Positions 1-64,000 of a stretch of DNA of 64,000 bases are shown one piece after another. The notes under the pieces were generated by a model that was not told the DNA's origin, made no database searches, and saw only the letters and a list, made by a program, of their open reading frames with translations. This DNA is from Hermatobates lingyangjiaoensis. Its lineage: Eukaryota; Arthropoda; Insecta; Hemiptera; Hermatobatidae. The DNA is taken from positions 1,550,001 to 1,614,000 of the forward strand of contig JAPFBL010000103.1 of NCBI GenBank assembly GCA_026182355.1. The letters are read 5' to 3'. A program made the position numbers and the translations under genes. Numbering within the stretch: position 1 is the first letter of the stretch; each line of letters starts with the position of its first letter.

Positions 1-2252
1 GAATGAGGTGTTCTGGAGCATCAGTTATGTGAACACTGAACCAAAGAAACCTTTCATTTAACTTTAGCTTCCACTAATTGAGTCAAAATTATAATAATTG
101 ACAGATGAATATATGTCTCATCCCACAGACTCTTGACTATAAACTGATGAAAAATCTATATATCGATTTGCACAATGAAAAACATGCTATTTAATGTTAA
201 CATGAAATGAAGATACCACCCAGCAATTCGGTTCTAGAGAGTTTCTCCTAACTTGCCTACGTAATATGCATATACACATCACAATATATAGTATACAACT
301 AGCTGTTTGACAGGAGCGCAAAAACTCTTCCGTGCAAAGGCAAATTTTAAATTTGTATATTTTGAATTGTAATGCAACAAATAATTTATATTAGTAACCA
401 TAAGGCTCCTCCTACTTAAACTTTTGTTTTATATTCATTTATGATAAAAATCAGGCAAAAAATTAACTCCTCAAAATTATGTTTTCACTGAATACTTTAC
501 CACTTAAAAGGTTGTCAGAGGGGTAGGATTGACCGTTTCCCCATTTTAAATGTACTAATTATTAATTTACTTTGCAAGAGGTCTTCCAAGTCAGCTGACG
601 ACTACTATGTTAGGTGTCATTCAAAAACAGTTGTAAATTTTTATACGTATCGAATAAATAATCTTAGTTTTCTCCAACAATTCCGCATTCAGTTCTACAC
701 TTCCAAGGAATGAAAACCGATGCTTTTATATTCTGACCTGTTCATATTCATACATTTAATTAAAATTCTTTTTAATTTGCAATAGAATAAAATTATTAAT
801 AATAAGGACTATCTCAGTTTTAAATTCTCTTTTCAAAAGATTTAGGGTCAATAATAAACGAAATCATTATATTACAAACTTTTTATTCGTGTATCGTTAA
901 AAATCTGGAGTGGCATACACTCAATTTACCATAACCAATAATATTATCAAATTCGTTGATAATCAATTGAGTTTTGGTTCCATTTTAATCTAGCTATCGT
1001 GTAGACGTAATACCAAAACTATGGAAAAAAATAACGATCTCTTTTCTTTTAATGTGGTTATATTCAATTTAATGTTATAAAAATTGTAAATCATTGATCA
1101 ATCTGATATGTTGTTTTATTAAACTGAAGACTTGATTGTCACCGGACTCGTGCTCATCGCGACAACATCTGTCATATTAGGCGTCTTCTTTTCGTTTCTA
1201 AATTCAACTTCAGTTTACGTTTCCTCAATGAACATAATAATTGTCCACAGAGAATTATCTTTTGCTACCATTAGGTTTCGACATGATTTGCCAAAAACTC
1301 TTATACCGATTAAACGTTTTTGGAACGTATTCATATAAAATGTGTTTATGGGTTTCTGCTTATACCAGAAATTCTTTTTTCTTTACTAGTCTACATTGTT
1401 CACATGATGTTAGTTTCACCGTCCATACTTGTTAGTTGCGTGCATTTTTAAGTTAAGGGGTTAAAAATACTTGGTTAAAATAGCCGGTTAGACATCGTAC
1501 ACTTATTTTTAAATCCTTCTTTTAATGATTTATTATGTGTATTTTAAATTAAATTCAGTTAACTGATTTTTAATATATTCAGTTAAGTGAATTTAGATGA
1601 GTTTTTTTAGACAAAGTGATGTCCTATTGTTCTAGGCACCTTGAATCTTCTTCCATTTTGCCATTGTAACTCTGAAAAAGCTGGAGTGTTGTATAAAAGT
1701 GCTCCACGTCTTTGAATGTTGGCTTGACCTTAAACTTTTCTAACCTGTCCAATGCCCTACTCCTTTAAACTCCCTTGCCTAAGAAAGCTTTCAAATCATC
1801 TGGCCATTTTTGATCATTTTGATACTCCCTTAAAATATTCTATGAAAAGCATTCTATCTGGAAACATACTAAGACACACTTGTGTTTGTCTTTTACCAAA
1901 GCTAATTTGGGTATGTTTCTCATTTTACAACCAATACATTCAATACTTTTGTTTTATTACAGCAGTGAAGTAACTCTGTTGAGTGGAAATATAGATTTGG
2001 AGTTAAAACATTTTAATCTACATAAGAATCTAATACAGCAAAATAATGCGTTTATACCAATTAGTGAATGTATTTCTTATATGTGTTTCCAGTCTAAAGA
2101 CGTTTTCGCATCCACTGAGAGTTCTAGTTTAGTATTTTTAATGAATATGTCTTTGGGACCAATTTTCTTCTTATTGGAAAATGTGTCCAGCAACTTGGAT
2201 AGCATGGCCTTAATGTTAGTGTCATCATAACTTCCAACAAAAATCGAAACAA
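1..2252. other. AT-rich non-coding DNA, no gene seen
   Basis: No open frame here resembles a protein I recognise, and no splice-bounded exon stands out. The only structure noted is the stretch around 905-990, which contains ATCTGGAGTGGCATACACTC. This also occurs at about 57525-57545, so a piece of a dispersed repeat is present. The rest is simple AT-rich sequence that could be intron or intergenic. Confidence 0.5.
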
Positions 2253-2605
2253 CATGTCAATAAAAAAAAAAAAAAAAAAGAAAGAAAGAACTCCGGGGAT
2301 CTCAAAGTATTTAACTCCATCAAAATCTCTAGATCAAATTGTTTCATGATCATTGTGCTTAGCTCATGTATAGAAAAGTAAAAAGGCGCAAAAGCCTATC
2401 CATAAGTTTAGTGGTAAAACGACAATGGCTACGTGACTTTCTGTCGTCATAAAGCTTAAACATATTTATGGAGTGCCACCAATGGGTGTCCACCCGATTT
2501 CCGCCACATAATCAAAAGCTAAAGGAGTAACCCTGAAATCAAAATTACTTCTAAATACATGAAATTGTAGTCGAAGTATCAAAAAAAAAAAAAAAAAAAA
2601 AAGAA
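2253..2605. repeat. Poly-A runs and degenerate TIR-element fragment
   Basis: Two long A runs (about 2262-2279 and 2581-2602) bracket a sequence at 2290-2360 with the words CTCAAAG, ACTCCATCAAAATCTC, AGATCAAA and CATGATCA. The same order of words appears in the terminal parts of the repeat family at 6459-7148 and 57940-58755, so this is probably a decayed end of that family. The A runs may be retroposition tails, but no target duplication was found. Confidence 0.4.
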
Positions 2606-2944
2606 GTTTAGTGGTCTATATTAATGTGAGTGTTTTATCGAATGCTATGTCGCACCTTAAAACTACGGAACTCATAATTAAAATCATAAATTCAATTTCT
2701 TAATTTATATATAATTATTATTTATTATATATTATTTTTTTATTTTATTAATCCTTAATTTTCTGTTCTGTTGAATTTTATACTTACAAACATTTCTTTT
2801 TATTATTATTTTTTTTATTGTATATTTTTTTCTCGTTGCTATTCTTCTTCAGCATTCTTACTAGTCTTTTTCGTTTTCATTATGGCCAACCTGTACATAT
2901 TCTGTAAAGCTTTCCAGTTGGCTTTCGTCCTCTAGTCACTCAAC

Positions 2945-3000
2945 TTCCTTTCCTGAGGACGACCGTTAAAAGGGTCGTAATAACGAATGTGAGTCCTAAT
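2945..3000 (+). ncRNA. Degenerate hammerhead-like motif of a Penelope-type terminal repeat
   Basis: CTGAGGA at 2953-2959 is followed by an inverted pair (CGACC and GGTCG) and then by a mutated GAAA region and GAGTCC. This order matches the better copy at about 50667-50712 on the other strand, where the stem is CGACCG/CGGTCG. The catalytic GAAA is damaged, so this is a relic. The assignment rests on similarity to the other copies in the window. Confidence 0.4.
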
Positions 3001-4108
3001 TTATCTTTTTCATTCGTGCTTCTCAAAGTTTTTAAAGTATATAGTCCGATTGAATCTGTTTTCATTTGAAGGTATACATATTGATAAAAGTATCAACCGT
3101 GAAACAGAAACAAAAATTAAGTTTATCACGGTTAGTTCATCAAGTTCAAATTCAACTCTCATTGCCAACGTTTCGGTTTTTATTTGAGACCTTTTTAATA
3201 GACAGAAGTATTAATTTTGAAACAGAAAAACAAAGAATTACATTAGAGATTATTTTACGAAAAAAAATGGTCTGTGGATTTCAACAACAACTGCCTAGGT
3301 TCAATAAACATGTGACACTGAACTGAAAAACAAGCAAGGTTACCTTGCAAGTTCAGTTACATTGCAGTTCAGTTAATCCCATCAAAATAAATATTTTTAG
3401 TACGTTCTGTAGTTTTGAATGTTAATGGATCATCAACGGCCAGGGGGGGGGGGGGGTGAAAAATCTTACAATCGCCCGTCGTAATTTAGCCCCGGCAAAA
3501 ATAGTTGCTGCTCCACTGACCTAACTAACCACAAACATGCCACATATACAAACACAAGTATTTCATAAAAGAAAAAGAAGCCAAATACTGACTCAAGGCA
3601 CTAAAAAGACGTAAATAATCATAATTTTGTTATATAATTATTCCATTATTGCTATAATTTGTTCATAGTAGCGTAAAACTTTGGCCTGCCGTTGTTACTT
3701 TGACTGGAGAAAATTTTGACATTGTAGTATGGATTGCAGCGTAAAATAGTGACACAGAGCATAGTTTCTTACGAAGTTAAAACTTGTTAATGTTTTATTT
3801 ATCATGATGTATCGATTTTAAATATTTCCTGCAATTCTTGTTATAAAATTTAAAAATATTATCATTAATATAATAATGTCATTTTATTTATTACCGTAAA
3901 AAATAGGTAGTAACCAATAATGATCAAACGATGTGATTGAAGTAAATTATTCCTGAGATCTATATATTTATAAATCTGTTAAGGTTTATCTACTAATGAG
4001 TTTTAATTTAACTTTAACTTGAGTAAACCAAACATAGGTTCTTTATAGCATGATAGATTGTAAAGTTTGGAATCACTTGTAGAAATCGCCATTTCAAGTG
4101 ACCTATTA
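3001..4108. other. AT-rich non-coding DNA with a poly-G run
   Basis: No gene is recognisable. A 13-14 base G run lies at about 3444-3457, followed by a slightly GC-richer patch to 3520. Near 3160-3195, read on the - strand, there is GAAACGTTGGC. The same word occurs in the foldback at 20745-20895, so this is probably a worn copy of that repeat. Confidence 0.4.
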
Positions 4109-4745
4109 TCTCTATATATAAAGTTCCTGAGTTTGTTTGTGTGTTTGTTTGTTCACCGATTTTCGTGGCGATAGAGACCTAAAATTAAATATATATTATT
4201 TATTACCTGAATAATGTTAAAAAGAAAATTATCACTATATTCAGAAAAATGGAGCCAGGGTAGCAAGAGTTTTGCGTGCTCGCCGATGACAGTTGTGCAA
4301 ATCTATTATATGTAAGAGTTACAAACATTATTTTTAATTTAATATTTTCGTAATATAAATATTGTTAATAAACCAAAGGCATGCAGCCAGGGTAGCCCAC
4401 TGGCTTGCGTACTAGCTGATGACAGTAGCACAACTATATTAAAAATGAATGTAACAAAAAAAATGTTTGAATTTGAAATTTGAATCATATAAACAATGAA
4501 GTAAAGGCATGGATCTAGGGTAGCCAGTCGCATGCGTGCTCGCCGATGACAGTATTTAAAATGTATTATATTTAAATGTAACAACAAAACATTTGTAATT
4601 TAAGATTTGTGAAACATAAACACTGGTAATAAAATAAAAGAATGGAACAAGAGTTGGTTAGAGGTTTGAGTGCTCTCTGATGACAGTAGTACAAATGAGT
4701 TTAAATAAATGTACAAATACATATATAATAAACTACTACATGAGA
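4109..4745 (+). repeat. Helitron-like 5' end followed by about four 130-bp tandem repeats
   Basis: The block opens with TCTCTATATATAAAG and continues with GTTTGTTTGT and CACCGATTTTCGTGG, a sequence style typical of insect Helitron/Helentron 5' ends. About four tandem units of roughly 100-134 bp follow, starting near 4246, 4379, 4507 and 4641. Each carries a variant of GCTCGCCGATGACAGT. Internal tandem repeats are common in Helentron-type non-autonomous elements. The 3' part probably continues into the next block. No transposase or helicase is encoded here. Confidence 0.5.
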
Positions 4746-5170
4746 GGTTAAAAATGAATAATTTTAGAAACAATCTTGACCACAACTGTCAGATAAAATA
4801 CGAATGTTCTAAGGCAATATTATGAAGACACATTCCTTTCATTAATGTTATTTTATTTTAAGTAAATAAATTAAATATTTCAATTTACAAGTTTTGTTTG
4901 TTTTAAATATATTTCATTGAATATGTAGCCTGAATTGATGTTTTATTTATTTATATGATAAACAGATGACTTTTGTTTTACTTTTAAATGATCTTTATTT
5001 CGCTAAATATAGTTACTGTGCATATATCTTGGATCATGTTAAGAATACTATATCAAAAGCTTTGGCCGTATAACAATCTGTTTTTGTGTCTTAATAACAA
5101 GAAACAACAATTAAAATTATCCCTGTCAATCATGTTCAGTGAATTAATCTGAATACCTATTGCTAACAAA
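4735..5170 (+). repeat. Dispersed repeat shared with 21147-21640
   Basis: The order of sequence words here is repeated at about 21147-21640: ATATAATAAACTA, CGAATGTTCT, ACATTCCT, TGCATATATCTTG, CTTAATAACAAGA and CCTGTCAATCA. Similarity is patchy, roughly three quarters by eye. It follows directly on the tandem-repeat block and probably forms the 3' part of the same non-autonomous Helitron-like family. No coding potential is seen. Confidence 0.5.
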
Positions 5171-6458
5171 ATGTTATGACTTGAATTTGGTTGTTAGTGA
5201 TCTTATAAGAAAAAGATTTTTCCTTAAGCGTTATCCTTGAACAACCTGTTTCGGAAGACTTATCAGTTTTGTGTAATAGAAGAGTTAACTAACGGATATA
5301 TATAACAGATATATATAACGGATATATATATATATATAACTACCTGCATATATATCCAGGAATTTGTATATATACAAATATACTATCCGCAATATTTATA
5401 AAGGGATATGAAATATCCCTTTACATTTCATTATATTATACTAAAGTTTAAAATGAATTTAAATATAAACTTGAGTTTGTAAATTAATTTATGTGTTCAA
5501 GAAGAAATTAATGAACTTATGTCATCTGGGTTATTCAGACACACACGTACACACGCACATACACACACTCAACTGCCTAAGAAACTTCTAAAATGAGGGG
5601 CTCAAAATATTTAAATTATTTAATTATTGTAAATTAATAATTAATAATTTAATTTAAAATTAAAAATTTAGTCGTTGTTATACATTTTAATTAATTATTT
5701 AACTATTTTAATTATTACTATATTTGAAATACTTTTGAGTACTTTCTGGGGTGAGAAAATACGGTTACATCAATAATGAACGGATTTGTATGATATTTTA
5801 GACACATAGTAAAAAGATGTGTTTGTGAAGAAAAAATATTTTTTTTACCTTATATTTGCAATCGATGGGAAGACGTAGGAAAGACTGGGTGCAGTGCAAT
5901 GCCGGTACGATCTTAGGAAATGGTCGTGTGGGAGGAGCTAGCACCTCCCTTATAACAAGTTCCGCCAGTTATATCCCCTTCCGAAGGCTGTTTCTCAGTA
6001 AGCCTGGAATTATCTTCTAAGCGAATTCAAATCATCCCCGATTTAAATTTAGTAGCAACTTATATATCGTCATTATATATTCTCTAAACTATTCTTAATA
6101 TTACTTGAAGTATTGCAACATCTTTTCTTGCATCAGCCTATCAAACTTATCTCAGCTAAGAAAAAATAAGTGCGGGCCTTTTCTATAAACTAAATTAGCT
6201 GTAGCTCATAGTCACTCATCCTAACTCAGTTTTTTATATGCATTTATATAGTAAAATTACTGACGACACACAAAGAGCAACTTAAGTGAAATCTCACTAT
6301 TTGTGTGGTCAGTCCCTAATTTTTATTTACTCATTATTTAAAATTATGGTAAAAGAATCCACATAGAAAATATATATAGAATAACGTGTTTCAATGCTAT
6401 CTTTTTATTCATCAGGTCAATCCAGAACACAAATTATTTTTGATTTTATATTTTTACA
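5171..6458. other. Non-coding DNA with short AT and CA microsatellites
   Basis: No gene is seen. Short ATATAT tracts lie at 5295-5340 and a CA-rich patch at 5540-5570. A GC-richer stretch at 5875-6010 shows no recognisable coding or RNA feature. Confidence 0.4.
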
Positions 6459-7148
6459 TTACTATAAGTAAAGTACAGTGATCGCGAAAAAATTTGATCT
6501 TGAGATTTTGATGGAATTACGTATTTTGATGTCCTAGAAGACGTATTATGAAGTTTTTTCGATGATATCTGTGTGTGTGTTTGTGTGGGTGGGTGTATGC
6601 GTGGGTGGTTGAGTATGTATCTAAAGTTTTTGATAGGTCAAGTGGTTATATGCTTGTATATTCCATACAAGCTTTCAGATTGATACATAAGACAAGATAT
6701 TTATATTTTATTGGAAAAAAAATATTTTTCTTTGTTTTAAATATTGACGATTTTTTCAGTTATTACATTTGAAGCTTCCAAAAGAATCTCAATACTGCAA
6801 GATTCCAGAGTCAAGTAGTATAGGAGAAAAAAATTTGTTTAACATTATTGCCAAAAAAGAAACTTTCCTATCATGCATAATTGTTCCCAAAGAATATGGT
6901 TCATCTACACTATGAGGTCCATTTTTGTGTAAAATGTCAATTTGATCTATCAAAGATTGCCTGCGGCGTGCATAAACTTTTGAAACACACACATCCACGT
7001 ACCCAGCCATGCACACACATACAGTCATCATAAAAAAAAAAACCGTCATACAACCTCAAAACATGAATATCCTAAAATCTCATGATCTTTTCGTCATTCT
7101 TTTTATAAATTTTTCACTACCACTATACTTCACTTATAGTAAAGTAAT
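6459..7148. mobile_element. Foldback/TIR non-autonomous element, about 690 bp
   Basis: The two ends are diverged inverted repeats of about 200 bp. The left end starts TTACTATAAGTAAAGTA and runs through ATCTTGAGATTTTGATGG and a GT-rich tract. The right end, read in reverse, gives ACTATAAGTGAAGTATAG, then ATGAGATTTT, then a similar GT-rich tract and ATCTTTGATAGATCAA. Related sequence occurs at 8640-9320 and 57940-58755. No transposase is encoded. Target duplications could not be defined, so the superfamily is unknown. Confidence 0.55.
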
Positions 7149-7149
7149 A

Positions 7150-8400
7150 ATTCTGTGCAGCAAGCTCATAATATCCTCCAGAACATATGTTCAAAAACAG
7201 TTATTGTAACATTTTTCAATCAGAATAAAAATGAACGTAAGTAATATTTTGGAAATTATAATGATTACATAACCTATTGATAAGTATATACACCAAGTGA
7301 AATACGCAGTTTATAATTTCCTATATTTTTTTATTAACCCATTATATACTGAATTCTTGGCCCTGATAAATTTAATTGGACTACATCATAAATTATCTAT
7401 AATGGATAAATTATCTTTATCTATTGAGTTGGATAGAGGTTAAAAATAACGTCATTGTATTTGGGTCATTTAAAATGACCAGGTAGCATTGAACTAGCAC
7501 AATTATAGTTTCAAAAAATTCTCTATTTACGTAATTGCTTTTTACAAAATCTAAATGTTTATTTGTAATAGTTACTGTATAATTATGACTAACAACCAAC
7601 TCATATGATTTAATCTACTGGTAGAGGAATAGTTAAAGATGGAGAGGAAATAATTATATACTTATATCTGGAGGAATGGACCAATGGATAGGTAAAAGTA
7701 TACTTTACAGCAAAACTAATCAATCTATATCATTCTTTAATAATAATTTATTAATTCTAATACTATTTTACTATAATTTAAGATTCAATTTATATTATTT
7801 TTAATACTGTTGCCTGAAAAAAACAGTATTTTTAATACTGTTTGATTGAAATTTTCCAATAAATTTACACAAAACTCTAACTAAACTTTCGGGTGAAACA
7901 TATGAAACTGAACTTACATTTAATCATAAGGTTTCAATATTTATGTGAATCTTTTTCACAAAAACATATGCAGCAAGAAAAAGAATTTAATAATTCGTTC
8001 AATTCAATTTAGGTTGAACTATCAAAAGATTTTTTATTTTTTTATTAAAAGAACTGTTTATCATCTCTAAAGGATTGAACATTAACTTAGAATTAACATT
8101 TTCACAATATAAGATAGTTTCAAATTATTTCTTATACTATATTTTTGATTACGGTTGCATTTGATTTATCAGTTTTTGTAGTTTTTATATTATCGTTTTC
8201 AAGTTTTAAATGAGTGTCAATAAACGTTTAGAGACATCAACAATTTTCTTCTAACCTTTAAATCCAAAAACAGTCTCATATAGCATATTTAAATTAAGGA
8301 CATCCATATTTTTTATTTTTTTTTTAATTACACAAAAACGTTCAAATCATTAAAAAATTTAATAACTTTAAAATTAAAAAAATTCTAAATTTTAAACTTT
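7150..8400. other. AT-rich non-coding DNA, nothing recognised
   Basis: No gene, RNA or repeat could be supported. The open frames are short and low in complexity. Confidence 0.4.
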
Positions 8401-8410
8401 TAATTTAAAA

Positions 8411-8416
8411 CATACC

Positions 8417-8483
<67 letters not shown>
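8411..8483. repeat. (CA)n microsatellite
   Basis: An almost uninterrupted CA dinucleotide tract of about 70 bases. Open frames over it (poly Cys-Val) are artefacts of the repeat. Confidence 0.9.
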
Positions 8484-8485
<2 letters not shown>

Positions 8486-8639
8486 AGTGAAATGTCAGTG
8501 AAAACTTTCATCAACTTGTCATCAAAATGTGACAAAGTTGATGAAACAAAGTTTTTCACAAAAATTAAGTACAACTTGTTTGCTGGTGATTTGGCTTCAC
8601 TGACGTTTCACTATTAAAAATTTAAGCTTTTTATTGCTT

Positions 8640-8791
8640 TAGTATAAGTAAATCTTATTTCTCATTACTTTAATGAGTAAATCTCGATATGTTGATGATA
8701 AAAGTTAATAAAATTAAAATTAAAAATTAATAAAAATTACATATTTTGTGGCCCCAGAAATCTTTTTTTGAAGGTTTTTCGATGATGTGTG

Positions 8792-8826
<35 letters not shown>

Positions 8827-9320
8827 ATATATGTGTGGGTATGTACCCAAAGTATGTGGCCGCCCTGCGGTCCAGAATCTTTGATGGATAAATTGATATT
8901 TTACACAATCATGGTGTAGATGAGGTCCAATTTGGGATCAATTATTCATGATGGGAAAGTTACTTTTTATGCCAAAAACCGGTTTCTAGACTACATTTTT
9001 TTCCCTAACTACATATTCGAGAGTCTTCAACTTTTGGAATTATCTAGGCAAAGAATTTTACAAGCTACAAAGTTTGACGGATAAAAATGAAGCTATGCCT
9101 AAAATTAGTGGATCTTCAGGAGGATGAGTTGAAATAATGTTTTTTGACGTTAAACTGCGCATTAAAAAACATGAAAATTTGCCAAATAATTGTACAAAAA
9201 ATTAACAATTTATAAACAAATTTACATAACGGCAAAGAGCAATAACGCTATAAGAACTGATTATTTATCCTAGACCAACGGATCACCTGCTATACTTGTC
9301 GAATTTATTGATATTTATTT
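8640..9320 (+). repeat. Copy of the 6459-7148 / 57940-58755 dispersed element
   Basis: From about 8720 the text runs parallel to the - strand of 57940-58755. Shared words are CGATGATGTGTGTG, GGTCCAGAATCTTTGATGGA, CATGATGGGAAAGT and, at the far end, GCAATAACGCTATAA and the CACCTGCTATACTTGTCGAA region. The element holds no protein-coding frame. It contains GT microsatellites at 8785-8830. This is a good full-length comparison copy for defining the family. Confidence 0.6.
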
Positions 9321-9345
9321 ACATTTACATTTACATTTACAATTA
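9308..9345. repeat. (TTTACA)n short tandem repeat
   Basis: About five units of ATTTAC lie just past the end of the dispersed element. They are short and of no apparent function. Confidence 0.7.
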
Positions 9346-10665
9346 CTAATATACTTTTTTTCAATATACATTTACAGCAACCTTATAACAGAGTACAACA
9401 CGCAGAAAAAAGATACCAGTCGCTCAGAGTAAATTGATATGTATAATTTTTGGCAAATGGAAAGAAAAATGATTTTTATTAAATGCTATGAAACCATAAA
9501 ATTTCAAGGGTGATAATTCTAAATTATTCAAAATTTATATACAATTTTTACATTGTTTGAAAAATTCTTTGAAGGATAAGTAATATATGTAATTATCTTA
9601 CATCTTAATTTAAAAATCATTTTAAAGCGACATTTAAAATAGTGTCTGACATTTTTCAGACAAAAAAGTAATATTTCCAAGTTTTAAATGGGAAAATTTG
9701 TTTTAAATATTTAATGTAGAAGGAGGTCAAGTAAAATATATAAGAGATGCACTGGCTATTTGAACAAAAGTCATATTCTCCCTAAGACATTACTTCTTAA
9801 CACAAAATATACACTTTCACTTTTCAAAAATGTTATTACTGCTGTAGTCATACTAATGATGTACGAGTATGTATCAGTGGTATGACATACAAAACTAAGT
9901 ACGAGTATACTTATTGATAACTGGATCAACCACTATCTGTACTACCTCCAGGAATGAAAGATTAATAAATATCTTCTATTTATATATTTATATGATGCCT
10001 CAATAAAAAATTGTTTATTGTATACCCAAAAAATATGATATTATGAGTAGTTATACTAAAGTTGAGTGTAGGCCAGTTCAGATTTTTATTAGAGAAATGA
10101 GAGAATAGCCTACACATTTACATATATCTGTGTGAATGTTGTCATAACATACACAAAGGTCAGACTAGTAAATCAGAAAGAAATTGTTAATCAAACTTCA
10201 AATTATTCTAACAGCAACAAGACGGACATATATTTTCTTAACTTAAAGAAGAGAACAATAAAATGAAACTTATTGTAGATAACAGGTGCAGTATAAAATC
10301 CAATTGATAAATAACAATTTCGATTCAATAAAATATTAAGTTCAACACTAGACGATCACTAGAATTAAGATTTAACTAATTAGCGTTTAAAGTTTTCTCT
10401 TTAAGACTTCATAATATTTTTATTTTGTCAGAAAAATATTAAAACATCTAAGAAAAATGTCAGCGTCATAAAATCACCAAAAAATTAGCTTAAAATTAGT
10501 ATGCGTTTTGTAATATCGAATGGAAGAATCCATTCCTCGTATTTCAATATTACCCAAAGATAATGTGACTGTTTTATATTGAAAGAGTTACTATATTATA
10601 TATTACCAATATTACAAGTAAAATTTAAGTTTTAGCAAAATGTTAAGCCAACCTCGTTAGTATTA
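9346..10665. other. AT-rich non-coding DNA, nothing recognised
   Basis: No coding region, RNA gene or repeat was supported. The text is AT-rich with scattered short open frames only. Confidence 0.4.
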
Positions 10666-10679
10666 GTTTTCAGATGAAA

Positions 10680-11015
10680 GATTTATTATTATTTATTTGC
10701 CAACGCCCACCCTTGAGTATTGGGCTATTCGGTGACGCGCTGTCCAGTAGAGATACGACTCTGCATAGATGTTTATGGGATGTTAAGATAGAGTCGAAGC
10801 AGGACAGTCCTATAAGTGTTGTACAGCCGTTGTCTCATGATGGCAGAGAGGACACTCTGGAGATGTCAGAACACCATTGCAGTGAAGATGCTTCCCGAGG
10901 TAGTTGTGTCCAGTTTTCATACGGAAGGTGGCCACACTTACGTATCTTGGCAGTTTTGGGTTGATGGGTCCTTAGGAGGTAAGACTCTCCTAACTCCTGC
11001 CAGCAGCCAGAAGAC
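10680..11015 (-). mobile_element. 5'-truncated LINE fragment with 14-bp target duplication
   Basis: A GC-richer insert of 336 bp is flanked by the exact direct repeat GTTTTCAGATGAAA (10666-10679 and 11016-11029). On the - strand the insert ends in an A-rich tail (AAATAAATAATAATAAAT), as expected for a target-primed insertion. The - strand translation contains C-P-L-C-H-H-E-T and then VQHLL with DCP nearby. This resembles the CCHC-type knuckle near the C-terminus of Jockey/R1-type LINE ORF2 (pattern CxxCxxxxETxxHxLxxC). The reading frame is broken. The insertion is judged from the duplication plus tail; the clade is inferred. Confidence 0.65.
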
Positions 11016-11029
11016 GTTTTCAGATGAAA

Positions 11030-12540
11030 TATAATATTATTTTTAAGACAGTAACAATCAATAAGAAGCTAGACCTCGAAAAACACACAGTGTGACATTT
11101 AACTATATTTAATAAAGATTGTTGTTTCTTAAAAATAGTATAACACAATTTTATCATTTTTTTATTGTTAAGTAAAATTTTGTAATCCAAGAATGTGTTC
11201 AAAATCTACATATAACGTTTTGTAGATGGCAATTTTATAAAGAGTCATGCAAGATCAAAAATGGGTTACTACTTTGCATCTATGAAATATTATTTATTTC
11301 AAATGATTCAAAAGTACTGAACGTTTATACTTCTATATAATTATAAATAGCTAGGATCAACTGACACAGTTTACTGGACCTACTCCCAAATCGGGGACAT
11401 GAAAACTTTTTTTGTAACTTCATTAATTATTATCATTTTTTATTTACTGCAAATTAATTAAAGATTTGTTCATGGTAGGCTTTTAGTACAAAGATATTGC
11501 CTGCACAAGATAACGTTTTTGTAAACAGAATTTGTAGTCTGCAAAAAGTATGATCATCTGATTAAGTAATTCATTTTAGAATCATTTAATAAAATATCCA
11601 AGGACTATTCAATTATTACTTTATTATTGAGCAGTATTTAATTCCCACTGTTTTTATGGTATTATAAATAAGTCATCATATCGAAGAAAATTACTCAATA
11701 CTCAGTGTTACTAATAAGAGAAACATTTTGTCTCCCGCTAGAATATGTACTCTCCAATACATCACAGAAGTACTGTATGGTAAAATTGGAAAATTGAATT
11801 AATTAATGAAGGTGAAGAACAGAATGAAACATCTCTTTAGACGCTAATTGTATTTTGGGTTGACAAGGGGCCGAAGTGTGGCTCCTTTAAAATTGCGCAC
11901 CTACTGAAAAATATAATACGAAAAACTATAATAGGGACACAAACAATGCGTTTGCTCACAAATCCACATGCTAACAACTCCCTACATGAATGACAGATGA
12001 GAACCAGTGTTCAACATGTTCATGGCAATGATAAGTGGCAAAGAACACAAACAAAGACAATAATGAAGTCATGTAGAAGACAAATGGATAAAAGTATACA
12101 GGTTTTATTGCATGCTTTAAGCAATAGGTTTTTCATATTTTATTTTCAGTTTTGAGCATGATTAAAGTAAAGAAATTTCAGATACAATTTGAAACTGTTA
12201 TTTTATAATTGTTTTAAAAACAATAATATATAAAGTATCTCTTAAGATTTTTGTAATTAAGATAATTTGTGATTACATCATTGCATTCTCAATTATTCTG
12301 AAATAATAATTATGATATGTTAATGACTATAGTATGCTAATGATTATAGTATATAATGTATCTAATATATTTTTCAACTTTCAGTACATTTCAGATGTTT
12401 TTATAATAAAGTATCGTCAAGTATTGTTGATGGACACAAAAAAAAGTTTTATGTTTTGTTCTTTGTACACAGATTTTTGTTTAATAGCCAGGTTTAGACT
12501 TATTGTCTGGGCACAAAATGAAGGATCCCATTAATTATTG
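11030..12540. other. AT-rich non-coding DNA, nothing recognised
   Basis: No gene or repeat family was supported in this stretch. Confidence 0.4.
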
Positions 12541-12544
12541 ACAT

Positions 12545-12815
12545 TTTTAAATACCAGGTTCTTAAGTCCTCTGGGGAGAGGTGAGCAGATAATATTGAGG
12601 GACAATGCATGCGGGGATCTAGAAGTAGTTATCCTGTAGGGCACTACACCACAAAGCTACACTGTAAATAGTGAAATGTGTGAACGGTCAGAAGGAAGTT
12701 AAAGACCTCACTACAAGATAGTGTAAATGTCTCGTATAAGATGACAGATAAACAGCAGCAGTGCAACCCAGAAGAAACGACTGTGGAGTTGCATCCAAGA
12801 GGTGCAAAATATTTC
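12545..12815. other. GC-richer patch of unknown origin
   Basis: About 270 bases from CCAGGTTCTTAAGTCC to AAGAGGTGCAAAAT stand out as more GC-rich than the surroundings. Stops interrupt all frames and no family was recognised. It may be a transposon fragment, but no ends, duplications or second copy were found in the window. Confidence 0.3.
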
Positions 12816-12819
12816 AATT

Positions 12820-13540
12820 AGTTTCAGCCCCAATTAGTTTTTGCAATTGTTTTATTCATTATTTTCAGTTATTCGAAACTTATGTTATTTGATCCCTTTC
12901 TTCTGGTGTTTCAAGCACTTCATTTTGTATTACATATTGTCATAATAAGAATTTATCATTTTAGAAATATTATAAGCGAAAATATTGCAGTAACCCAGTT
13001 AATATCTCAACAAGAAAACATTATGTTGTTCTTATTTTAAATAAATTTGAATATCAGCACTATGCACTCAACTGTTTTGAATTTTTTATACGGTTATATA
13101 GAGACCACATATTGACTGACTCCACAGCTAAAAAAAGCCATACATGTATTCAAAAAAGTCACCAAATAATGCATTCTACATTTATAGTACTATCTGTAGT
13201 GCAATGTCATTTGTATGATAACAAAAAAAAAACAATAATACTATTTTTATGAAGTTGTAGTTTCTGAATATATTTAAAAAATGCTGTGTTCAGTTTGTCA
13301 AAGAAAAAAAAATGCAACATTTAGGAATTGTTGTATTTGCTTTGGTTATCTGGTTTTTTCGATAGAGGGAAGTTTGAATTGAACAACACGGTGACATATT
13401 TGTCATCATGAATGCGACACCACTTGAGTGTGTACAAGTCTGATAAAGAAAACTGTGACTCCTATACCTTGATTAAAATTGGGTTTACTGATTTATTATT
13501 TCACTTTCATTCTTATTCGCCGATCCACTTGAAGCAGCTG
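12820..13540. other. AT-rich non-coding DNA, nothing recognised
   Basis: No gene is seen; there are short A runs and AT-rich text only. Confidence 0.4.
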
Positions 13541-13543
13541 TGA

Positions 13544-14690
13544 ATGAGAGCTTACAATAAACAAGTAAAGATAACCGAGCGCCGTAAAATGTTTCATACA
13601 ACAGTAAAATTAAATCAAGATAATCAGTTAAGAGAAAGCTACTTTTATTTCTTACAGGAAATTCAGGTTAGTTTTGATACCAACAATAGACCTGAAAATT
13701 CTAAATGTTTTAGACGCCTAAGCTTACTTTCTGTTCAAAATGTATGGAAAAAGTCGTACAGAAGTATGTTCAAGAAAAATTTTACCTAATAAGGCTCTAC
13801 ATAAGGCACAACATGTCTATCAAAAGGGTAAGTCAACAGACACAATCCTAAAAACTGTTGTCAGCAAAATTGTATCATTTTTAATAATTAAAGGAATCTG
13901 TTTGGACTGCTTATTCGATAAAGAGCGTACTTTTGACAGCATGTACTCCCAATCAGTGGAATTAGCGGTTAAATGAATGTCTATTAATCTAGCAACTCTC
14001 AAATTAAAACAACGAAAAAAATAATTTGTGCAAATGTGGTACTCCTGCAACGGAAATCGTAATCAGATAAGTAAGGCTATATGCTCAAAGAGTTGTATTA
14101 TCACGCTCGCTATGGTCATGGATTGTGGATGGAATATTGTATACACTATGAAATCAACGTTATGGCACGCAAGGATATGTAGATGACCTCGTTATTATAA
14201 CCAGAGGGAGGCATTACAGCACTGTTTTTGAGCTTATGCACTATACTTTTTTAAATTTTTAAAGATGGATAAAGGAGAAGGAATTGGATATAAAATCAGT
14301 TAACATGGCCTTCACATTCTTCTTATGATATCCTGCTCCATATTACAGGAACCATAATTCCCTGATGAGAAACTGGTAAGATCTTATCAATAAGGAAAAT
14401 AAATATACAATTATTAATTATTGATGCTTACAAACGTACCCGTTCTTCCAAACGTTTGGGATGGAATGATTCCGGCCAGTAGCTCGCTTCAACTTGTTCT
14501 GGCTTAAAGTCCATTTTCTGCCTTATCAGAATTTTATGCTATCACATGGCCATTTTTAATGCTTGTAGTAAAACAGTGAATTTGATCACAGATGTACCAA
14601 TGTTCTCTTCCAGCCAGATCTGCGGACTGGTGTAAGGTATGGCAGCTTGCTCATTATTGCTGAAACTATGACTACCGAACAAGTGGCAGG
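13544..14690 (+). pseudogene. Decayed non-LTR retrotransposon reverse transcriptase
   Basis: Broken frames spell pieces of a LINE reverse transcriptase in the expected order. First comes HVYQKGKSTDTIL at about 13810-13855, matching the H-A-Y-R-K-G-R/K-S-T-E-T-A motif of Jockey/CR1-like enzymes. Next is a hydrophobic strand and LDCLFDKERTFDSM (13905-13945), a damaged form of the G-V-F-L-D-I-E-G-A-F-D box. Then GYVDDLVII (about 14172-14198) is the A/V-D-D catalytic box followed by TRG. Frameshifts and stops separate the blocks, so the element is dead. A long T run at 14732-14760 lies just downstream. Ends and target duplication were not found. Confidence 0.7.
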
Positions 14691-14959
14691 TAAGTTCTCC
14701 TTCACTACTAAAGATTTTAGAAAAAAGAGTCCCTTTTTTTTTTTTTTTTTTTTTTTTTTTGGTAGGGAGGGGGATAATCTTGTATTATGGTATCCTCGAT
14801 TTTATTTTTTTATTGCTAATAAACTCAGTTAATTTTTTTAAACTCTTTTATTGTTATTCGTTAGTTGCGCAATCAGACATTGATGATTCATAATAAAATG
14901 TCGTTTCTTCACTATTGGGATCAATGCAATGAATCTTAATTGTCCCCTACATTATGGCT

Positions 14960-15035
14960 TCCACATAAAGAAGTTTCCTACAAATCGACGCGTTTCAAAC
15001 ATGCATTGTCCTTCTTCAGTCTACCTGTATATATC
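14960..15035 (-). ncRNA. Hammerhead-like motif (stem III ACGCGT), Penelope-type
   Basis: On the - strand, CTGAAGA is followed by a weak stem II, then GAAA, ACGCGT and a C, giving a GTC cleavage-site triplet. Downstream, AAACTTCTTTATGTGG parallels AAACTTCATTTGTGTGG in the foldback at 17134-17423, so the two belong to related families. Stem I pairing is poor, and this copy is probably inactive. Confidence 0.5.
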
Positions 15036-15057
15036 TCGCAAAATGCATTGTTTTGTC

Positions 15058-15372
15058 AGATTAGGATAGGTTGGTTTATTCAAGAGTACACACATAGGCC
15101 AAACATTGAATCTTTGTGATACCACACAATGAAAATTATACATTGGAGGTTCCAAATTTTTTTGCCTAATTCAATTGCATTTAGATTAGAAATATTTAGT
15201 GAGTACCTGACATCGTACATGCTTGGGATGGATGGCTGAAAATCTTTCCGAGGGATGACGTACTCAGATTTTTTACCTACCGAGTGAATAAACCGAGGTA
15301 CAGAGTGGGTATTGAACTCCGGATCTACTAGTCCGTAGGAAAGCCTGTTGCTACTAAGCTATGCTGGCAACT
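15058..15372 (-). mobile_element. tRNA-derived SINE, reverse orientation
   Basis: This is the reverse complement of the SINE at 22346-22664 with substitutions. The tRNA-like head (promoter boxes) lies at about 15305-15369, the body carries the words for TGATACCACA and TACATG, and the tail at 15061-15074 reads TTAGGATAGGTTGG, a worn form of the TTAGG/AACCT tail. Retroposition by a partner LINE is inferred. The copy is old. Confidence 0.65.
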
Positions 15373-15785
15373 TTTTGTTTTGTTAAGAAAACCTATTTAT
15401 ACGGATATATTTTCTATAATTTATAATAGCTTTTATTGCTAAATATTTGTAAAAATTGAAATGACTGTACATATTAATACAGACTTAAAATTGTATGATG
15501 ATTATCTTAGAATAGACAAATTCACACAATTATATGTGCGAATATATAATTGCATTGAAACGAAGTGGGTAGGAGAGAAAATAAACTTTTCTGCTGAAGC
15601 CGAAAAACGCACTGAAATCGCAATAATTTTGAAGGATTTCTCAGATTGGGCAATGGTGCACTGATGAACAAGGATAGGACCAGAAGCCATAGTTCCGGCT
15701 TTACATTCCCAATAACGCCTAATTCTTTATCAGCGTACAATTCAATTTGTATTATATGTATACTTTGCATACTATATATATATAT

Positions 15786-15978
15786 CAATGATCAAACCAC
15801 AATAATAAATGGGAAAACAAGACTAAGATCTTTCAACCGTAACAAGCGGCCTTCGTCAGAGTCAAAAACCTAACTGAACAAAAACCAGAGTTGGGTTTTT
15901 GACTCTGACGAAGACCGCTTGTTACGGTTGAAAGACCTTAGTCTTGTTTTCCCATTTCTCATTGTGTTTTGATCATTG

Positions 15979-15980
<2 letters not shown>
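15786..15980. mobile_element. Foldback Penelope terminal-repeat pair (family 1) in a (TA)n tract
   Basis: The arms are near-perfect inverted repeats. The left arm starts CAATGATCAAACCACAATA and the right arm ends TTTGATCATTGAT. Between them lie the GGGAAAACAAGACTAAG and GTAACAAGCGG words in both orientations. The centre is a short spacer. TATATA tracts flank both sides. The same outer ends recur in at least eight places in the window, while the inner junction varies. This is expected for pairs of terminal repeats truncated to different extents. The link to Penelope-like elements comes from the adjacent GIY-YIG relic of the copy at 36 kb. Confidence 0.65.
15892..15955 (+). ncRNA. Hammerhead ribozyme-like motif, family 1 (mutated)
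   Basis: CTGACGA at 15905-15911 is followed by stem II (GACCG / CGGTT), GAAA, then AGACCT (a mutated AGATCT) and TAGTC. Stem I pairs GACT with AGTC and TGGG with CCCA around a T-rich internal loop, the layout of type I hammerheads. The stem III word has lost its self-complementarity in this copy. The intact version is at 58950-59012. Confidence 0.55.

Positions 15981-16058
<78 letters not shown>
15981..16058. repeat. (TA)n and (TTA)n microsatellites
   Basis: A TA tract of about 28 bases is followed by about 15 TTA units. It abuts the foldback element and may have been its insertion target or an expanded tail. Confidence 0.85.
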
Positions 16059-16495
16059 ATTTCAAAATTAAACATATATGTTACTTCAAAATATCATTTT
16101 GTTTCATATTATTGTATCTTTTCAACATTTCATGATTAATGTTTGGACAATAAAACAAATTCTTGATAGAATATGTGTTTCTATAAAGCACTAGGGTGTT
16201 TCTGCAAAATGATATTTATAACAATAACCAAAATCAAACTTTGGGTTTTACACTGTTGGTCTATAAGTTCTGCTAGTTGATATTATTTCAATGGTTTTTA
16301 ATAAGATCTTCATTTCAATGAGTTAATAATTTAGTTGTGAAACTTATGAAATGCATTTCAACTAAAACTTTAGTTTTTTACACCTTTGTGTTTCATCATT
16401 ATGAGGGTTTTTGAAAGGCAGTATTTGAAGATAAAGGCAAAGTTCTTAATTTCTAGTTAAAAATGAAACGAACCAACTATTCTTAACTACTATAT

Positions 16496-16710
16496 TCAAT
16501 GATCAAACCACAGTATGAAATGTGAAAAAAAAAACAAAGCTCTTTCAACCGTAACAAGCGGTCGTTGACTGAACTGAGACTAAACTGAATTTGGTTTTTG
16601 ACTGAGGAAGACCGCTTGTTATGGTTGAAAGATCATACACTATTTTTCCCATTTCTTATTGTGGTTTGATCATTGACTGTTATTTCACATTTTTATTGTG
16701 AAATCTTGTT
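16496..16710. mobile_element. Diverged family 1 foldback element
   Basis: The same outer words are present (ATCAAACCACA on the left; TTATTGTGGTTTGATCATTG on the right, followed by TTATTTCAC and GTGAAATCTTG). Both arms hold the GTAACAAGCGG / CCGCTTGTTA words. The arms have diverged by scattered substitutions, with no A-to-G bias like that seen at 36.5 kb. The terminal hairpin word pair TTTCAC / GTGAAATC marks the true 3' boundary of the family. Confidence 0.6.
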
Positions 16711-16711
16711 A

Positions 16712-17133
16712 ACTACTGCATGATGAAGAAGTTATTTAAAACATAGAAGATGAAATACAGGTCTTCTTTAGAAATGATATATCTAATCCTGCGTTACAAT
16801 AGAAGCAATTAAATTATCTGATTGTCGTAATATATATCATCATTGTGATAATTAAAAAAATATTTCTAAATTATTATATTTCCTAATTTAACAGAATAAC
16901 TATTTGAAAACAACACAAGATATAATAACTAATTCAACAGCATTGTTTCATGATGAATTAAATCTAAGAAATATATTATATAAATAAAGCTTTATATGAC
17001 ATTAAGAACAAACTATACTCACATTTCTTGAAAACAGTAATAAATATTGGATTAATAGTGATTAATACGTAATTAACAAGAGTTGTAATTGAAATCATTA
17101 GTTGTGCAATCCGTAATTGTGTGGTATTTACTC
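16712..17133. other. AT-rich spacer, nothing recognised
   Basis: No gene or repeat was supported between the two foldbacks. Confidence 0.4.
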
Positions 17134-17423
17134 ATTCTGAGGTAAAATGGATAAACCAACAAAAGTCTCCACACAAATGAAGTTTTTTATTCAACGCGTT
17201 TCGAACACTTTGTGTTCATCATCAGGAAAACACCAAGGAAGTGGTGCTGACGGGTTGGTCAAATGAAAACAAAACAAATGTTGGTTGTTTTCATTTGACC
17301 AACCCGTCAGCACCACTTCCTTGGTGTTTTCCTGATGATGAACACAAAGTGTTCGAAACGCATTGAATAAAAAACTTCATTTGTGTGGAGACTTTTGTTG
17401 GTTTATCCATTTTACCTCAGAAT
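17134..17423. mobile_element. Near-perfect 290-bp foldback, ACGCGT family
   Basis: Two arms of 137 bp (17134-17270 and 17287-17423) are inverted copies around a 16-base loop. I saw only one clear arm difference, ACGCGT on the left and ACGCAT on the right. The arms hold GGATAAACCAACAAAAGTC at the outside and a hammerhead core inside. Such identity implies recent formation or ongoing arm-to-arm conversion. No protein is encoded. Interpreted as an inverted pair of Penelope-type terminal repeats. Confidence 0.7.
17185..17232 (-). ncRNA. Hammerhead ribozyme-like motif with palindromic stem III ACGCGT
   Basis: On the - strand CTGATGA (17225-17219) is followed by stem II GAACAC / GTGTTC with an AAA loop, then GAAA, ACGCGT and a T, giving a GUU cleavage triplet. 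Stem I begins C-G, T-A, T-A. All invariant core bases of a type I hammerhead are present. Stem III can only be made stable by pairing with a second molecule, because ACGCGT is self-complementary. The right arm carries a second copy on the + strand in which the word is ACGCAT. Confidence 0.7.
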
Positions 17424-19912
17424 AAGTTGTAATTGAATATAACCTTCACTATAAAGCAGTATCACTTAAGATAACTTAATAAAAGGAAGGTCAACGACAA
17501 CCATTAAGCATGAAGAGATAAAAGTGCGATAAACTGTATATCAGCATTGCATGGGAATGACATAACTTTTAACTGCAGTAAATAACATAAAAGCTCAAAC
17601 ATAAATGGATATTTTTTTAACATAATTAATCAGTTAGTTGTAATGAAATATTCACATTAATTTAAAACTGTACACCATTTTTCATTTCAGTTTATATAAA
17701 GGAAAGGTTTGTTGTGTTGTGACTATACGATGAAGAGTATGTTCTCTTACAAAAACGCAACCTCATATGAAATACAATATTGAAATAAATATCATGATTC
17801 AATTCTGGAAGACAAAATTCAATAGATATTATAAGGTTTTAATTAACAACTCTAATGACAATTTTTCTTGAAATAAAAATTTTCTTAAACATATTCTTTT
17901 TTTTTTAGACAATTTTTTTTGGAAATTTTGAATGTAGAGTGAAGATGTTGTAGATTTTTGTCTCGACATATCAAACACGAATCCGTTTTACGAACCATTA
18001 TGAAAACTATTTGACTGGCCCTGACCTGAGATGTCTCAAAATAATAATGCGTTGAAATCGCATTTTGATATGATATTGTTATGCTTGGATGCTTGGATAC
18101 AAAGGGGTAGTAGTCCTTGGATTGGTTTATAACGTTGTCCGTCTTCGTGAAAAAATTCAATAGTTAATCTATTAATGAGATTTCAACTGACCTGGGTGAT
18201 ATTAATAATAGGAATTTATTTACATGTTTTAATCTTTTAAGCATGTAAATTTGTATATTCTTCTTAGATGATAAAGATGTAATTTGTAAAAGTAATAATC
18301 AGACAGAGCAGCCATAATGAACGAACAGTATTTTAAAAGAAATATGAAAGCGTCAGTTTTGATTATCGCATTATTTCGTATCAAAAACGTTTGAAAAAAA
18401 CAAGATTGTTTCAAAGTCCTGTGATAGCATAATAAATTGCTTTCAAAGAACGTATTCTCTCAAAAGAATAGTATAAAACTATTTACCAAGATTGTGGCTC
18501 CTTTAAAAAAGTAATAGAATATTTTTGTGACCATACAGTATTCAGAATGGTTGGAAGGAAGGAATTGAGAAGAGCGCTTTAACTTATTAATATCATGAAA
18601 GAAAGGATTTGTTGGCCAAAAATGTTTTCATGGCTGTGATTAATTTCATTCTGGACAATATTAGTAAAGGACAAGCTGTAATAATTGTTTTAGCATAAAA
18701 ATGTGAAAGTTTCGTTTTAGTATCTTACTACAAATGAGAAAAATACTTAGGAAAACCGATGAAGGAATAGATTCCTCAATTGAAGAGAAGTGTAGCAGAT
18801 TTTAGATTGGATAGTGTCTTTTTCTCTTATTTTTTGTCCAACTTCTACTTCATTCTTATCTTTCCTATTCTTTTACATACTTCTTAAGTTCTCATTCTCT
18901 GTATCTGTTCCTCCTTTATTTGTAGTTTACATCTGTAATCCTCGGGAATTTCTTTAACAAGCGAAAATATTTTTTTTTTTTTTTTAAAGGCTGCAGAGCA
19001 TATGTGTAGCATGTAATACACAGTGGAACATGCTGGAATAAAATACAAAATAAAAAAAATAAGAAAGCATATGTGTATTGCTTCTGTTGATGTTTCACTT
19101 TTGCGAGGTATATTTTGGGTATATTACGCATACTGTTGTTTTCCGTACTTCTAGTGAGATGTTTATCAATTGGTGGTGAATGGGCTCCACGTTAAAAAGC
19201 ATCTAATTAATATCCTTTATCATGGGATATTCTGATTAAGGTACAGGACTGAATCGAAAAGGATCACATCAGAACTAACATATTTATGAAATTCTTTATT
19301 GTAATAAGTCTAAATATAGAAAGTGTGCCCTATTGTAGAATTTTATTTCAATGATTGATAGTATTTTTTTTATATAGGATGATTTCTATGATTTGATTGT
19401 GGAAGTTTGTTATTTAGTGATAAATTACTGAGTACTGTTTTCCTGGAAGGTTCAGAATCTCTGTTGCAGAGTGAACAAGCAAAACTGTAGAAACGACTTC
19501 CTATTGCCTCACTCATACAACTAGAATCATTCTCTCATATTCCTCAAGGATGATTGTCTTAGTTTTATCAAACATCTAAACAACTAAGATTAATTAAAAT
19601 ATAGAGAAAGCAGTGCGACAAGAAAAAAAAGAAGTGAAAGTATTAATTAGGAAAAAGGAACAAAAGGTCAATCTAGGCGGGATGAGTAGGCTCTTTCACT
19701 GTAATAGATATCTGGCTCTGATCTGTCATGCATGCTAAAGAAATCCCTGTTCATTACTTTCCCTATCCTCAACAACCCTTAAAACAACCTCTTTGAAAGG
19801 ATTTAAAATCCTACGTTTTAAATTTAAAGATCTATATACATATAAAACTCTGATGCTTCTGTTTAAATGTGTGCACACAGGTGAAAATTGAAAAAGTAAT
19901 AGAATTTGTTTC
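17424..19912. other. AT-rich non-coding DNA, nothing recognised
   Basis: About 2.5 kb without a supported gene. Open frames are short, AT-driven and match nothing I know. Poly-A/T runs occur at 17899-17908 and 18970-18986. Confidence 0.4.
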
Positions 19913-19915
19913 ACA

Positions 19916-19992
<77 letters not shown>
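19913..19992. repeat. (CA)n(TA)n compound microsatellite
   Basis: ACACAC of about 30 bases runs directly into TATATA of about 45 bases. It borders a Penelope-type fragment on the right. Confidence 0.9.
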
Positions 19993-19994
<2 letters not shown>

Positions 19995-19999
19995 CTATT

Positions 20000-20165
20000 A
20001 AAACCTATGCCTCTTTCAATTTTGACACATTTTCGAATTAATTTTTCAAATTTCCTTACCTCTGGCTTCCATAAGTTTGGGACAAGATAAATCAGTTCTC
20101 CAAAATTTTTATTTCTGTATATTATCGACATGTTTTGGTCTTCGTCGACCATTATCAAGAAAGTT
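20000..20165 (-). ncRNA. Hammerhead-like Penelope fragment, stem III ACATGT
   Basis: Read on the - strand from 20158: TTGATAA (a damaged CTGATGA), a clean stem II GGTC / GACC with a GACGAA loop, AAAA in place of GAAA, then ACATGT and C. Stem I starts C-G, T-A. The sequence then runs on to the TA microsatellite at 19992. Two core substitutions make activity unlikely. The preserved order and the self-complementary hexamer support membership of the same group as the other motifs. Confidence 0.45.
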
Positions 20166-20492
20166 ATTTAGAATCGTAGTTTCACAATTTACTTAAAAAC
20201 TAATATAATTTTAAACTGAAAAAACTCAAATAAACTATTCGCAAATTCAACTGCACTTAAACATGACAACAAAAGTTATCAACAGGTAGTGACAAGGTGA
20301 GGTTTCCCCAGGGTCTTTTCTTTACCTTTCATTGATTGGTTCGTCTTCTGACTGCCTTCGTACAGTTTCAGAATTCTTGTGAATCCACTGGCCTGGCTGT
20401 TGATAGTGGGTTCTTTCTCTAGAATAAAAATGGCTTCCAATGAAGGCCTGCTCCCAAAATATACGAATATATATATGAAACAAACTTTCATT

Positions 20493-20636
20493 TATATATA
20501 TATATATATATATATAGTTAACACATGAAAGAGAAAAAACAAATAAAGACACACACAAAAGACTCACAACGATATTTCGACAGTCGTCGTCATCGGGTAG
20601 AAGTAGTCCCTTTGAGTAGCTGAAGCTAACTCTATA

Positions 20637-20689
<53 letters not shown>

Positions 20690-20690
20690 G
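20493..20690. repeat. (TA)n tracts around a hammerhead-like fragment
   Basis: TA microsatellites at about 20493-20516 and 20635-20689 enclose, on the - strand, a motif CCGATGA, GACGACTGTC, GAAA, TATCGTT and GAGTC (20560-20600). A related + strand copy is at 50428-50470 (CCGATGA, GGATGTC, GAAA, TATCGAA). Both lack the CT of CTGATGA, so this family is probably inactive or uses a variant core. Confidence 0.5.
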
Positions 20691-20744
20691 GTACTGTTTT
20701 CTTGACCACAAATTACTAACAAACACTTTTTCTTCTTCTCGGAA

Positions 20745-20895
20745 TTTGGTCAGGGTAAATATATGGAATCACCTTTTTGCCAACGTTTCGTCTTTATTAT
20801 TTAAATAATTAATTAATATTATTATTTAAAATAAAGACGAAACGTTGGCAAAAAGGTCATTCCATATATTTATCCTGACTAAATTCCGAGAAGAA
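20745..20895. mobile_element. Foldback element with GAAACGTTGGC arms
   Basis: The left arm reads (in reverse) the same as the right arm: AATAAAGACGAAACGTTGGC, AAAAAGGT, ATTCCATATATTTA and AATTCCGAGAAGAAG. The arms meet in an AT-rich centre at about 20805-20825. The arms begin inside the ribozyme (GACGAAACGTT is retained, CTGATGA is lost), so the inversion junction cut through the hammerhead. The TA tract at 20911-20958 borders the right end. Confidence 0.6.
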
Positions 20896-20908
20896 GAAAA
20901 AGTGTTTG

Positions 20909-20910
<2 letters not shown>

Positions 20911-20958
<48 letters not shown>
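20911..20958. repeat. (TA)n microsatellite
   Basis: An uninterrupted TA tract of about 48 bases next to the foldback element. Confidence 0.9.
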
Positions 20959-20959
<1 letters not shown>

Positions 20960-21146
20960 AGAAACAAAATTTCATATGTATATAACAATATGAAATTATA
21001 TATATATACGTGAAACACATTTTTTTTGTTTTATATATTTGTTTTATATCAGGAATAGGTCAGTTTTTCTGATTCAAAGCAAACCTTTTTATTAACAATC
21101 GTATTTCGAAGTTAAGCATTAAACAGATGTTTGAAATTCGAAAAGT

Positions 21147-21640
21147 ATATATAATAAACTATTACATTAGAGGTTTAAAATTAGTAATTTTAGAAATATA
21201 AACTTGAACACAGATCTCTGCTTAAATACGGATGTTCTTAGGTAATATTATAAAGATACATTCCTACCGTCAATGATATTCTATGTTGGTAAAATGAATG
21301 AAATATTTTAAATTTATAGGTTTTGTTATTTTTAAATATGCTTTATTGTGCATATATCTTGAATTGATGTTTAATTTATTCATATAATAAAGGCAATGAT
21401 TTTTTTTAATTTCAAATGATTTTCTGTTTTATTAAATATATTTTCAGTGTATATATCTTGATTCATTTAAGACTCTATGTCAAATGCTTGGACCATATAA
21501 GAATCTTTGTTTTCAAGGCTTAATAACAAGATATAACAATAAAAGTTATACCTGTCAATCACATTCAGTAGAAGACATATTAGTAACCGTTGCTATAATT
21601 TCTTAACACTGAGTGACACAAGCGATCTCGGGTCATATAG
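21147..21640 (+). repeat. Dispersed repeat, second copy of the 4735-5170 block
   Basis: This runs parallel to 4735-5170 (ATATAATAAACTA, CGGATGTTCT, ACATTCCT, CATATATCTTGA, CTTAATAACAAGAT, CCTGTCAATCAC). It ends near CGATCTCGGGTCAT, where the similarity stops. It is probably the 3' part of a non-autonomous Helitron-like family. No frames of interest. Confidence 0.5.
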
Positions 21641-22345
21641 TATTTAATATAAGTTTCATGCAATTTTCACAATTTCTTTTCAATATTAAAATATCTGCTT
21701 CACTTATAAAAAACTAAATATTATTCATTCAAGGTTGTAATATGTTCTAAATTCCTAAAAATCAACTACAAACTCTAAACAATCAATAATCAACAATCAA
21801 CAATCAAACTATAATCCTGCCTTGTTGGGTGCTCAAGTGCCACGCTAGCATTACCTCAGGTGTTGTCATATATGTACAACTAGAATAAAGAAGTAAATTA
21901 ATTTTTTTTTTTGCCACAATACTAAACTTTAAGATGGCTTGAATGAAATATTTTAGAGCTAGCAAAGATCATTTATTACTCATTTATGCCGTAATTGAGA
22001 TTACCACGGCATAAAGAAGTGATTGTTTTTAAGAGAAACGTTGGAATGTTTCAATTTGACGTGGCATCTAATTGGAGATATACATTTAATTACCTTAAGT
22101 ACCCTAGTAGTGATTTATTTGTACTTTTATTACTTATTCTTCAAGATATCATACATTTTGATGCTTTTGTTTACACTATATTAGTTTTTTTAATAAGTAT
22201 TTGTAAAAAGACTTATGCACAACTCCATAGAAACTGGGCAAAGTTGCTGCCTAATTTTTTTGACATTAGTTCAATTTTTGTTTACCGAAATTATCAGAAG
22301 AAATATTTATCTCTTCAAAATTTGAAGAAACCTTCATCTCTTAGG
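21641..22345. other. Non-coding DNA, nothing recognised
   Basis: An open frame of about 120 codons at 21995-22357 reads into the SINE that follows. It has no recognisable domain, so I do not call a gene. Confidence 0.4.
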
Positions 22346-22664
22346 GGGCCAGGCTAGCTCAGTGGTTACGTGCTCGCCTGAGGACCGGGGTTCGGTCCTC
22401 ACCTGGCCCTCGATTTATTCAAGCGGGAGGTGAATAAATCTGAGCGCGTCGTCCCTCGGAGAAGGACGTTAAACCGTCGGTCCCGAGCCTGTACGATGTC
22501 AGGTACTCGTTAAAGATCCCTACTCTAAACACACTTGAGTTAGGCAACATTTAAGACTCCCACTGTATAATCAATCTTCATTGTGTGGTATCACAAAGGG
22601 CCAATGCTCGGCCCAAGTGTGTTCCCTTGTGGGACTGCCACTGCAACCTAACCTAACCTAACCT
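22346..22664 (+). mobile_element. tRNA-derived SINE with (AACCT)4 telomere-like tail
   Basis: The best-preserved SINE of the window, about 319 bp. The tRNA-like head has an A box TAGCTCAGTGG (22355-22365) and a B box GGTTCGGTCC (22389-22398), the internal RNA polymerase III promoter. The body holds GGTGAATAAATCTGAGCG, GTCCCTCGGAG, GAGCCTGTACGATGTCAG and GTGTGGTATCACAAAG. The 3' tail is four units of AACCT (22645-22664), the complement of the insect telomere unit TTAGG. Other copies are at 15058 (-), 44759 (+), 51546 (+), 53150 (- remnant) and 60938 (-). The partner LINE is unknown. Confidence 0.8.
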
Positions 22665-23478
22665 ACATCTCTTTGTTCTTTACTTGTAATAGAACTTGTC
22701 AAATAATTTTTCCCATCAAACTCACATGAGGCACATTCATGCCAACAAGATGACACATGTCTAAATTTACTTTTTCTTCTGTTAATGCCCATTTAATATC
22801 TGTTGAAAATTTATCATTCAAGGTTCTTCTTCAATCTCCTTTCTATTAGAATTGATTCAATAAATATTCTAGATTTCGATGTAATTGTTGCGAGGAACTT
22901 CTAAGTATATCACTTCAATGCTTCACAAAACATTATAGCAGATATATAAAAAAGCTCCGTTATATGTTGGAGTATCAATATGGTTTATCACTTCAGCTTA
23001 AAAGATATCACTTTAATACAGGACAATTTTCTACTGAATAAGTAACACCAGGATAAAGATTATATTGCTTTGAACATGTCGCAGAATACCTTGCCACTCA
23101 AAATGAACAATTGCATACAATTCCTTGAAAACTGTTACATTCACAGCACAGAATGAATATTCATTTTTTAATTTTTATTAACGAATGTTACAACATCCAT
23201 ATCTATAAAACCTTTTACTGCATGTTTATTGTGATTTGATTAACATGGCAAATGCAGTTAGCAGTGTTACCTTCACCAATTATTGTTAAGCAGTTTTCTG
23301 TTGGGCATAATTAACGCATGCATTAGTTGCACTGTTTGTTATATGTTGCACTTTTGTTTCTAACCTTTATATCAGATTTATTAGTGAGTCACTTATTTTG
23401 GTCGGAAATTTCTAGTGAATTTCATAACTACCTTCATAAAAATCAAATACTTTCTATCACAGGTATATTATAAACAAA
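22665..23478. other. AT-rich non-coding DNA, nothing recognised
   Basis: No supported gene or repeat. Confidence 0.4.
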
Positions 23479-24640
23479 CTAGACTACCCGATACCCGTTG
23501 GGTCATCCAACACATTTCTTAATGATGCAATCATGTTAACATAAACGCAAAAAACTCTAAATTAGTTCATTTCTAAGATATAGGATAATGAACATATTTT
23601 TAAGAAGTTCTCTTTATTTACATTGTTAGTACAATTTTAATATTTCTGATTAACCCTACTAAAAGCAACATGTAATTGGCCATGTTGAAATGTTATTTTA
23701 CACAAATGAACTAAAGTTTTCAGTAGAGTCTCTCCTTGAGACTTATGAATAGTCATGGCAAACGCTAACTGGATTGGAAATTGAATCCATGAAAAAGGAA
23801 TGTTATACTCTTCAGATAAAGCGATTTTCAATCTTGAAATTAGAATTATTTATCCTTGAAACTGTGATGCGATAATTTTACAAACAATAACTATATCATA
23901 AAGCTCCTCAGTTATTAGTGTTGTTCTATTACATAAGCGCGGTGCATCAGTATTTCTCATACATATACATGACAGGAACTTCCTTTTTGAGTTTTAGCTT
24001 ATGTTGGAACAACCCAGACATCTCTAGTGAGTCAAGCAATTCTTGAGGTTAATGTGTGGTTTTTGTTCCTACACAAACCCAGTTGTGTGATATATATTGT
24101 TTAATTTCTCCTAAAAATTATTCAATGAACCTATGATTAATTTCTCTGTGTATCTCGTTAAATTGAACTTACATAGAATTTTCTGTGAACAATATTTGTG
24201 GGTTGGTGAATGAAGAGTAAATATATTCAATACACTAATCAACATTGTGGGCACGGATAAACATATCTTCAGGTAGTAATAATCTGTTTATTTTCATTCC
24301 TTTCAACTCTGTCTTCACCAAGATTTATCAGAAATTTTGAGTATTCCTCATCTTTTTCTTGAACTCTAGATAAATGAATTTGGTAAATTTGCCCTACAAG
24401 TAAGACTGATTCAAGCATTATAGATATCAGCATCAGTTCCTCGCTTGACAACTGTAAGAAATGTTACTTCTTGAGATGCTGCAGCGAATACAATTAGTCT
24501 TGAACTCCTTAATTTAGAGAGAATTAGTTTTATTAAGAACTTATTTGTACCTTCTGATGCATTGGGAGCTTTACTCTATCATTTTTACTGAAATAGATAT
24601 ATCAAATAGACAAAGTGATTTTTGATTGCGGACATGATTG
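23479..24640 (-). mobile_element. Helitron relic, 3' end at 23479
   Basis: On the - strand the element ends with a short hairpin (ACCCAACGGGT) followed about a dozen bases later by CTAG at 23482-23479 and a T in the flank. This is the hallmark 3' end of Helitrons. Helicase fragments occupy the interior (next entry). The 5' end could not be fixed. Confidence 0.65.
23637..24560 (-). pseudogene. Helitron Rep/helicase C-terminal fragment
   Basis: The frame at 23831-23637 reads [19 protein letters not shown] and then [13 protein letters not shown], the terminal motifs of the Pif1-type helicase domain of Helitrons (F-P-L-x-L-A-F-A-M-T-I-N-K-S-Q-G-Q-T, H-G-Q-L-Y-V-A-L-S-R-V). Upstream on the same strand, broken frames to about 24560 include HKLKLKKEVPVM (from L-K-V-G-A-P-V-M) and a piece with KFLINLGE (24451-24269). 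Stops and frameshifts separate them, so the gene is dead. Confidence 0.75.
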
Positions 24641-25215
24641 TGTGCTTTTAAGATTTTACTTACATTAATTTGATAATTTCTAAAACCTCTGCTAACTATA
24701 ATAAATATCATTTGTTGATTATGTTGATAATGATTTCATTTGTTTTAATGTGGGTATATTTATTTTATTACTCATAACAAACTTGAAAATTTTGATTTAG
24801 AACAATCTACCATGTAATTATTACTATTGAAATGTGGACCTGAGTGACACGTAACTCCTGCTCATATGATGTGCTTCACTTAATCAACTTCCTAATTTAC
24901 CATGGAGAGGTAAGACCGATATATATTCAAACATTTTTGCCGCCCGGGGAGGCCGTAAGAAAAAGCCATTTAAAAACAGTATTACACACACAAAGAATAT
25001 AGGAACAATTACTATCATATACACTAATTTTGGTATAAAATTTCAGATTCTTTGTTAGCTTTTTATTATTTTAATTTTTTTACTTTTACCCCCTGAAAAT
25101 GCCGCCCCAAGGCACTACCGTGCTTGTCCTTGTCCATAGAATGTATGACTAGGGTAGCAATCCTTGACATCAGAAGTCGACCTATATCCAAGTGAAATAT
25201 TCACAGTCAGTTAGG
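24641..25215. other. Non-coding, with GC-rich GCCGCCC words
   Basis: Two GC-rich spots, TGCCGCCCGGGGAGGCCG (about 24939-24956) and GAAAATGCCGCCCCAAGGC (about 25096-25114), lie about 150 bp apart in AT-rich text. This looks like a fragment of a degenerate element, but no ends or coding sequence were identified. Confidence 0.35.
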
Positions 25216-25282
25216 TGTTCTTGAAGATGGGATCCAGACGGACCCGAAACCGGTCTGATACTTTACGAGGTATGACGGATTG
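25216..25282 (+). ncRNA. Hammerhead-like motif, stem III ACCGGT
   Basis: TTGAAGA (C-to-T in the first core base) is followed by stem II GGG / CCC, GAAA (25246-25249), ACCGGT (25249-25254) and C, a GUC cleavage triplet. About 10 bases on comes ACGAGGTATGACGG, a 14-base word also found beside the motifs at 34741-34815 (-) and 55880-55961. The three form one family with variable stem III hexamers. Confidence 0.55.
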
Positions 25283-25499
25283 TATTATTACTAATTCTAA
25301 TATATCCAAGTGGCAGGCCAGGGTGTTATTTTGTTTTTAGTTTTTATAGTTATATTCCTTTTCACAGTGTTTGGAATTCGTTCAATTTTTGTTCTGAGTA
25401 CTTATTAAATGTAAACATATTTTTTTCGTAAAATTTGAACTCTCTAAAGTTAGTTGTTTAGTCTTATAAATATGTTTCCAGAAAAAAAAACAAAAATAG

Positions 25500-25600
25500 A
25501 TATTAGTGTCCTCGAAACATGTAAAAACATAAAAATCTCGAGATCAAATAATTGTATGATTACTTTCCTTTGTTGACAGTAAAGTAATAATTATTTAAAT
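25500..25600. repeat. Terminal fragment of the 57940-58755 TIR family
   Basis: The words CTCGAAACATGTAA, AAATCTCGAGATCAA and ACAGTAAAGTAATAA match the end of the dispersed element at 58660-58755. Only about 100 bp remain. Confidence 0.45.
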
Positions 25601-26910
25601 GACAGTTTAATTTTCACAGTAGAACCATGAGTTTATTTCTGCTGGAAATAACCTTTTCATTGTAAGCTAGAACCACTACATGCTGAACAGTTCTTTTCTC
25701 TTATTTAAACTTTTTTTAAATAAAAATTATTATCGATGATTTAGAAGCATTATATTAATATGTAATGTTTAAAAATGTAATAGTAATATGTTAAAATAGT
25801 TTTACTGTTATATAAATAATTAAGGTTTAAAACTAAAGAAAAAAAGTTTCAATGATACAGAAAGAGATTCAGAGTGCAACAAGAGTAAAATACACTATCG
25901 GGAGGCGGCTCTAAAAGATTTGTTGAACATTTCTTGTAAATTATTTTACCCAAATATAAATGATTTTTTGAAATCTTCATGTTAGCCAAACATGTTTTCC
26001 ATAAAAAAAATGGAAATAATCTATAACAGGAACTAATATCTATAACAGGAGGATATATTACTAATATATCTATTAGTAATCAGTGGGATTATCATCTTCT
26101 ATATTAATTAGAGAATATAAAAGAGGTATCTATAGAAGAGAATATAGAATACCCTCGCAGATTTATCTCAAAGGATAGACATAATTCATTTCTTAAAAGT
26201 TATCATCTACTTGGCTGAATCAGCAGGTGTACGTAATTCAGTGAGAACATATCCTATGTTGTAAGTTTCCTGGCATTGTCTTGTGAAACTCAAGGACGAT
26301 TTTAATTAAAATTTTTTCGTTGCATATAATAAGTTTAATGTTATAATGCTCAGGTATTTATTTACTTAATTCTATAAATTTACTTGCTTAATGAGATACA
26401 TATTTATAAAAAAATAAAATTATGCAACCCATTTACAATTACATCTATGTTACATTCGGGAAAAGTGTTTGATGTGGTTGAAGTGGAATAGCAAATAAAA
26501 AATTTCGTCATATTAATTCAAATTGAAATGGTTCACAGACGTCAAACAGCATATTTTGTACAAATATTTTGGTTTAAAATTAAAAATAACTTATTTTTAT
26601 TACAATGAAATTAATATATTATTTGTGATTTTTACTATCATTTCAATTTAGTATAATAACTTGAGAATTATTTGGATAGATGTCCACCTTTCAATTGGTA
26701 TATTTCGAAAAGCAACACTGGTAACATATGAAGACAATTTCACTTGTTGAATCTGTTATCATTGGAGAATCAGAAACAACCTAGTACAGGATCCCAATTT
26801 CATGGAAATTTAATTTAACACATTTGTGATCTTCTGTAATATGGTATGGATGAGATTATATATTTTACAACACTAATCATTATTTGTGTAACTTTATTTT
26901 ATTATTTCAG
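25601..26910. other. Upstream region of the CALML4-like gene
   Basis: No repeat or other gene is seen. The initiator exon of the downstream gene should lie here or further left. ATG followed directly by GTATGG at about 26841-26849 is a possible start-only exon with donor, but this is a weak guess. Confidence 0.3.
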
Positions 26911-29443
26911 GCCCACCATTTCAGGGAAGAAGATATTGATGGTATTAAAAAGTGTTTATTATTATTATTGGTATTTATATTATTTTATTTCAGTTACTGC
27001 ATTACAGGGTTAAATATATTTTGTAGAGTTCAGAGAATGTTTTTTTCTTTTTGCTCGAAATGGGCAAATCAGGACATTAGATGAATTAACAGTAATTATG
27101 CGTTCTCTTGGAATGAGTCCTACAATTGCAGAGCTCAAAGGTTATCTCAAGGAAAAAGGTATTTATATTTTGGTCAGATTACCTTTATGTTATATTTTTG
27201 ACACAATATTGAAATGAATGTTTCCATTGTACAAGGGGTATGAGTTTTGTTTTGCATTCTTAGAAGAAAAGGGACACCAACGATATCTATCAGAAAGTGA
27301 TATAAAAAAATGGAATTATGATTCATCAGGCTATTTCAATCTTTCCTGTTTTGCTATAGGGCCTATCAATAATTTAACTTCTACTATTTTTCTTTCGTTT
27401 TTAGTCGATTCTTTCTGTTTCATAAGTTTGATATTGTTTAGAATAAAGTTTTAACAAATTTACTTGTAATTCATGTAAATAGTATTACATTTTTAATTTT
27501 TGCTGGTGGATTATTATATATAATAAGAGAATCGGAACTTCGCAAAGTCGATTGGACACCTCGATTAAGGCCATTCTGTGTTGTATGTGTTAGATGATGT
27601 AAATTGTTATTGAAAAATGGAGTGAGTTTACGAGCCCTAGAGTTGACAAATCAACAATGGCCAAAATGTTTATAAAACTAATTTGTGTTAATAATTTCAA
27701 AATGAAAACATGGATGGATTTTGTTGTAATTGATAATTTCAGGCAAATATTGTCTATTTATTAGTCTCAAAGAAGTGTTTGGTCTTCTCCCAAACCTTGA
27801 ATATAGCAAGAACTAATTAAACTTATATTGAAATAAACATTACTGCAATATAAGTATGAGTTGCTATTTAAGAAAAAGAAATCACTCCAAAATTCCTACT
27901 GGAGAGTAGGGAAACCCTTATAACCTCTGTGTAAAGGTCCTTCTCTGTAAACGCTGGGGCTCTTAAAGTACACTCTAGTCAATAATTCATTTGATTATAA
28001 CAGTGATATAGGATTAGATTTAAAAACATGGTGAAAGACTTAGGCATATGGTGGGTACTTTAAATTTGTATTTACGTTTGTAGATGTCGTTTATTTGGAT
28101 ATTTAATGTTTGTCTTCTTTTTTCTGTGCCTTCACTTTGCCCTTCGTATATGGAATATATTTATTGTACTACACCATTGATGTTATTTTCTGTCAAGGTG
28201 GTAAAATGTCATTCCCTGACTTTTTAAAAGTAATGCATGAACACAGTCGAGTTGAGAAACTCCCTACAGAAATAATTGAAGCGTTCCGTGCTGCTGACCC
28301 CCAGAGGAAGGGAGTGATACCTGCTTCGCAACTGAGACATATGCTTCTCAAATGGGGAGAACATCTGAGTCCCAAAGAAGGTATTCTTTGTATATTCTTT
28401 TTGTTGATCTCATTCTTACTATCCATATTTCATTTTTTAAGATATCAGTTCCTTGTTTCAATTTATGCTTGATGTTGGTTTCTTTGTTTATTTTATTGAG
28501 GTATTTGGTGGATCTTGGAACAGTCTTAATTGTCTTCTACAAATGGTTTACAATAGATCAACTCAAATATCTTAGGCTGAACACAATAGAAGAAAACTGG
28601 ATCAAATTGTTTAGAACACTGATTCATATTTCTTGTTTAATTTATCTTCGTTACTCCATTTTATATAGACAGCATATTTAGTATATATAATGGCTATTTT
28701 GAATATACTTGTGCTCTTGATGCTTTTTGTTCCAAACAGATTTTTTGTTCATAAGAGAAATATTGCGAAAATCAACGAAATAAGTATTTTGACATTTCGA
28801 CTAAAATGAATTATCCACTAAATGCAACGAAAGTTCAAGAATAAAATATGGAGTCACACTATCAGAAGAGTGGTTTTGTAATTTATGTAAATATATGTTT
28901 ACTTTTAAACTCATGTGTATTATCATAGATGCACAATGTGTTTCTGCTAACATCAAACTTAATTATGTATGTACCATTATATATTTGAAAGAAATCTCGA
29001 TTTACTTTTGCCACTGTTATTTTAATTATTAATTTATTTAATTTTATTTAATTTAAGGTCCTGTTGCTTTTTACTTACTTGTATTACACTGTTTAGTTAT
29101 TTATATTACAAGTTATTCTTTGTATTGACTTTTCGTTCTACTTTTACCGATAATAGTGAATTGCAATTACACATTACTTTCTTAATTCCTCTGAAAGTGT
29201 TTGAATTTTTTCAAGAGTATTCCCTGTATAGTCCTCAATAACGTTTAACAACTTGTAAGTTATGCTCCATGGATATTAAATTGTAAAGCTTATGTTGGTT
29301 ACTAAACTAAGTAGTTTATTTGTTATAAATTTTATGTTTCAGTCGAGCAGATCTTCAGAGAAGCCAATGTTACTCCACATTCCATGGTTAAATATGACGA
29401 CTTTGTCAAGATAGTTTGCGCTCCTGTTCCTGATTATTATTGA
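26911..29443 (+). CDS. CALML4: Calmodulin-like protein 4 (CALML4-type), four coding exons
   Basis: Coding exons are 26911-26941, 27027-27158, 28198-28380 and 29343-29443 (stop TGA at 29441). All have GT/AG introns and consistent phases, giving about 148 residues after a start codon in an unseen upstream exon, as in calmodulin genes where ATG stands alone. Exon 1 encodes AHHFREEDID; exon 2 FRECFFLFARNGQIRTLDEL and MRSLGMSPT; exon 3 KMSFPDFLKVMHEHSR to LSPKE; exon 4 IFREANVTPHSMVKYDDF. The order of four EF-hand helices is calmodulin-like. The loops are shortened or lack the acidic ligands: loop 2 is nearly deleted, loop 3 ends in Gln instead of Glu, loop 4 starts with Ala. Calcium binding is therefore unlikely. 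The REA-N-V-x-P motif and VKYDDF resemble vertebrate CALML4, a light chain of the microvillar myosin Myo7b. Ordinary calmodulin is excluded by these losses. A good splice donor (AGAG then GTAACG) after the stop suggests a spliced 3' UTR. Confidence 0.85.
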
Positions 29444-29822
29444 ATAATAATTATTAACAGAGGTAACGCCTTTATACTATATTTAAATAGCTATCATTAC
29501 TTGAACCCAGTTAATGTCTTTACAGTTTTTATATTTTAAAAGTGTTCCTATATGTATTAATCAATTAGATTTCAAGAACTAATGTAAACAAATTAAATAC
29601 ATAAAATGAACAAAGCTCATAACTTAAGCTATTTGCTGTACATTTTGTAAACAGGCTCATCTTCATTATCATTTGCATGAAGATGTGACTGACTGGTCTT
29701 ACTTACTGTCTGTTTTATCTATAATTTTCATGTCTTTTATGAAAGACATGTTACAATGGAAGATATTGTCATATAGTTTCATCTTTTACTCTATATTTTT
29801 CGAGGTTATGTCGTTTTTGTGG
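29444..29822. other. Sequence just downstream of the CALML4-like stop codon
   Basis: Probably 3' UTR and/or intron. A donor-like site AGAG followed by GTAACG lies at about 29459-29468. A possible matching acceptor is the T-rich run ending in CAG near 35259, but the distance is large and this is speculative. Confidence 0.3.
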
Positions 29823-29824
29823 TA

Positions 29825-30537
29825 CAGGGTGATCCAAAATGATCTGACACATTTATAGGCTTAATAAAAGCCAAACATAATAAATCATTTGAGAAAAAAA
29901 AACTTATTTTCTGAATGTATATATAATGCCATTTCATTTCATTAAGTTTTAAAAAATAAAATCAACTAAATGCTTCCCATCATTGTCAACACACTGTTGG
30001 AGACGTTCATGATAATTATTGATAGCTCTGTGGATCATTTCTTGTGCCAAATGAATTGCGCGTTTTAATTCCTCAATAGATCGAGGCCTATGACTGAATA
30101 CTTTGGATTTTATGTATCCCCACAAGAAGAAATCATACGGGTTCAAATCAGGAGATCTTGCAGGCCAATGGAGTTGGCGATTTTCTTCTTAATGTTGATC
30201 CACTTATTCTAAAGTTTGCAACCCATAATAAAATTGTGTTACGAGTGTTCTGTGTTCCATTTTGAGCATACGGAATGCTCTTTGTGTTGTTGTTATCGAT
30301 TCGTTGTTTTTGAAAAATGTTTCAACAATGAATGTGCGATGCTCGCCAGTCCAGTTCATAAGGATATACTGAAAATAAATAGAAAAAAGCTTATCAAATA
30401 TATAAATACATTTTGGTATAAATAAAATGAAATAGTTTTATATATACATTCAGAAAATACAAGTTTTTTTAAAATGATTTATTATGTTTGGCTTTTATTA
30501 AGCCTACAAATGTGTCAGATCATTTTGGACCACCCTG
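29825..30537 (-). mobile_element. Internally deleted Tc1/mariner-type element with intact ends
   Basis: The element is bounded by TA on both sides (29823-29824 and 30538-30539). Inverted repeats start CAGGGTG and stay recognisable for about 120 bp: ATCTGACACATTTATAGG on the left matches ATCTGACACATTTGTAGG on the right read in reverse. Length is 713 bp. The transposase is reduced to its two ends (next entry). TA target duplication and TIR-to-TIR structure indicate past mobility in trans. Confidence 0.85.
29949..30359 (-). pseudogene. Transposase relic (N- and C-terminal pieces)
   Basis: From an ATG at 30359 the - strand reads MNWTGEHRTFIVETFFKNNE and a following TTQRAFRM piece. Out of frame it continues to NTILLW and an ISGSTLRRKS stretch. 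This matches the N-terminal helix-turn-helix region of a large family of insect mariner-like transposases (W-T-x-E-H-R-x-F-x-V-E-x-F-F-K). Then, with most of the catalytic core missing (junction near 30165-30190), comes LHWPARSPDLNPYDFFLWGY and CVDNDGKHLVDFIF, the C-terminal part with the third catalytic acidic residue (DFFLWG). A full protein would need some 200 more residues. Confidence 0.8.
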
Positions 30538-30539
30538 TA

Positions 30540-31412
30540 GAAAGCTTGTAGACACACTATGTTAATATAGCGTAAATAGCAGAGCACAACACTCAATGAG
30601 AAGTAAATTGAAGTTGTTATTTCTACTGAAGTTAGTATGAAGCAGACAGTCAAACTTACTCTGGTTTAACTGCCCAAGGGCCACTTTGACTCCAAATAGA
30701 AACAGAGTCTGCAGTTAATTACAACTTCCATCTTCTTTTCTAGCTGTTAAAAAATCCAAGTTCCCATTGAATTACTTAAGAAAAATTGTTATGAATCCTT
30801 AAGATCCAGTAGTAATTTTAAATGAAATCCCTGTTAATAATAATACTATTATAAAATAATATACTAATATTATAACAAAAAAATTATAATAGAAATATGA
30901 CACACGTTACTAAAAGAATTTAGTAAAGTTTATGAGGTGTTGTAATGTTGCTATTACTCCCAGTGAACAGTGCTATCAGTCATTCTTAGTTGTTTCCAAC
31001 CCACACATAAAGAGGATTTCTTTATTACTTCCATATTTTATTAATCCAATTAAATACATGTGTATACAAAATTGTCGCACTTAAATTAAGAAAGTAAATT
31101 TTGTAAGTACACACACAAAGGAAGGTAATAGTGCTTTTAAAAAAATTGTACAACATAATAGTCTTAAACACTTTGAACACATAAAACGCTTCAAAAGCTT
31201 CCATTTATTACTTTCTCTATTTTAGAGGAACATCGGTGACTTGGGAGTGGGAAATTAAATGACCACTAAAGAATAATCTGTATTCACTGGCAGGATACAG
31301 TCACAATTTAATCAAATGACATATTTACTTATCATTAGTCATATTCTTCTTTCTTATTTTTGTAAAAAAAAATAAATATTGTTTTCATTTTAAAACAATT
31401 CTGGTTATTTCT
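30540..31412. other. AT-rich non-coding DNA, nothing recognised
   Basis: No supported gene or repeat. Confidence 0.4.
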
Positions 31413-31468
31413 TATTGTGGTTTGATCATTGATTGTTATTTCACGTCTTTATTGTGAAATCTTGTAAT
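31413..31468 (+). repeat. 3' end fragment of the family 1 Penelope repeat
   Basis: TTATTGTGGTTTGATCATTG followed by TTATTTCACG and TTGTGAAATCTTG is the same end that closes the foldbacks at 16.7, 37.4 and 59.1 kb. The ribozyme part is missing. A short TA tract follows. Confidence 0.7.
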
Positions 31469-31518
31469 ATATATATACTTTTTTTGATGAAAATACGATC
31501 CGAAATGGACAAATACAG

Positions 31519-31737
31519 TTCAATGTACATAAAGAAACGTAGCGAAATTAAAAACACACACTTACAGTCTCTAATTTTTGGTTGAACTGTCTTCAGGAGA
31601 GATAAGAAAGGGAAAACAAGCTCTGTACCAGTGCGCTTGGTTTCCCTTTCTTATCTCTCCAGAAGACGGTTCAACCGAAAATTAGAGACTGTAAGTGTGT
31701 GTTTTTAATTTCTCTACGTTTCTTTATGTACATTGAA
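31519..31737. mobile_element. Foldback element with AATT-type hammerheads
   Basis: Inverted arms start TTCAATGTACATAAAGAAAC and end with its complement at 31737, with AAACACACACTTACAGTCTC inside and a spacer near 31615-31640. The left arm on the - strand has CTGAAGA (31596-31590), CAGTTCAACC, AAAA (GAAA mutated), AATT and GAG pairing CTC. The right arm on the + strand has CAGAAGA, GGTTCAACC, GAAA, AATTA and GAG. Each arm has one different core mutation, so neither is fully canonical. The consensus is the intact copy at 62903-62941. Confidence 0.6.
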
Positions 31738-32094
31738 TTATATATATGGTCCATCCAATATTTAGAAATAAAACTTTTGGAGATCTTGTGTTCTTAGTAT
31801 CTGAGATATTTCAAATATATAGAAGAAAACTAGAGAGATAGTCAAAGAAATATATATATATATTATTGAAAATTACACCAAATTTAGCTGATACCTGTTT
31901 CTTAACAAGATTCTCAATTGCTTTGAATGACACTCTCGTTATTTCATCTGCACAATAAAGTACATCTCTTATAGTCTGATATATAGATCTATTAGAATTA
32001 TCCGTGAGAAATTTAAGAAATATGATGGAAATTATTTATAGGTTGTTTATGGAAGGTATAATAGTAAAATAATTGGTCATTTCACACTTATAGT

Positions 32095-33195
32095 GGGGAA
32101 AGTATTGTGTCTCCACACAAAAAAGTTGATTATAAAAAACTAAACGCTTTTTGATTACTTGATGTTCTTCTTCAGGTTACATCTATAAAATATATGCATA
32201 TATGAACTTTAGGAACATTGGGGTGACACTATTGTATGATAACATGGGAATAGTATTAAAATGGCTTAATTAATCCTTAACTATAAATAACATATAGAAA
32301 CATGTTGTAATTTATAAATAAAATAGATTCTTAATTATCTGCTGGGGTGGTTATTGAGTGGTTGAGATTAAGCAAGGACTGAGGGTGTCAGGGAGTGTTT
32401 TTAGGGGTGGGAGGGAGTTTAGAAAAATGCTTATTTAGAAGATCTGGGTATATTTGCCTAACTGCACAATCAGAAGATAGCTGTTTTTGCTATGGAGCAT
32501 TTTTCAAATTGCTCCATAGCAATTTGAGGAAACACATCTTTCAAATTATATGATAAGGTCCAGAAATTTCGTACATCTTGGTATTTGTTCATTAATACAT
32601 AGTGAGGTGTCCTTTCTAAATGATTTGTTGATTTCAAATGCTTCTAACCCTGATGTTTAATGATACTTATTATTAATATGTAAAATTTTTAAATTAATAT
32701 TTGCATGAAAACTATGGTTGTTAAGTTGTATAAGGTACTTTGCAAAGGAGATGAAATGATCACAATTTCTATTTGATTCTCTTTTTTGAATAAGGAAGTT
32801 TTGAAAAACGAATTAAAGAAACAACAAATAGAGTTTATGTGGCAGTTGAGCAAATATACCTCCCAAGACCTCCTACTTTCCTCTGAACTCCCTTCCACCC
32901 CTAAAAACACTCCCTGACACCTTCAGTCCATGCTTAGTCTCACCCACTGAATACCCAGCAGAACAGGTAATTAAGAATCTATTTGATTTAAAAATTCTAA
33001 CATCTTTCTGTTTGTTGTTTAAAGTTAAGGATTAATTAAGCCATTTTAATACTATTCCTATGTTATCACTCAATAGTGTCATATATTGTATTCAATTTTA
33101 ATTAATTCACCCCGATGTTCTTAAAGTTCATGTATGCATACATTATTTAGATGTAACCTGAAGTTTTTGTGTGGAGACATGGTACTTTTAGTAGT
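32095..33195. repeat. Old 1.1-kb inverted repeat (foldback) element
   Basis: The arms lie at about 32095-32420 and 32880-33195. Matching words include AACTTTAGGAACAT, ATAGTATTAAAATGGCTTAA, TTAATCCTTAACT, GATTCTTAATTA, CTGACACC, AAAAACACTCCCTGACA and the outer GTGTGGAGACA. Identity is perhaps 75-80 percent with small indels. The outer left arm includes, on the - strand, CTGAAGA, AAAA and AGCGTT, a worn relative of the ACGCGT hammerhead family (compare GTGTGGAGAC in the 17.1-kb foldback). The centre of about 460 bp (32420-32880) has no recognisable gene. Confidence 0.6.
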
Positions 33196-33199
33196 AAAT

Positions 33200-34740
33200 G
33201 AGTAACAGTACACTATAACAGATTGCACAATGAATGAATTCCATACTTAATCACAGCTATATTTTCACTCAAGAGGAGCTCCTTATTTACCTATGTAGAG
33301 CTGATTTAACGGTTAGTCACTCTTTTGAGAGCTATCCTCTCTTGAGAGATAACTCATGTACTAACTCATAAATTGTTTCTCAGACAATACAAGCTTAGTC
33401 GTCAGAAAACTTTTCAACTAGAATCTGATTATTCTAGAAATCTTTGGTGTCCAAGCTAGGTACTACATGATAATTCTAATAGGATATAGAGTTAAATTTA
33501 GGTAGCATGCTATAATTTTAGAAACATATTTATCTGAACTTAATTTTATGGTATGGCTAGTACATGCATAAATTTATATTTTACATTTTTAAACTATTTC
33601 TTTATTCTACTTTGTTACTCACTTTATTCTAGTGTGCATTGTAATTACAGTCCCATAATTTATATCATGTAAGTTAATTTAACTAACAAATCAGTCGACT
33701 ATAATTTCATAGTAACGCTAATATTAAAAAAAAATAGAGAAATCGAAAATTAACTTTTCATTTATTTTAAAATATTTTTTCATATACCCTCCATTACTTT
33801 AGTACTAAAGTATTGAGGCATTGTGGATTTTTTATTTCATTTTATTAAATAATAAACTTCTTTTATTTTTTAAAAAATATTATTTTTATTAATAATCTAT
33901 GAAGAGGCTATGAATGTAGCCTGATAATGGTTAGCGATATACATTTATTTCTCTTTCCAAATGTTCTTTATATTTTAAGATAATCTAATCATAATTAACA
34001 TTATAAATGTGTCCTTATAAATGCCCTTTAGTTTTCAGTATAGTCTAATCTGTGAATTTTTGATACAACATTTAACAGTTAAATATCTACATAGCACTTT
34101 ACAGTGTATGTTGCATCCAGTTCGATTATTTGCCTCTTTTTTTATCATTTTTTTTTTATTGTTTAAATTGCTTAGTGTACGTGAGGCAATTTAGTGTTGT
34201 ATATGATAAATACTTTTACTTACAATTATTATCCAGTATGGGTAGAATTAAGTCTCACCCACATTCAACCATGGCTTTTGTTTTGATATATGAGTAATTT
34301 TGAAAATATGGTGAATAAAAAATCGATCGTGTTTACAACATTGAATTGTGTCTACACTTTTTTTATCCATACAAAATTAAATGGATGTTTCTCTTAAAAA
34401 ATATCCTTAATTACTGCTTAATTTATAATGGAATAATCCAGAATTAAATAATAAGAAAATGTTTCACTGTATCGGTATAGCACAGAAAGGGATATTTAAT
34501 AACAAGAAGGAACAAGTACTAAGTTCAGATTAACCAAATATTCGATTTCACTGATAATGATGAAATAATAATGTTTAAAAAAAACTGTTCAGTAACATGT
34601 AATTTAATAAAACTATGAAAGCTTTAATTGTTTATGTACTACTGTAGCATGTTACATCATATATGTATTAATTACTGTTTTTTTTTTGTTGTCATAATGT
34701 TGCGTATGAATTGGTAATTTGATATTAAGATATTATTATC
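33200..34740. other. AT-rich non-coding DNA with one degenerate ribozyme-like spot
   Basis: No gene is seen. At about 33919-33950, CCTGATAATGGTTAGCGATA resembles the ACATGT-family fragment at 20.1 kb (TTGATAATGGTC on its - strand), but GAAA is absent. Confidence 0.35.
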
Positions 34741-34815
34741 AACCGTCATACCTCGTCTATCTAATGAAGTCACCCACCCGACCGGTTTCGCAATGGCTGC
34801 ATCATCAAAGGGACT
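34741..34815 (-). ncRNA. Hammerhead-like motif, stem III ACCGGT
   Basis: On the - strand TTGATGA (34808-34802) is followed by stem II GCA / TGC, GAAA, ACCGGT (34786-34781) and C, a GUC triplet. The + strand word CCGTCATACCTCGT at 34743-34756 is the complement of the 14-base tag shared with 25265 and 55948. Only the first core base (C to T) departs from consensus. Stem I is short (C-G pairs). Confidence 0.55.
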
Positions 34816-36125
34816 GAAGTTACCTTCCTACATGATTTAAATCATGGATATAAATACCTATTTTAACTCAATGGTGCCAATATATATGCCTAAATTAATG
34901 CTTTGGTAATAACAATATGCATGTATTTAATTTGATATTGTTAGATAATTTTAATTATTTGTTATGTAATCAAACAACAAGGTAATTGTTATTACGGATT
35001 TATTATTTTTCTATTTTCTCCATGTTTCTAAATGAATTTCAATTACTAAAGGTTTAGTTAATTACCCGAAATTTCAACTTACTATTCTTATAGAGTATCG
35101 GTAACTTATAATACAGTCCACTTCTTTTCTTTCAACCTGTTTCCTATATTAGAAGGGGCACGTTGCTTTTCCAAATTGACAGTTCTTTTTTTTTGTGTCA
35201 AATATTAATTATGGCTGATACTATGTGTTTTCATTATCTATTTTTTTTTATTTTTCAGATTCTAGATTATGTGGCACTGGATTGACAGTCTTTTTTCTAA
35301 TTATGCACTCAGTATTAATTGAAGAACTGGAAATATTTATATATATTTTGTAATTGCATTATATTTATTAAAGAAATATATTTTTTTGTTTGCTAATTTC
35401 GAAATTATTTTTCATCTAATATTGATTTGCCGTTTATTCTATATGTATCCATGATACTGTCTTGTGGTGGTGGATTTTTTGCATGATATTTTAATGAAGG
35501 TTGTGTTTGTATGAAGGTGGGTCTTACTCATACTAAACCTAGATTTTTCTTCATTTAGTCCAAATTAAAGGACTTTAGAAGTATGAGGATGAGTATGATG
35601 AGAAGTATGAGAAGAGAGTTGGAAAAGTCGGGGGTGGGGGGAGAGTTGCCACGATTACAGAGTCACAAATATAATGAAGTATATGTATCAAATACATATA
35701 AATAAATAAAATTAATAATTTTTTATTTAAATAAATATAAACCATGAAATATATTTGTATATTTTTTTAGAGAAATGTTGCTGCTATTTGTTAAAAAGAG
35801 TTCTAAACTTCTCTTTACAGACATCGTATCTGTATTCTGGAAAACAAGATTGCTGTCTCTTCTGGTATGTTCGTAACAGACTTTGGGTTAATAAGGCAAG
35901 GTTAAACTGACATTATTGACCCAAGACTTTTAATTAACTCTTTTTCTATTAGTTTTGATACCTCCTGAATTCTAGAACATGTAAATCTCATGTTTTCAAA
36001 TAAATAAATGTTAAAAAAAAATTAATGAAAATATTATTTTAATGACATCTAAAATAAACTATAACGAAAGTTTCTACAATTAACTGTCTTTCTATTTTTC
36101 AAATAAAAAATTATTTATCATATAA
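34816..36125. other. AT-rich non-coding DNA; possible remote UTR exon
   Basis: No gene is recognised. A T-rich acceptor ending in CAG at about 35259, followed by 130 bp with AATAAA-like words, could be a 3' UTR exon of the CALML4-like gene, but nothing in the sequence proves it. A G-rich spot (GGGGGTGGGGGGAG) lies at 35631-35645. Confidence 0.3.
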
Positions 36126-36128
36126 TAA

Positions 36129-36168
36129 TCAAATTTCAAACCACAGTAAGAAAAGGAAAAAAAAAGAC
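36129..36168 (-). repeat. Family 1 Penelope terminal fragment preceding the endonuclease relic
   Basis: TTTCAAACCACAGTAAGAAA and AAAAGACTAAG are diverged versions of the family 1 outer arm. They lie directly upstream of the GIY-YIG relic, so terminal-repeat pieces border the coding relic on both sides. Confidence 0.6.
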
Positions 36169-36196
36169 TAAGCCTAATAACATAGGCAATACGCTA

Positions 36197-36548
36197 ATGA
36201 AAAACTCTTCCAGGGAACTGGAGTCTGGTGGAATTTATAAAATCCCATGTAAAAATTACCATAAGATTTATATTGGTCAAACTGGTAAATCTTTAAAGAC
36301 ACATTTAAAACAACACCAATACAACGTAAGTAGACAGGAAAAAAGTAGCGGCATATTCTTGCATATAAATAATGAAAATAATCACGTTGATTGAACAAAA
36401 GCTAAATTTATTACCTTTGAAAAATTGATGTTGTTAAGAAATATTATCAATTCCTCTCTGGTTAAATTTAATACATCAAATGTTATAATCATTAGTAATG
36501 GTTTGTTCAGACTTGAGTCAGTCCTAATGAGGGCAATATCCACATCTA
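36197..36548 (+). pseudogene. Penelope-like GIY-YIG endonuclease relic
   Basis: The frame reads GGIYKIPCKNYHKIYIGQTG, then KSLKTHLKQHQYNVSRQEKS, FLHINNENNHVD, a stop (TGA at 36392), and on in the same frame TKAKFITFEK, then INSSLVKF and IIISNGLFRLESVL. This is the GIY-YIG nuclease domain found at the C-terminus of Penelope-like retroelements, including the Cys after IYKIP and the downstream Trp-Thr-Lys-Ala (Trp is now a stop). The usual catalytic Arg in the K-x-R-L-x-x-H stretch appears as His, so it is inactive. No reverse transcriptase is left upstream. Its position just before the family 1 repeats ties that repeat family to Penelope-like elements. Confidence 0.8.
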
Positions 36549-36551
36549 AGA

Positions 36552-37053
36552 AGATCAATGATCAAACCACAATAAGAAATGGGAAAACAAGACTAAGATC
36601 TTTCAACCGTAACAAGCGGTCTTCGTCAGAGTCAAAAACCCAACTGAATACTAGATGCAGAAAACATCTGGTGAGGAGTTTTCTGCATCTAGTGCTCAGC
36701 CGGGCCTCCGACACCGACGAAGACCGCCCGTTACGGTTGAAAGATCCCAGTCCTGCCCTCCCACCTCTTATTGTGGTTTGATAATTGATTTCACATAAAC
36801 ACGTGAAATAACAATCAATGATCAAACCACAATAAGAGGTGGGAGGGCAGGACTGGGATCTTTCAACCGTAACGGGCGGTCTTCGTCGGAGTCGGTGGCC
36901 CGGCTGAGCACTAGATGCAGAAAACTCCTCACCAGATGTTTTCTGCATCTAGTATTCAGTTGGGTTTTTGACTCTGACGAAGACCGCTTGTTACGGTTGA
37001 AATATCTTAGTCTTGTTTTCCCATTTCTTATTGTGGTTTGATCATTGATTGTT
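36552..37053. mobile_element. Palindrome of two family 1 foldbacks
   Basis: Two hairpins (36552-36790 and 36814-37053) are themselves reverse complements of each other, centred near 36802 at a terminal word TTCACATAAACACGTGAA. Outer arms (36552-36650 and 36960-37053) have the usual sequence. Inner arms (36692-36790 and 36814-36910) carry a GC-rich variant in which A has become G (or T to C on the other strand) at about 18 sites. Each hairpin also has a small internal hairpin of ATGCAGAAAAC words. There is no protein function. Confidence 0.7.
36961..37023 (+). ncRNA. Hammerhead ribozyme-like motif, family 1 (stem III word mutated)
   Basis: TGGG, T-rich loop, GACT, CTGACGA (36974-36980), stem II with a CTTGTTA loop, GAA, ATATCT (from AGATCT), T, AGTC and CCCA follow in the correct order. 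Compared with the intact copy at 58950, a single change in stem III breaks its self-complementarity. Confidence 0.6.
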
Positions 37054-37244
37054 GTTTCACGTGTTTGTGTGACATCTAAGAAGATTGACACCTAGTGGAT
37101 AGTTTTTTACCTTTTCTTACTGTACTCCTTTATTTACCCAAACATCCTCCCTGGAATATGGTCCTATCCTGCGCTTTACATCCTTTTAAATGCTACTCTT
37201 CCCTATCATTCCCCTCAATCCCTCACCATGATGTTTCTGCATCT

Positions 37245-37380
37245 TATGTTTCAGTTGCGTTTTTGACTCTGACGAAGACCGCGTGTTACGGTTGAAAGAT
37301 CTTAAACCTTTTTTTTTTCCTTTTCTTATTGTGGTTTGAACATTGATTATTATTTCAGGTGTTTATTGTGAAATCTTGTT
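37245..37380 (+). repeat. Single (non-inverted) family 1 Penelope terminal repeat
   Basis: TTTTTGACTCTGACGAAGAC, GTTACGGTTGAAAG, ATCTT, TTATTGTGGTTTG and the end GTGAAATCTTG occur once without an inverted partner. The hammerhead core is complete (CTGACGA, GAAA), but stem I is changed (AAACC in place of AGTC). This is useful as a stand-alone copy for defining the repeat. Confidence 0.65.
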
Positions 37381-39238
37381 TTCATAGAATATTAGACTTC
37401 GCTAATTTACTTAATGTTCATCCATTTAACCATACATTTTTCTTAAGTTATTTTAAATTTAAACAATTGAATGAAAGTCCTTTTTTTACTTATGTTGTTT
37501 CAAAATTAGTTTTAGTAATTGGAGGGAAGGACAAGCAATCCTTCTATCTATCAGTAATATGATAGATATTTTACATAAAATTTCTATCATACTCGTATTA
37601 GGCCTTATTTCATTTATGTAATGAATGTATGAAGAATGTTTGTTTTGACTTATAATTCTAAAGTAGGTATTTTAACAATATTGGTTTCTGTGCCATTCAT
37701 TAATCATCATGAATAATATTCTCCAAACTAAAAATATATTTACTAATTGTGATTGGTTGACGAGACTTTTTTAAAATCATGTGGGATTTGGCTGTATATA
37801 TATATTGGGAGATGAGAGAACGTTATTTCTCTAGTAAAAATCTCGTTTTGTATTTGAACCTAACCAGTCATATTAAGATGTGACGCCAAAGGTATATGTT
37901 GTTTTCCGTCCATGTTGTGAACTCGTTGACAAAATTCACCAACACTTTCCGTTTCTTATCATATAACAAGCCTTCTCATGGTATTTGTCCTCGGGAGAGC
38001 TGTTCAGAATGGGAACAGTTTTACTGAAAAAACTAGTAAGATGAAAATGTTGGATAAGAGGTATGGTCTGCCTCGGGTGACAGGTGGTAGTAGCTGGTAT
38101 TTTGAGGAGTTCAAATATAGAAAATAAAAGGTGAAGAAGAAATTTATAATTTGATATTATCTGGTGTGATTCAAGTTACGTTAACTTTATCATTATGAGT
38201 AAATGAGGTTATTCAAAAATTATCAGTATTCAGATGGAGAACGTCTGTAAAAAGTTGCTTTTCTGCATATTATCTTGCAAATTTAACTAAAATATTTACC
38301 TGATGCCATATATTTTTTATACCTGATTGCGATGCAGTATAAAAATTGAAAGTGCCAGTTTTATATTTGCTTGTACAGTGAAATGTTTCTTTTGTACCGT
38401 TACCTTTAATCAATTATTAAGATGTTCTGGGCTGATAAACCTATTTAAATTGGGTAGGCATATTTAAATGTTAAAATCTGATAACTATCCTAAATTAACA
38501 GACTGATATGGTGCAGTCTATGTAATGGTACAGAAAAAAATGCTAAAAGAGCGGCTATGCAGATGGTGGATAGTTTAATAACTGGCATTTCACCGTGTAA
38601 TAATTCTATGAATTTATTCTTTTTATCACGTTACTAAATGAATTAAATGCCGGTTTTGTCTAGACTAGAATTTGTGTAGTCGCTCCTCATATCAAATTGC
38701 GGCTCAGAACTCACATTTCACAGGAGCAGTTTTTATTCTAATTGTACTTTCAAATTTATCGAGCTTGTATTTCTAAACAAAAAAAAGTTGTATACAGTTA
38801 ATCCAGTACCGCATTCTTGAGAGTAGCCTGCTCTATCTCTCAATCGTGCTGATTATGAAAATTCATTAATGCTTTGTTTGTCCAACTGTTAAGTATGTGA
38901 ATTGCTTTTAAGCACCCTGCCAACCAAGAAATGAATTGGTTCCTACTTAAATTATTAATACAGTTGTGGTGGTGACACAGTAATGCTATTCGTCTTTTTC
39001 TTAATTAATCCTTGCTAATGAATATGTCTTAAGATTCTGCTGCGAGCCAGGTGAAGGTAACCTTCTAAAGTTGATCTGGTTAGCCATTCAAAGGTTGCGC
39101 CCTTTAATTTACCCAATGTTTTGCCTCTTTATCCACATTTTTTTGTGATTTCAGCTCTTGTTTTTCGCATTAGCAAGATTGTTTTTAATTAGTTCATAAG
39201 GTAAAAATATTGAAAAAATTGTATTTAATTCTGACTAA
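37381..39238. other. AT-rich non-coding DNA, nothing recognised
   Basis: No supported gene or repeat in about 1.85 kb. Confidence 0.4.
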
Positions 39239-39372
39239 TCTATATAAATAAAATAATGATTTAGTCTGTAGATTGATTAGAACTGTCTCATTTCAAGTTT
39301 TCTTTACGTTTCATACATTAGACAAACCGAATCCACTCTTAGAAAAATTTCTGTCGGTTTGTCCGTAAAATT

Positions 39373-39680
39373 TTGTCACAAGTAAACTCAGCCACCATAA
39401 GACATATAAAGCTGAAACTTTTACAGTAAATTTGTGTACATCTAACTTAAAATATAGGCACTGATTGAAAATTGAATTGATTGAAAATTCAACGTAGTAG
39501 TGAAGTTATGGACGTTTAAAGCAAAAAACGTTTGTCACAAGTAAACTCAGCCGCCATGAGACATAGCGAGCTGAAACTTTGACACTAGACTTGTGTTTGT
39601 CTAACTTAAAATATAGGCTCTAAATAGATTGATAATTCAGTGCATAAGTGAATTTATGGGGCTTTAAGCTGTATTTTGCT
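39373..39680 (+). repeat. Two tandem copies of a ~160-bp unit inside the Helitron
   Basis: Each unit has TTTGTCACAAGTAAACTCAG, CCGCCATGAGACAT (or CCACCATAAGACAT), GCTGAAACTTT and TCTAACTTAAAATATAGGC. The units start at about 39373 and 39531. Subterminal tandem repeats are common in Helitrons. Confidence 0.7.
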
Positions 39681-39835
39681 AACTTCACAGACAAGTTTAT
39701 TTTGAAAATACCCAGGCGTGCCAAGTAGGTATGTTAATTTTAATTTCATTTGAGCATGTGAATATATTGCGTATTTGACATCATTGACAAGGTGTTTCCC
39801 AGAGTTGAGGATGTACTATCTATTAAGAATAAATA

Positions 39836-40182
39836 GTTTTGTGAACGAGCAATTCTCAGCCATTAATATAGAGGCGGACATCATGACTGGGTGTGGTATT
39901 GGGGAGTCTGTGTGTATACCACGCATACCATTGATTCCGAGCCACTATCCGGTTTCGTTCAAACGATTGCAAAGTGCCGTCAGATTCTGTTTCGTAATGA
40001 CGTTAACTATGTCGCAAGGGGAAACTTTATCTAACGCAGGAATTCAAGTTAGCGATACCAAGTTTTTCTTAAATGGTCAACTGTAGTCTGCTTGCTCAAG
40101 AGTTAGAGGTTCCAACTCTTTGTTCTTCTATGAACCTGAAGGAGAGACATTTAATGTAGTGTATACAGAGGCATTTGTTTAA
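39836..40182 (+). pseudogene. Helitron helicase C-terminal fragment
   Basis: The frame reads NIEADIMTGCGIGESVCIPR, then FKRLQSAVRFCFVMTLTMSQ, GETLSNAG, FLNGQL, a TAG stop at 40084, and in the same frame SACSRVRGSNSLFFYEPEGE and VYTEAF to a TAA at 40180. This is the end of a Helitron Pif1-like helicase (VCIPRIPLxPS, MTxNxSQGQT, HGQLYxAxSRV). The stop replaces the Tyr of the QLY motif. The fragment is only about 115 residues of an enzyme that is normally well over 1,000. Confidence 0.75.
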
Positions 40183-40291
40183 CACTACACTAATAATGGT
40201 ATTTTCTACTATTCTATAATTTCTAATGATATTTTGGAATACCAAGTACAATCGAAGTTTTGGTTCTGTCAAAGACGGGTAGGTTTGCTAG

Positions 40292-42078
40292 TTTTAAATA
40301 TAATGGTGGTACGCAATGGACTTATAATTTAATAAAAACATAAAAAGTATATTTAAGTTGTTTGTTCTTAAATTTTGTATTAGTAATCTTTATTGTAATA
40401 AAATGCAAGTTGTTTAAAAACATGAGTTGTTAAAGAGTAAACTGAAGTATCAAGAACGAAAATATTGAACCAATTTATGTTTAATAAAGCTTCAGCCTGA
40501 AAATGAGATTTTCTGTTGTTATAAAGGTATTTGAAATAAATATTATTTTCATTAGAAGCTTTTTTATTTATATTTAAATAGTGATATGTAATTAAATTAT
40601 TAAATGATTAACATGTAAGATTGGCACCAAATGTTTTACTTTAACAAAAGTACTTTTAGTTTTTATTTTGTACTTTTATTTAGTACAGATTATAAAACTA
40701 AACTGGGCCTCTTTCAATGAACTCAAAGTGAAAATATGCTTATTTTAGTTTGAAATATTCATCTAAATAGAATAATAGTCTACATTGATAAAATAATTTA
40801 GAATAAATTTTATTTTCATAATGTGATAAATTTGATAGACTAATCTTTACAAAAATAAATTTTGTTTTTAGTGAATTCATGAGTCGGCAAAATTCAAGGA
40901 ATATACTTTACATTGCAAACACAAGATGTATTTTTTTGCTAATCTACAAAACTTTACAGCTTCATGCAACTATAGATTTTTCTTATCAGTAATAAAGATT
41001 ATAATTTCTTTATATAAAACTAATTTCAAAAAATTTAATATAATTTTAATAAAATATTTTAAAAAAAAAGTTTTTATATTATTTTTCTGAAATGGCTGCT
41101 GTTGGTTTTTTGTATAGTGGAGCTGCTTTCCAGTCTCTGTCGAGGAATTCACTGAATCTTTCCAATCTTCCATCGTCAAGAGCATCTGCTTCTGAAATAT
41201 AGAGAAATTATCAAATGTTTTGCCATGTGGAATCGGAAACACGGTGAACTCGGAAGTTGCACCACTTCCTGTAAGTGCATTACAAGAACATCATTCTCGC
41301 CTCCTTCATTTATATCTTAATATAATATTTAAGATAATATATAATTATTATAAGTTATTTACGAGTACATAATTCACCTATTTGTAAAATAGATTATCTT
41401 GTTTACAACTTTTTTTTAAGATTTTAATTCTTCTTTTTCAGATTAACATTTTTCAGATTTTTGTTTGTTTTTAATAGCTTTTTGAGATAAAAATCTTGAT
41501 AAGTACTGTATTTACAGTAAAAAAACTGTATATTGTATTTACAGTATAAAAAATAACCATTTTTATATATCATTATTTCATTGTTGAATAAATTCTAGTT
41601 TTATATAATTTAAGGATGATTGATACGCCGTGCTATTAATTTTCAAAGCTGTCAGGTTTAATTATGAATAAAACATTTTTAAGTGCTATTATTGATTCAT
41701 CAAAATAATATGAACAATTTAATTTAATCAGCATAAATTCACGTTTGTTTTCTAACTTCTCAAATAATAAAATACACATTTCTTTACCTTATCTGTCTAT
41801 TATTTTTATGAATGTAAATGTTCGGAACTTGTGTTTTAGTTAAATGATGAAATTTAATTATAACAATTGAGAATATTGTAAATTGACGTTTCTTGTAGCT
41901 CTATTATAGTTATTAAAAGAGATTGAGTTTTCAATTTTCAATAGCCACAAAAACCGCCCACACAGAATATATACCTAGCCCTCGCTACAAATTCTTTTTA
42001 ATAAAGAAAATTTACCGTAATCGTAACTAATGCTCTATTGATTTTGAAAATAATTATTGTTACAGAAAATACGCTTTT
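40292..42078. other. AT-rich non-coding DNA, nothing recognised
   Basis: A frame at 40970-41242 (-) has a slightly GC-richer end near 41100-41280, but no domain was recognised. Confidence 0.4.
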
Positions 42079-42590
42079 TTATTCGTTAGAACGATACTCA
42101 TCGAACTGTGTCACTAAACGGTGACATGACATTTCATATATGACTTTAAGGGCCGTAATGCCAACCCAGGTTTTTTGAAAATGATGTCGACGTAATTTAC
42201 TTTTCACATTTGAAAACAAATTGACATGTGATAAGACTGTAGGATGGGTTGGTGTTCCCTTTAGCAAAAATAATTCTTTTTTTTCAGGTCGCAGTATTAG
42301 AATTTTCAGATTCGTAGTGCAAAGTGCTTTTGAATATATGGCTGTTTCTCTTTGATTCTCTTGAAATGATTTGGGAAAATAAACAGTGGAGTACCAACCA
42401 GTATTCACTGTCTTATGACTCTCTAAAACGACAGTTGTTATATATCCAGGGATTTTGTAAAATAAAGGAATCATTTTCTTCGAAAGAACATTTGGTGATT
42501 CAAAGAATAATTTCTGTTAGTTTTTACTTATTAGCGAGAACTTGAGATCAGTTCCACGTTTGTAAGAATAAATATAAGTTTTATCACCGT
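42079..42590 (-). pseudogene. mariner (SETMAR-like) transposase C-terminal half, decayed
   Basis: The frame ESHKTVNTGWYSTVYFPKSF, then QENQRETAIYSK, then FLLKGTPTHPTVLSHVNLFS, NVKSKLRRHHFQ and the Trp region match the C-terminal half of mariner transposases of the Mos1/Hsmar type (L-E-x-x-x-T-V-N-S-E-W-Y-T-T, then H-P-P-Y-S-P-D-L-A-P-N-D-F-x-L-F, V-K-N-K-L-R-G-Q-R-F). The PDLAPND motif is changed to PTVLSHVN, so catalytic aspartate is lost. A frameshifted region precedes it on the - strand. TIRs were not found. Confidence 0.65.
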
Positions 42591-42837
42591 TTACAATACT
42601 ATTGATCACATATTATGAACTCGGATTCAGTTTTCTAAGAAATTCTACTGGCACTATAGTGCCTTGTGATTCGAGATTTCTTGTGATGATCTGTTCTAAT
42701 TCTAGTTAGTCCAGGGAGAACACAATTTTCGATTACTTACATGTTCTTGCAGTTTAATCTACACCTAATCGGATCCAACCCAATCTCGACATAAGTAAAG
42801 TAATACATTAGTAAGATGTGATTAAACGAAAGAAAGA

Positions 42838-43255
42838 ATATATCATCTTTATCAGTAGATCTTAGATAAATATAACCGATAACTAATCTATTTATACTTT
42901 TATCGTCACCTTTATCCTTTTGGTGATTCCTTTATCCTCTTCAATTAGATGCTGTTCAATTATAATCTTTTTGTATATGACACGGACGACTCCATGAGAC
43001 TGAAGTGCACTCTATCAAATCCTTCTTAACCACCATTTCAAAAGCTTCACCGCCAAAAGACGCTCGATGTTGAAAACTATCCTTTGCTTAAAACACTTTT
43101 AAATCGTGAAAAATAAATTGTGGGTGTGTTCCTTAGTTAACTTCATATTGAGGTAGTTATACTAACTGAAATTGCGCATGCAGACTGACAATAAAGGAAT
43201 AAATAGATTATTTATCGATTATATTTATCTAAGATCTACTGATAAAGATGTGATA
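42838..43255. mobile_element. MITE-like element with ~58-bp terminal inverted repeats
   Basis: The left end 42838-42895 (ATCTTTATCAGTAGATCTTA, then GATAAATATAA) is repeated in reverse at 43198-43255 with a few differences. The interior of about 300 bp is AT-rich and non-coding. The superfamily and target duplication could not be fixed. Confidence 0.65.
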
Positions 43256-43660
43256 TTTTTTTTTTTCTTTTAATTCTTGAATAATGGGTAATCATAAGGA
43301 CTTTCGGTAAGGCCTACATGACCGTTTAGTGCCCTGCACTTTAGCAGTAAACATCAAGATGAATCAGTGTTGGGATTCAAATATTTTAGGAACAGGTTCT
43401 ATCTGAAATATTAGAAATGCAATGGTTATTTTTGTCTAATTTGATGTAGTGGTATGCGTTAATAAAAAGAGAATTAACTGGCTCTAACCTACGGCTCGTG
43501 ACTATGGTAAAAACACTCTGGTACATACATACATACATATCATTGTTATTCAGTACATCAAGTACCACGGATTTGCAGTTTTGCAATCCACATGATCATG
43601 CATGTATTTAGACTAACTGAAAATGTAATCTAATACGACTTACTGACAAATTTATTTCAA
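43256..43660. other. Non-coding DNA, nothing recognised
   Basis: No gene. A short ACATACAT repeat lies at 43524-43538. Confidence 0.4.
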
Positions 43661-44386
43661 AATATTTCCATATAATCACTTGATTTTCATTGTTTTTTAA
43701 CACGTCTGGCATCAGCAGAATGATTTTAGCGTAGCCATAATTTCACAGATGTTGTGAGATCCCACTCTTCTTGTAGTAGACCAAGCAGATCTATAGTCCA
43801 TTTGCGGACATTTCCTATTAGTAATTTACTTCTTTTATCTGGAAAGATGACTTTTATTGTAGACAACCCTCTTTTTAGCCTCTGCTGAACTGACAGCTAT
43901 AGCATTTAAAATGCTTTTGGCCTTTCTAATACTTGTTAGTATAGTGTAATTTTCACAATTCTGTATTATATCTCCTACGTAGTCTCTTGATATTAATCTA
44001 ATTAATTAATTAATTATATCTAATTGATATTAATCTTGTGGTAGAAAATTTCTTGGAATCTACCGTGCTTTCCTTTCGCTTTCATCCACAGTACAGTGAT
44101 CTCTTCAATATTCCATGAATGATGTTCTATCAAGTTTATAAGATCATGTACCAGATTTGAAACAATTTATCCTCTTCAGCATGTTACAAACCATAGAGTC
44201 AAGCAGCTTCTCTCTCGGCAAATTCAAACTTGGAATTTTCAGAAAAAAACTTTCTTGGAATTTTCAGAAAAAGACTTTCTTCTTGAAATTGTCAAGAGGT
44301 TACGAAATTTTAGTAACCAGTTCGCAAAATATGTGACCGTTTAGGAACCGGTTCTAGCGAACCGGCTGAATGTCACCTCTGAGATA
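43661..44386 (-). mobile_element. Possible decayed hAT-like element
   Basis: The right end, read on the - strand from about 44382, starts CAGAGGTGACATTCAGCCGG and continues with GTTCGCTAGAACCGGTTCC. This resembles the CAGAGGTG and AACCGGTTC type ends of hAT elements. Upstream, broken - strand frames include FPDKRSKLLIGNVRKWTIDL followed by LLGLLQEEWDL, which looks protein-derived but was not identified. A 26-base direct duplication sits at about 44230-44275. The left end was not found. Confidence 0.35.
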
Positions 44387-44758
44387 AATATTATAGCTTA
44401 TAATTAGGCAGACGTCTACGTCATGAAAAAGTATTCCAAGTATCAATATACAAACCATACGTGGCGTAATGTTCGTGGTATTGGAGAAGAATGAGATCTG
44501 AAGAGTAAAGCAGAGCTCGTCATACATCCTACCCATGGTATGATAGGTATATGTATAGTTAATTCACTTTAAACAAAGGGCTCGTTTACCAGACATTGAA
44601 TATTCACCCTCTATAGCTCTTTTCAACCAACTCCGATTTCCTAAACTTGACATTTTTAAATAGTTTCACAACATTACTCATATAATTCATACATTGAATG
44701 AATTATATTATATAATGATAAGCATTACTATAATCATTATTGCAGAATAATAGAGTGT

Positions 44759-45075
44759 AGGGTAGTCCAGTAACTTCCTTAATCACCTCTGGACTGTTGG
44801 ACCCGGGGTTGATATTCACTCTAGCACTCCTTTTATTTACTCGGAAGGTGAAAAAATCTAAGGAAGCCATCTCTCAGAGAGAACGTTAAGCCATCGGTCC
44901 CTGAGCCTGTACTGCGTCAGTTACTCATTAAATATTCCTGCTCTAAATACATTTGAGTTAGGTAAAATTTAGAAATTCCAATATAAAATGTTCTTATTTG
45001 GTGCCACAAAGTGCCTATCTTTGGCCTATGTATGTTATCTCTTGGGACATCCACTATATCCCAACCAAATCTAAA
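44759..45075 (+). mobile_element. tRNA-derived SINE, old copy
   Basis: It parallels the SINE at 22346: the tRNA-like head is badly worn (GACCCGGGGTTGATATTC for the B box), then AGGTGAAAAAATCTAAG, GAGAACGTTAAGCCATCGGT, GAGCCTGTACTGCGTCAG, TTGAGTTAGG and GGTGCCACAAAG. The tail reads CCCAACCAAATCTAA, a mutated AACCT repeat. Confidence 0.7.
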
Positions 45076-47588
45076 TTAATTTATAATTAATTTAATATTT
45101 TAAGTGTATTAGTTCTTTTACTATTTGTACTATTATAGTTTCATTAAAATTAATATTATAAATATCAATACAATATATTATAATAAAGTTCAAGTGAAAT
45201 ATAATTATTGTGACTTCTTTTACTGGAATAAGCAATTACCATGACTATAAATTTGAAACTAAATTAAGAGATAAATGAAGTCTAGGTCGAGTGCATTTAG
45301 AAGAAGTTTAAAGGGTTTTAAATATTTACGAGGCCATAGATCTCCTGTATCAGTGGTACTCAACCATTTCAGAGACATGGCCGTTATTGTGAGGTATCTG
45401 TGATTCCATTTATTTAAATAATCAGCTATTTATGTTGAATTTTAAATATATGTGAAAGTTTTATTCAACTATTATAATTTTAAATATATTTCAATAAGGA
45501 GAGTACCCTAAAATAATATAAAAACTTAAGATAATAGTATAATAAATATTTATTTTATTGCAGTATATTTTTCAAATTAAAAAAATAAATTATAATGAAT
45601 TTAATTTTTGATTAAATTTAACACAACCGGTTAACTACTGGATATCAATGTGCTATTTAGTCGGTTTATTATATTTAATTTAAGGAACGTTAATTATTTT
45701 GTGAAACTATTAAATTTAATAGTCTGTTAGAAGAACTGTCTCTAATAATCCATTTTCTTCTGAGGAAGGTTTTCAATGATTTTTTTCTCGTTAAATCTGT
45801 CTTAGGTGAAGTTATTAAACAAATCTATTTTTTAAAGAAATAGATATGAAATTAATGAACATTACATTGAGTTTGATGAAACATAATTTATATAAATGAG
45901 TTTATTATCCAAAAAAACACTTATTGGAATGCACTAAATTTATTATAGGATTTGATTGATTAATAGTAATAAATGGACACATGTACCAAAAGTTCAGACG
46001 CATGTTCAATTTTTTCTCAATAAACGGAATAGAGAATAAAAATAATGATAGGAAAGGATCAGAAAAATTTAGCTCATTTAAGTTTCAAATCAAAAATTTA
46101 CTTGAGATATCCAGAAGAATTTAAATTTATGTTATATTATTAAATTAGCTAAAAATCTTTTCCTAAAATTTTAGGGTGTATTTAGTTATGGCCCATTTTA
46201 GCTTATTTCAGATCTATATTAGTATGACAAGTCCCTAATGAACCCATAATTCTATATTTAATTTAATAAAATATTTTGTTCATCCTAAATAGTGCATTTG
46301 GTTTATTATTTTTTTTTATTCTGAGTTCATTTGTTTGAATGGCTACACTTCACTACATTCACCTTTTGTGAGGTCTTAGGGCGGAAAATGTGAGCTATTT
46401 GTTAATAGATTCTGGTTTTAGATATGGAAGAGGCATATATGTTAACGGTTTGATTCTGCATATATAATAAGGGGTTATAACATTCTAATTGTTTTAAAAA
46501 GAACATTACACACATAAATAAAGGGTGACAGCGCATTCCGTTGACGTCATGTGTAACACTACTCGACTTCCATTATGCCTACCAAATCATAAAACGATCG
46601 GTTTTTTGCCCTTTGAATAACATAGAATGTGTTAATAAGGATTATAAATATTGATGTTTAATAAAGAATATTATGAGAGGACGAATGTGAAATGTGTTTC
46701 TGTCATCGTACAGACTTCGACCAGTCGTTTATCACACTCACCGAGCAAATTTAAATGCTAAATGTAATTTGAATATTGACCAAAGCAGTAGCCTTTTCTA
46801 AAGAAAGTAGCATCATCTAGCAGACAGTGCTGACTTTTTTCTGGTTCTTTTTTCACCCAATGATCTCTAGCTTTCTTCGTTTTTCTTGACTGTTACCCCT
46901 TTCCCTTAGCTCAACCACATTTTCTTTGCAATGTTCATCTTTTTTTTTTCAAGTTTAATACAAAGAAAAGAAAATTATAATTCATTTGTTGGAGGTAATT
47001 AAGATGACAAACATTTTAGAAAATGTTGGAGTCAAGGTTTAATCAGTTAAAGTGTTGCTCAATTGCGAGAGTTTGGAAGAAATAAAAAAAAAATATATGT
47101 TTTCAGAGAAAATGCTGTGAATAATAATGGACGAAGTAAAGCAGATACACTTCTTATGATGACGGAGTTCAAGACGTCATCTCGTTCTTCCAAGGAAATG
47201 GAGAACCTTCAAGCAATTATAGGTCTGCCAGTAGGGTCCTTTTATTAATTTACCAGCTGATGTACCAGTCATTGTCGGAGAAAGTAAATCAGAACAAAAA
47301 ATTGAAAATGTAAATAATAAAAGCGCAACAAAAAATATTATTCATAACAAAAATAGATAATTTTCAATTTTACGAATTGAATAACACACAATCGAATTAA
47401 ACATATCATATTAAATTCACATACAATACAATTAATCAGGTAAAATAGACCTAGGTGCAGTTGTTAAAACTCCATGGTTAATGAACTTAAAATATTTTAA
47501 AATATGCAAGTCAATCAGTTGAAATGTTATATTCAGAGTTATTCCAATTCATACTTAACACACAATTATAAATATGACTTTGATATAT
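45076..47588. other. AT-rich non-coding DNA, nothing recognised
   Basis: About 2.5 kb with no supported gene. A frame at 47063-47248 reads like ordinary protein composition but has no recognisable domain, start context or splice partners. Further 3' exons of the tachykinin gene could lie here on the - strand, but no FXGXRG-coding sequence was found. Confidence 0.4.
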
Positions 47589-47589
47589 T

Positions 47590-47968
47590 ATTAGACTCCT
47601 GTTCCATATATTGAAAACTACCTTATTACAGATTGAATCATAAATCATTGTCCTTGTTCCCTTTATGCAGATTGTCCTATTGCAGACTTCATCATAAACC
47701 TGCCAATGTACTTGTTCCCTTGGTGAAAACTGTTTAATTACAGGCTTGTACATAAATCATTACTCTTGTTCCCTAATTCAAATTGCTTATTACAAAGTGA
47801 ATATAACCCTTACTCCCGTTCCCTTGATGGAGAATGCCTCATTACTAATTGAATTATAAACAATAGATTCTCTTGTTCCCTTGATGGAGACTGCTTTCAT
47901 TCTGAACATACATCACTCCTTTTGTTTCATTGCTGGAAATAATATTATTACAAACTGATACATAAATC
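47590..47968. repeat. Degenerate minisatellite, about 7 units of 52-58 bp
   Basis: Units are spaced 46-58 bp apart and begin near 47593, 47639, 47692, 47750, 47802, 47854 and 47906. Each contains a version of CATAAATCATT, then CTTGTTCCCTTGATGGA, then CTNATTAC and a GAAT or TGTA end. Units have diverged by many substitutions, so the array is old. It starts only about 70 bp past the donor site of the tachykinin peptide exon, so it lies in the following intron or the 3' flank. Confidence 0.65.
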
Positions 47969-48033
47969 AAACATTCGGTTAAATGTCTGTATTAGAAGTG
48001 GAATGACCACTGAAGACTGTAGTACGAGTATAC

Positions 48034-48268
48034 CTGGGTGTGACTGCTGAAGTAGCTGAATCAAGGTATTAACATAGTCAGAATCATCTTTCTTCCCGCG
48101 AACACCCACGAATCCTGAAGGCCCTTTCTTGCCTCTCATCCCGAAGAATCCCGCTGGCACTTTCTTTCCTCTTGTTCCATAGAAACTTGAAGGTCCTTTC
48201 TTTCCCCTCATTCCGAAGAATCCTGAAGGTCCTCCTCTTTTTTCATCGTATAAATCCCAGAAATAGTC
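48034..48268 (-). CDS. Tk: Tachykinin exon with four tandem peptides
   Basis: The exon starts after TTGTTCCAG with DYFWDLYDEKR and then four repeats: GGPSGFFGMRG-KK, GPSSFYGTRG-KK, VPAGFFGMRG-KK and GPSGFVGVRG-KK, followed by DDSDYVNTLIQLLQQSHPG and a GTATAC donor at 48033. Length is 235 bp. The second peptide is unusual: Ser replaces the common Gly before Phe, and Thr sits before the final Arg where Val or Met is normal. KK cleavage sites instead of KR are typical of insect tachykinin precursors. The acidic DDSDY tail is spacer. Confidence 0.88.
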
Positions 48269-51200
48269 CTGGAACAATACAGCCAATCAATGTAAAGAAA
48301 GAAAGTAATCATAGTTCATACGACATTACGTAATCGTGATAAGAAATTCTAATTAATGCTTAATATTAAATAATAAAATAGTAATTTTTCAATAAATAAA
48401 AAAACAACTCACTTCAACATTTCCACCCCCTTTATTATCAGGAAAATATATCAGTGTTTTCCTAAGTGTCTTTCATACACAAAATTACTTACCCTTGGGA
48501 ACTTTTTATATATCTTTTCTAAAGTAAAAGTTATTTTACATTAATTTTTTCTTTGCTATAAAAGAATTATGAAAAGTAGCCTTGAAATATTTTAAAGCCA
48601 TTTACAATATTCTCCATTTATACTTATTTACCTGACTGATAAATATTTTTTTCGACTAAGGAAGTAAACATAAAAGAATTAGTTTTCAATAAGAAATATG
48701 AATATACATACAATTTAAGTCATTAAATTTGAAATCATAATTAGCAATTCCTACAGAAATAAGGTATGTTCACTCTATTACATACAATGTATGTACGTTG
48801 TGTAAAAACACATTATATATAGTTGTTACTTATCCTTTTTGATAATTTCTAAGGAACATATGTTCTGATGCATATGCATATTACTTCTTCAAACATCATA
48901 ATATGATACATAACCATACATATGGAATAACATTTTTTGACATGATTTACATGGTGACTGTTAATTAAGTAATGATGAGCTCTTTTGGGATGGCTGTTTT
49001 GCTACCTCTATCTGAAAAAGTTAAAAATGATACATAACTTAACCAATTTACTGTTAAATAGATTGTTCGAAACTCAATACCAGTTTTCATTGAAACTCAA
49101 TGAAATCTCATTGCCAGTTTTAAATCTCATTTTTACATTTATTCCCAACATTTTTCTATGTCAGGCCATCTGAAGTTTAAAAATTTCAAAAAATACCCTA
49201 AAACTCTTAAATTAACTCTTGAAATCGAAAATGAAAACATTTTAAATTTCAGCTATTTCTGATACAAATGTTTTTATCGAGTATATTTTTCTTGTATTGT
49301 TTATGATGTTGTAATGTTTTATTCTTTCGAACTTTATTCTATGGATAATTGTTCCCAAATACCGACTCAGGTTTTTATTCTGTAGTTGACCTAAAAACAA
49401 ATCAAAGATATTTAATAGATTATCATTAAAGAATAAGTTGATTTCAGATTTACTCTTTGATACTTTTCAAAAGAGTCAGTAAGTTTCTCTAGGGCCGTTA
49501 GTAAAAGCCAAAAGTGTGACAATAGCAATCTAGAGAAAGCTTCGACTTTGTTCATCTTTTCTTCTTATAAAAGCTTTTTACAGAATTGTTTATTTTTTCT
49601 GTTTTATTCATCATACTAACTTAACTATTTACATTATAAAGGTGTTGAAATTGAAAGTAAATCTATTAAAAAGAAATTATATAAACAAAAAAAGACTTAA
49701 TTCTGCGAATCAAACACTGGCGTTACTTTTATCGACCAATATTTAAAGACCACGTTTTCACTGCAAATTTAAATCAAAACAAAACACATAACCACCATAA
49801 AAATTTCTAATAACAAGAACAAGTTCTTATAATAACATTTTTTTGTAAAACAATTTCCATTTATAATTTCAATGTACATAATATTATATATATATATATA
49901 TAATATATATATTATATATATAATATAACGACGTCCGTTGGTCAGCGCAGAGACCTACCCATAGCTATCCATGCTAATTCCCATGACCTCCCTTTCAATG
50001 ATTGTTTCAGGGTACAAATCCTCAAACAAATCCCCGAGTCTAATCCCCATGTCACCCTTAGAGCTTCCGAAGAGGCATTCATATGCCTCCTTGGGGCTCG
50101 TTCTCCTCCTGGTCTCAACCTGTACCGTTAATTATTTTTTATTTTATTTTATTATTATTATTATTATTATTTTATTATTATTTTTATTATTATTATTATT
50201 ATTATTATTTTATTATTATTATTATTTTATTATTATTATTTATTTTTTATTATTATTATTTCGTATTTTATATATTTTTTATCTTGTTTTCTAAATAAAT
50301 ATTGGAAGGATTTCTATTTTTCCTCTCTTCCGCTGGGGAGCAGCATTGCGGTGGTTCCACGAGTTACTCTGGAGGCCAGTAGTAGTTTGCTTCTCAACGC
50401 GAGTACTTCGCACTTCTTCCCGATGACGACGGATGTCGAAATATCGAAGTGAGTTCTGTAGTGTCTTTCTGTGTTCTTTTCTATGTGTTAAAGTATATAT
50501 ATATATATATATATATATTTGTATAGGTAGGCAGCTAATCTTCTTTTAAACAAGTTGAATTGAAATATGCAGCAGCCTCTGCATTTACGACTTTTTTACT
50601 GACTGTCTCTAAATATATATATATACTTAAAATAAACTTTAACACATACAGAAACATAACAAAGACTCACTTTTCAATATTTCGACCGTAATGGCGGTCG
50701 TCCTCAGGAGAGGAAGTTAATTGATGGAGGGACGACAGTCAACTCGTAGAAGTTGTGAGCAGTCCTTCTTGAATACATATATTTAAAAATGTTATTTAAC
50801 TTTTAAATACGTTTTTAACTTCTTAAATAAGTGATATGCTGAATTCACTTATTTAACTGTTTCGAATATTTTTCTAAACTTCTAAACCATTTTTTCCAAT
50901 CTGGGTTGGAATAATTTCTTGAGTTCTTTAAGTTGAATAACTCAGATTAGAAAAAAAGGGTTTCAAAGTGTGAAAAAATATTCGACACATGAATAAGATG
51001 AATTCTGACATAACATTTTTAAATATATATATAGCGATTGGATTGATTGTAATGTTAATTTCCATCCAACGCTGACATACATCCATCATACTGTTCTTGA
51101 TCACCTTCTTTCTTCTCTTCTGATCGAGAGACAGTTGAACAAAAAATTAGGGACTATAAGTGTGAGTCCTTCAATTTTTTTCTTCAGATATATTTCCGAA

Positions 51201-51478
51201 CTTTTATTTGCGAAATAACAGATCATGTTGGAATAGTTAATGCATATGCAAAGAAAACTGGGGTTTTACTCCTCAAACAGAACACATTTGATGAGTGATG
51301 ATAGAGGAGTTGGAGTAAAGTAAATACCTGTAAGGTGGGCATCCTCTTAAGACGAGCGCTCTGGTCCAAAGTGGCAGGGTATTGCGAGCTGAGTGATTCT
51401 ACAGCAGAGTGGGTTAGAGGGTCGGGCGCTGCAGCGTAGGAGGCGGCCACCAGTACCAACAAAACTCTGCCCACCATT
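48034..51478 (-). CDS. Tk: Tachykinin-related peptide precursor (two exons seen)
   Basis: Exon 51478-51328 begins after a clear acceptor (T-rich run, AG) with A-ATG (Met at 51477). It encodes MVGRVLLVLVAASYAAAPDP, a signal peptide, then an acidic spacer ending RLKRMPTLQ, followed by a GTATTT donor. After a 3,059-bp intron, exon 48268-48034 encodes the peptides. Both junctions are in phase 0, giving about 128 residues so far. Prohormone convertases would cut at dibasic sites in the secretory pathway. The Gly before each KK is the amide donor, yielding FXGXR-amide peptides that act on a G-protein coupled tachykinin receptor in brain and gut. Insect precursors usually hold more copies, so further exons may lie outside what I can recognise. 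A 5' UTR exon must lie upstream (right) of 51480. The exact splice pairing needs a transcript. Confidence 0.85.
49880..50275. repeat. (TA)n, GC-rich block and (TTA)n tract
   Basis: TA-rich palindromic sequence (49882-49926) is followed by a GC-richer block, 49929-50130, and then a TTA/TTTTA microsatellite of about 130 bp (50140-50270). The GC block has no clear protein. Sandwiched between TA and TTA tracts and next to a hammerhead-like motif, it may be part of a Penelope-type element. Confidence 0.5.
50331..50520 (+). ncRNA. Hammerhead-like fragment, CCGATGA variant
   Basis: CCGATGA, GACGGATGTC, GAAA, TATCGAAG and GAGTTC are followed by TCTTTCTGTG and a TA tract at 50496-50518. The same order occurs on the - strand at 20560-20600. 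The first core base pair is changed in both copies, which suggests a shared ancestor rather than independent decay. Confidence 0.45.
50640..50720 (-). ncRNA. Hammerhead-like motif with strong stem II
   Basis: On the - strand CTGAGGA (50706-50700) is followed by CGACCG / CGGTCG around CCATTA, then AAATATT and GAAAAGTGAGTC. If the last G of stem II serves as the first base of GAAA, the core is complete and stem III is ATAT. It is a relative of the worn copy at 2945-3000. Confidence 0.5.
51110..51165 (+). ncRNA. Worn AATT-family hammerhead fragment
   Basis: TTCTGATCGAGAGACAGTTG, then AACAAAAAATTAGGGACT and AAGTGTGAGTCC parallel the 31.5-kb foldback arms. GAAA is damaged. Confidence 0.4.
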
Positions 51479-51545
51479 CTAAACAAAAACCAAAAACAAG
51501 CCTATTGAGCATTCAGTTTTAACAACGTTCTTTACTCAGAGGATT

Positions 51546-51855
51546 GGGCCAGGTTAGTTCAGTGGTAACGTGCTCGCCTCTGAACTGGATGGTTCGGCGT
51601 TCAATAACCACTCTGGCCCTCGATTTTTCACAATAGAGGTGAATAAATCTGAGCATGTCGTCCCTCAGAGAGGACGTTAATCTGTCGGTTCCGAGCCTGT
51701 ACGATGTCAGCTACTCGTAAAAATCCCTACTCTACATACACTTGAGTTAGACAAAATTTAGCAATCCCAATGTAGAATCTTCTTTGTGTGGTATCACAAA
51801 GGTCCAATGTTTGGCCTATGTGTGTTTGTTGTGGGCCTGTCACTGCAACATAAAC
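51546..51855 (+). mobile_element. tRNA-derived SINE
   Basis: The copy retains the A box TAGTTCAGTGG, GGTGAATAAATCTGAGC, GTCCCTCAGAGAGGACGTTA, GAGCCTGTACGATGTCAG, TTGAGTTAG and GTGTGGTATCACAAAGG. It ends GCAACATAAACTA with the AACCT tail lost. It lies just upstream of the tachykinin signal-peptide exon, in a probable 5' intron. Confidence 0.75.
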
Positions 51856-52174
51856 TACTCAAAGGACTCAAAGGATCTGTATACAACCAAACTATTGATT
51901 TTTTTAAAAGAACATTTCTGTAAACAAACACATGTAAGTCAAATAACCAATAAGCACTAAGTACCTGACATATGTTATCAAAATCAAATATATAATAGAG
52001 GAGGGATCCGATTGAGGTTCTGCTAGAAAGCTTCACCTCTGATGCCGATCACTCAAGAAAATATTGTATCTTTCTAATGATTCTACCATGAAGTTCCAAA
52101 TTTTGCTGATTGAGATTTAAGTATGAAATTTTTAACAATTACAGGGCACCGTACTCAAAATGTTCAATTTAAGG
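51856..52174. other. Non-coding DNA upstream of the tachykinin exons
   Basis: No feature was supported; it may be intron. Confidence 0.35.
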
Positions 52175-52760
52175 TCATCCCCCCCGATGTGCCTTCACCT
52201 TGTCGTGGTGGGGGGGCTTAACATGCCAGGGAATTTGTTCCCACAATGGCATGAACTAAGAAAGGTGCATCCGAGCGAATGGTTAACCTGAGTGGGGAGT
52301 CTGCTCGACTGCGCACTGGTTTTGGGGGCTGTCCATCCATATGCCTGCCTTTTACAAGCCTTTCTCTTGTTGTGCGCAGTGGAGTGGTTTGTGTCCCTAG
52401 GTCGGTGTTCCCAGGCGGAAGTTCCGTTTGATCGGGCTGTGTACTGGGGGGAAATAAGTGTCGAATAAGAAATTTTCATCCATATGCCTTGTGAAGCTAG
52501 TGTTTTTGGACAAGAGCCTACGGATGGAATGTTTGCTTGGAAAGAGTAATACTTTGAAGTCTACGGGTCTCTAACCCCTTTTCTTCTTCCAACTAACTTC
52601 TGTCTTTCTCAAAAGGAACAAGGCCTTTTCTTTCCCCTCAGTGGGATTTATCACTTTTGTTACCTATCAGGCTTAATGTTTAAGTAGATGTTGCTTGTTG
52701 GGGCTGGTTGTGACAACTAAGATTTTCATGGCGGGTCTAGTTTAGTCAGCGTTTTTTTTA
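52175..52760 (+). mobile_element. GC-rich block resembling a LINE 5' leader
   Basis: The block starts CCCCCCCGATGTGCCTTCAC and GTGGTGGGGGGGC, which can fold as a C-run/G-run hairpin with an inner CACC/GGTG stem. It continues GC-rich to about 52460, then shows a milder composition to 52760. Leaders of this style start some arthropod LINEs as I remember them, but no ORF2 protein is present here, so the identity is tentative. Frames are interrupted. Confidence 0.35.
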
Positions 52761-53149
52761 CGTTTATTATTTTTCCTCTTTTACCTTTCTTATTTATATG
52801 GTACTCTTTTCCTTGCTAACCTATTCTTTCCTATCTATCTCAGCTTCATATTACCTGATAAACTTCTTTTTTCCTTTTAACTTCTCAACAGTAATGATTG
52901 TTATCCCTTTCACTGAGTAAACATCAGTATTTTGAGAACTAAAAGGTTTATATTTATATGTATTGTTGATTCAGTTAATGAAAGCTTGCCTCCACGAGGT
53001 CTATCTTGATCACTTCACAAAAACTGTTTCGATTTTCTGATAATTAAAGAAACAGTCTTTTGAGATGTGGCAAAAAGCCTCCACGTTAAATAATATCATA
53101 TATTCTGCTTTAACATGGTATAATTTAAAGTTTAAGGAACGTGTAAATC

Positions 53150-53285
53150 AAAACAGGCTTAACATCCTCTCTGAGGGATGATGTACCTAGAGTTTTCTCA
53201 TTCTGCTTGAAAAAATTGAAAGCCAGAGTTAGAATCAAACCAAATGCACCAATCCAGAGGCTGGTTATTATTTAATGCTAGTTAT
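53150..53285 (-). mobile_element. SINE remnant
   Basis: Read in reverse, it shows the middle and head of the SINE family: the words for AACATCCTCTCTGAGGGA and the worn tRNA-like region near 53225-53280. About 135 bp remain and the promoter boxes are degenerate. Confidence 0.45.
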
Positions 53286-53289
53286 AGGT

Positions 53290-55080
53290 TAACTACAAGC
53301 TTTTCAATTCCAAATCTTTTTTTTTATAACGTCATAATGTGTCTAAAATGTATTGTATCGGCTCCTTAATACTGATATATGAGTGGTGAATCCATGTTTT
53401 TATGCGGCTTTTCTATTGGGTCATAAGCAAATTCACACTTGGACACCCTTCATCCCTTGGTAATAACTTGAATAACAAGTTTTACATTCATATATCACCA
53501 GTTTCCATTTCTCGGAAAAATAAGGAAAGCTTCATTTCCCTTAATTGCACTCTACATATTTTACATTGTTATGTTAAATGACTGGAAAACTACTCCATTT
53601 GATAGCATTAATTCATTTATTTTGATAAATTTTACATTTAACTTTAGTGACTGCAGCAGCATAACTAAAACACGAAGACCAAATGCAAAACCTATTTTCC
53701 TTTGTCATTCCCTCTCCTCTTTGATCAATGCATCCAGAACTCTTATGAATAAAAGATATCCTCATCAACATGAATAACAAGTGAATACATTTTCATTTGT
53801 TGAATAGTAACATTTATAGAAATCAACTACTATATTCAAAATTTTAAAAAGTGATTCTAGCTTTCTCAAAAAATAATTTTATATCAAAAATTGATTTAAA
53901 AACAATATAATTACATTAAGGAGTAAATATGTAATTATGTAAAATATGTAATAATTAATAATAATTATTGCTTTAGTTTGGTTGAATATTGTGTGAAAAC
54001 AAACAGTTATGTAATTTTGCAAACAATGGAGGAAATTGTCTGTTTTATTGCTGTCTCCTTTTATAAAGTATACTTAAATATTTTATCATTATTAAGAAAA
54101 TTTAGTTGCCATATTGTGGGATAAATATATTTTTGATATATGTTATAATATGCATACCTGTTTTTCAAAGAAATAACCGGCATGTTAATCAAATGACAAA
54201 AATTGTAATACGCTACAAAGAGTTAGCGAAGAGATTTAGAGAAGTAAGTAATGAAAAATTGATTACAACATATTCTTCTAATTAATTGACTGAGTATATG
54301 AATAAATAATTAATTGCGACAAAATTAAAAATTCTTTATTATTTTTTAAAAATAAAGTGTCTTGGTTTTTTTTTTTAGAAAAAAAGAGATATCTTTTGCT
54401 CTTTTTCATTTCAACTATTCTCCATCCTTGAAGCATTATATATATGTATTAAGTAATAGTAGTTTGATAAATCTTTACATAGAAGAATAAAAAATTAATA
54501 ATAATTCATTTTACATTTTTTTTGTTTAAATTATTGGTGCATGTGTTTTATTATTTTTGTAATGCTGAACATCTGCAATTAATGCCATTTGAATCAGAAT
54601 TCAAAGAACTTATAGTATCAAATAAAAACGAATGTATTTACAGAAATAGATAAAAAGTTATCTATTAATTTATAGCTGAATTACAAAATAAATTAAGTAC
54701 GAAGGAATGGAACATTATCAGATCATAAAGTGTACGAAATTAAGTGTGATATGCTGGGTAGAATGGCAGATAATGTCTATGAATGGCGAACTAAATGCAT
54801 AGTATGCAAAAGTTATAATCTGATTTTTGTTTTTAAATTTTCTGTAAATTCGTTAACTTTAATAGATTTCGAACTTTTGCTATTTATTTTATACTTTTAT
54901 CAGTTACAGCTTTTAGAAATACAGATTTAGGACATAATCTAAAAGTCAGTCATGTAGAGTTGGTCAATATGTAAACTGACAGTACATGTTTTGTCGATTA
55001 ATAGCTTACACACGAAAGGTACAGTCCGTTAAGTGGGTATAAATCATCCTCAAATCATTGTAACAATTAGTCTATTTGAC
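53290..55080. other. AT-rich non-coding DNA, nothing recognised
   Basis: No supported gene or repeat in about 1.8 kb. Confidence 0.4.
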
Positions 55081-55084
55081 TACT

Positions 55085-55275
55085 TTGTGAAAGGCTGTCG
55101 TATACAATTCAAATTTTTGGGTTTATCTGCCATCAGGAGGAAAAAAGGAGGGAAAGCGCGGTCCTCTTGTAGAAGAACGGTGGACATAGCAAATAGGCTG
55201 TCCACCGTCATCTACTAGATCGCTGTGTCTTCCCTCCTCTCGTCTCCTGATGACCGTTAAACAGAAAATTGAAGA
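55085..55275. mobile_element. Foldback with worn AATT-family hammerheads
   Basis: The arms carry, in opposite orientation, CTCCTGATG, a mutated stem II and AAAATT(T/G)GAA. GGAGGGAA and TTCCCTCC, and GGTGGACA and TGTCCACC, pair closer to the centre near 55195. The right arm has CTGATGA intact (55246-55252), but stem II is lost. Confidence 0.5.
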
Positions 55276-55880
55276 CTCTTAAGTATATTTTTAAATGTGT
55301 AGCTATTGTTTACTCTGAAATGTTAAGTACATAATTTTGTGGATTGTTTCCTTAGTGATAATATATGTACTTCAACGATGAAAAGACAGTAGGAAACAGC
55401 AACTAAGTTCAATATAAACAAAAAACATAGATAAATTAAAAATACACACTTGAAGTTTCTAATATTCTTTTGAACTACCATCAGAAGGAATATGAAAAGT
55501 CCCTCTTTTATCTCTCCTGGCACTTATCTCCTTTAGACACCACTATTTTATAGACTGCATTTAAAATGTCTATGTTTTTCTGTTTATATTGTAATCTATA
55601 TATAAAATAGTGTATTCAAACAGCCTAGTTTACTCTTTTGAGGCTCCTTTTGAGAGGAGTTTGATAACGGAGGGACTGATTTAGCGACTTCATTATATTT
55701 GATAAAATAGTAATAGCAGTAACAATTTTTAAAATATTCATTCTTGCATGACACATATCACAGTTAACTTAATGAGAGATATATACAAGTGACTGAACGT
55801 GGATAAGACCTGTTAATGAAAGTACTGGAGGAATGAGTAACGTACACAACGTACAGCTACATTTGATTTATATTAGAAAT
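55276..55880. other. Non-coding DNA with one worn repeat copy
   Basis: On the - strand at about 55420-55500, CTTCTGATGG, AGTTCAAAAG, AATATTAGAAACTT and AAGTGTGTATTTTTAA parallel the 31.5-kb repeat family but the core is broken. No gene. Confidence 0.4.
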
Positions 55881-55961
55881 AGTTAAAACCGTCATCGAAG
55901 ATCGAAGATGGACAACGTACGAAAGCGCTCCAACTCCAGGATCATCTTACGAGGTATGACG
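55881..55961 (+). ncRNA. Hammerhead-like motif, stem III AGCGCT, interrupted by a LINE
   Basis: TCGAAGA is followed by GATGGACAACGTAC, GAAA (55921-55924), AGCGCT (55924-55929) and C. Then ACGAGGTATGACG follows, the tag shared with 25265 and 34756. The Jockey-like insertion starts inside this tag, whose continuation is at 56714 onward. Stem II is weak and the first core bases are changed. Confidence 0.5.
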
Positions 55962-56703
55962 GCGAATGAATGAATATAACTTTATTGACAAGAGTACATA
56001 CTACATGGAACTACGATCGAAACCGGTTGTGCCTAGGCATACACCTTGGTGTACCCGATTCGATCTCACCGCCCTGCAGTAGCTGGTATGGTGAAATTAC
56101 AATAATTATACTATTAAGTTCAGTATTAAAATTAAGTATGAACTAAAATTAAGATATGTATACAATATATTATTCTAACTTATAGTACAATAAAATATAA
56201 CACTACCTAATATAAATATAATAATTTCATTTATGTGTTTTAATTATACAGTGGTCCTAATTTTACATTTATATATTACTCAAATTTTATGTATTACAGT
56301 TATATATTTCATACATACATTTTAATTGTACATTTATCTTACTACTACCTTTGTTTTGTTTTGGACACTTTTTTTCTTATTATATATATAATTTTTTTTA
56401 ATTAATTAATTACTTTATCTTATTCTTATGCTCTACCTCCCCCTAACCAGGACTCTTCGTAGATCGGTCCAAACTGAGGCAGAAGTCTAATGGTCCGATT
56501 TGCAGACTGCGACTTTTTTTCATCATCGCACTCTCCCAGGCGCATGATGAACATAGAGAGTGGTTCCAGCTCCACTTCTTTATGTAGGTGTTCGTTTGTG
56601 GAGAATATCGGTGCGTCCAGTACCAACTGCAGGGTTTTCGATTGAAAAGAGTACATTTTCTTCATGTTCATCCCTGCTGCTGGTGCCCAGGCTACCGCAC
56701 CAT
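55962..56703 (-). mobile_element. 5'-truncated Jockey-like LINE with 10-bp target duplication
   Basis: The 742-bp insert is flanked by exact AGGTATGACG copies (55952-55961 and 56704-56713). On the - strand it begins inside ORF2 and ends with a 3' UTR holding CAATAAAG and a short ATTC-repeat tail at 55962-55973. A second GAAACCGGTT word lies in its 3' UTR at about 56019-56028. Confidence 0.8.
56426..56703 (-). pseudogene. LINE ORF2 C-terminal fragment (Jockey-like)
   Basis: The frame is open from the 5' truncation point: GAVAWAPAAGMNMKKMYSFQ, then SKTLQLVLDAPIFSTNEHLH and KEVELEPLSMFI, to a stop at 56426. It matches the region after the reverse transcriptase in Jockey-type ORF2 (Y-G-x-x-x-W-G-x-A-A-x-x-N-x-x-x-L-Q-x-x-Q-N-K-x-L-R-x-x-x-x-A-P-W-x-x-x-N-x-x-L-H-x-D). 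The frame is undamaged for its 90 or so residues, so the insertion is fairly young. Confidence 0.75.
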
Positions 56704-56713
56704 AGGTATGACG

Positions 56714-57519
56714 TTTTTATCTATTTTTAATATAAATCATACTAAGCTCAGTGGTACTAACAATATGCATACATTTGATTTATCTCCTACTCATGGCTTT
56801 GCATTCCTGAAGATGGTGTTCATAAACATTATATATGTTGAAATGAAATATTTCTACATATATAACATGTAGAATGCACCACGTTAGAAATGAAATATTT
56901 TGTTCCCATATTCAATTTTAAATATTGCATTTTATAAAAACTGTGTTTCTCTTCAAAGTTCCAAAAGTTTTGCGGTCATCTGCGCTTTTTGAGCATGTAC
57001 ACTATGTAATAATAAATTTCTGTACTAATATTTATCTCAGAGAAATGTTTTATTAAAGCTTCTACGTAAGAGATTTAAAAATGCATTCATTAGTAAAAGT
57101 CAATCACACTTTTCAGGATGAAGATATAAATTCAGAAATGTTTTTCTTTTAGATATTATAAACAGTTTATGACTGATAATAGTACAAGTTCATGAGGTTA
57201 ATATGGTTTTATTTTCCGTTGAATGTAACAGATGGAATATTTCCCAGTTCTTGATTAAACGAATATATTTTCGCTAATCAAAATAATTGATTGACAAAAT
57301 AACAATTGATTGAAAAAGTACGAACCAATTATTGAGGACCCCTGGTTCTCAGGCGTGATATTTTAATTAAAACACTCTTTGTTGACATGGAAAATTTCTA
57401 TGTCCGACGAATGACCTCACGAGGAAGACTATAATTGAAATCGCAAAACAAACGGTAATTATTTGACTTTAGTATTTCCATGCTTTAAAACGGGGCTATT
57501 AAACCTCAATCTTCAAAGA
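56714..57519. other. AT-rich non-coding DNA, nothing recognised
   Basis: No supported gene or repeat beyond the end of the interrupted ribozyme-type repeat. Confidence 0.4.
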
Positions 57520-57939
57520 AAATATCTGGAGTGGCATACACTCAACTTTACTATAAGTAACTTAATATCAAATTTCATGAGTATGTAATATATAACGTCT
57601 CTTTTAGGCATAATGTAAACATCTAAATGGGATATGATTATTAGTCTTTCATTCCTGAGGTAGTAGAGATAGTGATTGAAGGACATATCAGTATATATGC
57701 TTATTTTTGTATATCACACAGCTGATGCAAATAATTTCATTAGTATAACTACAGAAGTAATAACATTTTTGAAAATATTTTTTTCTGAGTGTGTGTTATC
57801 ATTTTCCTGCACAATATTATTCCTCTTACATCTCATATAAGTGAATAAACAATTTAAATTGTTCCTTTATAAATATCAATTTTATCTCAGTGGAATCGCT
57901 CAAAAAATTTCTAAGTCAATGTAAACAATGGAAAAAAAT
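57520..57939. other. Non-coding DNA with a dispersed-repeat word
   Basis: ATCTGGAGTGGCATACACTC at 57525-57545 is shared with about 904-925. Flanking similarity is short. No gene. Confidence 0.4.
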
Positions 57940-58755
57940 ATAAAAAATTCGACAAGTATAGCAGGTGATCTCTTAGTCTAAGATAAACAAACAGTTTTTA
58001 TAGCGTTATTGCTCTTTCCCATAATTGAAACTTCATGATTTTTTTTTATGAATTGCTAATTTTTTGTTCCATTTTTTGTCAAATTTTCATTATTTTTTAA
58101 TGAGCCATTTAGCGTCAAAAAAACATTTTCTGAAAACAGAAATCGTTCTGTAACGCCCAATTAGCGAATGTAATTTTAAAAAAAAATATCTCAGCACATT
58201 CTACACATAATGTTCTATTTATAGACATAGCTTCATTGTTGTCCGTCAAACAGTATGGCTGGTATCGCTCTCACAAGGTTTGAGATTGAATTATAAGTCA
58301 AAATTTGTACATTTTATTGAAAAAAAAAATATTCCCTGTTGATTTAAAATTCTGAATTAATTTTTCGTTTGTCCACTTGTAACCTCAAAAATAATGTGAA
58401 AATTTCTAAACTCTAGGGTTATCTGTTTAGGAGAAATAAATGTTTTAAAAAAAAACAGTTTTTGGCAAAAAAAGTGACTTTCCCATCATGCATAATTCTT
58501 CTTAAACAATAGGGATCTTCGTCTTTATGGGGCCCATTTTTGTGTAAAATATCAACTTGATCCATCAAAGATTCTGGACCGTAGCGTGGTAACAAGCAAT
58601 GCAAACACACTCACCCACCCACCCATACACACACAGACATCATCGTAAAAACGTCATAAAACGACTTCTGGGACCTCAAAACATGTAATTCCGTCAAAAT
58701 CTCGAGATCGATTTTTTTCACGATCACTATACTTTACTTATAGTAAAGTAATAAA
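57940..58755 (-). repeat. Dispersed TIR-family element, fullest copy (~815 bp)
   Basis: This is the reverse complement of 8640-9320. Ends: TTCGACAAGTATAGCAGGTG at the left, and TACTTTACTTATAGTAAAGTAA at the right preceded by GATCACTA. Internally it has the ATGCATAATT and AAAGATTCTGGACCGTAG words and CACCCACC tracts. Frames of about 60 codons (58419-58610) recur in the other copies but show no known domain. The class is unknown. Confidence 0.6.
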
Positions 58756-58879
58756 TTATTTTATTATTTATAGTACCACAGAAATTTGTAGCAATAATAA
58801 AAGAGGAATGTGCTATTTACTTCTCAAATTTGTGATAGATCCCGACATTCTGTGCCATCACTGGAATATATATATATAT

Positions 58880-59072
58880 TATATTAATGATCAAACCACA
58901 ATAAGAAATGGGAAAACAAGACTAAGATAACTAAGACTAAAACCCAAGTTGGGTTTTTGACTCTGACGAAGACCGCTTGTTACGGTTGAAAGATCTTAGT
59001 CTTGTTTTCCCATTTCTTATTGTGGTTTGATCATTGGTTGTTATTTCACGTGTTTATGTGAATTCTTTTTAT
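58880..59072. mobile_element. Family 1 foldback with one short arm
   Basis: The left arm (ATGATCAAACCACAATAAG to AAGACTAAG) is joined to a duplicated AACTAAGACTAA and a short centre. The right arm is full-length, with an intact hammerhead, and runs on through TTATTTCACGTG and TTTATGTGAA. TA-rich sequence flanks both sides. Left-arm truncation cuts out the ribozyme on that side. Confidence 0.7.
58950..59012 (+). ncRNA. Hammerhead ribozyme-like motif, family 1, intact (stem III AGATCT)
   Basis: Every element is present. Outer stem I is TGGG (58950-58953) with CCCA (59009-59012). Inner stem I is GACT (58959-58962) with AGTC (58998-59001), with a T-rich internal loop between. The core is CTGACGA (58963-58969). 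Stem II is GACCG / CGGTT with a CTTGTTA loop. Then come GAAA (58988-58991), the self-complementary AGATCT (58991-58996) and T as the cleavage base (58997). The internal loop in stem I facing a stem II loop is the layout that gives type I hammerheads fast cleavage. Stem III alone is too short, so dimer action is inferred. Confidence 0.75.
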
Positions 59073-59074
59073 AT

Positions 59075-60935
59075 TATATTAAATATATTATATTATAATA
59101 TATTGAAGGTTTATATATTATAGAAAAACATTATTGCTAAGTTATATAAAAATAAAATAATTTTTTTTTTGATTTTTGAACTCATATATTATAATTTTAT
59201 TACTCGTTATAAACCAAATTCAAACTAGGCTAATAAGATGGTAAAGGTTAGTTATGGGAAACCTTTTTGAGTGCCTTCCTCATTTCAATATTGACTTAGA
59301 AAGACTATTCACTGCCCTTTGCCTATCAAACTTTATCGAAAGTCAGTATTTTGTTTAATTCAAAATAACTTGAACCAAACAGGTGTATCTTTTGCATGAA
59401 GGTAATATAAACTACATTATGAGCAAAAATATATAGAAAAAATGTATATTTCTTTGCAATTCTATGAAATTTTTTTTAATGCAATCTTCCTCACTACCCC
59501 CCTTTGAAGTCTGCAGTGTTGAAATTAGCCACTTGTATATATATATATATAAACTTCATAATGAAGAGAAAAAAAATTGCTCTTCTTTCTATGAATTCGT
59601 ATCAAAAAACAATTCACAATATGCTACACAAAGGAATCGAAATCAATTATTTAGAATTAGAAACTAATCAAAATTTGTTAAAATTTTTAAATACAAATTG
59701 AAAAAGAAGAAGAAATTATTAGCGCTCCCAAGAAATACAAGAGATTTCAGAGGAACCAAGGCTATCTTTGTTCAGCATCAGTAATCCGGGGACTGTAGAA
59801 ATATTTTTTGTTTTATTGAATATTAAACTTAATTTTCATCTCTTCTCCTAAGGTCTTAGGGGATTTAGAGTAATTACCATCTGCAACAATGATCCAAAAC
59901 TAAACTCTTGATGAACAAGTTATAATTTATTTAATACAATTCATAGAGTATTATATGTAATAATATTGAATTTATTTTCATATAATAATATTCTGTTATT
60001 ATATTATTTTAAACAATAATTTTATTTAATTATTTATCAATTCTGTTAATTTTTTCAAGTCGTTTCAATCTGGAATTGATTTAAACCAGACTATAAAAAC
60101 CAAATCTTAAATAACATGATTTTTCTTTTAATGCTGTTCAAATAACAATTATAAGTTTACCTCTTATTACTGCTCGTTTGAAACTTGTGATTCCAATGCT
60201 ACTTTCTTAAAAGCAGTTTAATGTTGAAGTAGTTTTGTTCAATTCAGTTGCAGGTTTAAATAATGAGCAACTGAAAGGGATCACGAATACAGCGATCAAC
60301 TTATTCAAAATATCATATTAGTTATAATAACTATTAAATATTAATTGTTGGTAGAATTGTGATAATTATTTTGACAATTCATTTAAATTATCATTCACTT
60401 AAATATTAATACCCGGTGGTTATGAGATCAACAACAAAAAGACACAAAGGAAAACGTAAACTATTATACAATCTCAAATATTCACATAAACAAACAAAAT
60501 TGATTATTATGCATTATGTGCTTTGATCAAGTAAATTATATCACTTCTGTTTGATAAATTAACGTTTGATCCTATTTAATATTCAACGTCTCCAGTTTCC
60601 TCCTTCTTTGTCCATCTAGTTCTTTATCTACAATAACCTTGCCGACAATATAGATAAATATCAAAGTTTTATCTATAATGTACTATTCAAAATGAGAAGC
60701 ACAGATTTTCAAGCATAGTAACTGGTTCTCTTTAGAGCAAACGCAATGAAAAAAAGCCAAGAGTGTTTCATTTTCATGAGGAAAAGAATAGTTTTATTAA
60801 TGTTTCTTAAGTAATTGTTAGGTTGATTGTATCCATGTATTTTTTATTACTTATTATAATTAATAGTAAATATTGACATGTTTGCTTAATTTTTTAATTT
60901 TTTTATATTGTTTAAACCGATCCCCTAGAGGGTGA
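59075..60935. other. AT-rich non-coding DNA, nothing recognised
   Basis: About 1.9 kb with no supported gene. A short TA tract is at 59537-59550. Confidence 0.4.
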
Positions 60936-60937
60936 TA

Positions 60938-61192
60938 ACGGCAGGCGTTTACCGGCTTTTTGTTTGATCAGTGGTTCTACAGATTCTACATTGGGCATAC
61001 TAAATCAAGCCTAACTCAAGTGAATTTCGAATAGGGATATTTAATGAGTACTTGACAACGTACAGGCTCAGGACCGACGGCTTAACATACTCTTGAGTAT
61101 AATATTGATAATTGAGGGCCAAGTGGGGAATCGAACCCCGGACTACCAGCCCAGAGGCGAGTGCGTTAACTACTGAGCTAACCTAGCCATTT
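60938..61192 (-). mobile_element. tRNA-derived SINE, reverse, 3'-shortened
   Basis: The tRNA-like head is well kept: B box complement GGGAATCGAACCCC (61126-61139) and A box complement CTACTGAGCTA (61170-61180). The body shows ACTTGACAACGTACAGGCTC, the complement of GAGCCTGTACGATGTCAG with changes. The 3' part fades near 60938 without an AACCT tail. Confidence 0.7.
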
Positions 61193-61194
61193 TG

Positions 61195-62088
61195 ATTAAC
61201 TTAGTTTTGAACTTTATTTCAAATAGGCCATCATTTTTTCAATAGTGATGTGCGGAGAACTCGCAGTACATACTGTTTTTAAATGCAGGCTGTTGTTCCC
61301 CTTTGTTCTTCACCATAATTCATTCCAAATTTTAGTCAACAACTGATGAGCCGAAAACAAAATCTAATTTTTCTCTTATGAAATACATAATGGTAAATTG
61401 GGATAATCCGTTCCGTCAGATAATTACAGGTGTTTTTTTACATATTGCAGGTTTCTCTACATAAAAAAGTGTATATTAACTACGACGGACTATGTTCGGC
61501 TAGTCAGGTTTGGATCACTGTTCGAGTTCCAAAATTATGTTCGAATTCTCGAACTATTATTGGCATCATTTTCTCGGCATCTCTGTTGAAACTCCGATTT
61601 GTTCGGGTTGAAAGTCGTTCGAACACCGAGGTACCAATGTATTGGTAACAGTATGCATAAGGTTTGAAATAGTACATATCATTGTTTAGAATAAGCCAAC
61701 ATAACAGTTATTTCAGATGTTAAAAAATAATAAAGAAAAGAAGTTGTGTCATAAATGAATTAAGTTTAGAATTGATTACTGCTGTGAAAATTTTTCAGGA
61801 ACCACAAAAAATTATCACAAACTGCAGATGCAAATATTATGAACAGAGAATCTATTCATAAATAAATAAATCAAGAATGTAGATAAATGAGACTTTGAAC
61901 GGTATGATATTCTTCAAAATAAAAATGCTTAACTTTTATCCAATATTAAATCACTTTATTTATATTATATAACATTATTGAAAAGTTGCTAAAAGTTATT
62001 AAAAGTTGGATTAATAGAACTTTACCTTTTGTGACTCTTGCAAACATTTAACCATTAGTTTAATACCAACTTAATATTTGTCACAATG
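61195..62088. other. Non-coding DNA, nothing recognised
   Basis: An open frame at 61430-61648 has no recognisable domain. No gene called. Confidence 0.35.
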
Positions 62089-62355
62089 TTATTTTCTAAA
62101 ATTTCGTTTATGCGGGAAACCACAATATTGTGAAAACTTCAGTAAATTCTCTGGTTTATGCTTCTTGTTACAATGACTTTTGGCGTTTGAATTATGGAGG
62201 TAAAATTCTGGAAAACAAAACTTTCTTTGTTTAATAGCCTCAAAGGGACTAAGGCCACTCCGGTGCATGAAGTTACTTCTTCGCGACAGAGCCAAAAGGC
62301 CAAGTACTGCTGGTAACAATAACCCGGTAGAGAGCACTGTCAAGGTATTCACTTG
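62089..62355 (-). CDS. Possible exon of an unidentified small protein
   Basis: The - strand frame contains VLSTGLLLPAVLGLLALSRR, a hydrophobic run followed by basic residues, then SNFMHRSGLSPFEAIKQRKF and a Cys-containing Lys-rich tail ending at a stop at 62089. There is no ATG in frame at its start; an acceptor-like TTGACAG lies at about 62337. The GC-richer core (62215-62340) stands out from the AT-rich surroundings. It could be an exon for a membrane-anchored or secreted small protein, or chance. I do not recognise a family. Confidence 0.25.
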   Translation of the reverse strand, partial: QVNTLTVLSTGLLLPAVLGLLALSRRSNFMHRSGLSPFEAIKQRKFCFPEFYLHNSNAKSHCNKKHKPENLLKFSQYCGFPHKRNFRK

Positions 62356-62369
62356 ATAAAATTTCACGC

Positions 62370-62636
62370 ATTATATAGTCAAATATTTATATTTCTTGTA
62401 TTTAATTGTAGTATAATATTTATATGTATTTAATAAAAGCTATAAGTTTACATCTCTGTCGAAACAAATTAAAAAAATTACCTTCTTTTGGAATAGAGCT
62501 ATAGAGATTTATTTCTATCTACTTCATTTCTATAAGTGATAGAAAATTTCTAGAATTACACTTAAATTGGTTTTGAATATTAAAAGCAGAATGTAAAAAA
62601 AATTATGAAGTTTAGAAAGTCTATATATTAATCCAA

Positions 62637-62640
<4 letters not shown>
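62370..62640. other. AT-rich non-coding DNA, nothing recognised
   Basis: No supported feature. Confidence 0.4.
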
Positions 62641-62679
<39 letters not shown>

Positions 62680-62800
62680 CGTCAGAGTTGGGTTTTTGAC
62701 TCTAACGAAGACCGCTTGTTACGGTTGAAAGATCTTAGTCTTGTTTTCCCATTTCTTATTGTGGTTTGATCAATAATACCATATATATATATATATATAT
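62641..62800 (+). mobile_element. Family 1 repeat with a 9-base inverted stub, between (TA)n tracts
   Basis: TA tracts (62645-62675 and 62780-62800) flank a right arm complete from TGGGTTTTTGAC to TTGTGGTTTGATCA. The left arm is only CGTCAGAGT. The hammerhead (about 62689-62752) has CTAACGA, a G-to-A change in the core, while GAAA and AGATCT are intact. Confidence 0.65.
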
Positions 62801-62801
62801 A

Positions 62802-62990
62802 TCAGCTCAAAAACGAAGAAAAGCAACACCCAGAGAAAGAGTCACCAACTGCCTGCAGGTTTCCTGCCGTTGTGTTTCCGGCGTGCTTGGTCACCCATTC
62901 TGTTTTCTCCTGAAGACGGATCATCCGAAAATTTGAGTTTGTAAGTGTGTCTCTTTCTCTGGGTGTTGCTTTTCTTCGTTTTTGAGCTGA
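62802..62990. mobile_element. Foldback with 40-bp perfect arms and a loop ribozyme
   Basis: Arms 62802-62841 and 62951-62990 (TCAGCTCAAAAACGAAGAAA and AGCAACACCCAGAGAAAGAG) are exact inverted repeats. The loop holds a GC-richer stretch and, just before the right arm, an intact AATT-type hammerhead. Confidence 0.7.
62903..62941 (+). ncRNA. Hammerhead ribozyme-like motif, stem III AATT, intact core
   Basis: CTC (62907-62909), CTGAAGA (62910-62916), stem II GGA / TCC with a TCA loop, GAAA (62927-62930), AATT (62930-62933), T as cleavage base and GAG (62935-62937) pairing CTC. All invariant bases are kept. Stems are short, so monomer activity is doubtful. Confidence 0.6.
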
Positions 62991-63032
62991 TTTGCGTCCA
63001 GTTTGGATCGTTTTTTTGAAATTTTGAGTAAT

Positions 63033-63256
63033 ATATATATATATATATATATATATAAAGATTTCACATAAACACGTAAAATAACATTCAATGATCAAAC
63101 CACAATAAGAAATGGGAAAACAAGAGTAAGATCTTTCAACCGTAACAACGGTTGTTACGTAACAACAACGTAACCGTTGTTACTGTTGAAAGATCTTAGT
63201 CTTGTTTTCCCATTTCTTATTGTGGTTTGATCATTGATTCATATATATATATATAT
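63033..63256. mobile_element. Family 1 foldback, ribozyme core lost at the centre
   Basis: Between TA tracts, TTTCACATAAACACGTAAAA and CAATGATCAAACCACAATAA lead inward to GTAACAACGG, and the right arm returns from GAAAGATCTTAGTCTTG to TTTGATCATTGATT. The junction lies inside stem II, so CTGACGA is missing on both sides. The centre contains an extra GTAACAACAACG shuffle, suggesting a template-switch junction. Confidence 0.7.
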
Positions 63257-63292
63257 ACAAATTAATAATCAACAATAACTCCTGATATAATA

Positions 63293-63492
63293 TATGAATT
63301 AAATAGCACAATAAACAATATAAATTAATTAAAATGCTCTAAGGCCTTTCGTCACAACATCATCAGAGAACTAAATGGAACAAGATTTTTTTTTTTTTTT
63401 GGTTGTTTCATTTAGCTTTCTGATGATGTTGTGACGAAAGGCCTTAGAGCATTTTAATTAATTTATATTGTTTACTTGGTATTTAATTCATA
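63293..63492. mobile_element. Foldback, AGGCCT family, with poly-T loop
   Basis: Inverted arms run from TATGAATTAAATA through AAATTAATTAAAATGCTCT to CATCATCAGA on the left, with the complement on the right. The centre is ATGGAACAAG, a T run of about 15 and TGTTTCATTTAG. Both arms hold the ribozyme. TA tracts flank the element. Confidence 0.7.
63415..63450 (+). ncRNA. Hammerhead ribozyme-like motif, stem III AGGCCT
   Basis: GCTTT (63415-63419) pairs with AGAGC (63446-63450) as stem I (one G-U pair). CTGATGA lies at 63420-63426, a minimal stem II within TGTTGTGAC, GAAA at 63436-63439, AGGCCT at 63439-63444 and T at 63445 as the cleavage base. Invariant core bases are all present. A mirror copy exists in the left arm on the - strand (about 63337-63367). 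Confidence 0.65.
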
Positions 63493-63495
63493 TAT

Positions 63496-63665
63496 ATATA
63501 TATAAAGATTTCACATAAACACGTGAAATAACAATCAATGATCAAACCACAATAAGAAATGGGAAAACAAGACTTGTAGTAGTCTTGTTTTCCCATTTCT
63601 TATTGTGGTTTGATCATTGATTATATATATATATATATTATTATTATATATATATATATATATAT
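63496..63665. mobile_element. Family 1 foldback, most truncated form
   Basis: TTTCACATAAACACGTGAAA, CAATGATCAAACCACAATAA and GGGAAAACAAGAC meet the inverted arm after only CTTGTAGTAG. The ribozyme is gone, leaving the outer 50 bp of each arm. TA tracts lie on both sides (63491-63505; 63622-63665). It shows that outer ends are fixed while the inner junction varies. Confidence 0.75.
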
Positions 63666-64000
63666 ATTATATAAAAAGCCAATTTTTTTTCATTAATAAT
63701 TGAATTGTCAATCTCAGGATGTAGACATCCATTAAGCTAGTACTCATTATTATGTATTAAAACAGTATAAATAAAAAGCAGATAATATATAATGTATCTT
63801 TACACATGAACAATTACGTGAGTGGTATAAACAGTAATCATTTTTGTACAACAAAATTTTTTGAATTAGCAATAACAGTTCTAGTAAATATTAATTCCGA
63901 AATAAATGAACAACATAAACTTTATCATAATTAATAAACTGATATAATATCTCAAATTGAACATGAAGAGACGAAAATCACTAAAACAAAGAAATATAAG
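63666..64000. other. AT-rich non-coding DNA to window end
   Basis: No supported feature. Confidence 0.4.

Follow-up and report, generated by a model that had tools for sequence, protein, structure and literature searches.

Organization of the locus

In the window, i. e. the whole stretch of 64,000 nucleotides of Hermatobates lingyangjiaoensis DNA that was analysed, an EF-hand exon lies at 28107-28469. Its closest named matches are calmodulin-like protein 4 of Lycorma delicatula and two leafhopper proteins (79% identity); unnamed matches reach 84%. These matches point to a hemipteran source. A reading frame at 47951-48286 (minus strand) contains repeated GFFGMRGKK-like units and has a collagen-like match just below the Pfam cut-off; we take it to resemble an insect tachykinin-related peptide precursor. 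A relic reading frame at 36107-36391 (plus strand), probably of a Penelope-like element, has a weak GIY-YIG match whose 19.8 bits (E 0.001) fall short of the 22.6 required by Pfam.

The feature under study is a single near-perfect palindrome of 496 bp (36554-37049) with four arms in the order canonical, changed, changed, canonical. Outer arm 1 (36554-36665, plus strand) is canonical, i. e. unedited, and is separated by a loop (36666-36677) from inner arm 2 (36678-36789, minus strand), which carries 18 A>G changes on the minus strand (T>C on the plus strand). Inner arm 3 (36814-36925) is an inverted copy of arm 2 with the 18 A>G changes on the plus strand; it is followed by a second loop (36926-36937) and by outer arm 4 (36938-37049, minus strand), which is again canonical. 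At the palindrome centre, ATTTCAC and GTGAAAT form a mini-hairpin with a weak 7-bp stem (36788-36809), a possible self-priming end. Repeat search revealed a 14-bp direct repeat on the plus strand (left copy 36542-36555, right copy 37072-37085), which flanks the palindrome and is likely a target-site duplication.

The alignment of the window arms is free of gaps over its 112 columns. With changes given in the direction of the canonical arm, arm 36554-36665 and the reverse complement of 36678-36789 differ at 21 of 112 positions, 18 of which are A>G. Arm 36814-36925 shows 21 differences from the reverse complement of 36938-37049 and 20 from arm 36554-36665, again with 18 A>G in each case. Alongside these changes, none of 24 C had turned into T and none of 18 G into A. 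Given a share of 20% for A>G, the probability of finding 18 among 20 differences is 3e-11.

The two halves of the palindrome (36554-36790 and 36813-37049) were 98% complementary in the repeat search of the window; outer arms 1 and 4 are identical except at 1 of 112 positions, inner arms 2 and 3 except at 3 of 112. Thus the hairpins are not independent: the window represents one event that was later doubled, and the second hairpin is an inverted copy of the first. A previous sequence-only reading of this DNA had noted about 18 A-to-G changes among 21 differences in the first hairpin, which the alignment confirms. For the second hairpin it had given about 18 of 20; this count holds (18 of 20 or 21), but the second hairpin is not a separate case.

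At the inner-arm positions equivalent to 36630 and 36636, A and T are swapped between two near-identical 6-base units (TCGGAG/TCGGTG versus TCGGTG/TCGGAG). This swap accounts for two of the three differences between the changed arms.

The repeat family in the window

Further arms of the same repeat family are found throughout the window. Site comparison identified an older single arm (37221-37347, minus strand; A at 17 of 18 diagnostic sites and another base, not G, at the remaining one), an older partial arm (36128-36172, plus strand; A at all 8 aligned diagnostic sites), a short canonical piece (31407-31433, minus strand) and a single canonical arm (62686-62772, minus strand). Family hairpins in which both arms lack G at the diagnostic sites lie at 15784-15980, 16496-16676, 63088-63238 and 63534-63621. 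The hairpin at 58883-59036 likewise has no G at these sites, and one of its arms is identical to arm 1 over 90 bp. In total, the 14 other family arms provide 164 aligned diagnostic site-copies, of which 162 are A, two another base and none G.

The claim of the sequence-only reading that other foldbacks in the window show no such bias was borne out: A>G accounts for 9% of the mismatches in the 78 repeat pairs of the window that lie clear of the changed arms. The sole long run of one type among these pairs consists of 15 T>A in shifted TA repeats. The arms of the other long foldbacks (17130-17427, 20641-20959, 31513-31743) are also free of a one-type bias.

Family arms often abut (TA)n tracts (15982-16011, 62647-62674, 62782-62801, 63032-63057, 63645-63666), which suggests that TA repeats are a favoured insertion target. 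The loops of the hairpins differ between the copies in the window, and we considered that the hairpins arise anew with each insertion. This was rejected, as many genomic matches, compared by overall layout, cover an entire hairpin with the same arrangement.

A hammerhead-like core (CTGACGA ... GAAA with flanking stems) is present in the arm at 36591-36629 (minus strand), and the same block occurs at 15821-15859, 15905-15943 and 58963-59001. These four cores are among the eight strict matches of a home-made descriptor in the window, which has 26 loose matches. The minimum-energy fold of 36956-37027 contains helices like stems I and II, without the full junction, and bases of the core are altered in the edited arms. 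Two further cores of this kind (CTGATGA ... GAAA; 63337-63366, minus strand, and 63420-63449, plus strand) lie inverted inside another foldback. Hammerhead ribozymes occur in Penelope-like elements. Rfam listed no hammerhead match for the palindrome region; its microRNA and other listed matches were under the gathering scores and merely mark hairpins.

Changed arms in the host genome

The host assembly (909,949,117 bases, i. e. 910 Mb, in 1629 contigs) was searched with the 601-bp finding, with its changed centre and with a pattern forcing two A>G changes. After removal of duplicates, the searches with the finding and with the changed centre gave a first set of 49 loci, one of them the window; these have 199 arms, of which 170 are at least 60 nt long. 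An arm was counted as a cluster arm if it had at least five changes of one transition type and if these made up at least 60% of all its changes. This applied to 22 of the 199 arms, located in 11 loci: 17 had A>G clusters and five had T>C clusters, which are A>G on the other strand. Under the same rule, neither a G>A nor a C>T cluster was found in the 199 arms of the 49 loci. The cluster arms contain 285 cluster changes versus 35 others. The latter come mostly from L009, L016, L034 and L055, and 11 cluster arms are without any other change.

With the 601-bp finding as the query, cluster arms were present in none of five loci (L004-L008) and in one of 19 (L010-L028). Of the 23 loci kept from L030-L056, 8 have a cluster arm. 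The two-A>G pattern matches exactly at 46 places in the genome and at none when read backwards. Thirty records were cut out for this pattern. At least one cluster arm was present in 26 and absent in four (L057, L063, L070, L077), and 17 loci were new. After duplicate removal there are 28 edited loci in total (11 and 17), a number that says nothing about frequency where loci were found with edited-type queries (changed centre, A>G pattern). Dropped as duplicates were L001, L002, L029, L066 and L067 (of the window), L003 (of L009), L042 (of L031), L046 (of L034), L059 (of L058), L040, L048, L082, L083 and L086 (of L041), L075 (of L039), L078 (of L037) and L084 (of L016). Stretches of more than 500 bp are common only to L035 and L058 among the edited loci (748 bp at 90%, the element itself).

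The sets of changed adenines differ by locus. In 11 arms, pairwise comparison gave 3 to 16 differing sites among 29 to 43 compared adenines; positions 33, 36, 41, 42 and 61 were changed in all 11 edited arms of the first set. The sequence-only reading had proposed a search for other genomic copies with the GC-rich variant. Many exist, and given their differing sets of changed adenines they do not form an ordinary GC-rich subfamily.

As a control, a two-G>A pattern was searched and matched 130 copies in the genome. Paired transitions as such are therefore not rare in this large repeat family. This is a poor control, since one of its forced changes (CCGT to CCAT) lies at a CpG. Optional further changes were present in 11 of 100 listed G>A copies (one optional site) versus 39 of 46 A>G places (at least one of four optional sites), two figures that are not directly comparable. 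DNA patterns had no match in a genome-contig and a viral-contig collection, neither of which holds insect genomes. When relatives of the GC-rich arms were sought among translated ORFs, 44 candidates came up, none at E <= 10.

Strand polarity and neighbour preference

Pooled over the edited loci, 416 of 1018 adenines were changed on one strand versus 3 of 685 on the other. This polarity was the same in the first 11 loci (15 arm-events; 199 of 479 versus 1 of 360) and in the 17 hold-out loci (19 arm-events; 217 of 539 versus 2 of 325), where the two sites forced by the search pattern were omitted from the counts.

The rate of change depended on both neighbours of the adenine. For the 5' neighbour the rates in the first set were.59 (A),.57 (U),.29 (C) and.13 (G), and in the hold-out.79 (U),.55 (A),.23 (C) and.14 (G). 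For the 3' neighbour they were.67 (G),.42 (C),.39 (A) and.20 (U) in the first set and.72 (G),.47 (C),.34 (A) and.23 (U) in the hold-out. AAG was the triplet changed most (82/96) and GAT the one changed least (3/70). Because the loci share a sequence, sites were taken as the units of permutation (68 distinct sites, one repeat). In this test 5' G was low (p = 0.0001), 3' G high (p = 0.0008) and 3' U low (p = 0.02). In the site-level hold-out test the 5' G effect (p 0.008) holds, as does the 3' G effect (p 0.023); that of 3' U was not significant there (p 0.29).

In hyper-editing sites of Drosophila, G is depleted upstream and enriched downstream of the edited adenine, according to a published report (PMC5550009). 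The neighbour preferences at the changed adenines are those reported for insect ADAR. The neighbour check suggested in the sequence-only reading thus came out in favour of ADAR, with A or U before C before G on the 5' side and G high and U low on the 3' side in 11 loci, an order repeated in 17 others.

Position of the changes relative to duplexes

Two loci, L039 and L058, were examined at the level of individual arms and their flanks, and in both the changes are confined to the self-complementary parts. L039 has four arms within one 14-bp direct repeat (TGTTTATCCATATA). Its two central arms, which lie head to head, carry their changes on one and the same strand: 164 columns of one arm show 33 A>G and 2 C>T, and 121 columns of the other 10 A>G and two others. 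Its outer arms show 13 differences in 208 columns, 12 of them at the ends and one elsewhere. The head-to-head pair of L058 is likewise changed in both arms, one with 15 A>G (203 columns) and the other with 32 (186 columns). Read from the sequence, the changes in L058 start within the stretch complementary to the second arm. Compared with L035 there are four A>G differences in 475 columns, all in the complementary part. The preceding 407 bp of coding/UTR sequence contain 142 A (125 of them not after G) and not a single A>G versus L035, although this clean part is nearest to the palindrome centre. Changes in the duplex part next to a clean coding/UTR part fit editing of an RNA duplex and not a general failure at palindromes.

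In six of the 28 loci (L009, L035, L039, L055, L058, L068) both arm orientations are changed on one strand, as would be expected if the head-to-head pair formed the duplex. The other 22 loci have no such zone. Of 40 edited zones, 33 are followed on the 3' side (of the changed strand) by a clean arm in reverse orientation; four are followed by a reverse arm with mixed old mutations, two by an arm of the same orientation and one by no arm. ADAR normally edits both strands of a duplex. Since the reverse arm is mostly clean (33 of 40 zones), one has to assume either a template switch or a duplex partner elsewhere, and the simple hairpin, which the sequence-only reading had considered as the edited double-stranded RNA, is probably not the edited duplex. 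The (TA)n tracts between head-to-head edited arms look unedited by eye, which counts against editing. In the mirror palindromes (window, L009, L016, L058) the changes are largely common to both halves.

The element, its insertion and a candidate enzyme

The repeat probably belongs to a young element of a family that we take to be Penelope-like, as judged from weak GIY-YIG matches. Besides the relic frame in the window, a GIY-YIG-like frame in L058 (E 0.0047, under the Pfam cut-off) leads into the arms in the same sense. A search for relatives of this piece gave two candidates, none at E <= 0.001. When the genome was searched with a 467-bp 3' piece of the L058 element, 40 of 1743 candidates were scored: the piece itself and 39 further full-length places, with 99% identity. 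On seven contigs (C46, C43, C25, C24, C14, C5, C3) copies of this 3' piece face outward in inverted pairs with a spacing of about 2-3 kb and 99% identity, apparently a common insertion form of the young element. A GIY-YIG-like coding piece beside the arms (window, L058) and copies that often lie in inverted pairs may be features shared with Penelope-like elements.

Direct repeats of 12-17 bp were found at five of 16 edited loci examined (L016, L038, L039, L041, L055), and the one in the window is 14 bp long. Six of the remaining loci have no direct repeat and five have only TA-rich, short or element-internal ones. The host genome contains six matches to A_deamin (PF02137) on two contigs; by this domain, ADAR is not told from other members of the Pfam family.

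Alternative explanations

A sequencing artefact, in which long reads miscall a single foldback arm (A as G, T as C) and the consensus keeps the error, was favoured at first in view of the changed arms in a four-arm palindrome. Two reports describe nanopore reads as less accurate in the second part of inverted duplications (PMC7229812) and strand-specific miscalls of CCCTAA as CCCTGG, i. e. AA to GG (PMC9414165). A clean arm followed by a changed arm is the layout expected of such second-arm errors, and a strand imbalance would spoil just one arm. The whole-genome comparison overturned this reading. Foldbacks of the same sequence do not fail alike, as seen from the near absence of cluster arms in L004-L008 and L010-L028, and the changed adenines differ by locus although the underlying sequence is near-identical. 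On three contigs (L040, L041, L048) with 98.7-99.1% identical flanks, all 12 A>G of one arm are shared (80 of 80 columns in all pairs), which argues against miscalling; in the second arm L041 is the same as L048, and L040, which lies at a contig end, departs from the two of them at 2 of 55 columns. Miscalling would also have to spare the coding/UTR part of L058 nearest to the palindrome centre, and the neighbour preference fits ADAR. The gap-free alignment of the window arms speaks against it, as do, being weak evidence, homopolymers of up to 27 A/T in the window. We regard an artefact as very unlikely. Error-prone synthesis of DNA or cDNA during foldback copying, for example with G placed opposite T or C opposite A, and with RNA editing playing no part, would account for the strict strand asymmetry and for a clean arm beside a changed one, as if the latter had been copied from the former. 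Judged from the strand polarity, many A:C mispairs would be needed if the clean arm was the template. The preference on both flanks of the changed adenine matches ADAR instead, both head-to-head arms are changed in L039 and L058, and the coding/UTR part of L058 is unchanged. This makes a polymerase origin very unlikely.

The five hot sites changed in every edited arm of the first set speak for a pre-existing GC-rich subfamily or for GC-biased gene conversion. Such an origin is contradicted by the variation of the patterns between loci. In addition, G is absent from all 164 diagnostic site-copies of the other window arms, and the 22 cluster arms contain few changes of other types or, in half of them, none; a subfamily or gene conversion is therefore highly improbable. 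The same sites can be read on the other strand as C>T, so that a GC-rich ancestral form would have become A-rich by cytosine deamination. We consider this reversed polarity scarcely credible, since the old as well as the young arms of the window are without G at the diagnostic sites and A is the majority base in the genome set. Neutral divergence was rejected on the site counts in the window, the mismatch spectrum of its repeat pairs, the clusters in the genome and the locus-specific patterns.

Probable editing, reverse transcription and insertion

The GC-rich arms are thus very probably DNA copies of retroelement RNA in which adenines had been deaminated to inosine by an enzyme of the ADAR type. 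This reading draws on A>G changes on one strand, locus-specific patterns, the neighbour preference of ADAR, the recurrence at 28 loci and the location of the changes in duplex parts at two loci. Editing followed by reverse transcription had already been proposed in the sequence-only reading, and both the comparison with other copies and the neighbour preference favour it.

A possible course of events is the following. RNA of a young Penelope-like element with head-to-head copies of its terminal repeat would fold into a hairpin, and ADAR would edit the hairpin duplex. The reverse transcriptase of the element would then read inosine as G. If reverse transcription begins on the unedited 3' arm, or switches from it, this arm would stay clean; alternatively, the edited arm may have been paired with an upstream arm that was later lost. 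The edited cDNA would be inserted with duplication of the target site. At several loci besides that of the window, and in the window as well, this cDNA may moreover have been copied onto itself to give a mirror palindrome, perhaps by self-priming at the hairpin end, since the mirror palindromes largely share their changes between the halves.

Relation to known systems and implications

Reverse transcription and integration of edited RNA are known from A>G hypermutated retroviral proviruses such as RAV-1. The likeness to our loci is that edited RNA was reverse-transcribed and integrated; here, however, retrotransposon copies at 28 loci of an insect assembly are concerned. ADAR editing and the reverse transcription of edited RNA are known processes, and what may be new are scars of the ADAR type at retrotransposon loci. 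Hyper-editing by insect ADAR (PMC5550009) shares with the present case the A>G clusters on one strand, the depletion of G before and its enrichment after the edited adenine, and the duplex substrates; its trace is in RNA, whereas here it is in genomic DNA. In the model of deaminase-driven reverse transcription for somatic hypermutation and cancer, deaminated RNA is copied back into DNA; in these papers (PMC5704389, PMC11817618) the process is somatic and inferred from mutation spectra, whereas the present loci are inserted copies with a readable strand, duplex and flanking preference. A survey of 'DNA editing' in retrotransposons (PMC2873906) likewise deals with one-type clusters in retroelement copies and warns of systematic sequencing error. 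Its signal is G>A (APOBEC), with A-to-G/T-to-C clusters counted for comparison, whereas the signal here is A>G. Among the results listed by a non-exhaustive search of the open-licence literature, there was no account of ADAR-type scars in retrotransposon copies of a genome.

We think it fairly probable that editing of retrotransposon double-stranded RNA by ADAR in the germ line has given rise to heritable mutations again and again in this host and that edited cDNAs keep inserting. If this is true, ADAR is a DNA mutator of mobile elements, which cripples copies and at the same time creates new sequence variants. RNA editing is normally traceless once the RNA has decayed, but the 28 loci appear to hold the edited state in DNA. 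The genome would then record, in readable form, the places, times and strength of ADAR action. Three questions could be put to genomes alone: does ADAR encounter the RNA of retrotransposons in germ-line cells, what is the frequency with which edited RNA is reverse-transcribed, and are mobile elements held back or made more diverse by editing?
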